Made by a program: the position numbers and the translations under genes. Below, piece by piece: positions 1 to 62,204 of a stretch of DNA of 62,204 bases. Below the pieces are notes generated by a model. The model saw only the letters and a list, made by a program, of their open reading frames with translations, was not told the DNA's origin and did not search any database. Each line of letters starts with the position of its first letter. The first letter of the stretch is position 1. Source of the DNA: Anaerolineae bacterium (GTDB lineage Bacteria; Chloroflexota; Anaerolineae; Aggregatilineales; Phototrophicaceae); contig JAHDWN010000037.1 of assembly GCA_023382675.1 (NCBI GenBank), forward strand, positions 1-62,204, in the 5' to 3' direction.

Positions 1-633
1 TCGCGCGTCTTCCTGGAAGAGATGTTCCCGCGCTACGGCAGCTTTCCCGGCTTTCACCCGATTGTCGAACTCTCGCTGACATTCCACAATCAGGTTGTCG
101 GGGCGAACGGCCAGCGTCAGGCGCTTTTTATCGAGCATCTTGAAGGTTTCGCCGCGCAAATTCTGCGCAACTTCGTCTTTGCGCCGCCGGATAGCTTCCT
201 CATCTTCTCCAACAGCGGCGTCAACGAGACGATTGTTGATATGGCGCTCGAAGTCAAGAAGCGCGATCTGCCGCTGGTGGCCGTCACGTCAGTCGAACAC
301 GCGACAACCGCCCGTGTTCGCCACAGCTCCGGCAAGAAGCTAATGGACGTGGCGGACATCGTCATCGATAACTGCGTCCCCCCCGGCGATGCGCTCGTCC
401 GCATCGAGGGCATGGACGATCCGGTCGGCCCGGCGACGACCATCGCCATGGCGGCGATCACCAACCTGATCAAAGTCACGGTTGCCGAGGGCCTGGTCGC
501 CAAGGGTATCAAGCTGCCGGTCATCACCAGCAGCGTTTTCATCGGCTCAGAAGCGAGCACCAAGCGCTTTGATGAAGCCTACGACGAATATCGGCGGCGG
601 ATGGTGCGCGCTTATGGAGGCAGCACAAAGTGA
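1..633 (+). CDS. SIS-domain protein, 5' end cut by window edge
   Basis: The reading frame is open from base 1, and an internal ATG lies at 22, so the N-terminus is probably outside the window. The visible ~210 residues match the SIS fold that binds phosphosugars: a Ser/Asn-rich loop (LIFSNSGVNE) followed by the strand-helix unit LPLVAVTSVEH. The closest family I recognise is the uncharacterised SIS group (COG4821-like), not a classical GlmS or KpsF isomerase. Its stop overlaps the GTG start of the next gene (GTGA), so the two are translationally coupled. In this operon it probably isomerises or senses a phosphosugar; the substrate is unknown. Confidence 0.8.
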   Translation, partial: SRVFLEEMFPRYGSFPGFHPIVELSLTFHNQVVGANGQRQALFIEHLEGFAAQILRNFVFAPPDSFLIFSNSGVNETIVDMALEVKKRDLPLVAVTSVEHATTARVRHSSGKKLMDVADIVIDNCVPPGDALVRIEGMDDPVGPATTIAMAAITNLIKVTVAEGLVAKGIKLPVITSSVFIGSEASTKRFDEAYDEYRRRMVRAYGGSTK

Positions 634-1565
634 TCACGCGGGCTGCGCCGACGATGTATTTTTTCGGCGTGACAACCGGTAAATCGTCAAGCCTGCGCAT
701 GTTTCCGGGCTGGGCGAAGATTCTGGGCCTGGAAAATGCGCAGCTTGTCGGTGTCGATCTACCGATCAATGCACCGGCTGCGGATTACCGGGCAGCGGTC
801 GAGCAGATCAAATACGACCCGCTCTCGCTTGGCGCGGCGGTCACTACCCATAAAATCAATGTCCTGCGCGCCGCCCTTGATCTGTTCGAAGACTTGACCA
901 GCGATGCCAAGCTGTGCCAGGAAGTCTCGTGCATCTACAAGCGCGAGGGGCGGCTGCTCGGCCACGCAGTCGATCCGTACACGTCTGCGCGCGCGATGCG
1001 CCAGTTCATCCCGGCGGACTACTGGTCGCGCACCAACGCCGACATCCTCTGCTTCGGTGCGGGTGGTTCGGCAGTTGCCATCACGACCCACTTCTTGACG
1101 CGCACTGCGCCGAGCGAACGTCCGCGCCGTTTTGTGCTCGTCAACCGCAGTCCGGGCAAGCTGGATTTCATCCGCCAGCTGGTCGCGGGGCTGCCACCGG
1201 CCGGCATTGACTTCGAATACGTCGAAAACGTTGATCCAGAGGTGAATGACCGCTTGATGGCGCAATTGCCGCCCGGTTCGCTCGTGATCAATGCGACCGG
1301 CATGGGCAAGGATACGCCCGGCTCGCCGATCACTGATGCGGGGTGCTTCCCCAACGACGGCATCGCCTGGGAGCTGAACTACCGCGGCGAACTGGGCTTC
1401 ATGCACAAGGCCCTGTGCCAACGTGAAGCGCGCCGTCTGCATATCGAGGATGGTTGGTACTACTTTCTGGCTGGCTGGTCGGAGATCATCGGCATGGTTT
1501 TCGACGTGCCCATCACGACCGAGGTCTTCGACAAATTGGCTGAGAGCGCCGCTGCCGTGCGCTGA
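630..1565 (+). CDS. Shikimate/quinate dehydrogenase-like protein
   Basis: 311 residues from a GTG preceded by GGAGG at about 10 bases. It has the AroE two-domain layout. The N-terminal substrate domain carries the catalytic lysine motif (VTTHK, K75, in place of the usual NVT.P.K) and the paired aspartate (VDPYT, D115). A Rossmann domain begins at FGAGGSA (about 142-148). The substrate-side motifs differ from true AroE and the gene sits in a sugar operon, so I infer an NAD(P)-dependent dehydrogenase for a different polyol or cyclic keto acid. It overlaps the SIS gene by 4 bases and lies 11 bases before the FAD oxidoreductase. Confidence 0.75.
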   Translation: MITRAAPTMYFFGVTTGKSSSLRMFPGWAKILGLENAQLVGVDLPINAPAADYRAAVEQIKYDPLSLGAAVTTHKINVLRAALDLFEDLTSDAKLCQEVSCIYKREGRLLGHAVDPYTSARAMRQFIPADYWSRTNADILCFGAGGSAVAITTHFLTRTAPSERPRRFVLVNRSPGKLDFIRQLVAGLPPAGIDFEYVENVDPEVNDRLMAQLPPGSLVINATGMGKDTPGSPITDAGCFPNDGIAWELNYRGELGFMHKALCQREARRLHIEDGWYYFLAGWSEIIGMVFDVPITTEVFDKLAESAAAVR

Positions 1566-1576
1566 GACGAGACCCT

Positions 1577-2866
1577 ATGGATACGTTCAGCAAGCCCATT
1601 CGCGATCTCTGGCATAGCGACATACTCGTCATTGGCAGCGGCTCAGCAGGCGCGACCGCCGCCATCACCGCCGCACGCGAGGGCGCATCCGTCACGCTGG
1701 TCGAGCGCTATGGTTTCATGGGCGGCATCAGCACCCAGGTGCTGGACACGTTCTACGGCTTCTATACGCCCGGCCAGGAGGCGAAGAAAGTCGTCGGCGG
1801 CGTGCCGGATCTCATCGTCGAGGCGCTGATGGCGCGCGGCATGGCGCTGCTGCGCCCGAACACCTACGGCGCAGGCCAGGGCATCACCTACGACCCGGAG
1901 ACGCTCAAAATTGTCTGGGAGATGCTGGCGCGCGAGGCGGGCGTCCGCATCCTCTATCACACCTTCGTCGTCGATGCGCTGCGCGCGGGCGATCATGTGC
2001 ACGGCGTCATCGCCGTCGGCAAGAGTGGCTTCATCCGCCTGACCGCCGAGGCCATCATTGACGCATCCGGTGATGCGGACGTGGCTGCCGCTGCCGGGGT
2101 CGCTTTCGAAGGCGCGCAGGATGGCCCCGTCCAATCACTGACGACCACCTTCCGCCTGCTTAATGTCGATGTCGAACGCGCACGGGCGGTCGGCAAGAGC
2201 CAGCTGCACGCGCTCATGGGCGAGGCCCTTGACAAAGGCTATCACCTTCCACGTAAAGAGGGCAGCGTCCACATCACGCCGCTGGCCGGAGTCATGGCGA
2301 CGAATATGACCCGCGTCGGCAACATCGATGCCACCGACCCCGAACAACTGACGCGGGCAGAGATCGAAGGGCGCGCCCAGGCGCTCGAATACGCTCGCTT
2401 CCTGATCGACATGGTGCCCGGTTACGAGCGCGCCGCCATTGCCAATCTCAGCACACAAATCGGCGTCCGCGAAAGCCGCCGCATCTTCGGGGAATACAGG
2501 CTGACGAAAGCCGACGTGCTGGCCGCGCGCAAGTTCGACGATGCTATCGCGCGCTGCGGCGCACCGATTGAAGATCACCACGCGGGCAGCGATACCCACT
2601 GGCAGTATCTGCCGGAGGGCGAAACCTACGACATCCCTTATCGCTGCCTGCTGCCGCGCGTAGTCGAAGGGCTGCTCGTCGTCGGGCGCTGCCTATCCGC
2701 CGATCACGAGGCGCACGCCTCGGTGCGCAGCATGGGCCAGTGCATGGCGATGGGACAGGCCGCCGCCGTCGCTGCCGTGCAGGCGGCGTGCCACAAGCGT
2801 ACCCTCCACGAGATCGACATGCCTGTGCTGCAAGATCGCCTGCGCCAGATAGGAGCGATCCTCTGA
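1577..2866 (+). CDS. FAD-dependent oxidoreductase (FAD_oxidored family)
   Basis: 429 residues. The N-terminal FAD site is complete: GSGSAG (G20, G22, G25) and the ribose-binding glutamate in LVERYG (E43). A C-terminal FAD contact lies around RSMGQCMAMGQAAA. The length and the internal block ESRRIFGEY fit the Pfam FAD_oxidored group, often found in carbohydrate-degradation clusters with unassigned substrates. It is soluble, with no signal peptide. It probably oxidises a sugar or sugar-acid hydroxyl in the pathway encoded here. Its TGA shares one base with the ATG of the kinase gene. Confidence 0.8.
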   Translation: MDTFSKPIRDLWHSDILVIGSGSAGATAAITAAREGASVTLVERYGFMGGISTQVLDTFYGFYTPGQEAKKVVGGVPDLIVEALMARGMALLRPNTYGAGQGITYDPETLKIVWEMLAREAGVRILYHTFVVDALRAGDHVHGVIAVGKSGFIRLTAEAIIDASGDADVAAAAGVAFEGAQDGPVQSLTTTFRLLNVDVERARAVGKSQLHALMGEALDKGYHLPRKEGSVHITPLAGVMATNMTRVGNIDATDPEQLTRAEIEGRAQALEYARFLIDMVPGYERAAIANLSTQIGVRESRRIFGEYRLTKADVLAARKFDDAIARCGAPIEDHHAGSDTHWQYLPEGETYDIPYRCLLPRVVEGLLVVGRCLSADHEAHASVRSMGQCMAMGQAAAVAAVQAACHKRTLHEIDMPVLQDRLRQIGAIL

Positions 2867-3825
2867 TGTTCATCGTCATCGGCACGACCACAGTCGATCT
2901 GTTCATCTCCGGCTTCGACAAAGTGCCCCATTTTGAGCATGACGAATTCTCGACCAGCAGTCTGGCCTGGTGCAGCAAGCCGCTGAAGACCACCCTCGGC
3001 GGCAACGGGGCCAACAGCGCCTACGTCCTGGCCGCGCTCGGCGCACAAGTCGCGTTGTGCAGCGCGGCCGGTCAGGACATGCTCGGCGATACCGTCACCG
3101 GCTGGCTGCGCGAGCGGGGTGTCGTCCTCGATGGCTTCGTCCGCAGCCGGACACACGGTACGGCGACCACAACCTCGCTGATCGACGATCGGCTCAATCG
3201 CATCTCGTTCTACCATCCCGGCCCACTCCACGACCTGCACTTCGAAGATTCGCCGCTCGATCTGTTCCGCCGCGCGACCACGCTGTTGATCACCGGCTGT
3301 GCGCTGCTGCCTGCCATGCACCCGGACGGCTTTCGCGCGGCGCTGAGTGCCGTTCGCGAGCAGGGCGCGGCCACAGCGGTCGATATTGGCCCGGCGGTGG
3401 GCAAGCCGGTCGCCCTGGCCGATCTTCAGCCGCTGCTACCGCTGACGGACTATCTGATCGCCAACGTGTATGAGCTTGCCATCTGCACCGGCCTGGAGAC
3501 AGTCGAGGCGAGCGCCAGATGCCTGCTCGACGCCGGGGCGCGCACGCTCATCGTCAAACGCGGTGCCGATGGCGCATCGGTCTACCGCCCCGATCACGAG
3601 ACACTGCACGTCGCCGGGTTCCCCGTCAAGGCCGAGGTCACCATCGGCGCGGGCGATACGTTCAACTCGTCGCTGTTATATGCACTGAGCGAGGGCTTCG
3701 ACCTGGAACGCGCGCTCGCTTTCGCTTCGGCAGCGGCGTCCATTGTCGTCACCGGCGGCAGGAGCGTCCTCGGCGCGCCGTCACGCCCGCAGGTCGAGGC
3801 CTTTCTGCGCCAGCATGGATTTTGA
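2866..3825 (+). CDS. PfkB-family carbohydrate kinase
   Basis: 319 residues. I place the start at ATG 2866 (MFIVIGTTTV), because AGGAG lies 10 bases upstream and the protein then begins with the usual PfkB first strand. A longer in-frame start at 2740 would only add low-complexity sequence overlapping the previous gene. The glycine motif GGNGANSAYVLAALG and the C-terminal signature IGAGDTFNSSL with the catalytic Asp are intact. It probably phosphorylates a sugar or keto-sugar intermediate after oxidation. The start overlaps the preceding stop by one base, indicating coupling. Confidence 0.88.
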   Translation: MFIVIGTTTVDLFISGFDKVPHFEHDEFSTSSLAWCSKPLKTTLGGNGANSAYVLAALGAQVALCSAAGQDMLGDTVTGWLRERGVVLDGFVRSRTHGTATTTSLIDDRLNRISFYHPGPLHDLHFEDSPLDLFRRATTLLITGCALLPAMHPDGFRAALSAVREQGAATAVDIGPAVGKPVALADLQPLLPLTDYLIANVYELAICTGLETVEASARCLLDAGARTLIVKRGADGASVYRPDHETLHVAGFPVKAEVTIGAGDTFNSSLLYALSEGFDLERALAFASAAASIVVTGGRSVLGAPSRPQVEAFLRQHGF

Positions 3826-3843
3826 GAGTCAGGAGCGAAAATT

Positions 3844-4761
3844 ATGGCGATCATTCGCACGGTGCTGGGCGACATTGCGCCGGATGCGTTGGGCATTTGC
3901 TACCCGCACGAACACGTCTTCGGCCAGCCGCCGGCGCAGTTTGCCGAACCTGATCTGATCCTGGACGACGAAGCTGTGGCTATCGACGAGATGCATGCCT
4001 TCTATCAGGCGGGCGGGCGCGCCATCGTCGAGATGACCACGCCGGATTACCACCGCAACGCCGCGGCCATGCAGCGGATCGCGCGCGTGTCCGGCGTCCA
4101 CATCATCGGCACGACCGGCTACAACAAGGAGAAATTCTCGGCGCCGTTCCTGGAGGGCGCGTCAGTGGATGAACTGGCGGCGCGCTTCATCGCCGAGGTA
4201 CGCGAGGGCATGGACGGGACTGACGCGCGCGCCGGGGTGATCAAAGCTGCGTCCACGCTTAACGAGATTTCGCCGCTGGCGGAAAAGCTGTTCCGCGCCG
4301 CTGCCCGCGCCCATCACGCGACCGGCGCGCCGATCTCGACGCACACCGAGGCCGGGACGATGGCGCTCGAACAGGTCGCCATCCTGACCAGCGAGGGCGT
4401 CGCGCCGGAGCGCATCATCATCGGCCATGTGGATCGCAAGCTCGAACTCGACTATCACCTGCGCATCGCCGCCACCGGTGTCTACCTGAGTTACGATCAG
4501 ATCAGCAAAGCCAGGTATTATCCCGACGCCGAGCGCGCCGAGGTCATCACCGCCATGATCGCCGCCGGGCATCACCGCCGCATCGTGCTGGCAGGCGACA
4601 CCGCGCGGCGCTCGTATTTACTGCGCAACGGCGGGGCAGGTTTCGTCCACATCCTGAACACCTTCGTCCCAATACTGCGCGAACGCGGCGTGTCGCAGAA
4701 GGTCATCGACGATCTGCTCATCCACAACCCGGCGCGCGCCCTGGCGTTCGACCCGGCCTGA
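3844..4761 (+). CDS. Phosphotriesterase-family metal-dependent hydrolase
   Basis: 305 residues with a full binuclear amidohydrolase site: HEH (H22, H24), a lysine suited to carboxylation (GVIKA, K134), H167 in STHTE, H195 in IIGHVDR and D252 in LAGDTAR. Characterised relatives are lactonases or phospho-lactonases more often than true phosphotriesterases. Following an oxidoreductase and a kinase, hydrolysis of a sugar (phosphate) lactone is the likely step; that is inference. AGGAG precedes the ATG by 9 bases. It is the last gene of the + operon and ends 2 bases before the stop of the opposing MetE-like gene. Confidence 0.85.
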   Translation: MAIIRTVLGDIAPDALGICYPHEHVFGQPPAQFAEPDLILDDEAVAIDEMHAFYQAGGRAIVEMTTPDYHRNAAAMQRIARVSGVHIIGTTGYNKEKFSAPFLEGASVDELAARFIAEVREGMDGTDARAGVIKAASTLNEISPLAEKLFRAAARAHHATGAPISTHTEAGTMALEQVAILTSEGVAPERIIIGHVDRKLELDYHLRIAATGVYLSYDQISKARYYPDAERAEVITAMIAAGHHRRIVLAGDTARRSYLLRNGGAGFVHILNTFVPILRERGVSQKVIDDLLIHNPARALAFDPA

Positions 4762-4763
4762 TC

Positions 4764-5816
4764 TCAGGCGTCCTGGCCGGTCAATTCGCGGCGGACGATC
4801 TTCGCGCCCTCGACCAATGCCTTGAGCTTGCGCCTGGCCGCCCAGCGCGCCGTCTGGCTGAAGCCGCAGTCAGGTGTCACACTCAGCTTGTCCGCCGAGA
4901 CATACTTAAGCGCCGTGCGAATCCGCTCGGCTACGTCTTCCGGCGTCTCGCAGTAGTAATTCTTGACATCGACTAACCCGGCAGCCAGTTCCTTGTCGTT
5001 CGGGAATTCGCGCCACAGGTCGATCTCGGACAGCTCGCGGTTGGCAAATTCGAGCGCGAACTGATCGGCCTGCATCTCCAGCACGTAGGGAAAGAGTGGG
5101 TGATAGGTGCGCCGCGCCACCGGACGTCCGACGTAGTTGCCGAAGCACAAATGCACGCCGACTTTGGCCTTCACCCCGGCCACGGTGTCATTGAAGAGTT
5201 TGACGAACTCGACCGGCGTCGTCGCATGTACGGCATACGACGGCTCATCGATCTGGACGATCGTCGCGCCCGCTGCCACCACCGCTTTCAATTCGGCGTT
5301 GATGATTTCGGACAAAGCGCGTGCCACGTCCAGCCGGTCTTTGTAGACGCGGCCTGGCTTAATCCGCCCCGCCAGCGTGTATGGCCCCGGGATCGGCATC
5401 TTGATCGGACGGTTCGTGCGGGTCTTCAAATAGTTGTATTCCGCCACCAGCCCCAGGCCATGAGGCGCGACCACGGGTTCCACCGCCTCGTAACTCTCGC
5501 GCTGGTCGTGGCCGGGGATGCCCACCTTGCGCTGCGGCGGCAGCTCGATCAGGCCGTTGAACTTGCTGTAGAAGTCCGCTGTGAAGAAGCCCACACGGCG
5601 CATCTCGCCATCCGTCACGATGTCGATGCCCGCGTCTTCCTGGTCGCGCAGGGCGAGATCGACGGCGTCGTCCTGCGTCTCGCGCCAATCTGTGGGGCCA
5701 TACTCGCCGCGCTCAGCCGCCTCTAGCGCCGTGAATAACCATGCAGGCCAGGCGTGCGACCCGATCGTGTGTGTAGGTAGAACGGGTAAACTATTGTTCA
5801 ATGTTATTTGCCCCAC
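4764..5816 (-). CDS. MetE C-terminal-domain-like cobalamin-independent methyltransferase
   Basis: 350 residues: only the catalytic half of MetE (the full enzyme is ~750). The zinc ligands are visible as VHLCFGN (H222, C224), E256 and PDCGFSQTAR (C317), together with IDEPSY. Stand-alone proteins of this kind transfer methyl groups from various donors and are not necessarily methionine synthases. The start is a GTG with no clear ribosome site, so it is uncertain. It lies 100 bases after the sugar ABC ATPase on the same strand and could be the last gene of that operon, which is an odd partnership for a methyltransferase. Confidence 0.82.
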   Translation of the reverse strand: MGQITLNNSLPVLPTHTIGSHAWPAWLFTALEAAERGEYGPTDWRETQDDAVDLALRDQEDAGIDIVTDGEMRRVGFFTADFYSKFNGLIELPPQRKVGIPGHDQRESYEAVEPVVAPHGLGLVAEYNYLKTRTNRPIKMPIPGPYTLAGRIKPGRVYKDRLDVARALSEIINAELKAVVAAGATIVQIDEPSYAVHATTPVEFVKLFNDTVAGVKAKVGVHLCFGNYVGRPVARRTYHPLFPYVLEMQADQFALEFANRELSEIDLWREFPNDKELAAGLVDVKNYYCETPEDVAERIRTALKYVSADKLSVTPDCGFSQTARWAARRKLKALVEGAKIVRRELTGQDA

Positions 5817-5916
5817 ATGAACACGGCCGAACCGTGACGCTGGAACTGCGTCGGCGCGTATCGGTAAGCATAACTGGTGCGTTCGGCATAATCACATTCA
5901 AGCCGAAAGCCACCTC

Positions 5917-6687
5917 CTATTGCGGCAGTTCCACCAGCCCGGTGATGACCTGCTCGACCTGCTCGATGGTCGTCTTCTTCGGATCGATGTCGTCGGCGAC
6001 CTTCTTGCCACGCCGCAGCACCACGATCCGGTCGACCACCTGGAAAACGTGATAGATGTTGTGGGCGATGAAGATGCACGAATGCCCGGAGTCGCGCGCA
6101 TTGCGCACAAACCGCAGCACACCATGCGTCTCTTCAACCCCCAGGTTGTTGGTCGGCTCATCCAGAATGATCAGATCGCTGTCGAAGTGCATCGCCCGCG
6201 CAATCGCCACTGCCTGGCGCTCGCCACCGGAAAGCGCGCTGATCGGTGTCGTTGGCGGGATGTCCTTGGTGATCCCTACCTGTTTGAGCAGAACACGCGC
6301 GGCATCGTTCATGGCCTCCTGATCCATCCGGTCGAGGAAGTACGGCTTCTTGCGCGGCTCACGCCCCAGAAACAGATTCCGCGCGATCGAAAGCTGCGTC
6401 ACCAGCGCAGAATCCTGGTAGATCGTCTCAATGCCGAGCTTGATCGCATCCATCGTGTCGGCGATGTGAACCTTTTGCCCTTTGAAGTAGATCTCGCCAG
6501 AGTCCGCCGTCAGCGCGCCGGAGAGGATTTTGATCAATGTGGATTTGCCCGCGCCGTTATCCCCCAGCAGGCCGACGATTTCATTCCGGCGCACGGTGAA
6601 CGAAACATCGCTCAACGCCTGCACGCGCCCAAAAAACTTATTGATGTGCTCCATGCGCACGAGTTCGCCGTCGTTCATGGTCGTCAA
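5917..6687 (-). CDS. Sugar ABC transporter ATP-binding protein (RbsA-like, single domain)
   Basis: 256 residues with Walker A GDNGAGKST (about 42-50), signature LSGGERQ, Walker B LIILDEPT and the H-loop FIAHN. It belongs to the ribose/xylose CUT2 group but has only one nucleotide-binding domain; E. coli RbsA has two, so this protein must dimerise. Its start overlaps the permease stop by 4 bases (ATGA). It powers import by the permease at 6684-7754. Confidence 0.93.
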   Translation of the reverse strand: MTTMNDGELVRMEHINKFFGRVQALSDVSFTVRRNEIVGLLGDNGAGKSTLIKILSGALTADSGEIYFKGQKVHIADTMDAIKLGIETIYQDSALVTQLSIARNLFLGREPRKKPYFLDRMDQEAMNDAARVLLKQVGITKDIPPTTPISALSGGERQAVAIARAMHFDSDLIILDEPTNNLGVEETHGVLRFVRNARDSGHSCIFIAHNIYHVFQVVDRIVVLRRGKKVADDIDPKKTTIEQVEQVITGLVELPQ

Positions 6688-7754
6688 GTCCCCGCGTGGT
6701 GTCTACGTTCGAGCCAGGAATGCAGCGCCATCATTCCCAGGATAATCGCACCGATGAAAATGTTATATGCCAGACCGGGCACACCCACGATCACGATGCC
6801 ATTGCGCATCATGCGCAGGATGAGCACGCCGAGCAGCGTGCCGATGATCGTACCGCGTCCGCCGGTCAATGCCGTCCCGCCGATCACGACCATCGCGATC
6901 ACTTCCAGTTCGTAGCCCGTGCCGCTGTTCGGGTTCGCTGCCGAAACACGGATCGAGCTGGTAACGCCTGCATACGCGGCCATCACCGCCGATAGGATGA
7001 ACAGAGCGATCTTCGTCCGGGCCACGCGCACACCGCGCGCCCGCGCCGAGCCGGGGTTGCCGCCCGCCGCCTGTATCCAGTTGCCGAGGCGCGATTGTGT
7101 CAACACGTAGCTGAGGATGGCCACGAAGGCGATGAACCACAGCAGCGAGGTGCGGAAGCGCAGGTCACCGATGAAAATGTCGCCGACCAGGATATCCTTG
7201 AGCGGCCCCGCTGCCGACCAGGTGCGTTGGGGAAAGCCGTCCGTGATGTACAGGGCCGACCCGCGCACGACGAGCAGCATGCCCAGAGTGACCAGGAACG
7301 ATGGAATCTTGAGTTTAGTCACCATGACGCCGTTGACAAAGCCGATGAGAACCGCCACACCCATCGCGATCAGGAACCCGACTTCGAGTGAAGTTGCACC
7401 GGTGTTGGCAAACGTCCACATCAGGATCGGCGCGAAGCCGAAGACCGAGCCAACCGAAAGATCGAACTCGCCAGCGGTCATTAGCAGGGTCATGCCCAAC
7501 GCAATCATGCCCAGTTCGGGTGTGAAGTCGAGCAAGTTGCTCAAGTTGCTGGTCGAAAGAAACGAAGGGAATGATGTCAGAAACGCTTCTGACACGCTGT
7601 GCCGCGACGACAGGAAGCTGAAGACCAGGATCTCGATAATCAAAAGGACGAATGGCCCAAATTCTGGCCGGGATACCAGCCGTTGGATGGCCGAGGGTGA
7701 TGACCGGGTTGCGGGAGAAACCGCAATGGCCTCTGGGAGCGAGGTAGGTGACAT
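6684..7754 (-). CDS. Sugar ABC transporter permease (RbsC/BPD_transp_2 family)
   Basis: 356 residues with 8-10 hydrophobic segments. It carries the hallmark cytoplasmic loop of the CUT2 permeases (GGNPGSARARGVRV) and the motif GGTALTGGRGTIIGTLLG near the C-terminus. It forms the membrane channel for the binding protein at 7899-8840 and the ATPase at 5917-6687. The gap of about 140 bases from the binding-protein gene holds a strong hairpin, so this gene is probably expressed at a lower level than the binding protein. Confidence 0.93.
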   Translation of the reverse strand: MSPTSLPEAIAVSPATRSSPSAIQRLVSRPEFGPFVLLIIEILVFSFLSSRHSVSEAFLTSFPSFLSTSNLSNLLDFTPELGMIALGMTLLMTAGEFDLSVGSVFGFAPILMWTFANTGATSLEVGFLIAMGVAVLIGFVNGVMVTKLKIPSFLVTLGMLLVVRGSALYITDGFPQRTWSAAGPLKDILVGDIFIGDLRFRTSLLWFIAFVAILSYVLTQSRLGNWIQAAGGNPGSARARGVRVARTKIALFILSAVMAAYAGVTSSIRVSAANPNSGTGYELEVIAMVVIGGTALTGGRGTIIGTLLGVLILRMMRNGIVIVGVPGLAYNIFIGAIILGMMALHSWLERRHHAGT

Positions 7755-7804
7755 CTAATTCTTCAATCTCTTTGTACTCTTGGTGTCATGGCCCGGATAG
7801 CTTA

Positions 7805-7837
7805 GCATCAGGCTGGCGGAGTGCGCCAGCCTGATGC
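7805..7837 (-). terminator. 14-bp stem hairpin between binding-protein and permease genes
   Basis: GCATCAGGCTGGCG and CGCCAGCCTGATGC form a perfect 14-bp stem around a 5-base loop. On the - strand it follows the binding-protein stop by 61 bases. There is no clear T-run after it. It is better read as an mRNA 3'-end stabiliser or partial terminator, which commonly keeps binding protein in excess over membrane components. Confidence 0.6.
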
Positions 7838-7898
7838 CCGTTCAAGTGCTGATTTCGATTCCCCCGTTCACACCGGGAATCACGCCGTCAGCACAATG

Positions 7899-8840
7899 TT
7901 ACTCCATCAGACCCTGGTAGTACGCGGCATTTTCCGCTGTGTACATCGTGCCCAGGATGATGTCCGACGGCGGGATGCCGCTGGCAGCCATCATCGCCTG
8001 CGACAGCGCCAGATAGCTGGTGCCCAGCGGGTCCTGCCACGTCGCTGCCGCCACGTAGCCTTCGAGGACTTCGCCAGCCGTGTCCAGCGAGTTGCCCCAA
8101 CCGACCACCGGGATGTCACCCGGCGCGACGCCGACCTGATCGAAGACGCGCTTGATGCTGCCCGTCACCAGGTCGCCCAGGCCGATGATCGCGTCGATGC
8201 TGTCGCGGTTGGCCGTCAGGTAGTCCGACATGCGGGTGATGATTTCCGCCTGATCGAGCGTGGCGTCGGTAATGTCACACTCGATGCCCAACGGGCCAAA
8301 CACACTGTTAATGCCTTCCACCTCGTTCACCTGGTAGGTTGCGCCAGGAACTTCCACCGGGCACCACACATGGCTGCCTTCGGTCACGTAGCCGTTGTCA
8401 ACGAGATACAGCGCCCAGTTGCGGGCGATCACGTAGTTGTCGCCGCCGACATAGGCGTCACGTCCGCTTGTCTTGTCTTCCGTATTCATGATGATGACCG
8501 GAATACCGGCGGCGTGCGCTTCTGCGATGACTTCGGTCAGCGCGCCCGGGTCCGGCGTGCTGGTGACGATGCCCGTCGCGCCAGCGGCTACGGCGGCGCG
8601 AACGGCTTCCTGCTGCGACGCAACGTCACCGCTGTGGAAGGACGTGCGCACTTCAAAGCCGGTGTCCTCGGCCCACTTTTCGGCGCCCTGCAAGAAGAGC
8701 ACCCAGACCGGGTCTGCCGGCGCGCCGTGCGAAATCCAGTAGAAGACCTTGGGTTCAGCTTGTGCCGATGCGGTTAATGGTAGTGCTACGAGTAGGAGAA
8801 GGCTCACGACGAGCAGAATGAACATGGATTTTCTGGACAT
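7899..8840 (-). CDS. Periplasmic-type sugar-binding protein of CUT2 ABC importer
   Basis: 313 residues. It starts with a clear signal sequence (Lys/Arg, then a run of Leu/Val, ending ASAQA at about 27), followed by a Peripla_BP_4 (RbsB-like) fold: WISHGAPADPVW, an interdomain segment and GWGNSLDTAG. There is no lipobox Cys, so anchoring is unclear. AGAGG precedes the ATG at a suitable distance. It is the first gene of the - strand importer operon. The ligand cannot be read from sequence; the facing operon suggests a sugar or sugar acid. Confidence 0.93.
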   Translation of the reverse strand: MSRKSMFILLVVSLLLLVALPLTASAQAEPKVFYWISHGAPADPVWVLFLQGAEKWAEDTGFEVRTSFHSGDVASQQEAVRAAVAAGATGIVTSTPDPGALTEVIAEAHAAGIPVIIMNTEDKTSGRDAYVGGDNYVIARNWALYLVDNGYVTEGSHVWCPVEVPGATYQVNEVEGINSVFGPLGIECDITDATLDQAEIITRMSDYLTANRDSIDAIIGLGDLVTGSIKRVFDQVGVAPGDIPVVGWGNSLDTAGEVLEGYVAAATWQDPLGTSYLALSQAMMAASGIPPSDIILGTMYTAENAAYYQGLME

Positions 8841-8955
8841 ATCTACCTCTCATCAAGCCATGTAATATTGGAATCGGTTTATCCGCAGTTGCCTGAATCT
8901 TTGATCTTGTTGTCCTCCTTGTGCGATATTGGGGCAAATATGCGGACATCTACGG

Positions 8956-8983
8956 AGTCTACTAACCTTTATCGCCTTGTCAA
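8956..8983 (-). promoter_or_regulatory. Sigma-70-type promoter for the sugar importer operon
   Basis: On the - strand TTGACA (8983-8978), a 16-base spacer and TAGACT (8961-8956). It would start transcription near 8949, about 108 bases before the binding-protein ATG. The perfect -35 makes it the best candidate in this 665-base intergenic region. Confidence 0.55.
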
Positions 8984-9281
8984 GCTTGCTGGGCAATCTG
9001 TAGCAGAGCAGCAAACGCTGTGTCATCGTTGAAGATAAATCCCTAAAGATGATCAACGCCGGAAAGCGAGCTTAAATGCACAAGATGGGCAGTTTCCGCT
9101 TGTTGCTTGCCCTGGCCTCAATATGAGAGTCTATGAAAGGTGATCGATATGGAGCAATCATAATGATACTTATACGCGTGGTGATTGACCCCCGTCGGCC
9201 CCGAGTAAAAAATATGTTCAATTTGACAAGTCCGCTGCAAACACTGGGCTTTTGTGTCCACTCTTTGGGGTCCACTACACG

Positions 9282-9385
9282 CTCCCCTTCTCCCTGCGCA
9301 GCCGTCGGGAGAACGCGAGCGGCGACTGAAAGCGCCTCGGAAATCCCATTCATGGGCGGGGCTGGGGGATGAGGCTGAAGTGCGC
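9282..9385. repeat. Dispersed GC-rich inverted repeat (copy A, partial)
   Basis: Contains CTCCCCTTCTCCCTGCGC, and its right side ends GGGGGATGAGGCTGAAG. Both ends match the repeat at 12838-12960, allowing for inversion of the inner block. It lies in the non-coding gap before mreB. It looks like a non-coding mobile repeat (MITE-like or REP-like), copies of which are common in genomes of this kind. Confidence 0.55.
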
Positions 9386-9432
9386 TGATCACAGACTGTG
9401 CAGTCGCCCCATCGTCGGCTAAACGGCGCTCG

Positions 9433-9459
9433 TTGCCCTGCCCTGGGTCATGGTATACT
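9433..9459 (+). promoter_or_regulatory. Promoter of mreB (extended -10)
   Basis: TGGTATACT at 9451-9459 is an extended -10 (TGnTATACT). A weak -35, TTGCCC, lies at 9433-9438, 15 bases upstream. The predicted start is near 9466, about 40 bases before the mreB ATG. Confidence 0.5.
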
Positions 9460-9505
9460 TCGCCGTTAGCGAAAAGCACGCCTGCGGGCAGGTAGATACA
9501 CGCCA

Positions 9506-10513
9506 ATGGGACTGTTTGACAAACGACTGGGTGTTGACCTGGGCACGGTCAACGTCCTGATTTACGAAAACGAGCAGATTGTGCTCCAGGAGCCGTCACT
9601 CGTCGCACTGACGGTCGAGGACGAGCGCATCGTCGAGATCGGCCAGCCAGCGCGCGAGATGCTCGGCAAGGTGGACGACGAAGACATTCAGATCGTGCGT
9701 CCGCTTCAGAGCGGTGTCATCGCCGACTACGAAGTCACCGAGGCGATGCTGCGCCACTTCTTCAACAAGATCGCCGGGCGCGTGCGCCTGTTCAGGCCGA
9801 CGGTGATGATGTCTGTGCCCTACGGCGTGACCAGCGTCGAAAAGCGCGCCGTCTACGAAGCCGCCGTCAGTGCCGGGGCGCGTGAGGCCTTTCTGATCTG
9901 GGAGCCGCTGGCAGCGGCCATCGGCGCGGGGCTGCCGGTCGGCACGCCGGCGGGCGATATGGTCGTCAACATCGGCGGCGGCATCACCGAGGCCGCGGTC
10001 ATGACGATGAACAACATCGTCCGCGCGGAAAGTGGGCGTGTCGGTGGCCTCAACGTCGATGATGCCATCATCAGCTACTGCCGCCGCAAATACAGCCTGA
10101 CCATCGGCCAGCCCTCCGCCGAGTCGGTCAAAATCCAGGTTGGCGCGGCGACGACGCTTGTCGATGAGCTGGCGATGGAAGTGCAGGGACGCGATAACGT
10201 CACCGGCCTGCCGCGTACGATCACGCTGACGACCAGCGAAGTCGTCGAAGCGATCCAGGAGCCATTGAGCCAGATCGTGAGTGTGGTGCGCGGCGTGCTC
10301 AGCAACACACCGCCGGAACTGGCGTCCGACATTATCGACCGTGGCATCGTCCTCACCGGTGGCGGCGCGCTCCTGCGTGGGATGGATCAATTCCTGACGC
10401 AGCAGGTACAGGTGCCTGTCTACCGCGCGAACAACGCCATGATCGCGGTCGCGGTGGGTGCGGGACGGGCGCTCAACGATCCGGCGCTGCTGCGGCGCGT
10501 CGTTCAGGCCTAA
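9506..10513 (+). CDS. mreB: Rod shape-determining actin homologue MreB
   Basis: 335 residues, standard length. It has the actin-fold ATP motifs: phosphate-1 LGVDLGTVNVLIY, connect segment VIADYEVTEAMLRHF, EPLAAAIGAGLPV, phosphate-2 VVNIGGGITEAAV and adenosine motif LTGGGALLRGM. It polymerises under the membrane to direct cell-wall synthesis. No mreC or mreD follows, so it is separated from its usual partners. A methyltransferase gene follows after 35 bases. Confidence 0.93.
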   Translation: MGLFDKRLGVDLGTVNVLIYENEQIVLQEPSLVALTVEDERIVEIGQPAREMLGKVDDEDIQIVRPLQSGVIADYEVTEAMLRHFFNKIAGRVRLFRPTVMMSVPYGVTSVEKRAVYEAAVSAGAREAFLIWEPLAAAIGAGLPVGTPAGDMVVNIGGGITEAAVMTMNNIVRAESGRVGGLNVDDAIISYCRRKYSLTIGQPSAESVKIQVGAATTLVDELAMEVQGRDNVTGLPRTITLTTSEVVEAIQEPLSQIVSVVRGVLSNTPPELASDIIDRGIVLTGGGALLRGMDQFLTQQVQVPVYRANNAMIAVAVGAGRALNDPALLRRVVQA

Positions 10514-10548
10514 CGCCCGGCGCGCTTACCTGCCCCTGGGAGTTGATT

Positions 10549-11193
10549 ATGGCAGGTCATGAAGGCGCACGACGCTTTTTCAACACCATCGTCTACGAAA
10601 TGCTCGCGCCGGTCTACGACGGCCTGGACTGGTCAACGCTCGGCGCATGGTGGCGCTACGTCAGCCGCGCGCTCGATCACGTGCCTGCACACCGGCGTGT
10701 GCTGGAGGTCGGCTTCGGCCCCGGCAAGTTGCAGGCGGCGCTGGCACGCCAGGCGGAACTGTGCGTCGGTATCGACCTGGCGCTGGGCATGTGCCGTTTC
10801 ACGCGGCGGCGCTTGCAGCGCGGCGGGCTGCCGGTCAGGCTGGCGCGGGGCAGTGTCTTCGCGCTGCCATTCCCGTCAGGCGTGTTCGATACTGTCGTCA
10901 GCACCTTCGCCATGTCCGGGCTGGCGAATGAGGAACAGGCCGTCGCCGAGATGGCGCGTGTTCTCGTGCCGGAGGGGACGCTGGCGCTGGTCGATATTGG
11001 CCTGCCGCTGGATGGCAATCGCACCGGGGCGTTCTGGGCGCATCTCTGGGAGCGCTTCGGCGATTTTCTCTACGATTACCCGGCACTCATCCGGGCAAAC
11101 GCGCTCGACGTGATTGTCTTTGATGAGTTCGGGCCGGGCAAGCACCTGCGCACGGTCGTAGGCAAAAAGGTCAGCGCCTCGCAGCGCGCTTAG
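10549..11193 (+). CDS. Class I SAM-dependent methyltransferase (UbiE/Methyltransf_11 type)
   Basis: About 214 residues. Start set at ATG 10549, because GGGAG at 10538-10542 is 6 bases upstream; the in-frame TTG at 10543 touches the ribosome site. Motif I is LEVGFGPGKLQAAL, the acidic residue ending strand 2 is GIDLALGM, and post-motif sequences ARGSVFALPFPSGVFDTVVSTFAM and EMARVLVPEGTLALVD fit UbiE-like small-molecule or lipid methyltransferases. The substrate is not predictable. Its 3' end overlaps the convergent MgtC-like gene by 4 bases. Confidence 0.85.
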   Translation: MAGHEGARRFFNTIVYEMLAPVYDGLDWSTLGAWWRYVSRALDHVPAHRRVLEVGFGPGKLQAALARQAELCVGIDLALGMCRFTRRRLQRGGLPVRLARGSVFALPFPSGVFDTVVSTFAMSGLANEEQAVAEMARVLVPEGTLALVDIGLPLDGNRTGAFWAHLWERFGDFLYDYPALIRANALDVIVFDEFGPGKHLRTVVGKKVSASQRA

Positions 11194-11822
11194 AAGCGAA
11201 TTTCCTTCACGTCCTTATCCGCCAGCAGCCGTTCGACCAGCAGATCGTGATCTTTTGGCCGGCCATGCGCTGCCCAGGTGCAGATGAGGTCACGGCCACG
11301 GCGAACCCGTTTGCGCTGGCGCACCCGAAGCTGATACTCCTCGAACATGCCTTCAATCTCACGCAGCTTCCGGCTGTTCACGTCGAGCACGATCTCGTAG
11401 GTGTGCCAGGCGCGCTGCTCGTCGATCCAGCGCTCGAAGCGGGGAAAGACCATCAAGACGACGGCGATCAAGACGGTTGCCACAGCCACCAGTGTGTAAA
11501 AGCCGCCGCCGATACCTACGCCGAGGGCGGCTGCCAGCCAGATGGTCGCAGCCGTCGTCAACCCGGTGATACGCCCGCCATTGCGCAAGATTACCCCTGC
11601 GCCGAGGAAGCCGATGCCAGTGACGATGTTGGCGGCCATCCGTGTTGGATCGCCGTCAGCATTCATCCGTAACGAGAACAGCGTAAACAAGGTTGAACCG
11701 ACGCAGATGAGGATGAGTGTGCGGAAACCAGCCGCTTTATCGCGAAATTCACGTTCTGCGCCAATGATGCCGCCGACGAGAATCGCGGCCAGAAGCTTGA
11801 TCAGGTCGTCAGGGATGACCAT
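11190..11822 (-). CDS. MgtC/SapB-family membrane protein
   Basis: 210 residues. The N-terminal part has about four to five hydrophobic helices with the family signature GGIIGAEREFRDKAAGFRT, GFLGAGVILR and GLTTAATIWLAAALGVGIGGG. The C-terminal ~70 residues form a soluble domain (DVNSRKLREIEGMFEEYQ). MgtC relatives influence Mg2+ homeostasis and membrane ATPase activity; the exact role here is unknown. Confidence 0.9.
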   Translation of the reverse strand: MVIPDDLIKLLAAILVGGIIGAEREFRDKAAGFRTLILICVGSTLFTLFSLRMNADGDPTRMAANIVTGIGFLGAGVILRNGGRITGLTTAATIWLAAALGVGIGGGFYTLVAVATVLIAVVLMVFPRFERWIDEQRAWHTYEIVLDVNSRKLREIEGMFEEYQLRVRQRKRVRRGRDLICTWAAHGRPKDHDLLVERLLADKDVKEIRF

Positions 11823-11873
11823 GAACGTCTACCCCTTTCCTGTACGAGTACGTGCGTGTGGCGCGGGCATCTA

Positions 11874-12494
11874 TTAGGGCAGATAGTACGTCATGCGCTG
11901 GAGATGAAGCACGGGGTCGATGTACTGCACGTGTACATCTTCGGGGACATTCAGGTTGATCGGCGCGTAATTGAGAATGGCGCGCACACCCGCTGCGATT
12001 AGTTGATCGGCCACACCCTGCGCATGTTCCGCCGGCACCGCGATCATCGCGATCTGAATGCCGCGCTCAGTGATCTCTGAGGTCAGTTTGTCAATCGACT
12101 GCACGTGGAACGCGCCGACCTTCTTGCCGACTTTGTCCGGCGAGCTGTCGAAGACGCAGGTGATGTGAAAGCCCCGCTCGGTAAACCCCTTATAGCGCGC
12201 CACTGCACTACCAAGATCGCCCGCGCCGACCAGTGCCACTTCCCATTCACGCTCGACTTTGAGCACCTGACGCAGTTGCTCTTTGAGATAATGGATCTTG
12301 TAGCCGGTGCCCTGCTTGCCGAAGCCACCAAAGTGCGACAAGTCCTTGCGAATTTGGGCGGAACTGATGCCCAAACGCTTGCCCAGTTCCTGGGATGACG
12401 TAACCTCGTGCCCTTCCTGCGCAAGCCGGTCGAGGGCGCGCAGGTAGATGGGCAGGCGGCTGATGACAATATCCGGGATCATAGTGGACGCCAT
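11874..12494 (-). CDS. rex: Redox-sensing transcriptional repressor Rex
   Basis: 206 residues from ATG 12494 ([10 protein letters not shown]), the usual Rex length. In-frame codons further upstream belong to the promoter. An N-terminal winged helix ([33 protein letters not shown]) is followed by an NAD(H) Rossmann domain ([19 protein letters not shown]). Rex represses fermentation and respiration genes when NADH/NAD+ is low. A candidate Rex operator sits just upstream, which would make it autoregulated. Confidence 0.95.
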
Positions 12495-12531
12495 GAACCT
12501 GCGCTCACTTCCTTGTAGGGCGGAAGCCGGT

Positions 12532-12549
12532 ATGTGAAAGATATCGCAT
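12532..12549. promoter_or_regulatory. Candidate Rex operator in the rex promoter
   Basis: ATGTGAAAGATATCGCAT resembles the known Rex consensus TTGTGAAATATTTCACAA: the left half-site TGTGAAA is exact and the right half is degenerate. It lies 38 bases upstream of the rex ATG and just downstream of a likely -10 (TATATT at 12557-12552 on the - strand), so bound Rex would block its own transcription. Confidence 0.45.
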
Positions 12550-12837
12550 TTAATATAGCATACCGAACAGTTGTATCGCCACACATTCCTTAACCAGAGA
12601 GACTGGCCGGTTTTGGACAGGATGCCTGTGATCTAATAGGCATACAGGAAACTGGCTCGATCTCGGCTGTTCTGCCAAGGACATCCGGCTGAGGCTGCTG
12701 CATTTGTACGATGAGAGTCACCAAAGAATTGGCGCTCACGTCACAACTCTAGCTGCATGTTTATCGTAAAATGATAGGGAACGCGCGGATCGGCGCTGCT
12801 TGCGATGCTGTCGGCGAACCATTTGAGTCGCTTTTTG

Positions 12838-12960
12838 CCCTCATCCCCCGCCCCCTTATCCCGAACGCTGCGCTGGGAGAAGGGGAGAGAATAGCTGGAA
12901 AAGTCCCTCTCCAAGCCGCGCAGCGGCGGTCGGGAGAGGGACATAGGGTGAGGGCTGAAT
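12838..12960. repeat. Dispersed MITE-like inverted repeat (copy B)
   Basis: Outer inverted ends CCCTCA (12839-12844) and TGAGGG (12949-12954) enclose GCGCTGGGAGAAGGGGAGAG and an inner hairpin with a 10-bp perfect stem (GTCCCTCTCC 12903-12912 with GGAGAGGGAC 12933-12942). It lies in the gap between rex and the export operon. An open frame runs through it into the adaptor gene, which could mislead start prediction. Confidence 0.65.
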
Positions 12961-13013
12961 TCGCCAACAGCACTGCTTGCCGGTTCGCTGCGACAATGGA
13001 CGGGAGTTTTGAT

Positions 13014-14405
13014 TTGAAACGACCTGTAGGTTGTTCGCTGCTGCTGCTGGCTGTGTTGATGTTGGGCGTGCCGGTGCTCGTCTTTGCCTCGCGGCAGAAT
13101 CAGGCGGCCAGCGAAGCGGCGCAACATGCAAATATCGATCTTCACACTGTCACCACCGGCGATGTTACCGTCGCGGTCACGGCCCTGGGCCAGGTCGATG
13201 CCGATGTCAGCGCCAATCTCAGCGTTGCCAGCGCCGGGCGCGTCGCGGAAGTCCTGGCACAGCCGGGCGACATTGTGCGCGCGGGTGATGTCATCGCGCA
13301 TCTGGAGAACGACACTCAGCAGATTGGCGTCGAACAGGCGCGGCTGGGTCTGGAAATGGCACAGGTTCGCCGTGACGACCTGCTCGCCGGGCCGGATAGT
13401 GGGCAGATAGCCGTCGCGCAGGCGAACATCGACGCCGCGCGCGGTTCGTATCGCTCTGCCGCCGGTGCGGTCAATCCCGACGATTTGCGCGCCGCCGAAC
13501 TGGGCTATCAGCAGGCATTGGCTGCGGTGGAAAATGCGCAGCACGCCCGCGCGACCGCGCCGGGCGGCCAGCCCGAAGAGCGCTACGCGCTGCTCGATGC
13601 GCAGGTCGGCGCGGCATCGTTCCAGGCGGAAATCGCCCGGCTGCGTGTCGAGTCGCTGCGGCGAGGCGGCGGCGCACAGGCGGGCGCGGCAGCGGCGCGG
13701 GTTGACCAGGCAGAAGCGGAACTTGAACGCCTGCTCGCCGGGCCGGCGCAGAGCCAGATCGACAGCGCGGACGCCGCGATTGCCCAGGCATCCGCCGCGC
13801 TGGATCGCGCGCAAACTGCGCTCGATAACACGCTGGTGACAGCCCCGATTGAGGGTGTGATCACCGCGCTCAATCTGGAGGTCGGGCAGTTGATCGCGCC
13901 TGGCGTACCGGTCGGCATGATCACCGATGTGACGCCGCTGCGGGTGCTTGTCAACGTCGATGAGATCGACGTGCGCCAGCTTCACGAAGGCATGGCCGCG
14001 TCGATTACCTTCGATGCGCTGGAAAACGTGACTGTCCCGGCGACGGTTGAACGGATCGCGCTGGTCGGCGTCGAGCAGGGCGGCATTGTCAGCTACCCGG
14101 TGACGCTGCGCCTGGACGAGGGTGTGGACAGCCGTATCCGCGTCGGCATGACGGCGGACGCCTCGCTCATCACCGACACGCGCACGGGCGTGCTGTTCGT
14201 ACCCAACCGCTACATCCGCCTGGATCGCCAGCGCGGAACAGCATTCGTCAACGTCGTCAACGCGGCAGGTGAATTGGAAGAGATCGAAATCACGCTCGGC
14301 TTGCAGGGCGACGACGTCAGCGAAGTCGTCGCCGGCTTGCAGGCGGGCGATGTGATCGCGGTCGAACTCGGCGGCGATTCGTTAGCTATTTTCGGAGGCG
14401 GCTGA
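13014..14405 (+). CDS. HlyD/MacA-type membrane-fusion adaptor, first of two
   Basis: About 463 residues. The best start is TTG 13014 (KRPVGCSLLLL), 7 bases after GGGAG. ATG 12996 is possible but has no ribosome site; earlier in-frame codons lie inside a dispersed repeat. An N-terminal membrane anchor is followed by a lipoyl-like half-domain (VSASAGRVAEVLAQPGDIV region), a long Ala/Gln-rich coiled coil (about 110-270), the second lipoyl half (VTAPIEGVITALNLEVGQLI) and beta-barrel/proximal domains. It links an ABC exporter to its exit path. It ends one base before the second adaptor. Confidence 0.87.
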   Translation: MKRPVGCSLLLLAVLMLGVPVLVFASRQNQAASEAAQHANIDLHTVTTGDVTVAVTALGQVDADVSANLSVASAGRVAEVLAQPGDIVRAGDVIAHLENDTQQIGVEQARLGLEMAQVRRDDLLAGPDSGQIAVAQANIDAARGSYRSAAGAVNPDDLRAAELGYQQALAAVENAQHARATAPGGQPEERYALLDAQVGAASFQAEIARLRVESLRRGGGAQAGAAAARVDQAEAELERLLAGPAQSQIDSADAAIAQASAALDRAQTALDNTLVTAPIEGVITALNLEVGQLIAPGVPVGMITDVTPLRVLVNVDEIDVRQLHEGMAASITFDALENVTVPATVERIALVGVEQGGIVSYPVTLRLDEGVDSRIRVGMTADASLITDTRTGVLFVPNRYIRLDRQRGTAFVNVVNAAGELEEIEITLGLQGDDVSEVVAGLQAGDVIAVELGGDSLAIFGGG

Positions 14406-14406
14406 T

Positions 14407-15870
14407 ATGCGGCGGTTAGCGCGCATTCTTGTGACGGTAGGTGTTCTCGCTGTGCTGGCGGTCGGGGTGTCGCTGTTCATTCAACGGCAGAACGCCGGGG
14501 CACAGGAGACCGCCAGTGACGTGATCGACGAAACCGTCGTGCGTCGGGATACCCTGCGCGTGGCGATTGGCGCGACCGGCAGCATTGCGCCGCGCCGTGA
14601 AGTTGCCCTCGCTTTCGAGCTGCAAAACGTCGTTGATGAGATCCAGGTCGCCGAGGGGCAGCCGGTCGCCGCCGGGGATGTGCTGGCGCGGCAGAAGGCG
14701 GATACGCTCGAAGCTGCCTTGCGTGACGCCGAGATCGCGCGTGACCTGCGCCAGATCGCCTACGATGCGCTGCTCGCCCCGCCGCGCGCTGTCGATATTG
14801 CTGCGGCACAGGCGGCGCTCGACACTGCGCAGGCGCAGCTTGCGGCGGTCTACAGCAGCACCTCGCCCGAACAGACAGAGATCGCGCGCTTGCAGGCGGA
14901 AATCGCACGTAATCAACTCTGGCAGGCGCAGCTTCAGCGCGACATGGCCGTCAACCCGCCGCCCGTGACCGTCTCGCAGGATGTGCCGGGCATTGGCACG
15001 GTCGAGCAGACGGTCGAGGTACCCGGCGCAAACCCGGAGCAGTTCTCGCCCGGCCTGGAGCAGGCCGAGTTCGGCGTTCAGGTCGCCGATGCCCAGGCCG
15101 CCGCTGCGGGCAGCCGGGGCGCGGACGCTGGGTCGGTCGCTTCGGCGCAGGCCGCTATCGTCCAGGCGCAGACCGCGCTCGACCGGCTGATGAACGGGCC
15201 GTCCGAGATCGACCTGCACCTGTCGGCCATCGAGCTTCAGCAGGCGCAGTTGAATGTCGAACTGGCGCAGTTGAATCTGGATCGCGCCGTGCTGCGCGCG
15301 CCGTTCGACGGCGTCGTCGGCCAGATGAATCTGACCATCGGCGAGCCGCCGCCGCAACAGCAGGCCGCTGTGCTGATGCTCGATCCCGGCGGCTACTACA
15401 TTGATCTGGCGATTGACGAAACCGACATTGGCCGGATCGAAATCGGCCAGCACGTCGATCTTGATCTCGATGCGCTGCCATCCGACACATTGACAGGTGT
15501 TGTGACTCGAACCGACATCGCGCCGGCAGCGCTCGCGCCCGGCCAGACGCAGCAGGTCGTGATCTATCGTGTGCGTGTCGAACTTGACCCGACCGACGCG
15601 CCGCTGCGTTCGGGCATGACGGCGACTGCATCGATCCTGATCAGCGAGCGCCCGGACACGCTGGTGCTCGCCAACCGCTTCATCCGCATCGACCGCGATA
15701 CCGGCGAGGCCTTCGTCACGATCCAGAATGCAGACGGCGCATACGAGGAGATACCGGTCGCTTTGGGTGCGCGCAACGAGACGGAGAGCGAACTCCTGAG
15801 CGGTGTTGACGAGGGTACACGTGTCATTCTGGTGCCGCAAGCTGCCCTGACCTTTGGACCGAGGGGGTAG
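14407..15870 (+). CDS. HlyD/MacA-type membrane-fusion adaptor, second of two
   Basis: 487 residues, ATG preceded by GGAGG. The architecture is that of the previous gene: N-terminal anchor, lipoyl half (LAFELQNVVDEIQVAEGQPV), coiled coil rich in Ala and Gln interrupted by a VPGIGTVEQTVEVPG insert, second lipoyl half (LRAPFDGVVGQMNLTIGEPP) and a C-terminal beta domain. Sequence similarity to its neighbour is clear but distant, so this is an old duplication. The two may form a mixed adaptor or serve different substrates. Confidence 0.87.
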   Translation: MRRLARILVTVGVLAVLAVGVSLFIQRQNAGAQETASDVIDETVVRRDTLRVAIGATGSIAPRREVALAFELQNVVDEIQVAEGQPVAAGDVLARQKADTLEAALRDAEIARDLRQIAYDALLAPPRAVDIAAAQAALDTAQAQLAAVYSSTSPEQTEIARLQAEIARNQLWQAQLQRDMAVNPPPVTVSQDVPGIGTVEQTVEVPGANPEQFSPGLEQAEFGVQVADAQAAAAGSRGADAGSVASAQAAIVQAQTALDRLMNGPSEIDLHLSAIELQQAQLNVELAQLNLDRAVLRAPFDGVVGQMNLTIGEPPPQQQAAVLMLDPGGYYIDLAIDETDIGRIEIGQHVDLDLDALPSDTLTGVVTRTDIAPAALAPGQTQQVVIYRVRVELDPTDAPLRSGMTATASILISERPDTLVLANRFIRIDRDTGEAFVTIQNADGAYEEIPVALGARNETESELLSGVDEGTRVILVPQAALTFGPRG

Positions 15871-15917
15871 CGCCGGTGAGAATGTCGTTCACCGGGGATT
15901 GATGGATAGGAGTCAGG

Positions 15918-16757
<840 letters not shown>

Positions 16758-16804
16758 CGCGTAGCAGTGCTGATGGGCGACATAGGCTGCTGATAGGACG
16801 AAAA

Positions 16805-17206
16805 ATGAACAGTTTCTTGCGTGTGGCCTGGTTGGTGTTTCTCGCGCTAACCATAGGTTCACAGAGTAATCTGTTGGCCCAGGCATCGGCGACGGGCGTA
16901 TTCGAAGAGGCCGCTTGTCCGTTTCAAATCACTGGTACCGAAATGTCAGGCCTCGATGTCACCTGTGGAGATTTGATCGTGCCCGAAGATCGCACCAACC
17001 CGGATAGCCCCAACATCCGTCTTGCCGTCGCCATCTTTCACCATCCCGATGGCAATCCTGAACGCGACCCGCTAGTCTACTTGATGGGCGGCCCTGGCTA
17101 TAGTGTCGTGAGCACGCTTCCCTGGGTACGCGGCGGACAGATGAGACCAACGAACCATATGGATAACAAAGCGCAGATTTACCAACACGTGAGATTCTCA
17201 TCCTAA
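16805..17206 (+). pseudogene. Truncated alpha/beta-hydrolase (N-terminal fragment only)
   Basis: 133 codons. A signal peptide (MNSFLRVAWLVFLALTIG to about LLAQA) leads into the start of a secreted TAP/prolyl-aminopeptidase-like hydrolase: CGDLIVPEDRTNPDSPNIRL, then DPLVYLMGGPG, the oxyanion-loop motif. The family is normally ~450-550 residues, and the Ser, Asp and His of the triad are all missing. After residue ~112 the sequence no longer resembles the family and stops exactly at the permease ATG. It keeps a ribosome site (AGGA), so a short peptide may still be made. It splits an ATPase-permease pair that is usually adjacent. Confidence 0.7.
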
Positions 17207-18451
17207 ATGAACTTCCTGGAGAACATCCGCCTCGCCATTGAAGGGCTGGCGACCAACCGGCTGCGCGCCATTCTGACGACGCTCGGCATCATCATCGGCG
17301 TCGGCGCGGTCATCGTGCTCGTCAGCCTGGGGCGCGGCGTCGAAGGCTACATCGCGTCCGAATTCCAGGGACTGGGATCGAACGTGCTGTTCGTGTTCTC
17401 GTCCGCGCCGGAGAGCGAAACACGGACGACGATCCAGCCGCTCTCGACGCTCGAAGGCCAGGCGCTGGCCGATCCACGCATCGCGCCGAGCATCAAACAG
17501 GTGGCGCTCGAATACGCCGTCTTTGCCGAGATCGTTGGGCCAGAAGGCAGCACGCGCCTGTCGGTGAGCGGGGTGACACCGAACTGGCAGGAAGTGCGCC
17601 AGTGGTTCCCACAGCCAGGCAGCGCCTTCATTTCACAGACCGACATCGACGACGCGGCGCGCGTGGCGGTGCTCGGCACGACCGTGGTCGAGCGCCTGTT
17701 CGGGGATAAGACTGCCGACCCGGTCGGGCAGACGATCCGCATCAACGAGCGTCCGTTCACGGTCGTCGGCGTCATGACGGAGCAGGGTGCGGGCATCGGC
17801 GCGCTCGGCGATCAGAACGAGATCATCCTCATCCCGATCACGACTGCGCAGACTCGTCTGAGCCAGGCGCGCACCCGGGACGGCGGCTATCGCGTGTCCG
17901 TCATGCACATCGAGGCGGCCTCACCGGAGGCCATGGAGTCGGCCTCGCGCGAGATCGAAGCCTATCTCAACCAAGCGCACGGCATCAACTTCCAGGGCGA
18001 GCAAGACTTCAGCATCATCAACCAGGCGACGATCCTCGACTCGCTCGGCGCGGTGACGGGTGTGCTGACAGCCTTTCTGAGTCTGCTCGCGGGCATTTCA
18101 CTGCTGGTTGGCGGCATCGGCATCATGAACATCATGCTCGTCTCAGTGACGGAACGCACGCGCGAGATCGGCCTGCGCAAGGCGGTCGGCGCCCGCGGAT
18201 TAGACATCCTGCTGCAATTTCTGATCGAGAGCCTGGTGCTGTCTCTGATCGGCGGGGCGCTCGGCGTTGCTCTGGGCGGGCTGGGCACGTGGATCGGCGG
18301 CCTGCTCGTGCCCGATCTGGACTTGTCGGTGACATCAGATGCGGTCGTCCTGGCGACATTCGTCAGCAGCTTCATCGGCGTGTTCTTCGGTCTGTATCCC
18401 GCCGGACGCGCCGCCAACATGCGCCCGATTGACGCGCTGCGCTTCGAATAG
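17207..18451 (+). CDS. MacB-type ABC transporter permease (FtsX family)
   Basis: 414 residues. TM1 lies near the N-terminus (RLRAILTTLGIIIGVGAVIVLVSL), followed by a ~220-residue extracytoplasmic MacB_PCD domain and three C-terminal TM helices containing VGGIGIMNIMLVSVTERTREIG and the end motif YPAGRAANMRPIDALRFE. It works with the ATPase at 15918 and the two adaptors as a mechanotransmission-type exporter of a drug, peptide or lipid. The ATG directly follows the stop of the hydrolase fragment and has no good ribosome site, so it may depend on read-on translation. Confidence 0.92.
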   Translation: MNFLENIRLAIEGLATNRLRAILTTLGIIIGVGAVIVLVSLGRGVEGYIASEFQGLGSNVLFVFSSAPESETRTTIQPLSTLEGQALADPRIAPSIKQVALEYAVFAEIVGPEGSTRLSVSGVTPNWQEVRQWFPQPGSAFISQTDIDDAARVAVLGTTVVERLFGDKTADPVGQTIRINERPFTVVGVMTEQGAGIGALGDQNEIILIPITTAQTRLSQARTRDGGYRVSVMHIEAASPEAMESASREIEAYLNQAHGINFQGEQDFSIINQATILDSLGAVTGVLTAFLSLLAGISLLVGGIGIMNIMLVSVTERTREIGLRKAVGARGLDILLQFLIESLVLSLIGGALGVALGGLGTWIGGLLVPDLDLSVTSDAVVLATFVSSFIGVFFGLYPAGRAANMRPIDALRFE

Positions 18452-18457
18452 CCCGCC

Positions 18458-19639
18458 ATGCACATCCTGCACGTCACGCCCTACTATGCGCCCGCCTATG
18501 CTTTTGGCGGTGTTGTCCGCGCTGTCGACGGGCTGGCGCGGGCACTGGTGACCCGTGGGCATCGCATCACCGTGCTAACAACCGACGCCCTCGACCTCAG
18601 TCACCGTAGCGCTCAACCGGCCAACGAAACGCGCGACGGCGTTCATATCGTGCGCGTGCCCAACCGTCTGTACGCGCTGCGCCGTTTCAATCTCTCGACA
18701 CCGCTGGGCATCGGGCGGCAGGCGGAGGCGCTGCTGGCGGATGTCGATGTCGTGCATCTGCACGAGTTTCGCACGGTCGAGAACTTGCTCGTTGCGCCGC
18801 GCGCCGCCCAGGCAGGCGTGCCGGTCGTGCTCTCGCCGCATGGCACGCTCGATCCAGCCACCGGGCGCGGCGGCCTCAAGCAGTGGTGGGATCGGCTGCT
18901 CAGTCCCGCGCTCATGCGCCACATCGACGCGGTAGTCGGGCTGCATACGGGCGAGACGGCGCTGGCGCAGGCTTTCTGGCACGCGGCGCAGCTTGAGGCG
19001 CGCTTCGAGACGATCCCGAACGGCGTTGACACCCGCGCTATCAACCCCGATCTGGGGAAGGCGTTTCGGGCGCGTTGGGGGCTGGATGATGCGGTCGTCT
19101 GCCTGTTCCTGGGGCGGCTGCACGCGCGCAAAGGTGTCGAGGCGTTGGCGCGGGCTTTTACCCGGCTCGCTGCGCCGGACTTCCGGCTGGTGATCGCCGG
19201 GCCAGACGAAGGCTTGCTGACTGTGCTTCAATCCGTCGCCGTTGCGGATCGGCGGATCGTGCTCACGGGCTTTCTAAAAGGCGACGCCCGTCTGGGGGCG
19301 CTGGCGGCTGCAGACTGTTTCGCGCTGCCCGCGACCGGCGAGGGCTTATCGATGGCGATGCTAGAGGCGGCGGTGGTCGGCCTGCCGCTGTTGCTGGCTC
19401 CCGGCTGTAATTTTCCGGAGGCAGAGCGGGCGGGCGCGGCGTTGATCGTCGAGCCGGAGGTCGAGGCGTTGACGACCGCGTTAACCGTGCTGCTCACAGA
19501 TAGCGATCTGCGACAGCGGATGGGCACGGCAGCGCAGGCGCTGGTGCGTGGTCAATTCGCCTGGCCGGTTGTTGCCGCGCGTTGGGAGCGCATCTACGAG
19601 GCATTGGGGACGCCGCCAAGCGCCCCCACGGACGCGTAA
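18458..19639 (+). CDS. Family 4 glycosyltransferase
   Basis: 393 residues, GT-B fold. The N-terminal acceptor domain starts HILHVTPYYAPAYAFGG. The C-terminal nucleotide-sugar domain has IPNGVDTRAI, LGRLHARKGVEALARAF and the EX7E-type segment ATGEGLSMAMLEAAVVGLPLL. It transfers a sugar from a nucleotide donor, probably to a surface polysaccharide or lipid. The gene begins 6 bases after the permease stop without a clear ribosome site, so it is likely cotranscribed with the exporter. Confidence 0.88.
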   Translation: MHILHVTPYYAPAYAFGGVVRAVDGLARALVTRGHRITVLTTDALDLSHRSAQPANETRDGVHIVRVPNRLYALRRFNLSTPLGIGRQAEALLADVDVVHLHEFRTVENLLVAPRAAQAGVPVVLSPHGTLDPATGRGGLKQWWDRLLSPALMRHIDAVVGLHTGETALAQAFWHAAQLEARFETIPNGVDTRAINPDLGKAFRARWGLDDAVVCLFLGRLHARKGVEALARAFTRLAAPDFRLVIAGPDEGLLTVLQSVAVADRRIVLTGFLKGDARLGALAAADCFALPATGEGLSMAMLEAAVVGLPLLLAPGCNFPEAERAGAALIVEPEVEALTTALTVLLTDSDLRQRMGTAAQALVRGQFAWPVVAARWERIYEALGTPPSAPTDA

Positions 19640-19647
19640 CTGGGACG

Positions 19648-20388
19648 TTAGCCCTTGATTTTTTCCTCGCCATTTTCGAGCGCCACACCGTCCGGCGGGC
19701 GCACAGTGAACATATAGCCCACGCCGCGCTCGGTGCGGATGTAATGCGGATGGTGCGAGTCGTTTTCCAGCTTGCGCCGCAGCCGGTGCATATGGACACG
19801 CAGCGTGTCTTCGTAGACTTCTTCCGACGGCCAGACTCGGGCGATGAGCATCCGGTTTTCGACTACACGACCGGCATTGCGCAGCAGCACATGCAGCAAA
19901 ATCGATTCGGTTGGCGTCAGGGTGGCGGCTTTGCCTTCCAGAATGATGCGATTGTGAGCGAAATCGATGTTCAAACGTTCGTCAACGTAGATGATCGGCT
20001 CGCTGGCATAATCGAGAGAGGGCATACGCGCCAGGACGACCTGAATGCGCGCCTCAAGTTCGCGCAGTTCGAAAGGCTTGGTAATGAAGTCTTCGGCGTA
20101 TTTTTTCAAGCCGGTGACGACGGTCTCGGTATCGTCGGTTGCGGTGATGAAGATGATCGGCACATCAGCCATAGCCTTGAGCTTTCCGCTCAATTCGAAC
20201 CCGTGCATCGACGGCAAGTCGAGGTCGACCAGCGCGATGTGCGGCAGCCCGCGCGACTGTACGTACTCGAGCGCATCCGGGCCGTCCATGAACGGCATGA
20301 CATCGAAGCCATGGGCGTTCATATAGTCCGTGATCAGTTTGTTGATGTTGGGATCGTCCTCAACCAAAAGGATTTTGGTTTTACTCAT
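19648..20388 (-). CDS. OmpR/PhoB-family response regulator
   Basis: 246 residues from ATG 20388 (MSKTKILLVEDDP), with GGAG 9 bases upstream; the ATG 21 bases earlier is less likely. The receiver domain has the acidic pair D11/D12, phospho-acceptor D55 (VDLDLP), T83 and K104 (ITKPFE). A C-terminal winged helix follows (TPTESILLHVLLRNAGRVVENRMLIARVW and the Trans_reg_C ending RTERGVGYMF). No histidine kinase gene is nearby, so its partner is elsewhere. It faces the glycosyltransferase with an 8-base gap. Confidence 0.92.
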   Translation of the reverse strand: MSKTKILLVEDDPNINKLITDYMNAHGFDVMPFMDGPDALEYVQSRGLPHIALVDLDLPSMHGFELSGKLKAMADVPIIFITATDDTETVVTGLKKYAEDFITKPFELRELEARIQVVLARMPSLDYASEPIIYVDERLNIDFAHNRIILEGKAATLTPTESILLHVLLRNAGRVVENRMLIARVWPSEEVYEDTLRVHMHRLRRKLENDSHHPHYIRTERGVGYMFTVRPPDGVALENGEEKIKG

Positions 20389-20557
20389 CGAGCGCGACTC
20401 CGTAAGCATATAACGAGCAGCATTACTCTTTGTATAGCATATTACACTTAATTTATTACGAAAGCTATAGGCAAATCGAGTGATTTTTCTCCTGGTTTAA
20501 GGAGTGATAATAGCCAATTTCGTCGTACGGTCGAGCATGACTGCGAAATTATGCATC

Positions 20558-20596
20558 CTGGCAAATCTTGCGCCGCAGAGGTGCAAGATCTGCCAG
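20558..20596 (-). terminator. Terminator of the nusA-nrnA operon
   Basis: CTGGCAAATCTTGC and GCAAGATCTGCCAG form a 14-bp stem with one mismatch and an 11-base loop, 31 bases after the nrnA stop on the - strand. It is followed by a short A/T stretch. It closes the long ribosome-factor operon. Confidence 0.6.
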
Positions 20597-20627
20597 TGAG
20601 GTGTCATTATTGTTGGACGTTTTTTCT

Positions 20628-21599
20628 TCAGGAACCGTTCTGAATCACCGTGCGCAGATCCGGCTCGACCCGATCTCTGGCGGTGCTGAGCGGCCCCGGA
20701 ATCGTCGCGCCGGAGGCCTGCTTGTGCCCGCCGCCGCCGAGCGAGACTGCCGCTACGCTGACATCATAGCCGGGCTTACTGCGCAGGCTGACCTCAACGC
20801 GCCCGTCATCGCGCTCTTTGTAGACCACGGCGACTTTCGCCTCATCGGTCGCGATTAAGAAGCCGACCAGGCCGCTGTCACCGGTCTCGTCGAAGCCCGC
20901 CGCCTCCAGGTCTGCCCGTGAAATTGTGCCGCTGATCAAGCCATCATCCAGCTCGACGGAGTTGAGTACACGCTTCCAGAGCGCAATTGACTTGTAAGGT
21001 TTACTGTTGAGCGTACGCGCGACGATCTGGGGCAGCGAAGCGCCTTTTGCCACAAGTTCCTGGGCCAGCACCAGCGTGCGCCCATTGACGTTGCTGGTGC
21101 GGAAGCCGAGCGTATCCGTCACCAGGCCAACGAGCAGCGGTTCGGCGATCGCCAATGTCAGCGGCTGGCCCATATGTGTGAGCCAGTCCTGAACGATCTC
21201 GGTCGTCGAAACGGCATCCGGCACGACGATGTGGATGTCACCAAACATCGTATTGCTCGGATGATGATCGACGTTGATCACCGTTTTGCTATGAGCACGC
21301 CCGTAAATGCCGCAATCACCGCTGCGCTCTTCATCGCTCGAATCCAGGGAGACCATCACGTCCCAGGAACCCGCGTTGAGGCGGCTCTGGACGGTATCTG
21401 CCCCGGTCAGCCACTCCACAAAATCCGGCACGCCGCCGTCAACGGCCAGATCGACCGTGCACCCGCGCGCGCGCAGTGCATTGCCGAAACCGAGCAATGA
21501 TCCGATGGCATCGCCATCCGGTTGCAGGTGAGTCACAAGCAGGATGCATGCGGCGGAATCGAGCGCGCGGGTCGCGTCAGTCCATTGAGGTGCTTTCAT
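20628..21599 (-). CDS. nrnA: DHH-family nanoRNase / pAp phosphatase NrnA-like
   Basis: 323 residues with the DHH motifs LVTHLQPDGDAIGSLLGF, SLDSSDEERSG, NVDHHPSN and the DHHA1 end GGGGHKQASGATI. The first motif has THLQPDGD where many relatives have SHINPDGD, and the metal-binding Asp residues are retained. These enzymes degrade 2-5-nt RNAs and dephosphorylate pAp. It overlaps the end of rbfA by 23 bases and is the last gene of the operon, its standard place. Confidence 0.92.
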   Translation of the reverse strand: MKAPQWTDATRALDSAACILLVTHLQPDGDAIGSLLGFGNALRARGCTVDLAVDGGVPDFVEWLTGADTVQSRLNAGSWDVMVSLDSSDEERSGDCGIYGRAHSKTVINVDHHPSNTMFGDIHIVVPDAVSTTEIVQDWLTHMGQPLTLAIAEPLLVGLVTDTLGFRTSNVNGRTLVLAQELVAKGASLPQIVARTLNSKPYKSIALWKRVLNSVELDDGLISGTISRADLEAAGFDETGDSGLVGFLIATDEAKVAVVYKERDDGRVEVSLRSKPGYDVSVAAVSLGGGGHKQASGATIPGPLSTARDRVEPDLRTVIQNGS

Positions 21600-21969
21600 C
21601 GAAATCGTCTTCCTCTGGCGGTGCAGGTGGAATGTCCAGGTCGCGAATCAAGGCATTGATACGCTCGACTCGGTCGAGCGAGGCATCCCAGATGAACGTC
21701 AGATCGGGCGTCTTGCGCAGGCGCACACGTTTGCCGACTTCACGCCGCAGGTAGCCCTTGGCCTGCCGGAGCGCCTGCATAACCTCGGACTGCCGTTCTT
21801 CTTCGCCGAGTGCGTTCACGTACACACGGGCATACATCAGTTCGGGGTCGATCTCCACTTCGGTGACGGTTAACCCCTGTAGCCGTGGGTCGGCAACGTC
21901 GCGCAAGATTAAAACACTCAAGATCTGGCGGATGCGCCCGGCGACACGATCTTGTTTGATGCTAGTCAT
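21577..21969 (-). CDS. rbfA: Ribosome-binding factor A
   Basis: 130 residues. A KH-like fold with family motifs QDRVAGRIRQILSVLILRDV, DPRLQGLTVTEVEIDPELMYARVYV and RRLRKTPDLTFIWDASLDRVERINALI-like ending. It assists late maturation of the 30S subunit at the 16S 5' end. An acidic tail (PPAPPEEDDFDES) extends past the domain. It follows infB by 82 bases. Confidence 0.95.
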   Translation of the reverse strand: MTSIKQDRVAGRIRQILSVLILRDVADPRLQGLTVTEVEIDPELMYARVYVNALGEEERQSEVMQALRQAKGYLRREVGKRVRLRKTPDLTFIWDASLDRVERINALIRDLDIPPAPPEEDDFDESTSMD

Positions 21970-22051
21970 GACTATCCCTATGGCTGCTTGCCGCCAGTCT
22001 TTGGACTGCGCCAGATCGCGCTGTCGCAGGACAAAGACCGGCAGCAGTGCG

Positions 22052-23857
22052 CTAGCTCACCCGTTCAGTGATGAAGAACTCGATCAGATCACCGGTTTCG
22101 AAATCTTCGAAGTCGGATAAGCCTACGCCACATTCGAAGCCCGAACGGACTTCGCGCACGTCTTCCTGCACGCGTTTGAGCGAACTGACGGAGTTCTTCT
22201 CCGAAATGACCGTCCCGGCGCGCCTGACGCGAGCCTTGGCGTTGCGGCGGGCTTCGCCTTCTTTGATCATACATCCGGCAATCGTGCCCACCTTGGAAAT
22301 GCGGAAGACCTGGCGCACCTCAGCCACGCCAATCGTCTTATCGGCATACACCGGCTCCAGCATACCCTGAAGCGCCAGCTCGATTTCCTCGAACAGCTTG
22401 TAGATGACCTGGTAGAGGCGAATATCGACGCCCTGGGCATCGGCGGAACGGCGCGCTGCGTTGTCCGCATCGACGTTGAAGCCGATGATGATCGCTTTGG
22501 CCGCGCTGGCAAGCATCACGTCGCTCTCGGTGATATTGCCGACATCCGACGCCAGAATGCGGACGCGAATGCCTTCCCGATTCTTCTCCGAGATGTCGTT
22601 GAGCGTGTCGACAATCGGCTGGAGCGAGCCATTGACATCCACCTTGAGGATCAGGTTGAGTTCTTTGGTCTCATTGGCATTGAACTGGTTGAAGATGTCT
22701 TCCAGAGTCAAGGCCTTGCGCCCGCCAGCCTGCCGCAGTTCATCGGCAGCCTGCTTGCGCTCGTCGACGATCTGGCGCGCTTCCCTTTCGCTCTTGGCGA
22801 CTTCGAAGCGGTCGCCCGCCTGGGGCAGATCATCCAGACCGAGGACGGATACCGGGGTCGAGGGCGCAGCAGACTTGACTGGCTTGCCCTTCTCATCGAA
22901 CATCGCTTTGATGCGCCCGTGGGCCAGCCCGGCCACCACGATCTCGCCGACCTTGAGCGTGCCGTTGAGCACGAGCAGCGTCGCCATGACACCACGACTC
23001 CGGTCAACCTCTGATTCCAGGATCACGCCCTGCCCCTCTGAGTTCGGGTTGGCGACGATTTCCTGCTCATCGGCGACGAGCAAAATCGCCTCCAGTAAGT
23101 CTTCGATGCCCTGGCCCTGAACGGCGGATACGGGCACGACAATCGTGTCGCCGTCCCAATCGTCCGGACGTAAGCCGACATCAGCCAGTTCTTGCTTGAC
23201 CGCGTCGATATTGGCGTTGCGTTTATCGGTCTTGGTGATGGCGACGATGATCGGCACGCTGGCTGCCTGGGCATGAGTCAAGGCTTCGCGCGTGGTCTTC
23301 ATTACGCCATCATCGGCGGCGACCACCAGAATCGCGATGTCAGCACCCTGTGCGCCGCGTGCGCGCATGGCGGTAAAGGCTTCGTGACCGGGGGTATCGA
23401 GAAAAGTGATCTGGCGGCCATTGTGCTGCGCGCGATACGCGCCGATGTGCTGCGTGATGCCACCGGCTTCGCCTTCTGCGACGTGCGCTTTGCGGATCGC
23501 ATCGAGCAGCGTCGTCTTGCCGTGATCGACGTGACCGAGGATGGTGACAATCGGCGCGCGGCGTTCGAGCGTCGCCTTGTCTTCCTCGCGATACATCTCA
23601 CGCCAGGTCTGCGTCGATTCGGCGCGTTTTTCCTTTTCAGCTTTGGCAGCAATCGCGCTGGCGGATTGCGCTTCGTAGCCCATCTCCTCGATCACGATGG
23701 CAGCGGTTTCGTAATCGACTTGCTGGTTGATGGAGGCCATGATGCCATTGGCGATCAGGCGTTTCATCACTTCGATGGGGTTGGCACCGATCAACTCAGC
23801 CAGCTCACGCACACTGAGATAATCGGGCACCTGGACGATTTGTTTTTCCTGTGCCAT
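22052..23857 (-). CDS. infB: Translation initiation factor IF-2 (short form)
   Basis: 601 residues: one IF2_N domain (about 10-60), then G, II, III and IV domains. It lacks the long N-terminal extension of many IF-2 proteins. G1 is GHVDHGKTT (108-116), G2 [10 protein letters not shown] and G3 DTPGH (154-158). G4 reads TKTD (208-211) rather than the usual NKID, so the guanine-recognising Asn is Thr; SRP-type GTPases also use TKxD. GGAGG precedes the ATG by 6 bases. It delivers initiator tRNA to the 30S subunit. Confidence 0.95.
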
Positions 23858-23981
23858 CTGATCCCTCCAATTACGGGCGCGGGATCAGCACAGCTTGGCA
23901 CACTGCTGAGGCTGTTTATTCCCTACCCGTCATATGAAATAGCCAGGCATGACGGTAGTAAAAGTGAAGCGAGCGGCGGCA

Positions 23982-24257
23982 TCATGACAGGGTCTTCTGC
24001 CGTAAACGCTCACGGTCTTCCGGCGTTAACAACGTTTTCAAGGCTTTAGCCAGGATATCCGTAGTCATCGCACGTTCCCAACACTCTGGACGCTCACATA
24101 AATACGCACCACGACCATTCATTTTACCACTAGCATCGATGACAATCCCAGACTCGGTACGCACAATCCGGGTAAGTGTCCGTTTGCCAGCTTTTTCGCG
24201 GCAGACGACACAGGTGCGAACCGGGATGTGTCTATGTGGCCGGTCTTGCTTCGTCAT
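23982..24257 (-). CDS. ylxR: YlxR/RnpM family RNA-binding protein
   Basis: 91 residues with the family motifs RTCVVCREKAGKRTLTRIVR and GRGAYLCERPECWERAM. In Bacillus the protein binds RNA and modulates RNase P. It lies in its usual place between nusA and infB. The 124-base gap before infB holds no other frame I can support. Confidence 0.9.
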   Translation of the reverse strand: MTKQDRPHRHIPVRTCVVCREKAGKRTLTRIVRTESGIVIDASGKMNGRGAYLCERPECWERAMTTDILAKALKTLLTPEDRERLRQKTLS

Positions 24258-24278
24258 CGAACACTCGCGTAAAACTGG

Positions 24279-24301
24279 GCGGAGGGTTACAAGCCCTCCG
24301 C
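24279..24301 (-). terminator. Terminator-like hairpin between nusA and ylxR
   Basis: GCGGAGGG and CCCTCCGC form an 8-bp GC stem with a 7-base loop, followed on the - strand by CCAGTTTTACG. It begins 11 bases after the nusA stop. It has the form of an intrinsic terminator inside the operon, so it probably acts as an attenuator. Confidence 0.55.
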
Positions 24302-24311
24302 TTCAAGGCGA

Positions 24312-26192
24312 CTATTCCTCTTCCCAGGACCCCCAGTCACCGCTACGTCCGCCTTTGCGCTGGCGCTTGACGTAGGTGCTGCCACGGTCCTCATCGTAGA
24401 AAATCTGACGCCCCTTCTTCTTGCCCTTCTTACCTTTGCCTTTGCCCTTTTGCGACGCCAAGACATCCATGTCTTCGTCCTCCGGTTCGCTGAAGGCAGG
24501 GGCAGGCTTGGGTGCGAATTTGGCCGCGGCTTTCGCTTTTTCGCCCTTGTCGACAACTGGCTCGCCAAGATCGGGGAAGGCTGCCGGAGCTTCGCCCTCG
24601 ATCGCTTCGGCCTCGGCGGCTTCTGCCTGCATTTCTGCTTCCGCTTCAGCCGCCGCTTCGGCCTCGGCTTCCTGCGCTGCCGCTTCCTCAGCTTCTTCTG
24701 GAATGACAATGCGCGTCAGGGCGTCTTGCACCTGCGACAGCGCATCGTCACCCAGGTTGGCGAGACGTGATGTGATCTTGCCTTCGCTGACGAGCGCGGC
24801 CAGCATCACATCGCCGGCGCTGGCAAACGACCTGAGCGCTGTCTTGATTTCGTCGGGTAGATCAAGCGCGTCGACCGGCATATGGAACGCGCCCGGAGGC
24901 AGAGTCGCTTTAACGGTGTTGATCTCGGCGATGCGCTTCTTGCGCGCGACTTCGCGGCTCGCCATCATGCGCCGTTGTACTAGGTCGGCAAACGAGGCCA
25001 TCGTCGTGTAATCTTCGGGCATGATCGCGCGGCCAAGCTCTTTCTTTTCGAGAATACGCCGTGTCTCCTCGATCAGATCCGCCTGCTTGGTTGCCAGCTC
25101 CTTGAGCGGTGGTGTATCCAGGTTCGCCAGCGCTTCCTCAACCGCCTCGGTCACACTCTTGATGTCGATGCGCCAGCTCGTGAGCTTCGCGGCCAGGCGG
25201 GCATTTTGCCCTTCTTTGCCGATTGCCAGCGAAAGCTGGTCGTCCGGCACGATGACGACGGCGGTGCGCCCGGTGTCCGGATCATCTTCCAGGTAAACGC
25301 CAGTCACACGCGCCGGGCTGAGCGCCTTGGCGATGAACTGCTCCTGGTTCGGATTCCACTCGATCACGTCGATTTTTTCTTCGTGAAGCTCGCGCACGAT
25401 GTTCTGGATGCGGCCACCGCGCATCCCGACGCACGCGCCGACCGGGTCGATGCCCTCCTGCAAGGCGGAGACAGCGACCTTCGAGCGCGCTCCCGGCTCG
25501 CGGGCAATCGACTTGATCTCGACCAGGCCGTTATAAATCTCCGGCACTTCGTATTCGAGCAGGCGGCGCAGCATGTCCCGGTGGCTGCGGCTGAGCACGA
25601 TCTGCGGGCCGCGCGGTGTCGCTTTGACTTCCATGATGTACGCGCGCACCTTGTCGTGCGGCTTGAAGCGCTCAGTCGGGATCTGCTGGTTGCGCGGCAT
25701 GATCGCTTCGGCGCGCCCCAGACCGACGGTGATCAGATTCGGGTTGACGCTCTGCACCGTGCCCGTCACCAGATCGCCTTCGCGCACGCTGAATTCTTCG
25801 AAGAGGGCTTTGCGCTCGGCTTCGCGAATCTTCTGTAAGATGACCTGCTTCGCCGTTTGGGCGGCGATGCGACCATATTTCTTCATCGAGCCTTCGACCA
25901 TGACCATGATGGTGTCGCCCAGCTCGCATTCCGGTTCGTAATAACGCGCCTTGTCGATCTCGACTTCCGTGCGGTTGTCGAAGATATCTTCCACGACTTC
26001 CTTCTCGACGAAGATGCGCGCGCGGCCTGTGTTGGGATCGATGTGAGCTTCTATTTGCTGTGAATTGCCGACACCGGCGTCGCGCTTGTACGCGGAGATG
26101 AGTGCATTGCTCAGCGCTTCCAGAACGATGTCGCGCGGGAGCTGTCGCAACTCCGAGATTTCGTTAAAGGCGACTTCGAATTCGCTTCTCAT
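24312..26192 (-). CDS. nusA: Transcription termination/antitermination factor NusA with long C-terminal tail
   Basis: 626 residues from ATG 26192 ([12 protein letters not shown]), where the family starts; earlier in-frame codons are not conserved. Domains: N-terminal RNAP-binding (1-130), S1 (about 135-200), KH1 and KH2 ([32 protein letters not shown]), then a helix-hairpin-helix-like region. The last ~120 residues are an Ala/Glu-rich stretch followed by [12 protein letters not shown] and a Gly/Trp/Glu end, absent from most NusA proteins (350-500 residues). NusA controls pausing and termination. rimP, the usual upstream neighbour, is missing. Confidence 0.95.
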
Positions 26193-26369
26193 GACCTTGG
26201 TTTCATACTCCTGAACGCAGTCAAACCGGGGATACAGACAGGTAGAAAAAAGGCGGATGGTCGCCCAGCGCGGCCCCAATTTATACGAGAAAAAGTGGGG
26301 GCTGCCCACTTTTCTTCGACGGCCTTTATTGTAGCACGAATCGAAACGCTTGTCTACATCAGTAAAGAG

Positions 26370-26410
26370 GCGAGGGTGCCATTGGTTGCCCCAGCCAATG
26401 GCACCCTCGC
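26370..26410 (-). terminator. 16-bp perfect hairpin after the GH17-like gene
   Basis: GCGAGGGTGCCATTGG and its exact complement CCAATGGCACCCTCGC flank a 9-base loop. It begins 39 bases after the stop of the - strand hydrolase gene and is followed by CTCTTTACT. It separates that gene from nusA; the rest of the 256-base gap shows nothing I can name beyond nusA promoter space. Confidence 0.7.
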
Positions 26411-26448
26411 CGATCTTCCAGCCGTGCCGGTGAACTGCCCGGCGCGTT

Positions 26449-28347
26449 CTACCCTTGCGGCATGGTCGGTGGCGTCGGTTTGACCCCTGGTAATTCTGCC
26501 GGCACCGGCATGATCGTGGCTGGTGGTGGTGCGGGCATCAGGGTAGGCGTCGCCCCAAGCGGGCTGGATGGATCGAGTGAAAATCGCAGCAAGTCCACCA
26601 GCGAGTAGCCCGTTCCAATCGTGCTCAGCAGTTGATTGATCGTGTCCCAATTCTCGTTGAACGGTAGCAGCCCGCTCGTCTCCGCAGACAGCGCGCCGAG
26701 GCCGTACCAGTCACCGGCGATCGGCGTCCCCCAGTCACCGCCATAGGTGAGTTGAATCTGTGGCGTGCCGTAGCTGTTGCTGTTGCGCAGCAGCCACTGC
26801 CCCGTCTGGTAGGCGAATAACCCAATTGTATCGACACCATCGCCATTCCAATCGCCCACGATGGGGAAGCCCCACCAGCCGCCGTAGCCGATGATCACGA
26901 TGTCCGCGCCGCCGCTGGAATGCCGGTTGCGCAAATACCAGTTCCCATCCATCGGGTTGTAGATGCCCGCCGTGTCGATGCCGTCGCCATCCCAATCGCC
27001 AATTACAGGATAGCCCCACGAACCACCAAAGGTAAAGCTAAGATCGGGCGTACCGTAGCTGTCACTGTTGCGCAAGAGCCATTCGCCTGTGCTCGGCACA
27101 AACAGCCCGATGGTGTCGGTGCCGTTGCCATTCCAATCGCCGCTGACTGGCAGCCCCCAGTCACCGCCGTAGCCTATCACTGTGATGTCCGGCGTTCCGG
27201 CGCTGTTCGTGTTGCGCAGATACCAGTTGCCGTTCGACGAGTCATACACCCCGACGTTATCGTAGCCATCGCCGTTCCAGTCACCGACCACCGGCGCTGC
27301 CCACGCCCCGCCGTAAGCTATCTGGAAGTCTGGCGCACCCACCGCTGGCAAGCGGCGCAGATACCACGTCCCATTCGCCCGCGCGTACATGCCGATCCCG
27401 TCACGCGCGCCCGGCTCCGGTGGCTGTGGCGAAACAGGAACGCCTTCCCTGCCGCAGATCGATGCCAGCGCTCGTTTGGGGGTTCTGTCTGACCTGAATA
27501 TGCCCCAATGTGGTTCCACAGGGAGCGCCGTCTTCCAGTACTGATCAAAGGCTTCGAAGTACACGAACGGGACATCAGTGTTCCAGAGCAGACGATAATA
27601 GACGGCCTGCCCATCTTCGCTGAGGATGTTGTTCGTATCGCCGTCGCTGGGCAGCCCGACTTCCTTAAACAGGACAGGGCGCGTGGTCAGTCCCTGAAAA
27701 TCATGGTAGCGCGCAACTGTCCAATCGACTGCTTGAGCGGGATCTAAAATACCGGCAAAATATGGGTGTACGTTCGGAAAAATCCAGTCACCCAGGCTGA
27801 GCAGCGTGCTGCTCAGCGGGTTGGGTGGCAGGTAGTCACCAAGTTCCTCCGTCGTTGTGACCGGCTTCCCGGTTTGATCGCGGAGGTATTGCATCGCCTG
27901 CTCCAACTGAGCCAGCGTGTAGCGGACATTCAAACCTTCGTTGCCGACGGAATAGCCGACGACAACCGAGTAATCTTTGGCGGCGACGGCGTTCGCAAGT
28001 TCAGTTGAACTCGTCGGGTCCCAGACGCCCATGATCATGCCCGTAAAGCCGACCTCCTGCGCGATCTGTGGCACCAGTGTGCCCAGGACACCGTCCGCGC
28101 CATACGTCACGATACCATTGAAACCCGCCGCAAGCAGCGTCTGGAGATCCTGGCGGATACTGGCCGCAGAGGGCGAAACCCCTGTATTGGGATTGTAATG
28201 CGTGGGTGAATACGCAGCCCAGCAGAGCGAGAAGAGTTGGGCAGGCGGCGGCAGCGCCAGGACGCGCGCGGTGGGAACCATCAGCAGCAGCAACGCCAAC
28301 GCAGCGGGGATCAATCCTCGCGGAAGCAGACACGCGAACCTGTTCAT
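26449..28347 (-). CDS. Secreted GH17-like glucanase with FG-GAP/VCBS-like repeats
   Basis: 632 residues from ATG 28347 (MNRFACLLP), 4 bases after AAGGAGG. A signal peptide (1-~32) precedes a TIM-barrel domain resembling family 17 beta-1,3-glucanases (about 38-305), with likely acid/base E137 (SVGNEG) and nucleophile E229 (LFKEVG). Five tandem 47/48-residue repeats follow (about 320-555), each with a calcium-loop-like GDWNGDGxDxxG and a W-Y/L-LRN strand, probably a small beta-propeller that binds a surface or polysaccharide. The C-terminus is Pro/Thr-rich. It was likely exported to act on external glucan. Confidence 0.75.
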   Translation of the reverse strand: MNRFACLLPRGLIPAALALLLLMVPTARVLALPPPAQLFSLCWAAYSPTHYNPNTGVSPSAASIRQDLQTLLAAGFNGIVTYGADGVLGTLVPQIAQEVGFTGMIMGVWDPTSSTELANAVAAKDYSVVVGYSVGNEGLNVRYTLAQLEQAMQYLRDQTGKPVTTTEELGDYLPPNPLSSTLLSLGDWIFPNVHPYFAGILDPAQAVDWTVARYHDFQGLTTRPVLFKEVGLPSDGDTNNILSEDGQAVYYRLLWNTDVPFVYFEAFDQYWKTALPVEPHWGIFRSDRTPKRALASICGREGVPVSPQPPEPGARDGIGMYARANGTWYLRRLPAVGAPDFQIAYGGAWAAPVVGDWNGDGYDNVGVYDSSNGNWYLRNTNSAGTPDITVIGYGGDWGLPVSGDWNGNGTDTIGLFVPSTGEWLLRNSDSYGTPDLSFTFGGSWGYPVIGDWDGDGIDTAGIYNPMDGNWYLRNRHSSGGADIVIIGYGGWWGFPIVGDWNGDGVDTIGLFAYQTGQWLLRNSNSYGTPQIQLTYGGDWGTPIAGDWYGLGALSAETSGLLPFNENWDTINQLLSTIGTGYSLVDLLRFSLDPSSPLGATPTLMPAPPPATIMPVPAELPGVKPTPPTMPQG

Positions 28348-28570
28348 GCGCCCTCCTTTGGCAAGATGCAATTCCGGCAGGCGTTTCAGTACGCTTCGAT
28401 TATGTGCAATCGCAGCGCGGTAAAGACTCGACGCTATGCGCTGCGCAAAGTCTAGCGCGCTTCAGGACGGCGGGGGAGTAGCACATCATCTCGGACGCCA
28501 GCGCACGATATGGGGCAAGGAAGTGGCGCTTCCGGAAGGATCGTCGTGGCTGAGCGCGAACGGGGTGTCT

Positions 28571-29542
28571 TTAGCGCCGGAGCGACGAGGCAGATCGATC
28601 AAGAACGCGCCGGACTTCTTCGCGGGTCACACAGGCGACATCGCCGGGGATAGTCAGCTTCAGGGCGGCCAGCGCCGCGCCAAAACGCAGCGCCTCCGCC
28701 AGCGGCGCATCATCGAGCAGCCGGTCGATAACGCCGCTGGCAAACGCATCGCCCGCGCCCATGCGATCCGTGACGACGGCAGGCAGCGCCTCGACATCGT
28801 GGGCCGCGCTGCCGTCATATGCCGCTGCGCCCTGGTCGCCGTCAGTAACAACCACGATGCCACCCCAGCGATCCTGAAGCTGCCGCGCAACTTCGGCGCG
28901 ATCTCCGCGCGCGTCAAACAGGTTGTGCGCATCGCGAAGAGCGACGAAGGCGATGTCAGCCGCCGCACACAAGGGCGACAACACGGCTGCTGCCGCTTCG
29001 GCTGACCAGAGCAGCGCTCGATAGTTGACATCGAACGAGATGCGCAGTCGCTGTGCCCGCGCCCGGCGCATGACATCCTCGACGGTCGCGCGGCACGAGT
29101 CACTCAGCGCTGGGGTGATGCCGGTCAGGTGCAGCCAGCGGGCGCTCTCCAGCCAGGCAGCGGCGACATGTTCGGGCTGCATCCGGCTGGCTGCCGAGTG
29201 CGCCCGGTCGTACCAGACCTGCACGCCGCGCGGCGGCTCGCCCTGCTCCACGAAATACAGCCCAAGCCGTTCGTTGTCTGCCCAGAGGATGTGCGACGTA
29301 TCGACACCCTGCCCGCGCAGACTGGCGGCGAGCTGGCGTCCGAGCGGATTATCCGGCAGCCGTGACCACCAGGAGACGCGGCGGCCAAGCCGGGCGAGAT
29401 TGGCGGCAACATTTGCCTCTGCGCCACCGAACTGCATGTCCAGGGTGGTGGACTGCCCCAGGCGCAGCCCGTGCGGCGGCATGAGGCGGAGCATCGTCTC
29501 GCCGAGTGTGATCAGGTCGAACTGGGGTTGGTCGTCAGTCAT
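28571..29542 (-). CDS. PfkB-family sugar kinase, 2-keto-3-deoxygluconate kinase-like
   Basis: About 323 residues. The N-terminus LITLGETMLRLMPP and the block FGGAEANVAANLARLG fit KDG kinases. The C-terminal signature DRMGAGDAFASGVIDRL holds the catalytic Asp. Start taken as ATG 29542; a GTG at 29551 is equally possible, and neither has a clear ribosome site. Phosphorylation of KDG feeds the Entner-Doudoroff route. No aldolase gene is adjacent, so the assignment of substrate is by similarity only. Confidence 0.82.
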   Translation of the reverse strand: MTDDQPQFDLITLGETMLRLMPPHGLRLGQSTTLDMQFGGAEANVAANLARLGRRVSWWSRLPDNPLGRQLAASLRGQGVDTSHILWADNERLGLYFVEQGEPPRGVQVWYDRAHSAASRMQPEHVAAAWLESARWLHLTGITPALSDSCRATVEDVMRRARAQRLRISFDVNYRALLWSAEAAAAVLSPLCAAADIAFVALRDAHNLFDARGDRAEVARQLQDRWGGIVVVTDGDQGAAAYDGSAAHDVEALPAVVTDRMGAGDAFASGVIDRLLDDAPLAEALRFGAALAALKLTIPGDVACVTREEVRRVLDRSASSLRR

Positions 29543-29632
29543 GCGTATCACCGTGGCATGCGATGTCCCTCACTGGCGAGATTTTAACGCCCCGGCGAAC
29601 GTATGCGCCAGGGAATGTGCTGGAATCCACCC

Positions 29633-32600
29633 TCATGAACCCGTTTCGGCCCGCGCTGCTGCCATCATCCCGGCCAGCGTCACGTCCCAGATGCGCGCCG
29701 CCTCGAAGTTTGTCCACGTCAGCAGCCGTGTCTCGTCGCTGTTCCAGGCCGCAGTCATCACCCAATCTGGATGATTGAGCAGCAGGATCGCCTCGCCCGT
29801 CGCCGCATCCCAGAGGCGAGCGGTATTGTCCCACGCCCAGCTGAGAATGCGCCGCCCGTCCGCGCGCCACGCCGCTCCCTGCACGCTCGCCGTGTGGGTC
29901 ACGCGCACCAGCGTCGTGCCGGTCGATGCATCGCCGACCTCGACTGAGCCGTCGTCTGACCACGACAGCACGCGCGTCTCATCCGGACTCCAGGCCGCCC
30001 CCAACACCCGACCATTGCGCTGCCCAAACCGCACCTGGCGCTCGCCGGTCGCCGCGTCATAGATCTCGAGGTTGCCCGCGCCGGTTGCCACGAGAATCCG
30101 TGTCTCGTCGGCGTTCCAGACCGCTGCTTGGGCGAAATCGCTCGCCATAATGCCGACGATGTCTTCTGTGCCGACGAACACGGGTGCGAAGACCGAGCTG
30201 CCATCCGCCGTGTTCCAGAGGTGAAGCGTCCCATCGAAGCTCCAGGAGAGAACGCGGGACTCGTCGGCGCTCCAGAGAGCGCCAATGAGCCGATTGTCGT
30301 GCGGCATGTTCACCAGCGACTCACCCGTTTCTGCATCCCAGATGTGCAGCACGCCGTCGTCCGTCCAATGGAGAACCCGGCGGCTGTCGGCGCTCCAGAC
30401 TGCGCCGCGCGGCCCCAGGATCATCTGGTTTGGCAGCGGCAGGTCTTCGCCCATCTGCGCGACCAGATGACCATCCGCCGCGTCCCAAACGCGCAAAACA
30501 CCCATGAACGTCCAGGTCGCCACGCGCCGACCATCTGGGCTGAACGCCATCCCGCTGACACTCGACGATTGCAGATCGTCGTGGCGCAGGATATACAGCG
30601 CGTCCGCTTCCGTCTGTTCCGGCGGCGCGCTGCCAATCTGTACATCCCAGCCGTAGACCGTGCTCTCGCTGTCATGCGTCAGGAGGCGAGTCTCATCACT
30701 GCTCCATGCTGCCTGCCATACCCCATCCGGCAGCGTGATCGAAAGCAGAGGCTGACCCGTGGCCGCATCCGCCACCGCGGCGCTACCACCGTCCTGCGTG
30801 CGTGACCACGTCAGCACGCGGCTGAAATCCCGACTCCAACTTGCACCGTTGCGTGCATCGACCACAATCGCGTTCGCCCCCGCGCCGGTATCCCACAGCC
30901 GGATGCTGCCATCCTGTGTCCAGGCCAGAACGTGCCGCGCCGTCTCATCCATCTGCGCCCCGCCGACGTCGATCTGGTTGTACGGGTCGGCGCTCTGCGT
31001 CTGGAACGGGAGATTCACCACAAGCGTATCGTTCGTCTCACCCCAGACGCGCACCCGATCCTTGCCCCAGCTCAGCAGTGTTCGCCCGTCCTCGGCGAGC
31101 CACGTGCCCATCGTCGGCGGGCTGAACGCATCTTCGGCAGCGGGCGTCGCGTGGTGCAGTGCTCTCCATAGTCCGCCGTCGCTGCTGAACCACTGTTTGA
31201 TCGTACCGTCCCTCGACCAGGTGAGGATGAGACGCTCATCCTGAACCCAGCGCGCGCCCACCACCTGCGCATCATGATGCAGCGTCAGCAGTCGCTCGCC
31301 CGTGGTCGCGTCCCAGACACCCGCCGTACTATCCAGCGACCAGGTGAGAATGCGGTTGCCGTCCTCCGGCTCCCAGGCCGCGCCAAATATCTCGTTGTCG
31401 TGCACCAGGCTGAGCAGTGCTTCGCCTGTCGCTGCGTCCCAGACATGCGCCGTCGAGTCACCGCTCGCCCAACTCAGCACGCGGCTGCCGTCCGCATTCC
31501 AGACCGCGCCTGCCACGGGGAAAATCTGCGTCATGCCGTCGTCGAATGTCACCGGCGCATGTTCCATCGAGGCGAGCAGTGTGCCGCTTTCGATGTCGAA
31601 CACGCGCACCGTGCCATCCTGCCCCCAGACGAGCGCACGCTGTTCCGCTGGATCCCATGACGCTCCAGCCGCCACCGACCCGGTCAGGTCGAAGAGCCTT
31701 TGCAGAGTCCCGGTTTCCACATCCCACAACGCGGCATACGAAATTCCCCAGGTCAGGATCTGCGTGCCATCCTGCTTCCAGATCGCCCCTGTCGTCGCTA
31801 ATGTATATTGTAGCGTCTGCACGAGCGCGCCATCCGATGCATCCCAGATTTTGATCTCATAGCCACTGTCCTGGGTCAGAATATAGCTTCCATCCGGACT
31901 CCAGAGTGCCGTCGTGATGTAGCTGTATCCCGCTGGATCATGTTCCAGCGTCAGCAGCCGCTCGCCCGTCGCCCCGTCCAGAACCACGGCGCTGGCGGTC
32001 TGCCCCCAGGCCAGCAAGCGGGTGTGATCCGGATTCCACGTCGCGCCGTACAACCGCGCTCCGAAGGAAACATCGAAGACGATGCGCCCCGGCGTGCTCA
32101 GCGCCGCGCTCAGAACGTACTCGCTCTCTGGCACAAACACCGTCGGGTAATCAGCCAGCGAGTCCAGCGCGAGTCGCATTGCCGCAGACCGGTTGCCTTC
32201 GTCGAGCGCCCCTTGTGCCCGATTTGCAGTCAGGCGTGCCCCGCTGCGCATGACATCGAGGCCGATGCGAGTGCCTTCCGCCTGTGCTGTAGCCACGCTT
32301 TGCTGTGCGCTGATCGCCTGGCTGACCGCGCCGCCGCTCGCCAGCAGCGCCAGGACGCCCACGAGCGCCGCCGCAATCGCCGTCCGGCGCAGCCGCCGCG
32401 TCCGCCGCTGATCTTCTTCTGCGCGCTGCGCCCGCATATCCTCGGCTGCCCGGCTTGCGTTGACGAAGGCGCGCTGCTCAGCGGTGAAGCGCACTTTGTC
32501 GGCGCAGCTCTCCAACTGCGTTTCTGCGGATGCCAGTACGTCCGCACTCAGGAGCGCGCCAGGGCTGCGCCCACTTGTCTCCCAGGCACGCGCTTGCAGC

Positions 32601-33091
32601 AGCAGCTGCGTGTGGGCATGGACGCAGGCCGGGTCGCTGTCGACTGTCTCGACCAGCGCGCTGGCGGTGGCATCTACAGCGCCGCCGAGCTTCTCATGGT
32701 TGATCCACTGAATGCTTTTGAGGGCTTCCCAGTTTTCACGGGCGAGGCTCTCGATGGGTTTCATTTCGTCGTTGGTGTACCAGCCACCGATCAGGTCGCC
32801 TTCGTCGATGGCGCGGTAGATCAGAGGGATGATCCGTTTGCCTTGCCGCCGTGCGTGTGCGATCTCGCGCTGGCAGTAGACCGAATTCAGCGAATCCGGG
32901 CTGATGACGAGCACGAAGTTGTTCGCACTCTCGATCCCGGCGCAGATTTCGTCCCACCACTTGGTCGAGTAGTCGATTCCCTGCCAATCCACCCAGGCTT
33001 CGCGCCCGCGCGCTTTGAGCGTCGTCTCAAGCTGGCGAACAAAGGCTGTATCCACACGCGAGTAGGAAATGAAGACATCATAATCGGCCAT
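29633..33091 (-). CDS. TIR domain - transmembrane - WD40 repeat protein
   Basis: 1152 residues. An N-terminal TIR domain (1-~130; DVFISYSRVD, box VDWQGID) retains the glutamate typical of NAD-cleaving TIRs (E76 in YCQRE). A helical linker (130-235) contains HTQLLLQARAW, seen in other TIR-WD40 proteins. RRTRRLRR then leads into one TM helix (about 236-257). The rest is roughly 18 WD40-like blades of ~45 residues (pattern AAWSPDETRVLSW then VWDAATGE). The 890 residues after the TM contain no Cys; the N-terminal part has four. Positive charges before the TM put TIR inside and the propellers outside. GAGGAG precedes the ATG. Confidence 0.88.
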   Translation of the reverse strand: MADYDVFISYSRVDTAFVRQLETTLKARGREAWVDWQGIDYSTKWWDEICAGIESANNFVLVISPDSLNSVYCQREIAHARRQGKRIIPLIYRAIDEGDLIGGWYTNDEMKPIESLARENWEALKSIQWINHEKLGGAVDATASALVETVDSDPACVHAHTQLLLQARAWETSGRSPGALLSADVLASAETQLESCADKVRFTAEQRAFVNASRAAEDMRAQRAEEDQRRTRRLRRTAIAAALVGVLALLASGGAVSQAISAQQSVATAQAEGTRIGLDVMRSGARLTANRAQGALDEGNRSAAMRLALDSLADYPTVFVPESEYVLSAALSTPGRIVFDVSFGARLYGATWNPDHTRLLAWGQTASAVVLDGATGERLLTLEHDPAGYSYITTALWSPDGSYILTQDSGYEIKIWDASDGALVQTLQYTLATTGAIWKQDGTQILTWGISYAALWDVETGTLQRLFDLTGSVAAGASWDPAEQRALVWGQDGTVRVFDIESGTLLASMEHAPVTFDDGMTQIFPVAGAVWNADGSRVLSWASGDSTAHVWDAATGEALLSLVHDNEIFGAAWEPEDGNRILTWSLDSTAGVWDATTGERLLTLHHDAQVVGARWVQDERLILTWSRDGTIKQWFSSDGGLWRALHHATPAAEDAFSPPTMGTWLAEDGRTLLSWGKDRVRVWGETNDTLVVNLPFQTQSADPYNQIDVGGAQMDETARHVLAWTQDGSIRLWDTGAGANAIVVDARNGASWSRDFSRVLTWSRTQDGGSAAVADAATGQPLLSITLPDGVWQAAWSSDETRLLTHDSESTVYGWDVQIGSAPPEQTEADALYILRHDDLQSSSVSGMAFSPDGRRVATWTFMGVLRVWDAADGHLVAQMGEDLPLPNQMILGPRGAVWSADSRRVLHWTDDGVLHIWDAETGESLVNMPHDNRLIGALWSADESRVLSWSFDGTLHLWNTADGSSVFAPVFVGTEDIVGIMASDFAQAAVWNADETRILVATGAGNLEIYDAATGERQVRFGQRNGRVLGAAWSPDETRVLSWSDDGSVEVGDASTGTTLVRVTHTASVQGAAWRADGRRILSWAWDNTARLWDAATGEAILLLNHPDWVMTAAWNSDETRLLTWTNFEAARIWDVTLAGMMAAARAETGS

Positions 33092-33195
33092 GAGGAGTCT
33101 CCTCGTGCTGCTGAGTCAGACTCGCGGCCATCCGCGCTGCCTAGATTATGCCGCAGGTCGCCGCCGCGTCTACAGGCCGACGTGATGATGTTGCC

Positions 33196-33945
33196 TTATT
33201 CCAATTCGCGGAGGGTGAACGTCGCCAGCGAGAAGATGGCGATGCCGTAGATAATCAGCCCGGCCAGTCCCCAGGTGTCGCTGAGCGCGCCGTCGGGCTT
33301 GATCAGCGCCTGGACAACGATGTTGGCGTAATACATCGGCGTGATCAGGCTGGCAGGGCGCGTCCATTCGGGCAGCTTGTCCGTCGGCAAAATCATGCCG
33401 GAGAGCAGCACCGAGAGGAAGATCACGAGCGGGATGAACGGGAAGACCTGCCCCTCATTGCGCGCGAAGTTCGAGACGAGGATGCCCATGGCGATGCTGA
33501 TGATCGCCAGCAGCCAGATCGTCAGGTAGAGCGCGGCGAAGGTGCCGGTGGGGTAATCGAGCTTGAACAACAGGCTCAAACCAACGAGCACGATCAGGCT
33601 TTGCACCGTCGCGAGCAGGGTGTAAGCCAGCACGTAGCCGCCGATGATCTCGACCTGCCGGTAGCCGTTGACGAACATGCGCCCCAGCGTTTCCGCCGTT
33701 CGCTCGCGCACCAGGGCGATGGCGCACAGGGCGTAGGTGATGAAATGCACCATGAACGCGCCAACCGGCATGACGAATTTCTCCGGGTCGAAGATCGGCG
33801 CATCGACACCTTCGAAGAACAGATAGAGCATGTAGACGGTGACGAAGGGCAGCGCCAGCGCGAGGATCAGAAAGCGGCGGTCGTGGCGCAGCTGCGTCAG
33901 CACGCGCGCGGCCACTGCCAGTATGTTACTCAGGGTGTACGACAT
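33196..33945 (-). CDS. ABC-2 type transporter permease
   Basis: 249 residues from ATG 33945 (MSYTLSNILAV), with AGGAAG upstream inside the ATPase gene; ATG 33966 is an alternative. It has six hydrophobic segments, an ABC2_membrane-type fold and the motif LVRERTAETLGRMFVNGY in the loop after TM2. It forms the membrane half of the exporter with the ATPase at 33926-34810, which it overlaps by 20 bases. The type fits drug, lipid or polymer export. Confidence 0.88.
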   Translation of the reverse strand: MSYTLSNILAVAARVLTQLRHDRRFLILALALPFVTVYMLYLFFEGVDAPIFDPEKFVMPVGAFMVHFITYALCAIALVRERTAETLGRMFVNGYRQVEIIGGYVLAYTLLATVQSLIVLVGLSLLFKLDYPTGTFAALYLTIWLLAIISIAMGILVSNFARNEGQVFPFIPLVIFLSVLLSGMILPTDKLPEWTRPASLITPMYYANIVVQALIKPDGALSDTWGLAGLIIYGIAIFSLATFTLRELE

Positions 33946-34810
33946 GAGCGTCTTCCTGGCGGGCATTGATCAAGGCGAGCACGACGGCTTCGAGCGTATC
34001 TTCTTCGATCTCGATGCGGCTGACGCGCTCGTCCAGGTGGTAGCGCTGCAAGAACGCGGGCAGCGCTTCCGGGGTATTGGCGATGGTCTCGCTCTCGACT
34101 GATCCGCCATTGGTCACGCGGACGGTCGTCCTGCCGCGTCGAAGCAGGCCGCGCGGCGTATCGCAGGCCAGCACGACGCCATCGCGCATGACGGCCAGCC
34201 GGTCACAGTAAAGCGCCTCGTCCATCTGGTGTGTGCTGATGACGAGGGTCACACCCTCGCTCGCCAGCTTGTGGAAGTAGGCCCAGAACGCCTCACGCAG
34301 CTTGGGATCGACGCCCGTGGTTGGTTCATCCAGCAGGAGCAGGCGTGGCTTGTGTACCAGCGTGCAGGCGAGCGATAGACGCTGCTTCATACCGCCGGAG
34401 AACTGGTGCACCGGGCTGTGTTCGCGTTCGCGCAGGCCGGTGAAATCGAGCACGGCGCTGATCTCTTCCTCCAAATTGGGGATGCGGTGAGCGCGCCCGA
34501 AGAAGCGGATGTTATCGCGGGCGGAGAGATCGTCGTAGAGCACAGGCGATTGGGGCATGTAGCCGATCTGGCGGCGCAGCGCGCGCTTCTGCGTGTGCGG
34601 ATCGAGATCAAGCACGCGCGTCGAGCCGCCGTTCGGGCGCAGCGAGCCGATCAGCGATTTGATCAGCGTCGTCTTGCCCGCGCCGTTCGCACCGAGCAGG
34701 CCGAAGATCTCACCCTGGTGAATGCTCAGCGTGACGCCGCGCAGCGCCTCGATCTTGCCGTAATGCTTGCGCAGATTGTCAACGACAATGGCAGCAGCGC
34801 CTTGTTCCAT
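33926..34810 (-). CDS. ABC transporter ATP-binding protein (CcmA/NatA-like exporter)
   Basis: 294 residues with Walker A GANGAGKTT, signature FSGGMKQRLSLACTL, Walker B LLLLDEPTTGVD and H-loop ISTHQMDEA. A ~70-residue C-terminal extension (TTVRVTNGG and LEAVVLALI) is typical of ABC-2 exporters of the drug-resistance group. It is the first gene of a two-gene operon. A structured RNA with a terminator lies 125 bases upstream in the same direction, so its expression may be attenuated. Confidence 0.92.
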   Translation of the reverse strand: MEQGAAAIVVDNLRKHYGKIEALRGVTLSIHQGEIFGLLGANGAGKTTLIKSLIGSLRPNGGSTRVLDLDPHTQKRALRRQIGYMPQSPVLYDDLSARDNIRFFGRAHRIPNLEEEISAVLDFTGLREREHSPVHQFSGGMKQRLSLACTLVHKPRLLLLDEPTTGVDPKLREAFWAYFHKLASEGVTLVISTHQMDEALYCDRLAVMRDGVVLACDTPRGLLRRGRTTVRVTNGGSVESETIANTPEALPAFLQRYHLDERVSRIEIEEDTLEAVVLALINARQEDAHVVHPE

Positions 34811-34848
34811 GACGAACGTCCTTGGGGGAGCGTTTAGAACAGCCGTCG

Positions 34849-34854
34849 ATTATA
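34849..34854 (-). promoter_or_regulatory. Possible -10 element close to the exporter operon
   Basis: TATAAT on the - strand 39 bases before the ATPase ATG; no convincing -35 at 15-18 bases. It may give low basal transcription independent of the upstream RNA. Confidence 0.3.
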
Positions 34855-34921
34855 ACGCGGAACACAGCGCATCGTGCGGGCGGGGAGGCGCTTTGGTGCC
34901 GGGCATTCACGCGTCATGCCC

Positions 34922-35120
34922 AGACAAACGAAATGGCCCCCGTGCAGCGCGGGCGCACGGGGGCCGATATATTTTAGAGACGTTTTTCGCCACGTCTCAG
35001 GGCATCTGCTGTTTCGCTGCCTCTCTGGGCAGCACGCGACTTCCGTCGCGTTAGCTAAAATTAATTGTGGTAACTAATTTTTCGGCTTCATCATCTCAAG
35101 TTGAGTGATTTCAGCCTACA
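34922..35120 (-). ncRNA. Candidate structured RNA (leader or small RNA), ~200 nt
   Basis: Between a near-consensus promoter (35127-35154) and a strong terminator (34935-34965), the - strand would make ~200 nt rich in hairpins. These are ACGCGAC/GTCGCGT closed by a GGAA loop (35034-35051), GCTGCC/GGCAGC with a 6-base loop (35015-35032), and GAGACGT/ACGTCTC (34977-34998). Near the 5' end is GGCTGAAATC...GATGAAGCC. A six-codon frame (MMKPKN, stop) lies near the 5' end. I recognise no Rfam family; 6S RNA, T-box, TPP and SAM riboswitch motifs are absent. It may be a free sRNA or an attenuator of the exporter operon downstream. Confidence 0.55.
34935..34965 (-). terminator. Strong hairpin terminator, 125 bases before the exporter operon
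   Basis: GGCCCCCGTGC and GCACGGGGGCC form an 11-bp perfect GC stem with a 9-base loop. On the - strand it is followed by ATTTCGTTTGTCT. A second hairpin (GGGCAT 34901-34906 with ATGCCC 34916-34921) comes just after. It is flanked by A/T on both sides, so it could work in both directions. Confidence 0.7.
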
Positions 35121-35126
35121 CCCTAC

Positions 35127-35154
35127 ATTATAGGAAGATTAAAAGGGTTGTCAA
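35127..35154 (-). promoter_or_regulatory. Near-consensus sigma-70 promoter
   Basis: On the - strand TTGACA (35154-35149), a 16-base spacer and TATAAT (35132-35127): both hexamers are perfect. The start site would be near 35120. It is one of the strongest-looking promoters in the window and drives only the structured RNA and, by read-through, the ABC exporter. Confidence 0.75.
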
Positions 35155-35290
35155 ACAGATCACACATCTGTGAACGGATGATTATGCACAATGACCAAAT
35201 ATTTCGTCATTGTGAATCCGCTGTGCCATATTTAGCCGGATCACCCCGCGCGATTTTCCACCTCTATCCACAAGATTATCTGTCTGCCGC

Positions 35291-36214
35291 CTAATCAAAA
35301 ATTCGGTGCAAGAACGTTGCCAGTTCCTTATCGAAGAGATAGGGCGCGACGACATGGCCTGCCAGCCGATCTAGCACCAGTTCCACGCTCACCCGCCGGC
35401 GGATGAGAATTCCGGCATATTCGTATGACTCCTCGTAGGGCACAACGCTGTCGCCTGCGCCATGGATGAGCAGATGCGGCGGCTCATTGCCATCGACCCA
35501 GTAAAATGGCAGCATCTCCAACTGCATCCGTATGGCATCCGGCAGTTCCAGCGCGCGCCATTCGTTGATCGGCGTCTCGCGCAGAGTCGAGGCAATCGTC
35601 AGCACTTCAGTGGGCGCAACGTCCGGGATTTCGTCCGGCGCATTTTCGAACGCCTGGATCACGTACTCCGAAAGCGCCTGGAAAGCCCCGGCGTTGGCGG
35701 CGACGCCGCTCAACCGCGCATCTTCCGGCAGTGCATAGGGGCAGTCGGGCATGAAGCGTGCCGGTTCATCGATGGCGGCCAGCCACGCGCTGACCAGACC
35801 ACCGTAGGATGAGCCAAACACCGCCACGCGCTCCGGGTCGAAGCCCCAATCCGTTGCGCCCTGGGTGTACGTCCAGGCGAGGGCGCACAGGGCGTCCGCA
35901 TAAGCGTCCGGCAGTTCGGTGTAGTAGCGGACGGCGACCGCGACATAGCCCTCATCGACGATCAACTGCGGGATGCCGCTGCGCACGTGATCCGATTTAT
36001 CGCCCGGCGAGCCGTGAAACATGAGCACGACCGGGTAGGGCGGCTCGACGCCGACGGGCAGGAAGACATCGACGACACGGTTGCGGTCGCCTTCGTCGCC
36101 GTAAGAGACGTTCGAGCCGTCGGGGAACAGACGACGCGGCTGCGCAGCGGCAGCCGCGGCGATCCACAAGATGACCCAGGCACAGATCGAAGTGAACAGC
36201 CAGCGTGCCTTCAT
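35291..36214 (-). CDS. Secreted alpha/beta-hydrolase (esterase-like)
   Basis: 307 residues from ATG 36214, 6 bases after GGGAGG; the long upstream frame is not coding. A signal peptide (1-~24, WILWIAAAAAAAQ-like) precedes an alpha/beta-hydrolase fold with oxyanion motif MFHGSPGDKS (about 66-75), nucleophile S136 in GSSYGG and the late His in LAGHVVAP. It resembles BD-FAE/dienelactone-type esterases. It is likely exported and acts on an ester outside the cell; the substrate is unknown. It is transcribed away from the TetR gene. Confidence 0.83.
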   Translation of the reverse strand: MKARWLFTSICAWVILWIAAAAAAQPRRLFPDGSNVSYGDEGDRNRVVDVFLPVGVEPPYPVVLMFHGSPGDKSDHVRSGIPQLIVDEGYVAVAVRYYTELPDAYADALCALAWTYTQGATDWGFDPERVAVFGSSYGGLVSAWLAAIDEPARFMPDCPYALPEDARLSGVAANAGAFQALSEYVIQAFENAPDEIPDVAPTEVLTIASTLRETPINEWRALELPDAIRMQLEMLPFYWVDGNEPPHLLIHGAGDSVVPYEESYEYAGILIRRRVSVELVLDRLAGHVVAPYLFDKELATFLHRIFD

Positions 36215-36307
36215 GATCGGCCTCCCATTCAGTCGTAACATACGTCTCACGAAGATTACTCTCAGATAGGCGTTCCGGTTGTCTGCAACTGTGGCAAAAT
36301 TGACCGC

Positions 36308-36334
36308 TTGACAAAATAATGAACTACGTATAAT
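36308..36334 (+). promoter_or_regulatory. Promoter of the TetR gene
   Basis: TTGACA at 36308-36313 and TATAAT at 36329-36334 (15-base spacer; TAATAT two bases later gives 17). The palindromic operator begins 3 bases downstream and covers the start site. Confidence 0.65.
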
Positions 36335-36336
36335 AT

Positions 36337-36351
36337 GTGAACACTGTTCAC
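36337..36351. promoter_or_regulatory. TetR operator, copy 1
   Basis: GTGAACACTGTTCAC, a perfect 7+1+7 palindrome placed at the transcription start of the tetR gene. The same arms recur in front of the MFS gene at 37061. Confidence 0.8.
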
Positions 36352-36372
36352 AATTTGAAATATGTTTGCACC

Positions 36373-36999
36373 ATGAAGACCAGAACACCGCGCGAACGCC
36401 GGCAGGAGCGCACCCGGCACGACATCTTGACCGCCGCCATCGACATCATCGCTGAAGATGGCGCCGATCAGTTGTCTTTGCGCGAAATCGCCCGGCGTAT
36501 CGATTACAGCCCGGCGGCGCTCTATCGCCATTTCGACAGCAAAGAGGCAATTGTCGATGCTGTCTGCAACGAAGCCAATCGCCGTTTGGGTGACTCACTC
36601 GCCGTTGTGCCGGAAACACTGCCGCCGGTCGAGTATCTGATCGAGCTGGGCATGGCCTACCTGCGCTTCGCCGACGAGAATCCGCAGCACTTTCACTTCA
36701 TCGCCACCTGGCAGATTCCCATGCCGCCGGATGTCACGCGTGAGGACATCGAACAGGCCGCTGACAACCCGGATGATCCGTTCTCACGGCTTTACCGGGG
36801 CATTCAGCGCGGGATCGACGCCGGGAAGCTGCACGTCAGGCCGGGCTATGGCGCACTGGAGATGGCGTTCAGCGTGTGGGCGCTGGCACATGGGATGGCG
36901 GTTCTGCAAACGCAGCGCCTGGGGCGGATGCCGATCGATTTCCCGGCGGCGAATCGGCAGGCGTTCGCGGACTTCATCACCGGGATGGGCAGCGCTTAG
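36373..36999 (+). CDS. TetR/AcrR-family regulator
   Basis: 208 residues from ATG 36373 (MKTRTPRERRQ); in-frame codons upstream lie in the operator. The N-terminal HTH is clear: RHDILTAAIDIIAEDGADQLSLREIARRI then SPAALYRHFDSKEAIVDAV. The C-terminal ligand domain carries a TetR_C-type ending (WALAHGMAVLQTQRLGRM). With identical palindromes before itself and before the MFS gene, it very probably represses both until its ligand, likely a transported compound, binds. Confidence 0.92.
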   Translation: MKTRTPRERRQERTRHDILTAAIDIIAEDGADQLSLREIARRIDYSPAALYRHFDSKEAIVDAVCNEANRRLGDSLAVVPETLPPVEYLIELGMAYLRFADENPQHFHFIATWQIPMPPDVTREDIEQAADNPDDPFSRLYRGIQRGIDAGKLHVRPGYGALEMAFSVWALAHGMAVLQTQRLGRMPIDFPAANRQAFADFITGMGSA

Positions 37000-37060
37000 G
37001 CCATCGACGCTAGCATACACCGACCATAGGAGCACATCGCTCCTATTTTTTCCGCCAAAA

Positions 37061-37075
37061 GTGAACAATGTTCAC
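37061..37075. promoter_or_regulatory. TetR operator, copy 2
   Basis: GTGAACAATGTTCAC, the same palindrome as at 36337 with only the centre base changed, 51 bases before the MFS start. It lies in the short gap between tetR and the transporter, implying direct control of the transporter as well. Confidence 0.8.
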
Positions 37076-37125
37076 AAACACAACGATGTTTATATCAGGT
37101 ATCGACTCTCTGGAGAAGGATGATC

Positions 37126-38490
37126 ATGAGCACAATCGCGAGCACACCCGAAACGTACACCGAACCTTCTACGGCGGCAGACCCGCCACAAACAACCGCG
37201 CCGGGCATCTTTCGGCTGCGCAACTTCCGGCTGTTGTGGGCGGGAGAAGCCATCTCGCTCCTCGGCGATCAGTTCTACATGGTCGCGTTGCCCTGGCTGG
37301 TGCTCCAGCTTACCGGCGACCCGCTGGCAGTCGGCGTGGTGCTGGCAATCGGCGGCATCCCGCGCGCGCTCTTCATGCTCGTCGGCGGCGCGATCACCGA
37401 CCGCTTCTCACCGCGCACGACGATGCTGGTCTCGAACGGCGTGCGTCTCGCGCTGACGGGCGCGTTGGCCGCGCTGATCTTTACCGGGCTGGTGCAGTTG
37501 TGGATGATTTACCTGTTCGCGCTGGCGTTCGGGCTGGCGGATGCCTTCTTCTTCCCGGCGCAGAGTGCCATCATCCCGCGCCTGGTGCCACAGCAGCATC
37601 TGCAAACCGCCAATGCCGCCATTCAGGGCACGGCGCAGTTGAGCATGTTCGCCGGGCCGGTGCTGGCGGGCGGCCTGATCGCCCTCATGGCTGGCGGCGC
37701 GGCAGAAACGGCAGCGAGCGGCAGTCTGGAAGGTACCGCCTTTGCCTTCGCTCTCGATGCACTGACGTTTGCCGTCTCGGTGCTGACGCTGTGGGCGATC
37801 CGCATGGATGACAAGGTGACGACGCAGAGCATGGAAACAGACTCCGACAGCGTGCTCGCCTCGATCCGTTCCGGGCTGCGCCACGCCTGGGACGATCGCT
37901 CGATGCGCGCGACCTTCATCCTGATCGCCGTCGGCAACTTCCTCGTCAGCGGCGCGCTGACCGTCGGCATCCCGGTACTGGCTGACACGCGCTTCCCGGA
38001 GGGTGCGGCGGCCTTCGGCATTCTCATGTCGGCTTTCGGGGGCGGCTCGCTGCTGGGCACACTGCTGGCGATGGGGCTGCCACAGCCGCCCGCGCGCTGG
38101 CTGGGCGGGGTGCTCGGTGTGACCTGGAGCGGCATGGGTGTTGGCATTGCCGCGCTCGGCCTGGTCGCCGTGACGCTGCCCGCCGCTGCCGTCCTGCTGG
38201 TCACGGGCGTTGCAATTGGCTACGTGCAGATCCTGTTCATCACCTGGCTGCAAAAGCGCACGCCAGATCAGATGATGGGGCGCGTGATGAGCCTGATGAT
38301 GTTCGCGTCGATTGGCTTGCAGCCGATTTCGGAAGCTGTGACCGGAGCGGTCGCCAGAGTCGATCCCGCGCTGCTGTTCGTCGGTGGCGGCATCCTGATG
38401 ACCGCCATCACGCTGGTCGCGCTCATCAGCCCGGCGCTGCGCAACATGGGCGATATGCCCGAACCGGCGGCGGTCAGTTCACAGGCGTAG
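37126..38490 (+). CDS. MFS transporter (macrolide-efflux / MFS_3 type)
   Basis: About 454 residues with 12 predicted TM helices. It starts with a short cytoplasmic Thr/Pro-rich tail, then FRLLWAGEAISLLGDQFYMVALPWLV, a typical MefA-like first helix, and GGAITDRFSPRTTMLVSN in the loop after TM2. ATG 37126 is preferred (GGAGAAGG upstream); ATG 37120 is close behind. It probably exports a toxic compound and is controlled by the adjacent TetR. It overlaps the next, convergent gene by 12 bases. Confidence 0.9.
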   Translation: MSTIASTPETYTEPSTAADPPQTTAPGIFRLRNFRLLWAGEAISLLGDQFYMVALPWLVLQLTGDPLAVGVVLAIGGIPRALFMLVGGAITDRFSPRTTMLVSNGVRLALTGALAALIFTGLVQLWMIYLFALAFGLADAFFFPAQSAIIPRLVPQQHLQTANAAIQGTAQLSMFAGPVLAGGLIALMAGGAAETAASGSLEGTAFAFALDALTFAVSVLTLWAIRMDDKVTTQSMETDSDSVLASIRSGLRHAWDDRSMRATFILIAVGNFLVSGALTVGIPVLADTRFPEGAAAFGILMSAFGGGSLLGTLLAMGLPQPPARWLGGVLGVTWSGMGVGIAALGLVAVTLPAAAVLLVTGVAIGYVQILFITWLQKRTPDQMMGRVMSLMMFASIGLQPISEAVTGAVARVDPALLFVGGGILMTAITLVALISPALRNMGDMPEPAAVSSQA

Positions 38491-39453
38491 GGCGCGTGTC
38501 TGCCGCTGGAGCGCCCGCGCGCCCAGCACCAGCGCCACCGTCGGCAGCCAGACGATCCCGAACGCCGTCATCACCCCCCCGATGACGGCGACGGGGTCGG
38601 CAATCCCCTCGCCGCGCGGCAGCGACCAGCCGAGCGCCGCCGCCCCGGCCAGGATCAGCAGCCCGATCCCCAGCCAGCGCCAACGCGGTTCGAATACCGC
38701 CAGCAGATCAACATAAGCAGCGCCCTTCATGCGCGCCGTTGCCCAGAGCGCCGCCCAACACAGCGCCAGCAGCCCGGCGGTCACGGCCAGCGCCAACGTA
38801 TTCATGTCGCCGTCTGCGTAGTTTGATGCGACCAGCGCGAGCAAACCGCCTGCCACGACGATCCATTCGAGCGGGTGCAGCCGAAACTCAGGCGTGGCAG
38901 ACTCAGTCTGACGGCGCGCCAGCGCCCACGCCAGAAACGCGATGATTACGGCTGCGACCGCGGCGGCGCTGTAGATCTGCGCCAGTGCCGTCTCATCCGC
39001 AGCCGACAGCACGACTGGCGACCAGCGCGCCCAGGCCCCGGCGGCGATCCCCACCGGCAGCGTCGCCAGCGCCAGCCAACTGCTGCGCCCACGCCCTGCC
39101 AGCCACAGCAGGAGCGCCATCATCCCCAGCCCGACGAGGGCGTGCGGCCCCAGTACCCGCGTTGCCAGCGTGCGTGGCAATTCGTAGAGCGTCGTCTGCG
39201 GGCTGATCGCCAGCGCGTTGACCGTGGCATAGACACCGGCCAGCAGCAGCGCGCCGAAGATGTCACGCGGGCGGTAGCGCGCCGCCAGGTCGAGCAGCAG
39301 GGCGGCGACCAACACGTAGCCGAGCGCAGTCCGCGCCCAGCCCAACGCAGCCCGCGCGTAGGGAACGTTCCAGAGCAAGATCTCGGAGCCGAACGCCAGC
39401 AGCGCGGCCAACAGCAGGCGGATGAACCAGGGGTGGAAGCGTTGGTACAGCAT
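38479..39453 (-). CDS. Polytopic membrane protein, unknown function
   Basis: 324 residues with about nine hydrophobic helices and few charged loops. I do not recognise the family. Visible landmarks are WFIRLLLAALLAFGSEILLW at the N-terminus and an Arg-rich end (GARALQRQTRALRL). It is 12 bases downstream of the two-TM protein at 39466 on the same strand, so the two are probably cotranscribed. The start ATG lacks a clear ribosome site. Confidence 0.7.
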   Translation of the reverse strand: MLYQRFHPWFIRLLLAALLAFGSEILLWNVPYARAALGWARTALGYVLVAALLLDLAARYRPRDIFGALLLAGVYATVNALAISPQTTLYELPRTLATRVLGPHALVGLGMMALLLWLAGRGRSSWLALATLPVGIAAGAWARWSPVVLSAADETALAQIYSAAAVAAVIIAFLAWALARRQTESATPEFRLHPLEWIVVAGGLLALVASNYADGDMNTLALAVTAGLLALCWAALWATARMKGAAYVDLLAVFEPRWRWLGIGLLILAGAAALGWSLPRGEGIADPVAVIGGVMTAFGIVWLPTVALVLGARALQRQTRALRL

Positions 39454-39465
39454 GAGGCGGCGCGG

Positions 39466-39975
39466 CTAAACCGGCTCGGCGGCCAGCAGCGTGCCCGATC
39501 GCTGCGCCCGGAACAGGCGGTAGCGCGCGCCTTCCGGCACGGCGTTGAACACCGCTTTCGGCACGACGACTTCGCGCTGATCAATCTTGAGCACGTAGAT
39601 CAGCGCCCGCCCAATCACGCGCACGGTGCGCTGGACGCCGCCGCTCAACGTTTCGACAGCGCCGCGCCTGAGATCATCGGCCAGCCGCAGCCAGTTTTGC
39701 ACCGCGCGCGCCATGACGATGGCGTTGATGATCGTCAGTGTGATGCCCACCAGCAGGCCGATGACTGAGTTATCGCGCTGCGCCAGGAACATGACGACCG
39801 TCGCCGCCAGCCCAATCACGACCATGATGCCTGCGCTGACGAGCGTTGAACGCCTGCGAATGCGCACGAGGCGCGCCGCCTGGCGTGGGCTGAGCTTGCC
39901 CGCGCGATTTGCCTGGAGGTCATCCGGCGTGAAATCGAGCAGGCGCATAAGATCGGGAGCGCTGGACATCGGCAT
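39466..39975 (-). CDS. Two-TM membrane protein, unknown function
   Basis: 169 residues from ATG 39975 (AGGA 4 bases upstream); ATG 39969 and 39993 are alternatives. The N-terminal cytoplasmic part contains FTPDDLQANRAGKLSPRQ, followed by two TM helices (VSAGIMVVIGLAATVVMFL and SVIGLLVGITLTIINAIV) and a C-terminal soluble domain with an EVVVPKAVFNAVPEGARYRLF strand pattern. I recall similar sequences only as uncharacterised proteins. The layout suggests a membrane-anchored small beta domain. Confidence 0.7.
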   Translation of the reverse strand: MPMSSAPDLMRLLDFTPDDLQANRAGKLSPRQAARLVRIRRRSTLVSAGIMVVIGLAATVVMFLAQRDNSVIGLLVGITLTIINAIVMARAVQNWLRLADDLRRGAVETLSGGVQRTVRVIGRALIYVLKIDQREVVVPKAVFNAVPEGARYRLFRAQRSGTLLAAEPV

Positions 39976-40029
39976 TCGTTCCTGCTGCTGCATCTTCGAA
40001 GTGCCGCTGACTCTACCAGACTCCGTCCG

Positions 40030-40839
40030 TTATTGCTGCGGTGGCGGCGCGTAACGGGTCACACGCGGCACTTCGAACGCAATGTTGAACGCCCGATCAT
40101 TCTCGATTAACTGCACGTTCGTTGGCGACGTGCGCACGAGTGTCCACAGGATGCGCGCCAGCGGATCGGTGATCCAGCGCCGCTCGCCACTGCCGGCCAC
40201 CTCTGCCAGGCTCACGCCCGCCGCCGTCGACTCCCACGGGTAAGTCGGCACTTCCAGATCATAGGGGACTTCCTGCGCGGACAGCCAGCCCGCGCCCGGC
40301 TCGAACAGCACCGGCGTCTGGCTGATACTGCGGCAGCGATTGACCACCGTCTCGTAAAAACCGGCCGGCCAACCAGCGAACGAATCCGTCTTGAAGGAAC
40401 GTCCGCTCACGTTGACTTCGATCTGTTCATAGACGGGCACTGTTTCGCTCGGCAGTTGGAGATCGGCACGCGCCGGATAGTTGAAAAACTGATCGATGAC
40501 GGTCAGTTGTTCGATGAAGAGCTTGACGGCATCGTCCGATACCTGGTCGAACAGCACCTGTTCGTTGAATGGGCCAATCTCGTTCGTCCAGACGACGCGG
40601 TTGTCGCCGTAGACGGTGCAGGGCGCTATGTCGTTGCGCGCCGCGAACTCGTTTTCGCGCCCGCCGCCGACGATCTCGGTGCGGAAGGTGATCGAGTCCG
40701 GCGCACGATCCCAGGTGATGGCGCTGTTCGCGCCGAAGTCATCCGTTGGCGGAATGATGCTCCCCGCTCCGGTGCGACAGCCCGCCAGCGCGATCAGCAC
40801 CAGACCCATACTGAGTAACCACAGTCCTCGTCCGCGCAT
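40030..40839 (-). CDS. Putative lipoprotein, unknown function
   Basis: 269 residues from ATG 40839. A short signal ends in the lipobox LIALAGC, giving a lipid-anchored Cys at about residue 21. The mature part has a repeated Cys pair (APCTVYGD, VNRCRS) and no family I recognise. In-frame sequence upstream to 41064 is not plausible coding. It lies between two opposite-facing units and may be monocistronic. Confidence 0.7.
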   Translation of the reverse strand: MRGRGLWLLSMGLVLIALAGCRTGAGSIIPPTDDFGANSAITWDRAPDSITFRTEIVGGGRENEFAARNDIAPCTVYGDNRVVWTNEIGPFNEQVLFDQVSDDAVKLFIEQLTVIDQFFNYPARADLQLPSETVPVYEQIEVNVSGRSFKTDSFAGWPAGFYETVVNRCRSISQTPVLFEPGAGWLSAQEVPYDLEVPTYPWESTAAGVSLAEVAGSGERRWITDPLARILWTLVRTSPTNVQLIENDRAFNIAFEVPRVTRYAPPPQQ

Positions 40840-41008
40840 GAACACACCCGCTTTGTTGGTCAGACTCTGTCTGCATTGTAGCCCAGGATGAAATAAATGC
40901 AGCATGAGGAAACAGACGACCACGACCAAATTCCCGCTGAACCTGATCGTGCTCATCAAGTAGAACCCAGTATCCAGGATCGACATCATGTTTCTGTAGG
41001 AGATAGCT

Positions 41009-41356
41009 ATGCTCCACCTCGGCCACATCGAACTGTTCGTTCGCGATCCGGCACAGGCGCTCACGTTCTATCGTGACGTGCTCGGCTTCGAATTGACCGT
41101 CGTTCAGGCGGATCGTTTCGTCTGGCTCAGGTCGGGCATGATCGAACTGCTGCTGCGCCCCGCCGGAAACACCATGCGCGCCGCGCGCTTCGAGGATGCC
41201 GATCATGCGCTGGTGCTTTACACCGACGATCTGGAAGCCACGGCGGCGGCACTCCGCCAGCGCGGCCTGGACTTCAAAGGCACGGACGGCGCTGGTTGCC
41301 TGACCTTCACCGATCCGGACGGCCACTGGTTCCAGCTCGTCAACCCGGCGCATTAG
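41009..41356 (+). CDS. VOC/glyoxalase-family protein
   Basis: 115 residues, two beta-alpha-beta-beta-beta modules. The first holds LGHIELFVRDPAQALTFYRDVLGF and the second ends DPDGHWFQLVN, where the usual metal-binding Glu is Gln. His 7 and E47-like positions of the first module remain. Such proteins are dioxygenases, isomerases or antibiotic-binding proteins; the function here is open. AGGAGATAGCT precedes the ATG. Confidence 0.85.
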   Translation: MLHLGHIELFVRDPAQALTFYRDVLGFELTVVQADRFVWLRSGMIELLLRPAGNTMRAARFEDADHALVLYTDDLEATAAALRQRGLDFKGTDGAGCLTFTDPDGHWFQLVNPAH

Positions 41357-41361
41357 AGGGG

Positions 41362-41383
41362 GGCGGCTGTCGATGCAGCCGCC
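41362..41383 (+). terminator. Hairpin after the VOC gene
   Basis: GGCGGCTG and CAGCCGCC (8-bp stem, 6-base loop) start 6 bases after the stop. No T-run follows, so termination may be partial. Confidence 0.5.
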
Positions 41384-41454
41384 AACCTTGGCAGGGTGGG
41401 ATGACCCGACCTGGGTGATGTTCAAGCTGTGGGAAATCTCAGACGATAATGAAG

Positions 41455-41492
41455 CGGGGGCGATCAGGATTTTGCAGCCCTGATTACCCCCG
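41455..41492. terminator. Bidirectional hairpin between convergent genes
   Basis: CGGGGGCGATCAGG pairs with CCTGATTACCCCCG (14 positions, 2 mismatched) around a short loop, between the VOC gene and the - strand oxidoreductase. Its position fits a shared terminator. Confidence 0.5.
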
Positions 41493-41579
41493 AAGACTGA
41501 TATTCACCTACCTGAGAAACGAGCAGCATCCGCCAGTTCTTGATCAGGAGAAGCTCTGATTCAGTTCTGCAACAGGGAA

Positions 41580-42998
41580 TCACCCTTTTTCCGAACTGTC
41601 TCCCAATGATTGAGGTTTGATATTCTGGTTGATGTGGAACAAGTTGTTCGGATCGTATTTCGCCTTGATCGCTGCTAGGCGCGCGTAGTTATCCCGGTAG
41701 GCAGCCTTGACCCGATCTTCACCCTCTTCCATCATCATGTTTACGTAAGCTCCACCTGCCGAATGTGGATGCAAAGCCGTCCAGTAATCCTGCGCCCATT
41801 GGATCATGCGTACATTGTTCGCCGGGTCAGGGTCAACGCCGACGATTACCTGCGCGAAATTGGCGTCCCGGAAGCTCCATGCCGTGTTATTCTTGTCGAC
41901 GCGCTGTGCTGCGCCATTGATCGGGTATAGGTGCATCGTTGAGTGTGCGGTCGGAAGTTGTTCGGCATACTTCAGGTGCAGGTCAACCGCCTGATCGCTG
42001 ATGTCCTTGACGAAGTCAGCACGCCAGTACCACTGTAGTCCGGGTGGGTACAGCGCATCAAATAGGCTTTGCAGCGTGGGCCATGAAACTTGCCCAACAA
42101 AGTCCATCAGCGGTGCTGCCCAGTTACGAATGGGTGCGAAGACCTCCTCTGCGCGCTCCAGATCACCCGTGTAGCACCACGTTACGATGCAGACTTTCTT
42201 GAGATGATGCTCTTGCGGAAACATCGGCGTGGGCGGAACATGGTGGAATCCGAACCAACCGTTGATCTCGTCCGATGCAGTCATGATGAGATCGCGCCAA
42301 CGTTTCATGACTATTGGTGCTTGGTCAAGCGCCCAGAACATCGGACCGCCATACACTGTGCTGAGGGGATTCGCCTTGAACAGGAATGAGGTGACCACGC
42401 CGAAGTTGCCGCCACCACCGCGTATCGCCCAGAACAGATCGGCGTTCGTATCCGCGCTTGCCGTCACGCAACGCCCGTCCGCCAGCACGATTTCCACGGC
42501 CAGCAGGTTGTCAATTGTCAGTCCATATTTACGTGTGAGATAACCCAAGCCGCCGCCGAGCGTCAGCCCACCGACGCCCGTCGTGGAGATGAAACCACTC
42601 GGAACCGCCACGCCAAAAGGATGAGTTGCATGATCAACATCGCCCCAGACGCAGCCACCTCCGACCCTCACTGTTCCCGCCTTCGTATCGACGTGAACGC
42701 CTTTTATCAGGGAAAGGTCGATCACCAGTCCGTCATTCACCATGCTCAAGCCCGCGCCATTATGTCCTCCGCCGCGTATCGCCAGCGGAAGCTGCGTGTC
42801 TTGGGCGAAATTCACAGCGGCGATCACGTCACTCACATCGACGCAGCGAACAATGAGTGCCGGGTGGCGATCGATCATTCCGTTATAGATGCGGCAGGCT
42901 TCAGGGTATGCTGCATCGCCAGGACTCAGAAGCTGCCCGCGTAGGCGGCTTTGCAACGCCTGCACCTGCTCTAGATCGAGTACGGATAGGTCTATCAT
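41580..42998 (-). CDS. FAD-linked oxidase, berberine-bridge-enzyme type
   Basis: 472 residues from ATG 42998 (MIDLSVLDLEQV), 7 bases after GAGGAG. The FAD_binding_4 domain (about 45-180) has RGGGHNGAG, with H79 suited to covalent FAD, and GVGGLTLGGGLGYLTRKYGL. The second covalent Cys of bicovalent enzymes is replaced (VPSGFISTTG). The BBE domain closes the protein (AYRDNYARLAAIKAKYDPNNLFHINQNI). These enzymes oxidise sugars, oligosaccharides or aromatic alcohols with O2. It is divergent from a LuxR-HTH/hydrolase gene that may control it. Confidence 0.92.
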   Translation of the reverse strand: MIDLSVLDLEQVQALQSRLRGQLLSPGDAAYPEACRIYNGMIDRHPALIVRCVDVSDVIAAVNFAQDTQLPLAIRGGGHNGAGLSMVNDGLVIDLSLIKGVHVDTKAGTVRVGGGCVWGDVDHATHPFGVAVPSGFISTTGVGGLTLGGGLGYLTRKYGLTIDNLLAVEIVLADGRCVTASADTNADLFWAIRGGGGNFGVVTSFLFKANPLSTVYGGPMFWALDQAPIVMKRWRDLIMTASDEINGWFGFHHVPPTPMFPQEHHLKKVCIVTWCYTGDLERAEEVFAPIRNWAAPLMDFVGQVSWPTLQSLFDALYPPGLQWYWRADFVKDISDQAVDLHLKYAEQLPTAHSTMHLYPINGAAQRVDKNNTAWSFRDANFAQVIVGVDPDPANNVRMIQWAQDYWTALHPHSAGGAYVNMMMEEGEDRVKAAYRDNYARLAAIKAKYDPNNLFHINQNIKPQSLGDSSEKG

Positions 42999-43171
42999 CG
43001 CTGCGCTCCTCATTTGACGTTCCAAATGCGTTCCGTTCTCAGCGTAGGTCAATTTCGCTTGAACGTCTCCCTTCGAAAGAATAGTGAAATAGAATGGAAA
43101 CGCAGCCCGGAATCATGTAACATGCCGACGAGAGGATCAGACGTCGGCACGGAAGCGATACGGACGTGCTT

Positions 43172-44302
43172 ATGGCAGAGAACGCGACATCGCCCAATCC
43201 ACTCAACGAGCGGGAGCAAGGGATATTGGAGCGCCTTGCCAACGGCTTATCCGACCAACAGATAGCCAACGATCTCTTCCTGAGCTTAAATACGGTTAAG
43301 TGGTACAACCGCCAAATTTACAGCAAACTCGGGGTCAGCAGCCGGGTGCAAGCTATTGTCCAGGCTAGAGCGTTGGGCCTCCTTTATGCAGAAACTTCAT
43401 TTGCATCGCCACCTCCACCTATTCAGATAACGCATCAAACACCGATTCGAGCACGGTCGAATGTAGAGCAGCGTGTCTATTTCACCAGGAGCTTCGACGG
43501 GACACGGATAGCTTTTGCCATTGCCGGGAACGGCCCACCGCTAGTAAAAGAACCAACTTTCATGAGCCATCTGGAATATGACTGGGAGAGCCCGATCTGG
43601 CGTCATTGGTTGGAGGAATTTGCGCGCGATCACACGTTAATCCGTTACGACATGCGCGGCAATGGGTTGTCGGATTGGGATGTCAAGGATTTGTCGTTCG
43701 AAGCCTGGGTGCGCGATCTTGAGGCAGTAGTAAATGCCGTCGGGTTGCGTCAGTTCCCTCTTTTGGCTATTTCGCACGGTGGTACAGTAGCGGTCACCTA
43801 TTCTGTCCGTAATCCTGAGAAAGTTAGCCGCTTGATTCTAGTGGGCGCCTACGCGCGGGGTTGGTTGAACCGGGAGCTCACTGCTGATCAGATTGAAGAA
43901 GAAAAACTGCTGGTGAGCTTGATGCGGATCGGCTGGGGACGTGAGAATCCTGCATTCCGGCAAGTCTTTGCAATTCAGTTGCAACCCGAGGCGACCAGTG
44001 AACAACTGAGGGCTTTTGACGAGTTGATGCGGATTTCAACGTCGCCAGAAATCGCCGCTCGCTTGGAAAGTGAAATGCATCACACGGATGTTCGTGCCCT
44101 TGCCCCGCTTGTGGCCGCCCCAACCCTTGTCCTGCACACCCACCGCGATGCTGCCGTTCCATTTGAGGAAGGTCGCCTCCTCGCTTCCCTGATTCCAAAT
44201 GCCGAATTTGTCATGCTGGAAAGCAAGAACCACATTCTTTCAGAAGATGAACCGGCCTGGACGAAGTTTGTGAACGCTTTTCGCCGCTTCTTGGCTGAAT
44301 GA
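43172..44302 (+). CDS. LuxR-type HTH fused to an alpha/beta-hydrolase
   Basis: 376 residues. Residues 9-70 form a GerE/LuxR HTH at the N-terminus (LNEREQGILERLANGLSDQQIANDLFLS, then TVKWYNRQIYSKLGV). Residues 100-376 are an alpha/beta-hydrolase with the nucleophile S201 in AISHGG, an acid in HTHRDAAVPFEEG and a His in ESKNHILSED. A strand-HTH order with the DNA-binding domain first and a catalytic-looking sensor second is unusual. It may sense or hydrolyse an ester/lactone and control the divergent oxidase gene. Confidence 0.85.
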   Translation: MAENATSPNPLNEREQGILERLANGLSDQQIANDLFLSLNTVKWYNRQIYSKLGVSSRVQAIVQARALGLLYAETSFASPPPPIQITHQTPIRARSNVEQRVYFTRSFDGTRIAFAIAGNGPPLVKEPTFMSHLEYDWESPIWRHWLEEFARDHTLIRYDMRGNGLSDWDVKDLSFEAWVRDLEAVVNAVGLRQFPLLAISHGGTVAVTYSVRNPEKVSRLILVGAYARGWLNRELTADQIEEEKLLVSLMRIGWGRENPAFRQVFAIQLQPEATSEQLRAFDELMRISTSPEIAARLESEMHHTDVRALAPLVAAPTLVLHTHRDAAVPFEEGRLLASLIPNAEFVMLESKNHILSEDEPAWTKFVNAFRRFLAE

Positions 44303-44636
44303 GGAGCAACAAGCCTAAGAGTTGCCCTTGCTCGACATGTGTACACAACCCACGCCGCCGATTTGGTGGAGGCTACCTGTCACATTAAGGAACAACTTCC
44401 CCGACTCGATTCGAACCCTCAGCTACACTCGCAAACGAAAAATCGACTGAAACCTCAGCCGATTCTTCTTTCAAAACTGACTCTATGGGGAAGGAGGGAC
44501 TCGATCCAAAAGGGGGATACATATTCTCTCGTTCCTTACCAGACCTCGCAATTGCGCCAACTCACAACAGAATGCTTGGGTAAAAGCGCGTGAGGTAGTG
44601 GTGGCAATTTAGCTGAGGGCAGGTTGTATGGGATTG
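44303..44636. other. Intergenic stretch with tRNA-like fragments
   Basis: It holds no credible gene. It contains TCGAACCCTCA (44411-44421, identical to part of the tRNA-Leu T arm in the same orientation) and the 19-base tRNA 3'-end copy at 44486-44504. The sequence beyond 44504 does not fold into a functional tRNA. Base composition is lower in G+C than most of the window. Confidence 0.6.
44486..44504 (-). repeat. Duplicate of the tRNA-Leu 3' end (att-like)
   Basis: TGGGGAAGGAGGGACTCGA is identical to 49691-49709, which covers the discriminator base, acceptor 3' strand, T stem and part of the T loop of tRNA-Leu. It lies in the same orientation, on the side to which the tRNA 3' end points. This is the geometry left by a tRNA-targeting integrative element. 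Confidence 0.65.
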
Positions 44637-45137
44637 CTATTTATGGGCGTTGGCATTGCGCCGCACGAGTAATCCCAATGGCAGCCCGACCACCAGAACA
44701 TGATCCAGAATATCTATGATGAGGACGGGCACTGTTGGCGCTGGAAGCTCTGGAGTCCCCGAGAGAGGTATTACGATCATATTCATTACGATCCATACAC
44801 ATAACCCATAGACGAGTGATCCAAGAATGGCATTACGGCGCAAGAATGGCATTCGGTCAGCACTCACGATAAATACAGCAGCGACTGCAAAGGAAAAGAC
44901 GAAGTGAAAAAACAAGCCCAGCAGGGCAGTAGAGATTCCGCCTTCGAATGCGGCGCCGCCCATTGCTCCGCTGGCTATGTATTGATATACACTGATAAGC
45001 GGATAGCCACGCATCAGACTCGAAATAATCAGGTGGTAGACTATCGCATCGAGGGTACCGATCAACAATCCACCAACGACAATGGAACGAAGAAAGTGAT
45101 CGCGGGTATCAAGGGGCTTGCTGGCAATAGCAGACAT
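44637..45137 (-). CDS. Small membrane protein (YagU/DUF1440-like)
   Basis: 166 residues from ATG 45137, with GGAG 8 bases upstream. There are four TM helices: IVVGGLLIGTLDAIVYHLI, ISTALLGLFFHFVFSFAVAAVFIV, LGSLVYGLCVWIVMNMIVI and LDHVLVVGLPLGLLV. The segment GAMGGAAFEGG between helices is characteristic of a group of uncharacterised proteins related to YagU. It may have a role in membrane or acid-stress physiology by analogy; function here unknown. Confidence 0.7.
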   Translation of the reverse strand: MSAIASKPLDTRDHFLRSIVVGGLLIGTLDAIVYHLIISSLMRGYPLISVYQYIASGAMGGAAFEGGISTALLGLFFHFVFSFAVAAVFIVSADRMPFLRRNAILGSLVYGLCVWIVMNMIVIPLSGTPELPAPTVPVLIIDILDHVLVVGLPLGLLVRRNANAHK

Positions 45138-45217
45138 CACGATTTCTCCTCACTATGTGAGATATGATTCAGGGCGAGTCGTACCAATGGTTACTGGTTA
45201 TTAGACTTGTGAACGGA

Positions 45218-45511
45218 TCAGGGCAGTTGACTGATGACGGTCGCCCTGAAAGGCGCGGCTAGCAGCTCCCCCAGAGGTGCATAGGCGCCGCTGGCCATAG
45301 CCTTCTGCATAGCGGCAGCTCGCACCTCGGCTGACTCCCAATCGGCAATCTCAACCAGGATGTCGGGGTTATCGAGCACCTGGTAGCATGTGCTGCCCAG
45401 GAAACCTGGCTCATCCGGTCCAAGCGAGGCCACAACGCTTTCGAGCAGATTCTTTAGCTCAACCTGCTTGCCTGGTTTGGCCTGGAGTTCGACAATCACT
45501 TTGATTGCCAT
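45218..45511 (-). CDS. ABM-domain (quinol-type) monooxygenase-like protein
   Basis: 97 residues with GAGGAG 8 bases before the ATG. The ferredoxin-like ABM fold is recognisable: IKVIVELQAKPGKQVELKNLLE, then GSTCYQVLDNPDILVEIADWES and a helix before GAYAPLGELLAAP. Relatives (YgiN, LsrG, heme-degrading proteins) act as dimers on quinols or signal molecules. It sits in the tRNA-bounded segment, before the membrane protein gene on the same strand. Confidence 0.85.
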   Translation of the reverse strand: MAIKVIVELQAKPGKQVELKNLLESVVASLGPDEPGFLGSTCYQVLDNPDILVEIADWESAEVRAAAMQKAMASGAYAPLGELLAAPFRATVISQLP

Positions 45512-45611
45512 TTCAATCTCTCCTCGCTAATGTGCCTTAATAGAACTGTCCTTGAGCAGCCGCAGCATCGCGTCGGGCAGCGCGTCCCAATGAGCGGCTG
45601 CGATGCTGCAC

Positions 45612-46262
45612 TTACCCCGTGCAGGTTGGAATAAAAGTCGTCCCGCTGACTATGATGACGGCATCTATAGCTTGTGCATACGAGCGTGTGCATGCCGTTT
45701 GCCATCCGGTAATACCTGTATATCCTTGAATGAGAACGCCCACATTCGTTGCAGTGCCAGGGATCGTCAGGGTGACACCTTGATTGATGTTAAATACACC
45801 ACTATATAGGTTCTGCAGGGGCAAGCCGGGAAGACTGTAAGACACATAGTATTGGACAAAAAAACTGCCTGTGTTGTAGACTGTAATGTTTGCTGGCTGA
45901 ATTGGAATGGGCGTGCTGGTCGCAGTACTTGTTGGCGTGAAAGTCGGAGATGGTGTGTTGGTCGCAGTCGCCGTATTCGTGGGCGTAACTGTCGGCGTAT
46001 TGGTAGGAGTCGAAGTTGGCGTGCTAGTGGGTGTAGATGTCGGGGACAGGGTATTCGTTGGCGTTGGTGTGCAAAATTTGGGATTCCCCGCTGTTGCAGT
46101 GCCAGCGTGATCATTCGCCTGCGGTGGCAGATTCACGCAGTTCGCGTCGCTTTGCCCTTGTTGGGCATACGTGATTGCGCCGGAGTGCTGCCACATCGAG
46201 AGCGTCAGCAGCCCGACGAGCGTCAACAGGACGACCAGGGTGGTATTTCTCAGATTTTTCAT
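45612..46262 (-). CDS. Exported Pro/Thr-rich surface protein
   Basis: 216 residues from ATG 46262, 7 bases after GGAG. An N-terminal membrane/signal segment (LVVLLTLVGLLTLSMWQ) is followed by a mucin-like tract of TPT/NTP/STP repeats (about 66-128), visible in the DNA as a repeated low-complexity run. The C-terminal ~85 residues form a beta-rich domain (NITVYNTGSFFVQYYVSY, VTLTIPGTATNVGVLIQGY) with two Cys. It is probably a stalked surface or wall-spanning protein. I recognise no family for the C-terminal domain. Confidence 0.75.
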   Translation of the reverse strand: MKNLRNTTLVVLLTLVGLLTLSMWQHSGAITYAQQGQSDANCVNLPPQANDHAGTATAGNPKFCTPTPTNTLSPTSTPTSTPTSTPTNTPTVTPTNTATATNTPSPTFTPTSTATSTPIPIQPANITVYNTGSFFVQYYVSYSLPGLPLQNLYSGVFNINQGVTLTIPGTATNVGVLIQGYTGITGWQTACTRSYAQAIDAVIIVSGTTFIPTCTG

Positions 46263-46549
46263 TGATGTACTCCATTTCTCTTCCTGCATTTTGATGTTCG
46301 ATAAATCAACTGCGTTCCGATTGCAGCTTTTGCTCAATGCCCACCCTGCGTTTTGTTCAGGCGCTGGGATTACACAGAATTGCTGCATCGGTTCAGGCGA
46401 CGAAACCGGAACTTCTTCTATGAGCTGACTCTTGCCAGATGGGCAGCCGGTCTAACCCCGAATCGGAACAAATCGTGGATTCGGCTCGCTGTGCTATACT
46501 TTCGGTACTTTAGGGCAACGCCATTAATCCATCATTATCTGGTGCGACA

Positions 46550-49540
46550 TTGGCTGGACTGGTTTTTTCTCTTCTCGGTTCATTGCAGATTGAGCATCGC
46601 CGTTTGGGAGAGATCAGTCTCACCAACCGCAAGGCAATCGGACTGCTTGCCTATCTTCTAGTCGAGTCGGATCACGCGCACAGCCGTGAATTCCTGCTTG
46701 GCTTGTTGTGGCCCGACTTGCCGACCGCTGCCGCGCAAAACAATCTCCGCGTGACCTGGGCACAGCTTCAGAAAGCCCTCGGAACGAGCGCCTCAGACGA
46801 GCAACCAACCCTGATCGGCGACCGGCTCGCCCTAGGCTTCAATCCGCTCAGCGACCACGAACTGGATGTGACCCGCTTTCGGGGATTGACTGAGGAATGC
46901 CGCCTCCATCCGCACCCCGACCCACAGGATTGCTCGGAATGTGCCGCACGCCTGACTGAGGCGCTCGATTTGGTGCGTGGCGATTTTTTGGACGAATTCT
47001 CGCTTGCCAATTGCTTGCAGTTCGACGAGTGGCTCCTCACACAGCGCCAACGCTTCCAGGTGCAGGTGATGGCGGCGCTGGAACAGCTTGCTGCATTTCA
47101 TGAACGCGCGGACCAACTGGCTGCAGCCGAACGCACCACACGCCGTCTGCTCGAATATGACCCGCTGAGCGAATCCGCCTATCGTCAGTTGATGCGCGTG
47201 CTTGCGCGGGCGGATCAGCGCAGCGCCGCACTGGATGTCTACGAAACATGTCGCCGAGTGCTGGCAACCGAGCTTGGACTGGCGCCGGCGGTTGAAACGG
47301 TGATACTTGCCGAACAGATCCGCGCCCTCGCACCGTTCGAATCGCATTCGACTCAAACTGGTCTTCCGCCCGTTCTTACGCGCTTTTTGGGTCGCCGGCG
47401 AGAGTCCGCCCACCTGGTCGATCTTCTGTCACGTCGAACAGTCAGGCTAGTGACATTGACTGGGCCAGGTGGCGTCGGCAAGACACGCCTGGCGATCGAG
47501 GTTGCCCACCGCATGGCAGGCGTACTCGCCCAGGACATCTGTCTCGTCGAATTGGCGGGCGTTACTGATGGAAACGCTGTGGACGACGCGGTCGCGGCGG
47601 CGTTGCGTTTGCCGACCAGCACCGGTCGCTCGTCTACCGGTGCAATTTTGGATTACCTGCGCGACAAGACCGTGCTTCTAGTACTGGACAATTGCGAACA
47701 CCTGGCGAAAGCGTGCGCGCGCCTCGTCCAAATGCTCTGCAAAGGCGCCGCAGGTCTGACTGTACTTGCCACGAGCCGCATCCCGCTTCACCTGGCAGAG
47801 GAGCACGTCATACGGCTGCAACCATTTGCCATCCCGCCAATCAACGGCGCGGAACAGCTCACGGTTGCGGACTTGCTGAGCTTTGACTCGGTTCAGCTAT
47901 TCACAGACCGCGCCACGCAATCGCTGCTGAACTTCGCGCTCACCGACGCGAATGTTCTGGCGGTTGCCCGTATCTGCCAACAGCTTGACGGTCTCCCCCT
48001 GGCAATCGAAATCGCCGCCGCGCAGGTCCGCACGCTGCCAATCAAAGCGATCGCTGAACGGCTGGACCACCGCTTCGCCTGGCTGAACAGGCAAACGACC
48101 GAGATCCTGCTGCGCCAGCGCACATTGCACACTCTGATTGACTGGTCCTACGGACTCTTGAGCGCCCAGGAGCGCTTGGTATTGCGCCGATTAGCGGTCT
48201 TTGCCGGTGGATGGACATTGGATGCCGCCGAGGCGGTCAGCGCACCGGGTGAGCCGTGCGCCGAGGTGCTCGCGGCGTTGGTTGACCACTCGCTGGTGGT
48301 GTTCGGAAATGATGCCGAGCGCATGCGCTACAGTATGCACGAGACCATCCGCCAGTTTGCGCAGGAAGAGCTGCGCGCCAGCGATCAGGAGGCAACTGCG
48401 CTGGAACGGCATGCCCGTTACTATGCGCAGCTCGTCTCTCATGCGGCAGAGAACGGGGCGGGGCAAACGCTGCCCGAACGACTGCGTACTGTGAAGGATG
48501 ACCACGATAACCTGCGACGCGCGTTCGAGTGGTTACTTACTCATGATCACGATCAGGCACTTGCCCTAGTCGCACAGTTGGGTACGAATCTAAAGTTCTG
48601 GGAACTGCGCGGATTTTTCCAGGAAGGTCGCCGCTGGCTCCAACGCGCATTGGAAGAAACTCAGGGGTTGGGTTCGATCCAACGGGCGCAAGCTCTGCTG
48701 GCCGCAGCCGAGTTATCCTCGGCGATCTCCGATTTTGATTATGGGTTGCAGTGTGCTCGACAAGCTCAGGAGTTGTTTCAAGAACTTGGTGATCAGCGGG
48801 GGGAGATAGATGCTCGGTTGCTGTATTGCGATCTGTCTCGTTACGCAGGCGAACTCGTGCATCTACAAAAGCAGATCGAAGAAGCGCTGCGGATGGCCGA
48901 GCAACTATCTTATACGGCTGGGATGGCGAAAGGCAAACAGTTACTGGCAATAAATAGTGTATATTCGACCGGTGACAGTGAAGCAGCAATTCAGTATGAA
49001 CTTCCGAGTGTTGCGCTGTGGCGCGGATTAGACAGCCCGTTTGAACTCGCAACGGCCCTTAACCTTCTTGGCGCAGACTTGTCCGAGATAGGCCAATACG
49101 CGGCAGCTAGACAGGCATTGCTCGAATGCCGGGATATCTATCAATCGCTGGGCTACCTGCGCGGCGTTGCCTTGGCCATGCATAATTTGGGATGCATCGC
49201 TCAAGCGATAGGAGAATATGCGAAGGCACGGGAATTACTCTGCGAATCGCTGCGCATTCGTCGCCAGTTGGGACTGCTGCGAGGATATGCCTACTCATTT
49301 GAACAAATCGCCCAGATCAATGAATTAGAAGAGCGCTATGAACAAGCAGTTCAGCTTCTAGCGGTTGCCGAAACCTTGCGTGTTCGCATTGGAGCGCCAC
49401 TTGAGCAAATAGAGCGGAAAGAAAAAGACGATGCTTTGATGAGACTGCGCACTCAACTTGGAGATACCATGTTTGAATTGGAATGGGCAAAAGGTGCGAC
49501 GATGACCACCGAGCAAGCAATCACGCTCGCGCTGAGTTGA
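46550..49540 (+). CDS. AfsR/SARP-like regulator with BTAD, NB-ARC ATPase and TPR domains
   Basis: 996 residues from TTG 46550, with no better start nearby. Residues 1-~95 form a winged-helix-like DNA-binding region, 95-260 a BTAD domain (FDEWLLTQRQRFQVQVMAALE, YDPLSESAYRQLMRVLARAD) and 295-600 an STAND/NB-ARC ATPase with P-loop TGPGGVGKT (about 303), Walker B VLLVLDNCEHL and GLPLAIEIAA. TPR-like helices follow (about 640-980). Such regulators switch on when ligand and ATP drive oligomerisation, often for secondary metabolism or stress. It is divergent from the surface-protein gene. Confidence 0.88.
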   Translation: MAGLVFSLLGSLQIEHRRLGEISLTNRKAIGLLAYLLVESDHAHSREFLLGLLWPDLPTAAAQNNLRVTWAQLQKALGTSASDEQPTLIGDRLALGFNPLSDHELDVTRFRGLTEECRLHPHPDPQDCSECAARLTEALDLVRGDFLDEFSLANCLQFDEWLLTQRQRFQVQVMAALEQLAAFHERADQLAAAERTTRRLLEYDPLSESAYRQLMRVLARADQRSAALDVYETCRRVLATELGLAPAVETVILAEQIRALAPFESHSTQTGLPPVLTRFLGRRRESAHLVDLLSRRTVRLVTLTGPGGVGKTRLAIEVAHRMAGVLAQDICLVELAGVTDGNAVDDAVAAALRLPTSTGRSSTGAILDYLRDKTVLLVLDNCEHLAKACARLVQMLCKGAAGLTVLATSRIPLHLAEEHVIRLQPFAIPPINGAEQLTVADLLSFDSVQLFTDRATQSLLNFALTDANVLAVARICQQLDGLPLAIEIAAAQVRTLPIKAIAERLDHRFAWLNRQTTEILLRQRTLHTLIDWSYGLLSAQERLVLRRLAVFAGGWTLDAAEAVSAPGEPCAEVLAALVDHSLVVFGNDAERMRYSMHETIRQFAQEELRASDQEATALERHARYYAQLVSHAAENGAGQTLPERLRTVKDDHDNLRRAFEWLLTHDHDQALALVAQLGTNLKFWELRGFFQEGRRWLQRALEETQGLGSIQRAQALLAAAELSSAISDFDYGLQCARQAQELFQELGDQRGEIDARLLYCDLSRYAGELVHLQKQIEEALRMAEQLSYTAGMAKGKQLLAINSVYSTGDSEAAIQYELPSVALWRGLDSPFELATALNLLGADLSEIGQYAAARQALLECRDIYQSLGYLRGVALAMHNLGCIAQAIGEYAKARELLCESLRIRRQLGLLRGYAYSFEQIAQINELEERYEQAVQLLAVAETLRVRIGAPLEQIERKEKDDALMRLRTQLGDTMFELEWAKGATMTTEQAITLALS

Positions 49541-49690
49541 GCGAATTTGCGCCCTGGTTCAAGGAGGGTAATCTTCAAGACCCGTTGAAGAAACCGAACT
49601 TTGCTAAGTCTTGTGCAGCTAATGGCCTCTTGTTGGTGCGTTGGCGTCTGAGGAAGATTGATCGCCCTGTAGGTCTCAATGTGTTGAATT

Positions 49691-49772
49691 TGGGGAAGGA
49701 GGGACTCGAACCCTCACCTCGTGAGAGACATGATCCTAAGTCATGCGCGTCTGCCAATTCCGCCACTCCCCC
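49691..49772 (-). tRNA. tRNA-Leu (anticodon UAG)
   Basis: On the - strand an 82-base cloverleaf starts GGGGGAG and ends CTTCCCC plus discriminator A. The anticodon stem CATGA/TCATG frames the loop CTTAGGA, giving anticodon TAG. There is a long class II variable arm and a T arm GAGGG-TTCGAGT-CCCTC. CCA is not encoded. Its 3' end is duplicated at 44486-44504. Confidence 0.93.
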
Positions 49773-49935
49773 GATGCGGGGTTCATTATAACGGCAAGCT
49801 GACCTCACCTCAAGACCGATAGGTGTGCCAGTCAAACGTCCTTCAAATAGACGCTTCCAGCGGCCCATTTCTTCTGCTGATATCTCGTAAAACATGCACA
49901 ATGTCATGAGATTTCCGTGCGAAATAACGAATTTC

Positions 49936-49965
49936 TTGACAGCGCCATTCGGATCATGATATCTT
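49936..49965 (+). promoter_or_regulatory. Promoter of the LacI locus
   Basis: TTGACA at 49936-49941 and a TGATATCTT extended -10 (hexamer TATCTT at 49960-49965, 18-base spacer). The predicted start near 49972 abuts the palindromic operator. Confidence 0.6.
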
Positions 49966-49974
49966 GGTTATGAC

Positions 49975-49994
49975 CTCTGGGAGCGCTCCCAGAG
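49975..49994. promoter_or_regulatory. LacI-family operator
   Basis: CTCTGGGAGCGCTCCCAGAG, a perfect 20-base palindrome centred on CG as is usual for LacI-family sites. It lies at the start of transcription, 27 bases before the lacI gene, indicating autorepression and control of anything read from this promoter. Confidence 0.82.
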
Positions 49995-50021
49995 TAATAC
50001 TAATAGATTGGGGCGTTTGTT

Positions 50022-51026
50022 TTGAATCTCGAAGATATTGCGAAAAAAGCCGGCGTATCAAGATCGACGGTGTCGCGCGTTATCAATAATGAGCGTTATG
50101 TCAGTCAGCCCGTTCGTCAGCGGGTGCTGGACGTTATTGAACGCGAGCAATTCCAGCCTAACCCGGCGGCGCGTGCGCTGGTGACGCGCCGGTCGAATAT
50201 CATCGGCGTTTCCATTCCCCAGACGTCGAATGTCTTTTTTGGCGATAACTCTTATTTTCCGATGCTGCTCCAGGGGATCGCGGAAGCCGTAAATTGCCTC
50301 GATTATGCGATGCTCCTCTGGCTGGCAGAATCGCACGAAGTCCGGGACACGTTTGCCAAACGCGTCGTCCGTCACCGCCAGCCTGATGGCCTGCTGCTGA
50401 CCTCCGTGACTGACGATGACCCCCTGTTTAACCACCTCTTGCAGCGAAATCGACACTTCGTGATGGTCGAGTCGCCGCCCCGGCATCAAGACAGGGTCAG
50501 CTACGTCACCGTCGATAACGTGCGTGCTGCCGAAATCGCCGTCAATCATCTGATCGAAATTGGCCGGCGGCGCATCGCGACCATCACCGGTCAGATCAAC
50601 ATCCGCGACGCCAGCGAGCGTCTCACCGGATATACGAATGCCCTGCAAGCCGCCGGCCTGCCCATCGATGACAGCCTGATCTTCTATGGAAGATTCGACC
50701 GCGCGCAGGGTTATCAGGGGATGCGCCAGCTTCTGCAGTATCAGCCGGACGCGGTTTTTGCGGGTGGTGATACCGCTGCGATTGGCGCGATCGCCGCCCT
50801 GAAGGAAGCAGGGGTGCGCGTACCTGAAGATGTCGCCGTCATCGGTTTCGATGATCTCGATGTTGCCGTGCAAGCTAATCTGACGACGATCCGCCATTCA
50901 GTTCAAACTGTTGGTTCTACTGCTGCTCGTCTCTTGATCGACATCATAGAAGGGCGGCTTGAACACCCACACCACATCGTTCTGCCGACCGAGTTGGTCA
51001 TTCGCGGATCAACCGTGCCGGTGTGA
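50022..51026 (+). CDS. LacI-family transcriptional regulator
   Basis: 334 residues from TTG 50022 (NLEDIAKKAGVSRSTVSRVINN); no ATG is available in frame. The N-terminal HTH is classical, followed by the hinge PNPAARALVTRR and a Peripla_BP_3 sugar-binding core (VDNVRAAEIAVNHLIEIGRRRIATITG, AVIGFDDLDVAVQANLTTI). Bound sugar should release it from the operator at 49975. It heads a carbohydrate uptake and hydrolysis locus. Confidence 0.94.
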   Translation: MNLEDIAKKAGVSRSTVSRVINNERYVSQPVRQRVLDVIEREQFQPNPAARALVTRRSNIIGVSIPQTSNVFFGDNSYFPMLLQGIAEAVNCLDYAMLLWLAESHEVRDTFAKRVVRHRQPDGLLLTSVTDDDPLFNHLLQRNRHFVMVESPPRHQDRVSYVTVDNVRAAEIAVNHLIEIGRRRIATITGQINIRDASERLTGYTNALQAAGLPIDDSLIFYGRFDRAQGYQGMRQLLQYQPDAVFAGGDTAAIGAIAALKEAGVRVPEDVAVIGFDDLDVAVQANLTTIRHSVQTVGSTAARLLIDIIEGRLEHPHHIVLPTELVIRGSTVPV

Positions 51027-51112
51027 TAAGGAGGTAGTCTATAAAGAAACGCACTGTGTCTCCCAGACTGTTCGGCGTTTTGTAGGACTTGTTCGCTTAT
51101 AGAGGGAATCTC

Positions 51113-52501
51113 ATGACTAAAAAGAGTGTTGTGTTTCTTCTGCTAGTCGTCGCGTCCATGGCGCTGCTGATTGCGCCCGTGGCTGCGCAGTCACCCGTCA
51201 CCATCACGTGGTTCGTCGGTCTCGGCACCGGCACCAACGACCAGCAGATTGAGGCTGAAAATCAGGTTGTGGCTGACTTCAACGCCAGCCATCCAGACAT
51301 CAATCTGGAGATCAACATTGCCCCGAGCTTTGAGACCGCAGTCGATACCATCAGCACGTTGATCGCTGCTGGAACGCCCCCCGACATCGTCGGGCCGGTT
51401 GGCGTTGGCGGCTCGAATCGCTATGAGTGGCTCGACCTGAAACCCCTGATCGATTCGACGGGCTATGACCTGAGCGGTTTTGATCCCGACTTGCTCAAGC
51501 TGTATGAGACCACCAACGGCGGTTACAGCGCGATTCCGTTCGCGATCTTCCCGACCATTGTCTACTTCAATCGTGACCTGTTCGACGAAGCCGGACTGAA
51601 CTATCCGCCCCAGGCTTTCGACGAAATGTACGTGATGCCCGATGGCAGCGAAGTCGAGTGGAATTACAACACCGTCGCCGAAATCGCCAAGCTGTTGACG
51701 GTCGACGCTAATGGCAACGACGCGAGCATGGATGAATTCGATCCGGACAATATCGTCCAGTTCGGTCTCAACTTCCAGTGGGCGCGCATCCGCCTGATGT
51801 GGTCGGACTTCCAACCGGAATCCTCGTACTACAACTGGGACACCGGCACGGTTTCGGTGCCCGATAGCTGGCGCGAAGCCACTCACTGGCTGTGGAACGG
51901 CCTGTGGGGCGACCACTTCATCCCGACCCGCACCTACGCGGTGAGCGATGCTTTCGGCGCGGGCAGCGACAATGTCTTCCAGACCGGCAAGATCGCCATG
52001 GCGATTGTCCCGCTCTGGTACACCTGCTGCATTGGTGACAGCGTTGGCAACTTCGAGTGGGATTTCGCCGTCGTTCCGAAGTCGCTTGACGGCGAGTATC
52101 ACGTGGCGATGGATGCCGACACCTTCCGTATCACCGTCGGCAGCCAGCATCCGGAAGAGGCCTTCACGGTCATCAGCTACCTGCTTGACGAAGCTGTGCC
52201 GACCCTGGCCCCGACCTATGGCGCTTTCCCGGCGCGTGCCAACTACCAGCAGGACTGGATCGACTCCAAGAGTGCGCAGTATGACTGGGGTGTGAACTGG
52301 CAAGTTGCCGTGGACAGCATCCCGTATGTCAACCCCGCTGGCGCACACCACGAATCGAATCTGCCGAACTGGGCGCAGGTCTACGATCGTGAATACGCAT
52401 TGCAGACACTGATGGAAGGCGACACGGGCGCAACGATGGATGTCGATGCCGAACTCGACACCTTTGTAGCGGACGTTCAGCAAATTACGGAGCAGCAATA
52501 A
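51113..52501 (+). CDS. Extracellular solute-binding protein family 1 (carbohydrate)
   Basis: 462 residues from ATG 51113, 7 bases after AGGG. The signal peptide runs to about AAQS (residue 27), without a lipobox Cys. The mature SBP_bac_1 fold shows ITWFVGLGTG, AAGTPPDIVGPVGV, IPFAIFPTIVYFNRDLFDEAG and a C-terminal lobe rich in aromatic residues, typical of oligosaccharide binding. It feeds the two permeases downstream. No ATPase gene is present in the locus, so a shared MsiK-like ATPase elsewhere is expected. Confidence 0.93.
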   Translation: MTKKSVVFLLLVVASMALLIAPVAAQSPVTITWFVGLGTGTNDQQIEAENQVVADFNASHPDINLEINIAPSFETAVDTISTLIAAGTPPDIVGPVGVGGSNRYEWLDLKPLIDSTGYDLSGFDPDLLKLYETTNGGYSAIPFAIFPTIVYFNRDLFDEAGLNYPPQAFDEMYVMPDGSEVEWNYNTVAEIAKLLTVDANGNDASMDEFDPDNIVQFGLNFQWARIRLMWSDFQPESSYYNWDTGTVSVPDSWREATHWLWNGLWGDHFIPTRTYAVSDAFGAGSDNVFQTGKIAMAIVPLWYTCCIGDSVGNFEWDFAVVPKSLDGEYHVAMDADTFRITVGSQHPEEAFTVISYLLDEAVPTLAPTYGAFPARANYQQDWIDSKSAQYDWGVNWQVAVDSIPYVNPAGAHHESNLPNWAQVYDREYALQTLMEGDTGATMDVDAELDTFVADVQQITEQQ

Positions 52502-52523
52502 CAAGCTGCTGAAGCATGAATAC

Positions 52524-52551
52524 GTGGAGGCGCACAACTGTGCGCCTCTAC
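52524..52551 (+). terminator. Hairpin after the binding-protein gene
   Basis: GTGGAGGCGCAC and GTGCGCCTCTAC form a 12-position stem (one G-T) with a 4-base loop, 22 bases past the stop. A weaker CCTAAA/TTTAGG pairing follows. It probably limits read-through into the permease genes and protects the binding-protein mRNA. Confidence 0.55.
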
Positions 52552-52654
52552 CCTAAATGTAGACTTGTTGTTTTAGGATGAGATAGGATTTCATAAAGTA
52601 CTCTTTTGGATCAGATCAAATCTAGTTAGGCGATATCGGTTGGAGGTTGGAGGT

Positions 52655-53620
52655 ATGGCAACAGTCGATCAAATCAGCGCCACAGCGGCCAGAGGCGCGA
52701 TGCTATCCGCGCCGCAGGGGCGCGCAACGTCGCTGGCACAACAACAGCGTCGCTGGGGATGGATTTTTCTTTCGCCCTGGATTTTCGGTTTTATCGTATT
52801 CACGGCTGCGCCCGTTGTTGCTTCACTAGTTTTCACCTTCACCGATTTCAATTTGGCGAATGCCGAGATTACCTTTGTCGGCCTCCAGAACTGGCAGAAG
52901 CTGTTCACCGATCCATTGACGCTGACAGCTTTAGGCGTAACCCTCCGCTTTGCCGTCCTCGCCGTCCCCTTTGGGATCTTAATGCCGCTTGGGTTGGCAA
53001 CGCTGCTCAACTCCAAGTACCTGGTGGGCAAGCGGCTGTGGCGCACCCTCTTCTATATGCCGTACATCGTGCCGGTGGTCTCATCCGTCTTCATCTGGCA
53101 GAGCTTCCTGAACGGTCAGAACGGCTGGCTGAACCGGATTCTGACGATGGTCGGGTTTGATCCGCCGAACTGGATCCAGGACGAACGCTGGATTCTGCCG
53201 GCGCTGATCCTGATTGGCACCTGGGGGGTGGGCAACGCCATGCTCACGATCCTGGCAACCATGCAGGGCGTGCCGACCGAGCTCTACGAAGCGGCGGCAG
53301 TCGATGGCGCCAATGCGTGGGTGAAATGGCGACGCATCACTCTGCCGATGATTTCGCCGGTCATCTTCTATAATCTGGTACTCAGCGTCATCGGCTTGAT
53401 GCGCTACTTCGAAGTGCCCTACATCATTACCTACGGCACCGGACGACCAGGAACCTCCGCTTACTTCTACAATATGCACCTCTACAAAACCGCCTTCACC
53501 TATGCCGACATGGGCTATGGTGCAGCGCTCGCCTGGTTGATTTTCATCGTATCCATGGCTTTGACCATCATCTTGTTTGCCAGCGCCCGCCACTGGGTCT
53601 ATTACGCAAGTGGAGATTAG
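52655..53620 (+). CDS. Sugar ABC transporter permease (MalF/UgpA type)
   Basis: 321 residues from ATG 52655, with the first GGAGG of a duplicated pair 8 bases upstream. It has six TM helices after a cytoplasmic N-tail. The cytoplasmic EAA loop is present as YEAAAVDGANAWVKWRRITLPMISPV. It pairs with the permease at 53624, 3 bases downstream. CUT1 family, importing oligosaccharides. Confidence 0.93.
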   Translation: MATVDQISATAARGAMLSAPQGRATSLAQQQRRWGWIFLSPWIFGFIVFTAAPVVASLVFTFTDFNLANAEITFVGLQNWQKLFTDPLTLTALGVTLRFAVLAVPFGILMPLGLATLLNSKYLVGKRLWRTLFYMPYIVPVVSSVFIWQSFLNGQNGWLNRILTMVGFDPPNWIQDERWILPALILIGTWGVGNAMLTILATMQGVPTELYEAAAVDGANAWVKWRRITLPMISPVIFYNLVLSVIGLMRYFEVPYIITYGTGRPGTSAYFYNMHLYKTAFTYADMGYGAALAWLIFIVSMALTIILFASARHWVYYASGD

Positions 53621-53623
53621 ACA

Positions 53624-54706
53624 ATGGCAACTGCAACCTACTCAAAAGCGGTCAATACCTCGCCCTATTATTCAGTCCAGTTGCGGCGCTTTGGCACCTA
53701 TTCCATCATCACCCTGCTGACGTTTGCGGTGGCGTTCGCTTTCCTGCTGCCATTCGCCAACATGGCCCTGATGTCAGTCAAGACCCCGGAACAAATCACC
53801 GCCAGCGCCACCGGCCTGATCTGGCCGATGGAAGCGGCCGTCTTCAATTATGAGGGTGAGGACTATACAATCTACAACGTCCCGACCGAGGATGGCGTTG
53901 TTCATCAATGGGCGTTGGTGAATAAAGGCCGCCGGACCAGTGAGTTTGTTGACCCTGCCAACCCCGATGCAGGTTTGATCCCATGGGAGGGCAATTGGCG
54001 TGGTCTTTCCGAGGTGAGCAGCCTGCGCCCGCATTTCGAGAACTTCGGCATCGCCTGGGATATGATTGACTTCCCGCTGTTGTTCCGCAACACGGTGACG
54101 ATTGCCGTGATTGGGATGATCGGGACGCTGTTATCCAGTATCTGCGTAGCCTATGCGTTCGCGCGCTTCCCGATCCCCGGCAAGAACATGCTGTTCATTA
54201 TCCTCATCGGCACGATCATTTTGCCCAGCCAGGTGACATTGATCCCGACCTATGCCTTCTTTGCCAAGATCGGCTGGACAGGGACGTGGCTGCCACTGAT
54301 CGTGCCGCATTTCTTCGCCAACGCTTACAACGTCTTCCTGCTGCGCCAGTTCTTCATGACTTTGCCGCGCGAACTGGACGAGGCAGCGATGATTGACGGC
54401 GCCAACCCGATGCAGGTGCTGCTGAGGATCATCATTCCGCAATCGTGGGCGGCCATCGTCGCGGTCGGCCTGTTCCACTTCGTCTTTGCCTGGAACGATT
54501 ACTTCAACCCGTTGATCTATCTGCTCGGCAAGCCGAATCTGCAAGTCATTTCGGTGGGCGTCCAAATCTTCAACTACCAATATGGGCCGCGACCGCAGTT
54601 GGTGCAGGCGACTTCGTTGATGGCGCTCGTCTTGCCGCTGGTCATCTTCTTCTTCGCCCAGAAGACATTCATGCGGGGCGTCGTGATCACGGGCGTCGAA
54701 AAATAA
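53624..54706 (+). CDS. Sugar ABC transporter permease (MalG type) with external insertion
   Basis: 360 residues, six TM helices. The EAA loop is DEAAMIDGANPMQVLLRIIIPQSW. Between TM1 and TM2 there is an insertion of ~90 residues (about 65-150) rich in Asp, Glu and Trp, unlike the short loop of MalG; some CUT1 permeases of actinobacterial and Chloroflexota type have such an external domain. It may contact the binding protein. It ends the transport operon just before an intrinsic terminator. Confidence 0.93.
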   Translation: MATATYSKAVNTSPYYSVQLRRFGTYSIITLLTFAVAFAFLLPFANMALMSVKTPEQITASATGLIWPMEAAVFNYEGEDYTIYNVPTEDGVVHQWALVNKGRRTSEFVDPANPDAGLIPWEGNWRGLSEVSSLRPHFENFGIAWDMIDFPLLFRNTVTIAVIGMIGTLLSSICVAYAFARFPIPGKNMLFIILIGTIILPSQVTLIPTYAFFAKIGWTGTWLPLIVPHFFANAYNVFLLRQFFMTLPRELDEAAMIDGANPMQVLLRIIIPQSWAAIVAVGLFHFVFAWNDYFNPLIYLLGKPNLQVISVGVQIFNYQYGPRPQLVQATSLMALVLPLVIFFFAQKTFMRGVVITGVEK

Positions 54707-54719
54707 GCAGCACGCGCAG

Positions 54720-54743
54720 CCTGGCATCTGCTCTGATGCCAGG
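54720..54743 (+). terminator. Intrinsic terminator of the transporter operon
   Basis: CCTGGCATC and GATGCCAGG, a 9-bp stem with a 6-base loop, followed by ATGTTTTTAT. It begins 13 bases after the permease stop, so the glycoside hydrolase gene is a separate transcript or depends on read-through. Confidence 0.85.
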
Positions 54744-54917
54744 ATGTTTTTATCCCGGGTGAACAAGGCCGGGTGATAAGGCGATGTCCACGTGAGCGAT
54801 TTCGGCGTGGGTGAATTGCGCCCTGCGGTCGAACGTTAATGATCACGAAGACCTCCCGGTCAAGCGCGGCGCGCAGCAGTGCGTGCGATTCATGATCATC
54901 TATTGGGAGGACATGTT

Positions 54918-56207
54918 ATGAGATGGATGTTTACTGCCGCTGTCTGTGCCGTGCTCCTACTGGGTGTTGTGGCCGGTGCGCAGGATGCGATGCCCGGCGA
55001 CTTGTATGTCGATGTGGGGCAATCCCTGGGCGCTATCAGCCCATACGTGCGGGCGAGCAATTACGGCCAGTCGGCGGTTCCGGGCGGCCTGGTGGAGGAG
55101 GCGCAGAACCTTGACGTGGCCTATCTGCGCCTGGGCGGGGGCTTCAGTGACCAGAACGACCTTCATACGTACGACATCGACAACTTCATGCTCGGTGTCC
55201 GCATCACGAGCGCAGTACCGGGCATCACGGTGCGGCTGCACGGCGGATCGCCGGAATTATCCGCCGAGAATGTGCGCTACGCCAACATCGAAAAAGGCTA
55301 CAACATCCGCTACTGGAGCATCGGCAACGAACCGAACTTATTCACCAACCAGTACGGCGACGATTATACGACCGAGCAGTTCGTTCGTGAGTGGCGCGCA
55401 CATGCCGAAGCTATGCTGGCGGTCGACCCCAACATCATCTTCGTCGGCCCGGACATCAGCCAGTACCCCGGTGTGCCCGATCAGAATCCCAAGGATTCCC
55501 AGGGCAACGACTGGATGGAGGAATTCCTCAAAGCCAATGGCGATCTGGTCGATATTGTCTCGATCCACCGCTACCCGTTCCCGCGCGGGAACGCACCGAT
55601 CACCATCGACGACCTGCGCGGCAATCCTCGCGAATGGGATGACAACATCATCCCCGACCTGCGCGCCGTCATTCAGGCGACGGTTGGGCATGACCTGCCG
55701 GTGGCCGTGACCGAGGTCAATTCGTCATGGGCGACGAACTCTGGTGGCGAAGCGACGATGGATTCGCACTATAACGCCATCTGGTATGCCGACGTGCTGG
55801 GGCGGTTGATCCGCCAGGGAGTGACTATCGCGGCGTATTGGAATTTCCAGAGCGTCGAGACCTCTTTCGGCATCCTCGTGCGCTATGAAGTGCGCCCGGT
55901 CTACTACACCTTCCTGATGTACAAGATGTTCGGCACGGAAGCCCTGATGTCGGATTCGAGCGATCCGGATGTGTCGGTGTTCGCTGCCCGCCGTGATGAC
56001 GGCGCATTGACGGTGATGGTCGTCAATCGCGGTTTGGACGAGACGACGAAATCGATCACGCTCGACAACTTCACACCTGCCGGAGAGGCCGAGGTCTGGC
56101 TGTTCGATCCCGATCACAACGCCGAAGCGATGGGCACGCAGCCGTGGGAGTCCACGATTACAGTGCCAGGGCAGTCCGTCACGCTCTACGTCGTGCCGGC
56201 TGCTTAA
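54918..56207 (+). CDS. Secreted clan-A glycoside hydrolase (GH39/GH51/GH44-like)
   Basis: 429 residues from ATG 54918, 7 bases after GGGAGG. The signal peptide ends near GAQDA (about 21). The TIM barrel carries the acid/base E138 (YWSIGNEPN) and nucleophile E266 (AVTEVNSSW), the clan GH-A pair. A C-terminal beta-sandwich (about 345-429; VMVVNRGLDETTKSITL) follows, as in arabinofuranosidases and xylosidases. The exact family cannot be fixed by eye. It probably releases the oligosaccharide imported by the preceding transporter. Confidence 0.82.
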   Translation: MRWMFTAAVCAVLLLGVVAGAQDAMPGDLYVDVGQSLGAISPYVRASNYGQSAVPGGLVEEAQNLDVAYLRLGGGFSDQNDLHTYDIDNFMLGVRITSAVPGITVRLHGGSPELSAENVRYANIEKGYNIRYWSIGNEPNLFTNQYGDDYTTEQFVREWRAHAEAMLAVDPNIIFVGPDISQYPGVPDQNPKDSQGNDWMEEFLKANGDLVDIVSIHRYPFPRGNAPITIDDLRGNPREWDDNIIPDLRAVIQATVGHDLPVAVTEVNSSWATNSGGEATMDSHYNAIWYADVLGRLIRQGVTIAAYWNFQSVETSFGILVRYEVRPVYYTFLMYKMFGTEALMSDSSDPDVSVFAARRDDGALTVMVVNRGLDETTKSITLDNFTPAGEAEVWLFDPDHNAEAMGTQPWESTITVPGQSVTLYVVPAA

Positions 56208-56235
56208 CACCGTGTCGGAATGTCATGTTTGACGC

Positions 56236-56268
56236 TGTCCCCTCCCTGATCGCGATGTGGAGGGGACA
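56236..56268 (+). terminator. Hairpin after the glycoside hydrolase gene
   Basis: TGTCCCCTCC and GGAGGGGACA form a 10-bp perfect stem with a 13-base loop, 29 bases past the stop; no T-run. Confidence 0.5.
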
Positions 56269-56363
56269 TGGTGCAAGTTGATTAGCGAGCAAGGCTTCAT
56301 AACCCGTCACGTATTCCATATTACTCGTTAGGGCTTTGACTTTCACTTAGAAGCGAGTCTATC

Positions 56364-57584
56364 GTGTCTTCCTCAGTCCGTACCATCGTGCTCATCTGGT
56401 TGTTGTGGTCTGTGACCATCATCGGCTTTCAGACCATCGTGCAGAATCGTTTCCAGCCCAATCGCCCGGATCGGGCGCTGGAATGGACGCCGAACGAGAC
56501 GGCGCGTAACAGCCAGAATGACAAACCCTATCTCGTCGATCCCTTCATGAACAACCAGGTTTCCTGGGACTCAGAGTTCTACTTATCGATTGGGACAGTC
56601 GGCTACGATGACCCGAATGTCAGATTAGTCACGACGCCGGAAGGCGAGTTCTCGATGAACTACGCTTTCTTCCCCTTCTACCCGCTCATGATCCGGGTCG
56701 TGCGTGCGCCGCTCACGTTGTTTGGACTGTCGCCCATCGGTGCATCGACCCTTGCCGGCGTGATTATCTCGCTGGTCGGGACGCTCGCGGCGATGCTCGC
56801 GCTCTACGACATGACACGGGATGAGCTTGAGGAACGGGGTGGCGTGCGGGCTGCCTTCTATCTTTTGGTCTTTCCCTCATCATTCTTCCTGGCGCAGGTC
56901 TTCGCCGAGGGGCTGTTCCTCGGCCTGGCCTTTGGCAGCCTGGCGCTCTTGCGCCGGGATCGCTTTTTGCATGCGGCGCTTCTGGCGGGCTTGGCGACGT
57001 GGACGCGCACCATCGGTGCCGTGCTCGTCATCCCATTGGCGCTCTCATGGTTGGGATTAGTCGACTGGCGCAGCTTCAAGCCTCGTCGCCCGGTACAAAC
57101 GCTCCTGCTGCGCGCGGCGCTGGTCTTCACGCCTGTGGTTGCCTACCTCATCTGGCAGGCAGCGCTGGGGCATCAGTTCCAATTGGTTGAAGAGAACTGG
57201 TTCGGGCGGACTGCCTTTGATTTCAAGCGCTTCTTGGATGGAACACAGTACGCGCTGGAGCAGTTCTTCAACGGCAGCAACATGCAGATGCGTGTTTACT
57301 TCGGCATCGAGTTCGCGGCTGTGATCTTTGCGCTGGTGTCTTGTGTGCTGGTCGTGCGCCGCTATCCGGCACTGGCGATCTTCGGCGTGCTCGCCGTCTT
57401 GATCCCGCTCACCAGCGGTGCGCCGCAAAGCCTGGTGCGCTACGTCCTGGCGGTACCCGCGATGTATATTACGCTCAGTCGCTGGGGGCAGCATGAAGTC
57501 TTTGACCGTGCATGGACGGTGTTCGGTGTGCTGCTGTTGAGTCTGCTGACGGCGCTTTTCACCTTCGACATGTGGGTGGCGTGA
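56364..57584 (+). CDS. PIG-V-like integral membrane mannosyltransferase
   Basis: 406 residues from GTG 56364. There are about eight to nine TM helices. The first external loop contains NNQVSWDSEFYLSIGTVGY, matching the acidic W-D-x-x-xY catalytic loop of GT-C enzymes of the PIG-V type. YAFFPFYPLMIR and AFYLLVFPSSFFLAQVFAEGLFLGLAF are further family signatures. It likely uses polyprenyl-phosphate mannose to modify a lipid or surface protein. No ribosome site is evident and it stands alone. Confidence 0.8.
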   Translation: MSSSVRTIVLIWLLWSVTIIGFQTIVQNRFQPNRPDRALEWTPNETARNSQNDKPYLVDPFMNNQVSWDSEFYLSIGTVGYDDPNVRLVTTPEGEFSMNYAFFPFYPLMIRVVRAPLTLFGLSPIGASTLAGVIISLVGTLAAMLALYDMTRDELEERGGVRAAFYLLVFPSSFFLAQVFAEGLFLGLAFGSLALLRRDRFLHAALLAGLATWTRTIGAVLVIPLALSWLGLVDWRSFKPRRPVQTLLLRAALVFTPVVAYLIWQAALGHQFQLVEENWFGRTAFDFKRFLDGTQYALEQFFNGSNMQMRVYFGIEFAAVIFALVSCVLVVRRYPALAIFGVLAVLIPLTSGAPQSLVRYVLAVPAMYITLSRWGQHEVFDRAWTVFGVLLLSLLTALFTFDMWVA

Positions 57585-57670
57585 GATACATAGAAAACGA
57601 AAGTAGCCTTCAACCAACAAGTGAATTTGCGGTATGATGGCACACGATGTCCGAACACAACGGAGGTGGT

Positions 57671-58717
57671 GTGCTAAACGTCCGCACATTGGTGAAATTC
57701 GCCGTCCTGTGGATCACTCTGGCCGGACTCGCGCAGGCTCATGTCAGCCCGGCCGCTGCCCAGGGGCATCCTGGCTGCGCAAACATCACGTACGATACCC
57801 CGCAGACGCCAGAATGTGACGCGATCATGGCTGCACAGCCCTATCCCGACGTAGAGCGAATTCCGTTCGACCTCGGTGTGATCGCGGGGCAGGACTTCAT
57901 CTACTTCGACGCCGACGTCGTCAAACTCTACAATCGGCCTGATGGCGACGAGATTGGCATCCTCACTGCTGGCCGCAGCAGCTACGTTAACGTGCTGCAG
58001 ACGTCTGGCGATTGGGCGGAGATTCGCCCCAACCGTTGGGCATCGCTCGAAAATGCACACTTTGCCACACCTTCGACTTTGACCGGCGTGCTCATCAACC
58101 AGATGGAGATGCCCTTTGCCTGGGCGATTTACGACCACTGCACGTCACTCACGCCGGGTGGGCCGCGCAACTGCCGGCAATCAGGCTCGTTCCAGCGCTA
58201 TGACCTGATGAACATCTATGCCACCGTCACCGTCGGCGAGTGGGACTGGCATCTCGTCGGGCCGGGGCAGTGGACAGTGCAAACCAACCTCAGCATTGTG
58301 CATCCCACATCTCCCGCCGTGTTCAGTTGGCGCTGGGTTGGGGTGAGCACCTACGAGCAGAACCTCGTCGCGTACGAGGGCGAGCGTCCTGTTATGGCGA
58401 CGCTCGTCTCAACGGGAGATATGGACGAGGAACAATGGCGCACCGATCCCGGTACCTGGAACGTCGATCTGTTCTGGGATGTGGGGCCGATGGAAGGTGC
58501 CGCTGGAAGCGACGATTTCTACGCGCTCGATCAGGTTCCGTACCACATGTATTTCAACTGGCGCGAGGCGCTTCACGGCGTCTACTGGCACGATAACTTC
58601 GGTTACTACTGGTCACATGGCTGTGTCAACCTCAGCGTCAGCGATGCGAAGTGGCTATGGGACAATTGGGTTATCCTGGGCACCCGTGTGTATGTGTACG
58701 ACGAGAAGCCGGGCTAA
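57671..58717 (+). CDS. L,D-transpeptidase (YkuD family), secreted
   Basis: About 348 residues. GTG 57671 is preferred because GGAGG lies 4 bases upstream and a signal peptide begins at once (LNVRTLVKFAVLWITLAGLAQA); ATG 57647 would add eight residues. A region resembling an SH3-like wall-binding domain (about 70-120, VVKLYNRPDGDEIGILTAG) is followed by the YkuD domain with HDNFGYYWSHGCVNLSVSDA, holding the catalytic His and Cys. It makes 3-3 peptidoglycan links or attaches wall proteins. Its 3' end overlaps acpS by 4 bases. Confidence 0.9.
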   Translation: MLNVRTLVKFAVLWITLAGLAQAHVSPAAAQGHPGCANITYDTPQTPECDAIMAAQPYPDVERIPFDLGVIAGQDFIYFDADVVKLYNRPDGDEIGILTAGRSSYVNVLQTSGDWAEIRPNRWASLENAHFATPSTLTGVLINQMEMPFAWAIYDHCTSLTPGGPRNCRQSGSFQRYDLMNIYATVTVGEWDWHLVGPGQWTVQTNLSIVHPTSPAVFSWRWVGVSTYEQNLVAYEGERPVMATLVSTGDMDEEQWRTDPGTWNVDLFWDVGPMEGAAGSDDFYALDQVPYHMYFNWREALHGVYWHDNFGYYWSHGCVNLSVSDAKWLWDNWVILGTRVYVYDEKPG

Positions 58718-59091
58718 ACACCGTGTCTGTCCCCCATGGCGACGACCATCGCCGTTGCGTATCTATCCGTGTGCGTCAGGCTGATGTCCCAGCTATGGAG
58801 TCCGATTTCAGCAGCCAGCGCCGAGGCCTTGCCGTGGAGATAGAGCGAGGGGCGTCCGCGCGCGTCACAGATGATCTCAATCTCGCGCCAGCTTACGTCG
58901 CCAATCCCTGTGCCGAATGCCTTGCCGACTGCCTCTTTACAGGCCAGCCGCGCAGCCAGGCGATGCGGCTGATCCTGACATTGAGTACGCTCTGAAGGTG
59001 TGAAGAAGCGATTGAGAAAACGCTCGCCCAGGCGCTCGATCCCGTGCTCGACGCGCTCGATCTCGATCATGTCAATTCCGCAGCGCAGCAT
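58714..59091 (-). CDS. acpS: Holo-[acyl-carrier-protein] synthase
   Basis: 125 residues. The Mg2+/CoA motifs are intact: CGIDMIEIERV (D7), the FTPSERTQCQ segment, RLACKEAVGKAFGTGI and SLTHTDRYATAMVVA. It transfers phosphopantetheine from CoA to acyl carrier protein for fatty-acid synthesis. No ribosome site stands out. It is convergent with the transpeptidase gene, 98 bases downstream of ftsH and separated from it by a terminator. Confidence 0.95.
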   Translation of the reverse strand: MLRCGIDMIEIERVEHGIERLGERFLNRFFTPSERTQCQDQPHRLAARLACKEAVGKAFGTGIGDVSWREIEIICDARGRPSLYLHGKASALAAEIGLHSWDISLTHTDRYATAMVVAMGDRHGV

Positions 59092-59132
59092 CTTGCATAC
59101 CTACCGATGTGTGGTCGCCAATAGAAACAAAA

Positions 59133-59163
59133 ATCGGAGTCTGAGTGATTTTCAGACTCCGAT
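59133..59163 (-). terminator. Intrinsic terminator of ftsH
   Basis: ATCGGAGTCTGA and TCAGACTCCGAT form a 12-bp perfect stem with a 7-base loop, 27 bases after the ftsH stop on the - strand, followed by TTTTGTTTCTATT. Confidence 0.88.
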
Positions 59164-59189
59164 AAAACCGCGCGCACTACACCCGTGGG

Positions 59190-61160
59190 TCAGTCTCCGC
59201 TTTGAACGGGTGAAGTCGCAAGCTCTTCCTCGCGCTCGGCCTTGCCCGCGAGTTCCAACACGCGCGATCCCTCGACGACTTCGTTATTGAGAAGTTCGTA
59301 CGCCAGCGCCTGGAGTTTCTCCTGGTTTTCCTCAATCAGCGCTCGCGTTTCTTCGTAGGCCTTATCGACGATGTGGCGCACTTCGGAATCGATGCGGGCG
59401 GCGGTCGCTTCGCTGTACGTGCGCCCCTGTGAAAGCGAGTAGCCGAGGAATGGCTGGCGCTCATCTTCGCCGAAGTTGAGCGGGCCGATGGCATCACTCA
59501 TGCCGAACGTCCCGACCATCCGCCGAGCCAGCGACGTGACGCGCTGTAAGTCGTTAGAAGCGCCGGTTGTGATCTCGCCGATGGCGACTTCTTCGGCAGC
59601 GCGCCCGCCGAGCAGGACGTGCATCTGCGCCAGCAGATACTCCTTCGAGTAATTGCGCCGGTCGTCTTCCGGCATGATCGCCGTCACGCCGAGCGCCTGG
59701 CCGCGCGGGACAATGGTGACTTTGAGCACCGGGTCTGCCCGTGGTGTCAGCGCGGCGACCAGCGCATGACCGGCTTCGTGGAAGGCTGTCACGCGGCGCT
59801 CGTGCTCGTTCGACAGCGGCGGACTCTGCGTGCCCAGGATGATACGATCGAAAGCATCGAAAAAGTCGCTCATGGTGATGCGCTTGCGCGAACGACGGGC
59901 GGCAGTCAGCGCGGCTTCGTTCGTCAGGTTGGCAATATCCGCGCCAGAGAAACCGATGGTCGCCTTCGCCAACTGCTCCAGGTTGACATCTTCGCCAAGC
60001 GGCTTGCCGCGCACATGGACCTTGAGGATGTCGAAGCGGCCTTTACGATCCGGCAGCGCGACCGTCACCTGGCGGTCGAAACGACCGGGACGCAGCAGTG
60101 CGGGGTCGAGCACGTCAGGGCGGTTGGTCGCTGCCATCACAATCACGGATTCGGTGCGGTCGAAGCCGTCCATCTCAGCCAGCATCTGGTTGAGCGTTTG
60201 TTCGCGCTCGTCGTTGCCGCCGCCCAGGCCAGCCCCTCGCTGACGCCCCACAGCGTCGATCTCATCGATGAAGACGATGGCTGGCGCAGCGGCCTTGGCG
60301 CGGTTGAAGAGATCACGCACACGGCTCGCGCCGACGCCGACGAACATCTCGACAAATTCCGAGGCGGCTATGCTGAAGAAGGCGACATTCGCCTCGCCCG
60401 CGACAGCGCGTGCCAGCAAGGTCTTGCCGGTGCCGGGCGGGCCGACGAGCAAAACGCCGCGCGGTATGCGCGCACCCAGCGCGATGTACTTGTCCGGCTC
60501 TTTCAGGAAGTCAACGATTTCTACCAGCTCGGATTTCGCCGCTTCCTGCCCCGCGACATCAGCAAACGTCACCTTGGGGCGTTCGGCGCTGTATTCGCGT
60601 GCCTGCGTGCGCCCAAAGCCGAAGACGCCTGTCATCTGGCGCTGCGCCCGGCGTGTCGACCAGATGAAGAAGCCAAGCAGCAGAATCAGCGGCCCCCAGT
60701 TGAACAGGAACAGCAGAATCGGGTTGATCTCGTTGGTGCGCGCGACCACGGTCACGCCCTTCTCGCGCAAGTCATCAACCAGCGATGAATCTGGCACTGG
60801 GAGCAGGGTGGTCGAGAACTCTCGCGAAGTTCGCTGGACTGCGCCCTGTGCCAGCAGCGGTGATCCATCTTCAGGAAAAGTGATGGCGCTGCGGAACGTG
60901 CCGCGGACTTGATCCTGTTGAAGAACAACTTCCTGAACATTGCCCGCGTCGACCTGAGTGCGGAACACCGAATAGGGAACATCGATCACCGGATTGGGCG
61001 CGACGCTGCTGACCATCTCAGGTACGCGCAAGGTAAACCACAGCAGCAGCACAAGCCCGACGACCAGCCAGGCCCAACGCGGGATCTGGAACTGTGGCGG
61101 TTTATCCCCATCGTCTGATGGGGTATTTTGATCTGGCTTTTTGTTAGGTGGAAATTGCAT
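59190..61160 (-). CDS. ftsH: ATP-dependent zinc metalloprotease FtsH
   Basis: 656 residues from ATG 61160 ([10 protein letters not shown]); in-frame codons before it are not typical. An N-terminal cytoplasmic tail leads to TM1 (about 29-45), an external domain, TM2 ([19 protein letters not shown]), the AAA+ module (Walker A GPPGTGKT, Walker [27 protein letters not shown]) and the M41 protease with HEAGH. It degrades membrane and short-lived regulatory proteins as a hexamer. The C-terminus has a helical end with EREEELA. Confidence 0.96.
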
Positions 61161-61222
61161 TTCGATAATGTCCCGATGTGAACGGACAACTACATGAGAA
61201 TTGTAACCTCTCATTCCGGATA

Positions 61223-61263
61223 AGGGTAATCTTTAGACGTTAGATAGATATAAATATTACCCT
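61223..61263. promoter_or_regulatory. Inverted repeat in the divergent ftsH promoter region
   Basis: AGGGTAAT (61223-61230) and ATTACCCT (61256-61263) lie 25 bases apart with an A/T-rich centre, upstream of ftsH and of the + strand gene at 61350. The spacing suits a regulator contacting both arms; the factor is unknown. Confidence 0.3.
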
Positions 61264-61349
61264 CAGCAATCTTGAGAATGCCACGATTTAGTCAATTTGC
61301 GCGCGTGTTCCGCATGTATAATGCGAGTCTAAGAAAGGAACACAAGATT

Positions 61350-61982
61350 ATGGTGGAACGCAAAACTTCCTCGCAGCCTGATTCTACAGTGTCCGCGCGC
61401 ACAAATCTCGAACGCAGCAGCCAATCGTTACGGACAGATTCGCTTGATGTCCCCTGGATGGTTAGTCAGTTCTTACACGGCGATGGCGATTTGCATAACG
61501 AACTGGCACAAAGGTATCCCAATCAGCCGCTGATGTCGCTGTTTTCGAGTCGTGTCAGCGAAACGTCGCCTCAGCATGGCTTCGCTACCTTATCAACGCA
61601 GGATGGCTGGGCGAGTATCATCGTGGAAGTCGATGGTTCCACCTACAATACCACGTTCGCGTTTTCGATGGCATCGATGCTGACCTTGCGTTTCGATCTG
61701 GAGTCGCTCAGCGATCTCGACCGCTCTCAATGGCTGGAGCAGGTGGCTCGCGGCCAGCAGAAGGTCAATATTTTGTGGGGCAGATTGCGCTGGCGCAGCG
61801 ATTACATGATCTGGAGCCAGCGACAGCATTACACCAACGTCTATGCTTTTTCTCAGCAGCATCACATCGAAGCGGCAGCCCGGCTCACGCCCGACGTTAC
61901 CAAAGCGTTGATCGAGTGGTTGGGGGAGCGCTGGCAGCCCCAGCAATCTCAGGATGAGGGCGAACTCTCTGTGAGTTGGTAG
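61350..61982 (+). CDS. Conserved-looking cytoplasmic protein, unknown function
   Basis: 210 residues from ATG 61350, about 9 bases after AAGAAAGGAA; a TATAAT lies at 61317-61322. After a Ser/Thr-rich unstructured N-terminus (1-~30) it has a mixed alpha/beta body: GWASIIVEVDGSTYNTTFAF, LSDLDRSQWLEQVARGQQKVNILWGRLRW and IWSQRQHYTNVYAFSQ, with many aromatic residues. I do not recognise a family. It is divergent from ftsH and might share control with it. Confidence 0.75.
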   Translation: MVERKTSSQPDSTVSARTNLERSSQSLRTDSLDVPWMVSQFLHGDGDLHNELAQRYPNQPLMSLFSSRVSETSPQHGFATLSTQDGWASIIVEVDGSTYNTTFAFSMASMLTLRFDLESLSDLDRSQWLEQVARGQQKVNILWGRLRWRSDYMIWSQRQHYTNVYAFSQQHHIEAAARLTPDVTKALIEWLGERWQPQQSQDEGELSVSW

Positions 61983-62204
61983 CCCTCCAATCGATATTGG
62001 GTATTAGGCTCAGTATATAAGAAGAAGATTTATCTGCGGATATGTCGTGACACGACATGTATATCACGCATTTGTGTTGTGGCGTACACGACGATAGACT
62101 GTGGCCGGTTGTAGATTGGGATTGAGATCGGGAGATAGGAGCAAGGACAGGGGAGGAGGAGTCAAGGGCAGAGGCGGACGAGCGTGGTTGGCAGCGACGT
62201 ACTC
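61983..62204. other. Non-coding right end
   Basis: No open frame of note. A purine-rich, G/A-biased stretch (about 62125-62175) precedes the window edge. I see no further gene, terminator or repeat that I can support. Confidence 0.5.

Follow-up and report, generated by a model that had tools for sequence, protein, structure and literature searches.

The intergenic region upstream of an ABC exporter gene in this Anaerolineae genome probably harbors a free-standing noncoding small RNA gene that, as read from its sequence, would have its own sigma-70-type promoter and intrinsic terminator. Its comparison with a relative suggests that the RNA is most likely under selection and a lineage-restricted orphan, seen in two genomes, and we think that it probably regulates as a free RNA and does not switch the adjoining transporter gene. 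One copy is present in its own genome (6.4 Mb, 110 contigs), on contig C37, which in its entirety is the stretch of 62,204 bases that we analyzed and refer to as the window. The other copy, also single, is found in G002, a congeneric metagenome-assembled genome (Anaerolineae isolate SJ143), with 84% identity over a 239-base query by BLAST. A preliminary description of this DNA had left the choice between a free small RNA and a leader of the exporter; the former is supported, in that promoter, RNA, and terminator form one conserved block while the flanking genes change, and the latter is not. The own promoter and terminator are thus conserved as a unit despite differing neighbors, as judged from one comparison species. 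We propose that the RNA would be strongly transcribed, would end at its terminator, and would act as a free molecule.

Promoter, fold, and terminator

The promoter of the RNA gene lies on the minus strand (35154-35127) and consists, as the preliminary description had it, of perfect TTGACA (35149..35154) and TATAAT (35127..35132) hexamers, separated by a 16-nt spacer and both identical in G002. It is the sole perfect hexamer pair with a spacer of 16–18 nt in the 62,204 bases of the window, compared with 0.01 expected from shuffles. Directly upstream of the -35 hexamer is a dyad, CAGAT-N5-ATCTG (35156..35170, minus strand), whose arms are kept in G002 and whose spacer differs. This dyad is a possible operator of the RNA promoter; it is the single copy in the window at 0–1 mismatch, yet 1.8 copies are expected by chance, and the signal is therefore weak. 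Farther upstream, a 17-base inverted repeat (88%) at 35184-35217, between the end of the hydrolase gene and the RNA promoter, is not kept in the alignment with G002. The promoter of the TetR/MFS genes carries a perfect dyad of its own, TGTGAACA-N-TGTTCACA, at 36336-36352 directly behind the -10 box, which by its sequence is a likely TetR operator. An operator common to the RNA and TetR was rejected because the dyad at the RNA promoter is a different one.

Based on the positions of promoter and terminator, the RNA is predicted to span about 195–200 nt (34922..35120, minus strand). The claim of a highly structured RNA of about 200 nt is well supported by folding: the segment 35120-34926 folds at -82.4 kcal/mol (z -7.00), and 0 of 200 shuffles fold as well. 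With the terminator removed, the RNA still has z-scores of -5.43 (window) and -3.79 (G002), and in neither case did any of 200 shuffles fold as well; the stretch from the terminator to the exporter (34921-34811) has an unremarkable fold (z +0.42). Four hairpins had been described; stable hairpins are indeed present, but the single-sequence fold shows five before the terminator.

The 5' domain (35053..35116, minus strand) is modeled by RNAalifold on the two sequences as a stem (35116-35110/35059-35053) that closes a hairpin (35109-35090). All 13 pairs of this model are kept in both sequences, two of them changed on both sides and three on one side. When the copy of the window is folded by itself, a different 5' fold is favored, composed of a GGCU/AGCC stem and a hairpin at 35081-35057, and this window-only fold breaks in G002 at 8 of the 55 pairs of the whole model, all within the 5' domain. 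When seven substitutions were placed randomly in the 26 paired columns of the 5' model, no pair was broken in 0.025% of 20,000 trials, a figure that overstates the support because these two sequences had also served to select the model.

The three hairpins and the terminator of the 3' half are shared by the two species. The hairpins, all on the minus strand, are ACGCGAC/GTCGCGT (35034..35051), which carries the GGAA loop reported earlier and has GAAAA in G002; GCTGCC/GGCAGC (35016..35033), whose loop differs in G002; and GAGACGT/ACGTCTC (34977..34998), in which one A-U pair is G-U in G002. The loops of all three vary between the species, as do the bases at the edges of both linkers, and the linkers themselves hold two single-stranded stretches that are identical in both, AGCAGATGCCCT (34999..35010, minus strand) and, before the terminator, AAAATATATC (34966..34975, minus strand), which we propose as candidate contact sites. 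In an RNAalifold-based model of the RNA, from which one helix of two pairs was left out, 46/46 pairs hold in both sequences (92/92 cells paired). Two pairs, both in the 5' hairpin, are changed on both sides and four on one side in this comparison of only two sequences. By its pair count the model is equaled by 113 of 500 shuffles because there is little signal in two sequences, which cannot prove covariation.

The intrinsic-terminator hairpin (34935..34965, minus strand) has 13 pairs and one bulge and is identical in both species. Its 11 uninterrupted pairs, followed by two beyond the bulge, agree with the 11-bp GC terminator of the preliminary description; by a terminator scan the stem has 12 pairs, of which 10 are GC. 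The T-run behind it is broken (ATTTCGTTTG), and so some read-through is possible. The scan found three terminator-like sites in 3 kb, where 2.5 are expected, and the site count alone is therefore no evidence.

Conservation and distribution

Identity between the window and G002, measured in steps of 20 columns, is 9–14/20 over the 100 bases upstream of the -35 hexamer and 16–17 in the promoter; within the RNA it is 11–13/20 in the 5' part and 18–20/20 in the core, and it drops directly behind the terminator (10, 8, 4, 6, and 5 of 20). The RNA core (35066-34932) is identical at 127 of 136 columns. The adjoining syntenic block, composed of the TetR and MFS genes and two further genes, has 77.7% identity over 3.8 kb, and 0 of its 3,666 windows of 136 columns reach the value of the core (mean 0.77, maximum 0.912, or 124/136). 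Of the nine substitutions in the core, one (the A-U to G-U change) is among the 76 paired columns and eight are among the 60 unpaired ones (Fisher p 0.011).

The distribution of the RNA is narrow. By BLAST, the full-length RNA is present in 2 of 61 genomes, its own and G002. Model R1 matched three of 98 family genomes at E<=0.1, one of which (G025, E 0.007) was dropped as a match inside an ABC-transporter reading frame, leaving 2/98. Among 396 genomes drawn evenly from the class, R1 returned the own copy and two weak matches, with none reported for G002; the G185 match in this draw covers the terminator hairpin alone. Model R2, which excludes the terminator, matched two of 400 phylum genomes (the own copy and one weak match) and, at E<=1, seven of 40 relatives (the two true copies and five weak matches). 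The matches in G044, G006, G050, G005, G042, and G715 score 16.5–23.8 bits, compared with 149–154 for the true copies, and have no promoter-like pair above 9/12 within 200 bases upstream; we judge them to be chance matches, a judgment short of proof. A pattern scan of genome contigs gave the G002 record as its sole match, and searches of plasmid and phage collections yielded no homologue; three viral contigs fit a pattern, none of which matched R1. The larger scans used stricter filters, and their counts cover the best candidates scored; diverged homologues may have been missed because R1 and R2 rest on two similar sequences.

Known RNA classes and possible mode of action

The preliminary description had recognized no known riboswitch motif, and Rfam 15 concurs: searched at the gathering score and at E<=10, it gives nothing at or above the gathering score for the RNA, the best sub-threshold match being PyrR (24.1 bits, E 0.35), whose cut-off is 54 bits. 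The window's only Rfam match at the gathering score is a tRNA (49691-49772, minus strand). Among the titles and abstract openings surveyed, none names such an RNA, and to our knowledge regulatory RNAs in Chloroflexota are little charted.

Orphan intergenic small RNAs are a general class with their own promoter and intrinsic terminator, and the RNA described here resembles them in its own promoter, its terminator, its strong fold, and its narrow distribution; it differs in that it has no Rfam family and that a search of 21 genomes of the lineage, its own included, found no Hfq (control matches were obtained in 5 of 14). Other classes fit less well. 6S RNA (RF00013) is similar in length, about 190 nt; however, 6S RNA is a long duplex with a central bubble, whereas this RNA is a chain of short hairpins, and 6S RNA was rejected given that the one RF00013 match of the genome lies elsewhere (G000:C15:9852-10026), with none at the RNA locus. 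Terminator-type riboswitch or attenuator leaders of exporter genes, guanidine/ykkC leaders among them, share with this locus a structured RNA and terminator ahead of an exporter, but here there is no stable link to the exporter and no Rfam match. The antitoxin RNAs of type III toxin-antitoxin systems (ToxI kind) are similar in their arrangement of promoter, RNA, and terminator followed by a gene on the same strand, with a small ORF and a PIN gene in that position in G002; this class was rejected because the RNA has 0 families of direct repeats of at least 10 bases and the downstream gene changes. With the small ORF where an antitoxin gene would lie, the PIN gene of G002 resembles a type II arrangement. 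A CsrA-type sponge was rejected because the GGAA loop is lost in G002.

How a free RNA of this kind would act can be proposed from its conserved parts. We suggest AGCAGAUGCCCU and AAAAUAUAUC as contacts because these single-stranded stretches are invariant in contrast to the varying loops of the 3' half, and we posit that the stems would hold them up for pairing with target mRNAs. Pairing with mRNAs without Hfq would be the most likely action, to which we give about a third of our confidence within the free-RNA reading, and binding of a protein would be about as likely; pairing, if any, would be Hfq-independent because Hfq was not found. A search for complements of AGCAGAUGCCCU in the two genomes revealed no clear target: at <=1 mismatch, the RNA's own genome has 33 sites (reversed control, 26) and G002 has 53 (control, 58), the RNA gene included. 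Among 15 + 15 loci with such a complement, one orthologous pair is found besides the RNA locus, and it lies inside an 834-aa reading frame and is therefore no good sign of a target.

Within the same reading, the free RNA may instead serve as a protein scaffold, sponge, or decoy, working through its folded shape and not by antisense pairing. The conserved stems, the variation of all three loops that precede the terminator in the 3' half, the failure to find Hfq, and the lack of a clear seed excess are consistent with this action; however, the two single-stranded stretches are also invariant. More speculatively, and with lower confidence still, the RNA may represent an undescribed class of structured RNA of the Anaerolineae, a lineage without detected Hfq, that binds a protein or pairs without a chaperone by way of the two invariant stretches, and that stays with the TetR/MFS exporter locus, which it might tune.

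Neighboring genes and the question of a leader

The gene that follows the RNA in the window encodes an ABC exporter ATPase (PF00005; 33926..34810, minus strand), a neighbor that we judge to lie outside the unit of the RNA. The reported distance and orientation are correct, with 125 bases in the same direction from the terminator (34935) to the ATG (34810), and no minus-strand ORF of at least 60 aa lies between the hydrolase and the exporter, in accordance with the statement that no protein gene intervenes. Between RNA and exporter there is a TATAAT (34849..34854, minus strand) with a poor -35 (2/6), possibly a separate start for the exporter. In the window, an alpha/beta hydrolase gene (BD-FAE/S9 type; 35291-36388, minus strand) separates the RNA from TetR. 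A TIR-domain protein with WD40-type beta-propellers is encoded farther downstream, two genes from the exporter ATPase (29633-33091, minus strand); PADLOC gives it weak matches, with TIR models only.

In G002, the TetR-MFS side is kept and the hydrolase gene is missing there. An 82-aa ORF with no Pfam match follows the terminator and overlaps a PIN-domain gene, beyond which lies a RIO-kinase gene, with no ABC exporter; nor was a relative of the exporter ATPase found in G002 at E<=1e-80 among the best 24 of 170 candidates. With the best 24 candidates per genome scored, relatives with 56–65% identity (E<=1e-80) are present in eight other genomes of the family, and at these eight loci R1 with filters off scores at best <=10.3 bits, compared with 226.4 for the window copy. 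Upstream on the strand of the exporter, a TetR gene is found at seven of the eight loci (L085, L086, and L088-L092, with L087 showing none), and the TetR proteins of these seven have an AefR-like C-terminal domain. At five loci TetR ends <=10 bases from the exporter start, and 226 and 155 bases lie between them at L085 and L086, respectively.

These comparisons bear on the question of whether the RNA is a cis-acting leader, either a riboswitch or a peptide-stalling attenuator, whose terminator would be opened to express the ABC exporter. The same strand, the 125-base distance with a terminator in between, the imperfect T-run, and a 5' domain with two competing folds are what such a leader might show, and the spacing at L085 and L086 leaves room for some other leader. 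We nevertheless consider it improbable given that the RNA of G002 precedes other genes and that eight genomes with an exporter relative yielded no such RNA. The 125-base spacer is also poorly conserved, the exporter may own a TATAAT, and the six-codon frame put forward as a stalling peptide (MMKPKN, 35094-35074) has no counterpart in G002. The folds that were made, of the RNA itself, show no anti-terminator pairing; their alternatives are confined to the 5' domain and the terminator arms are invariant.

That the short transcript instead encodes a peptide, or has a dual function, is very unlikely. Frames in the sense of the RNA have <=28 codons, and besides MMKPKN, which is absent from G002, two GTG frames come into question, both open in both species (12 codons, and 28 versus 24 codons). 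In the 12-codon frame (VLPREAAKQQMP and VLPQEAANEQMP), however, 3/3 differing codons change the residue, G002 has AAAAG in place of GGAAG before the GTG, and a stable stem overlaps the start; the longer frame passes through the terminator hairpin. Neither is judged to be a gene. On the plus strand, ORFs of 95 aa (34767-35054) and 67 aa (34874-35077) overlap the RNA, and any frame across the GGAA loop is shifted because the loop is one base longer in G002. A chance structure or a decayed remnant without function would fit the presence of the RNA in just 2/98 family genomes, but we give it very little credence in view of core conservation above each of 3,666 adjoining windows, a perfect promoter that is kept, and substitutions that avoid stems.

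The free-standing RNA that we favor is otherwise an ordinary find, a new orphan small RNA, and the main result is the correction that it is no exporter switch. As a structured RNA with a strong predicted promoter in genomes without detectable Hfq, it would provide a test case for how small RNAs act in this lineage.
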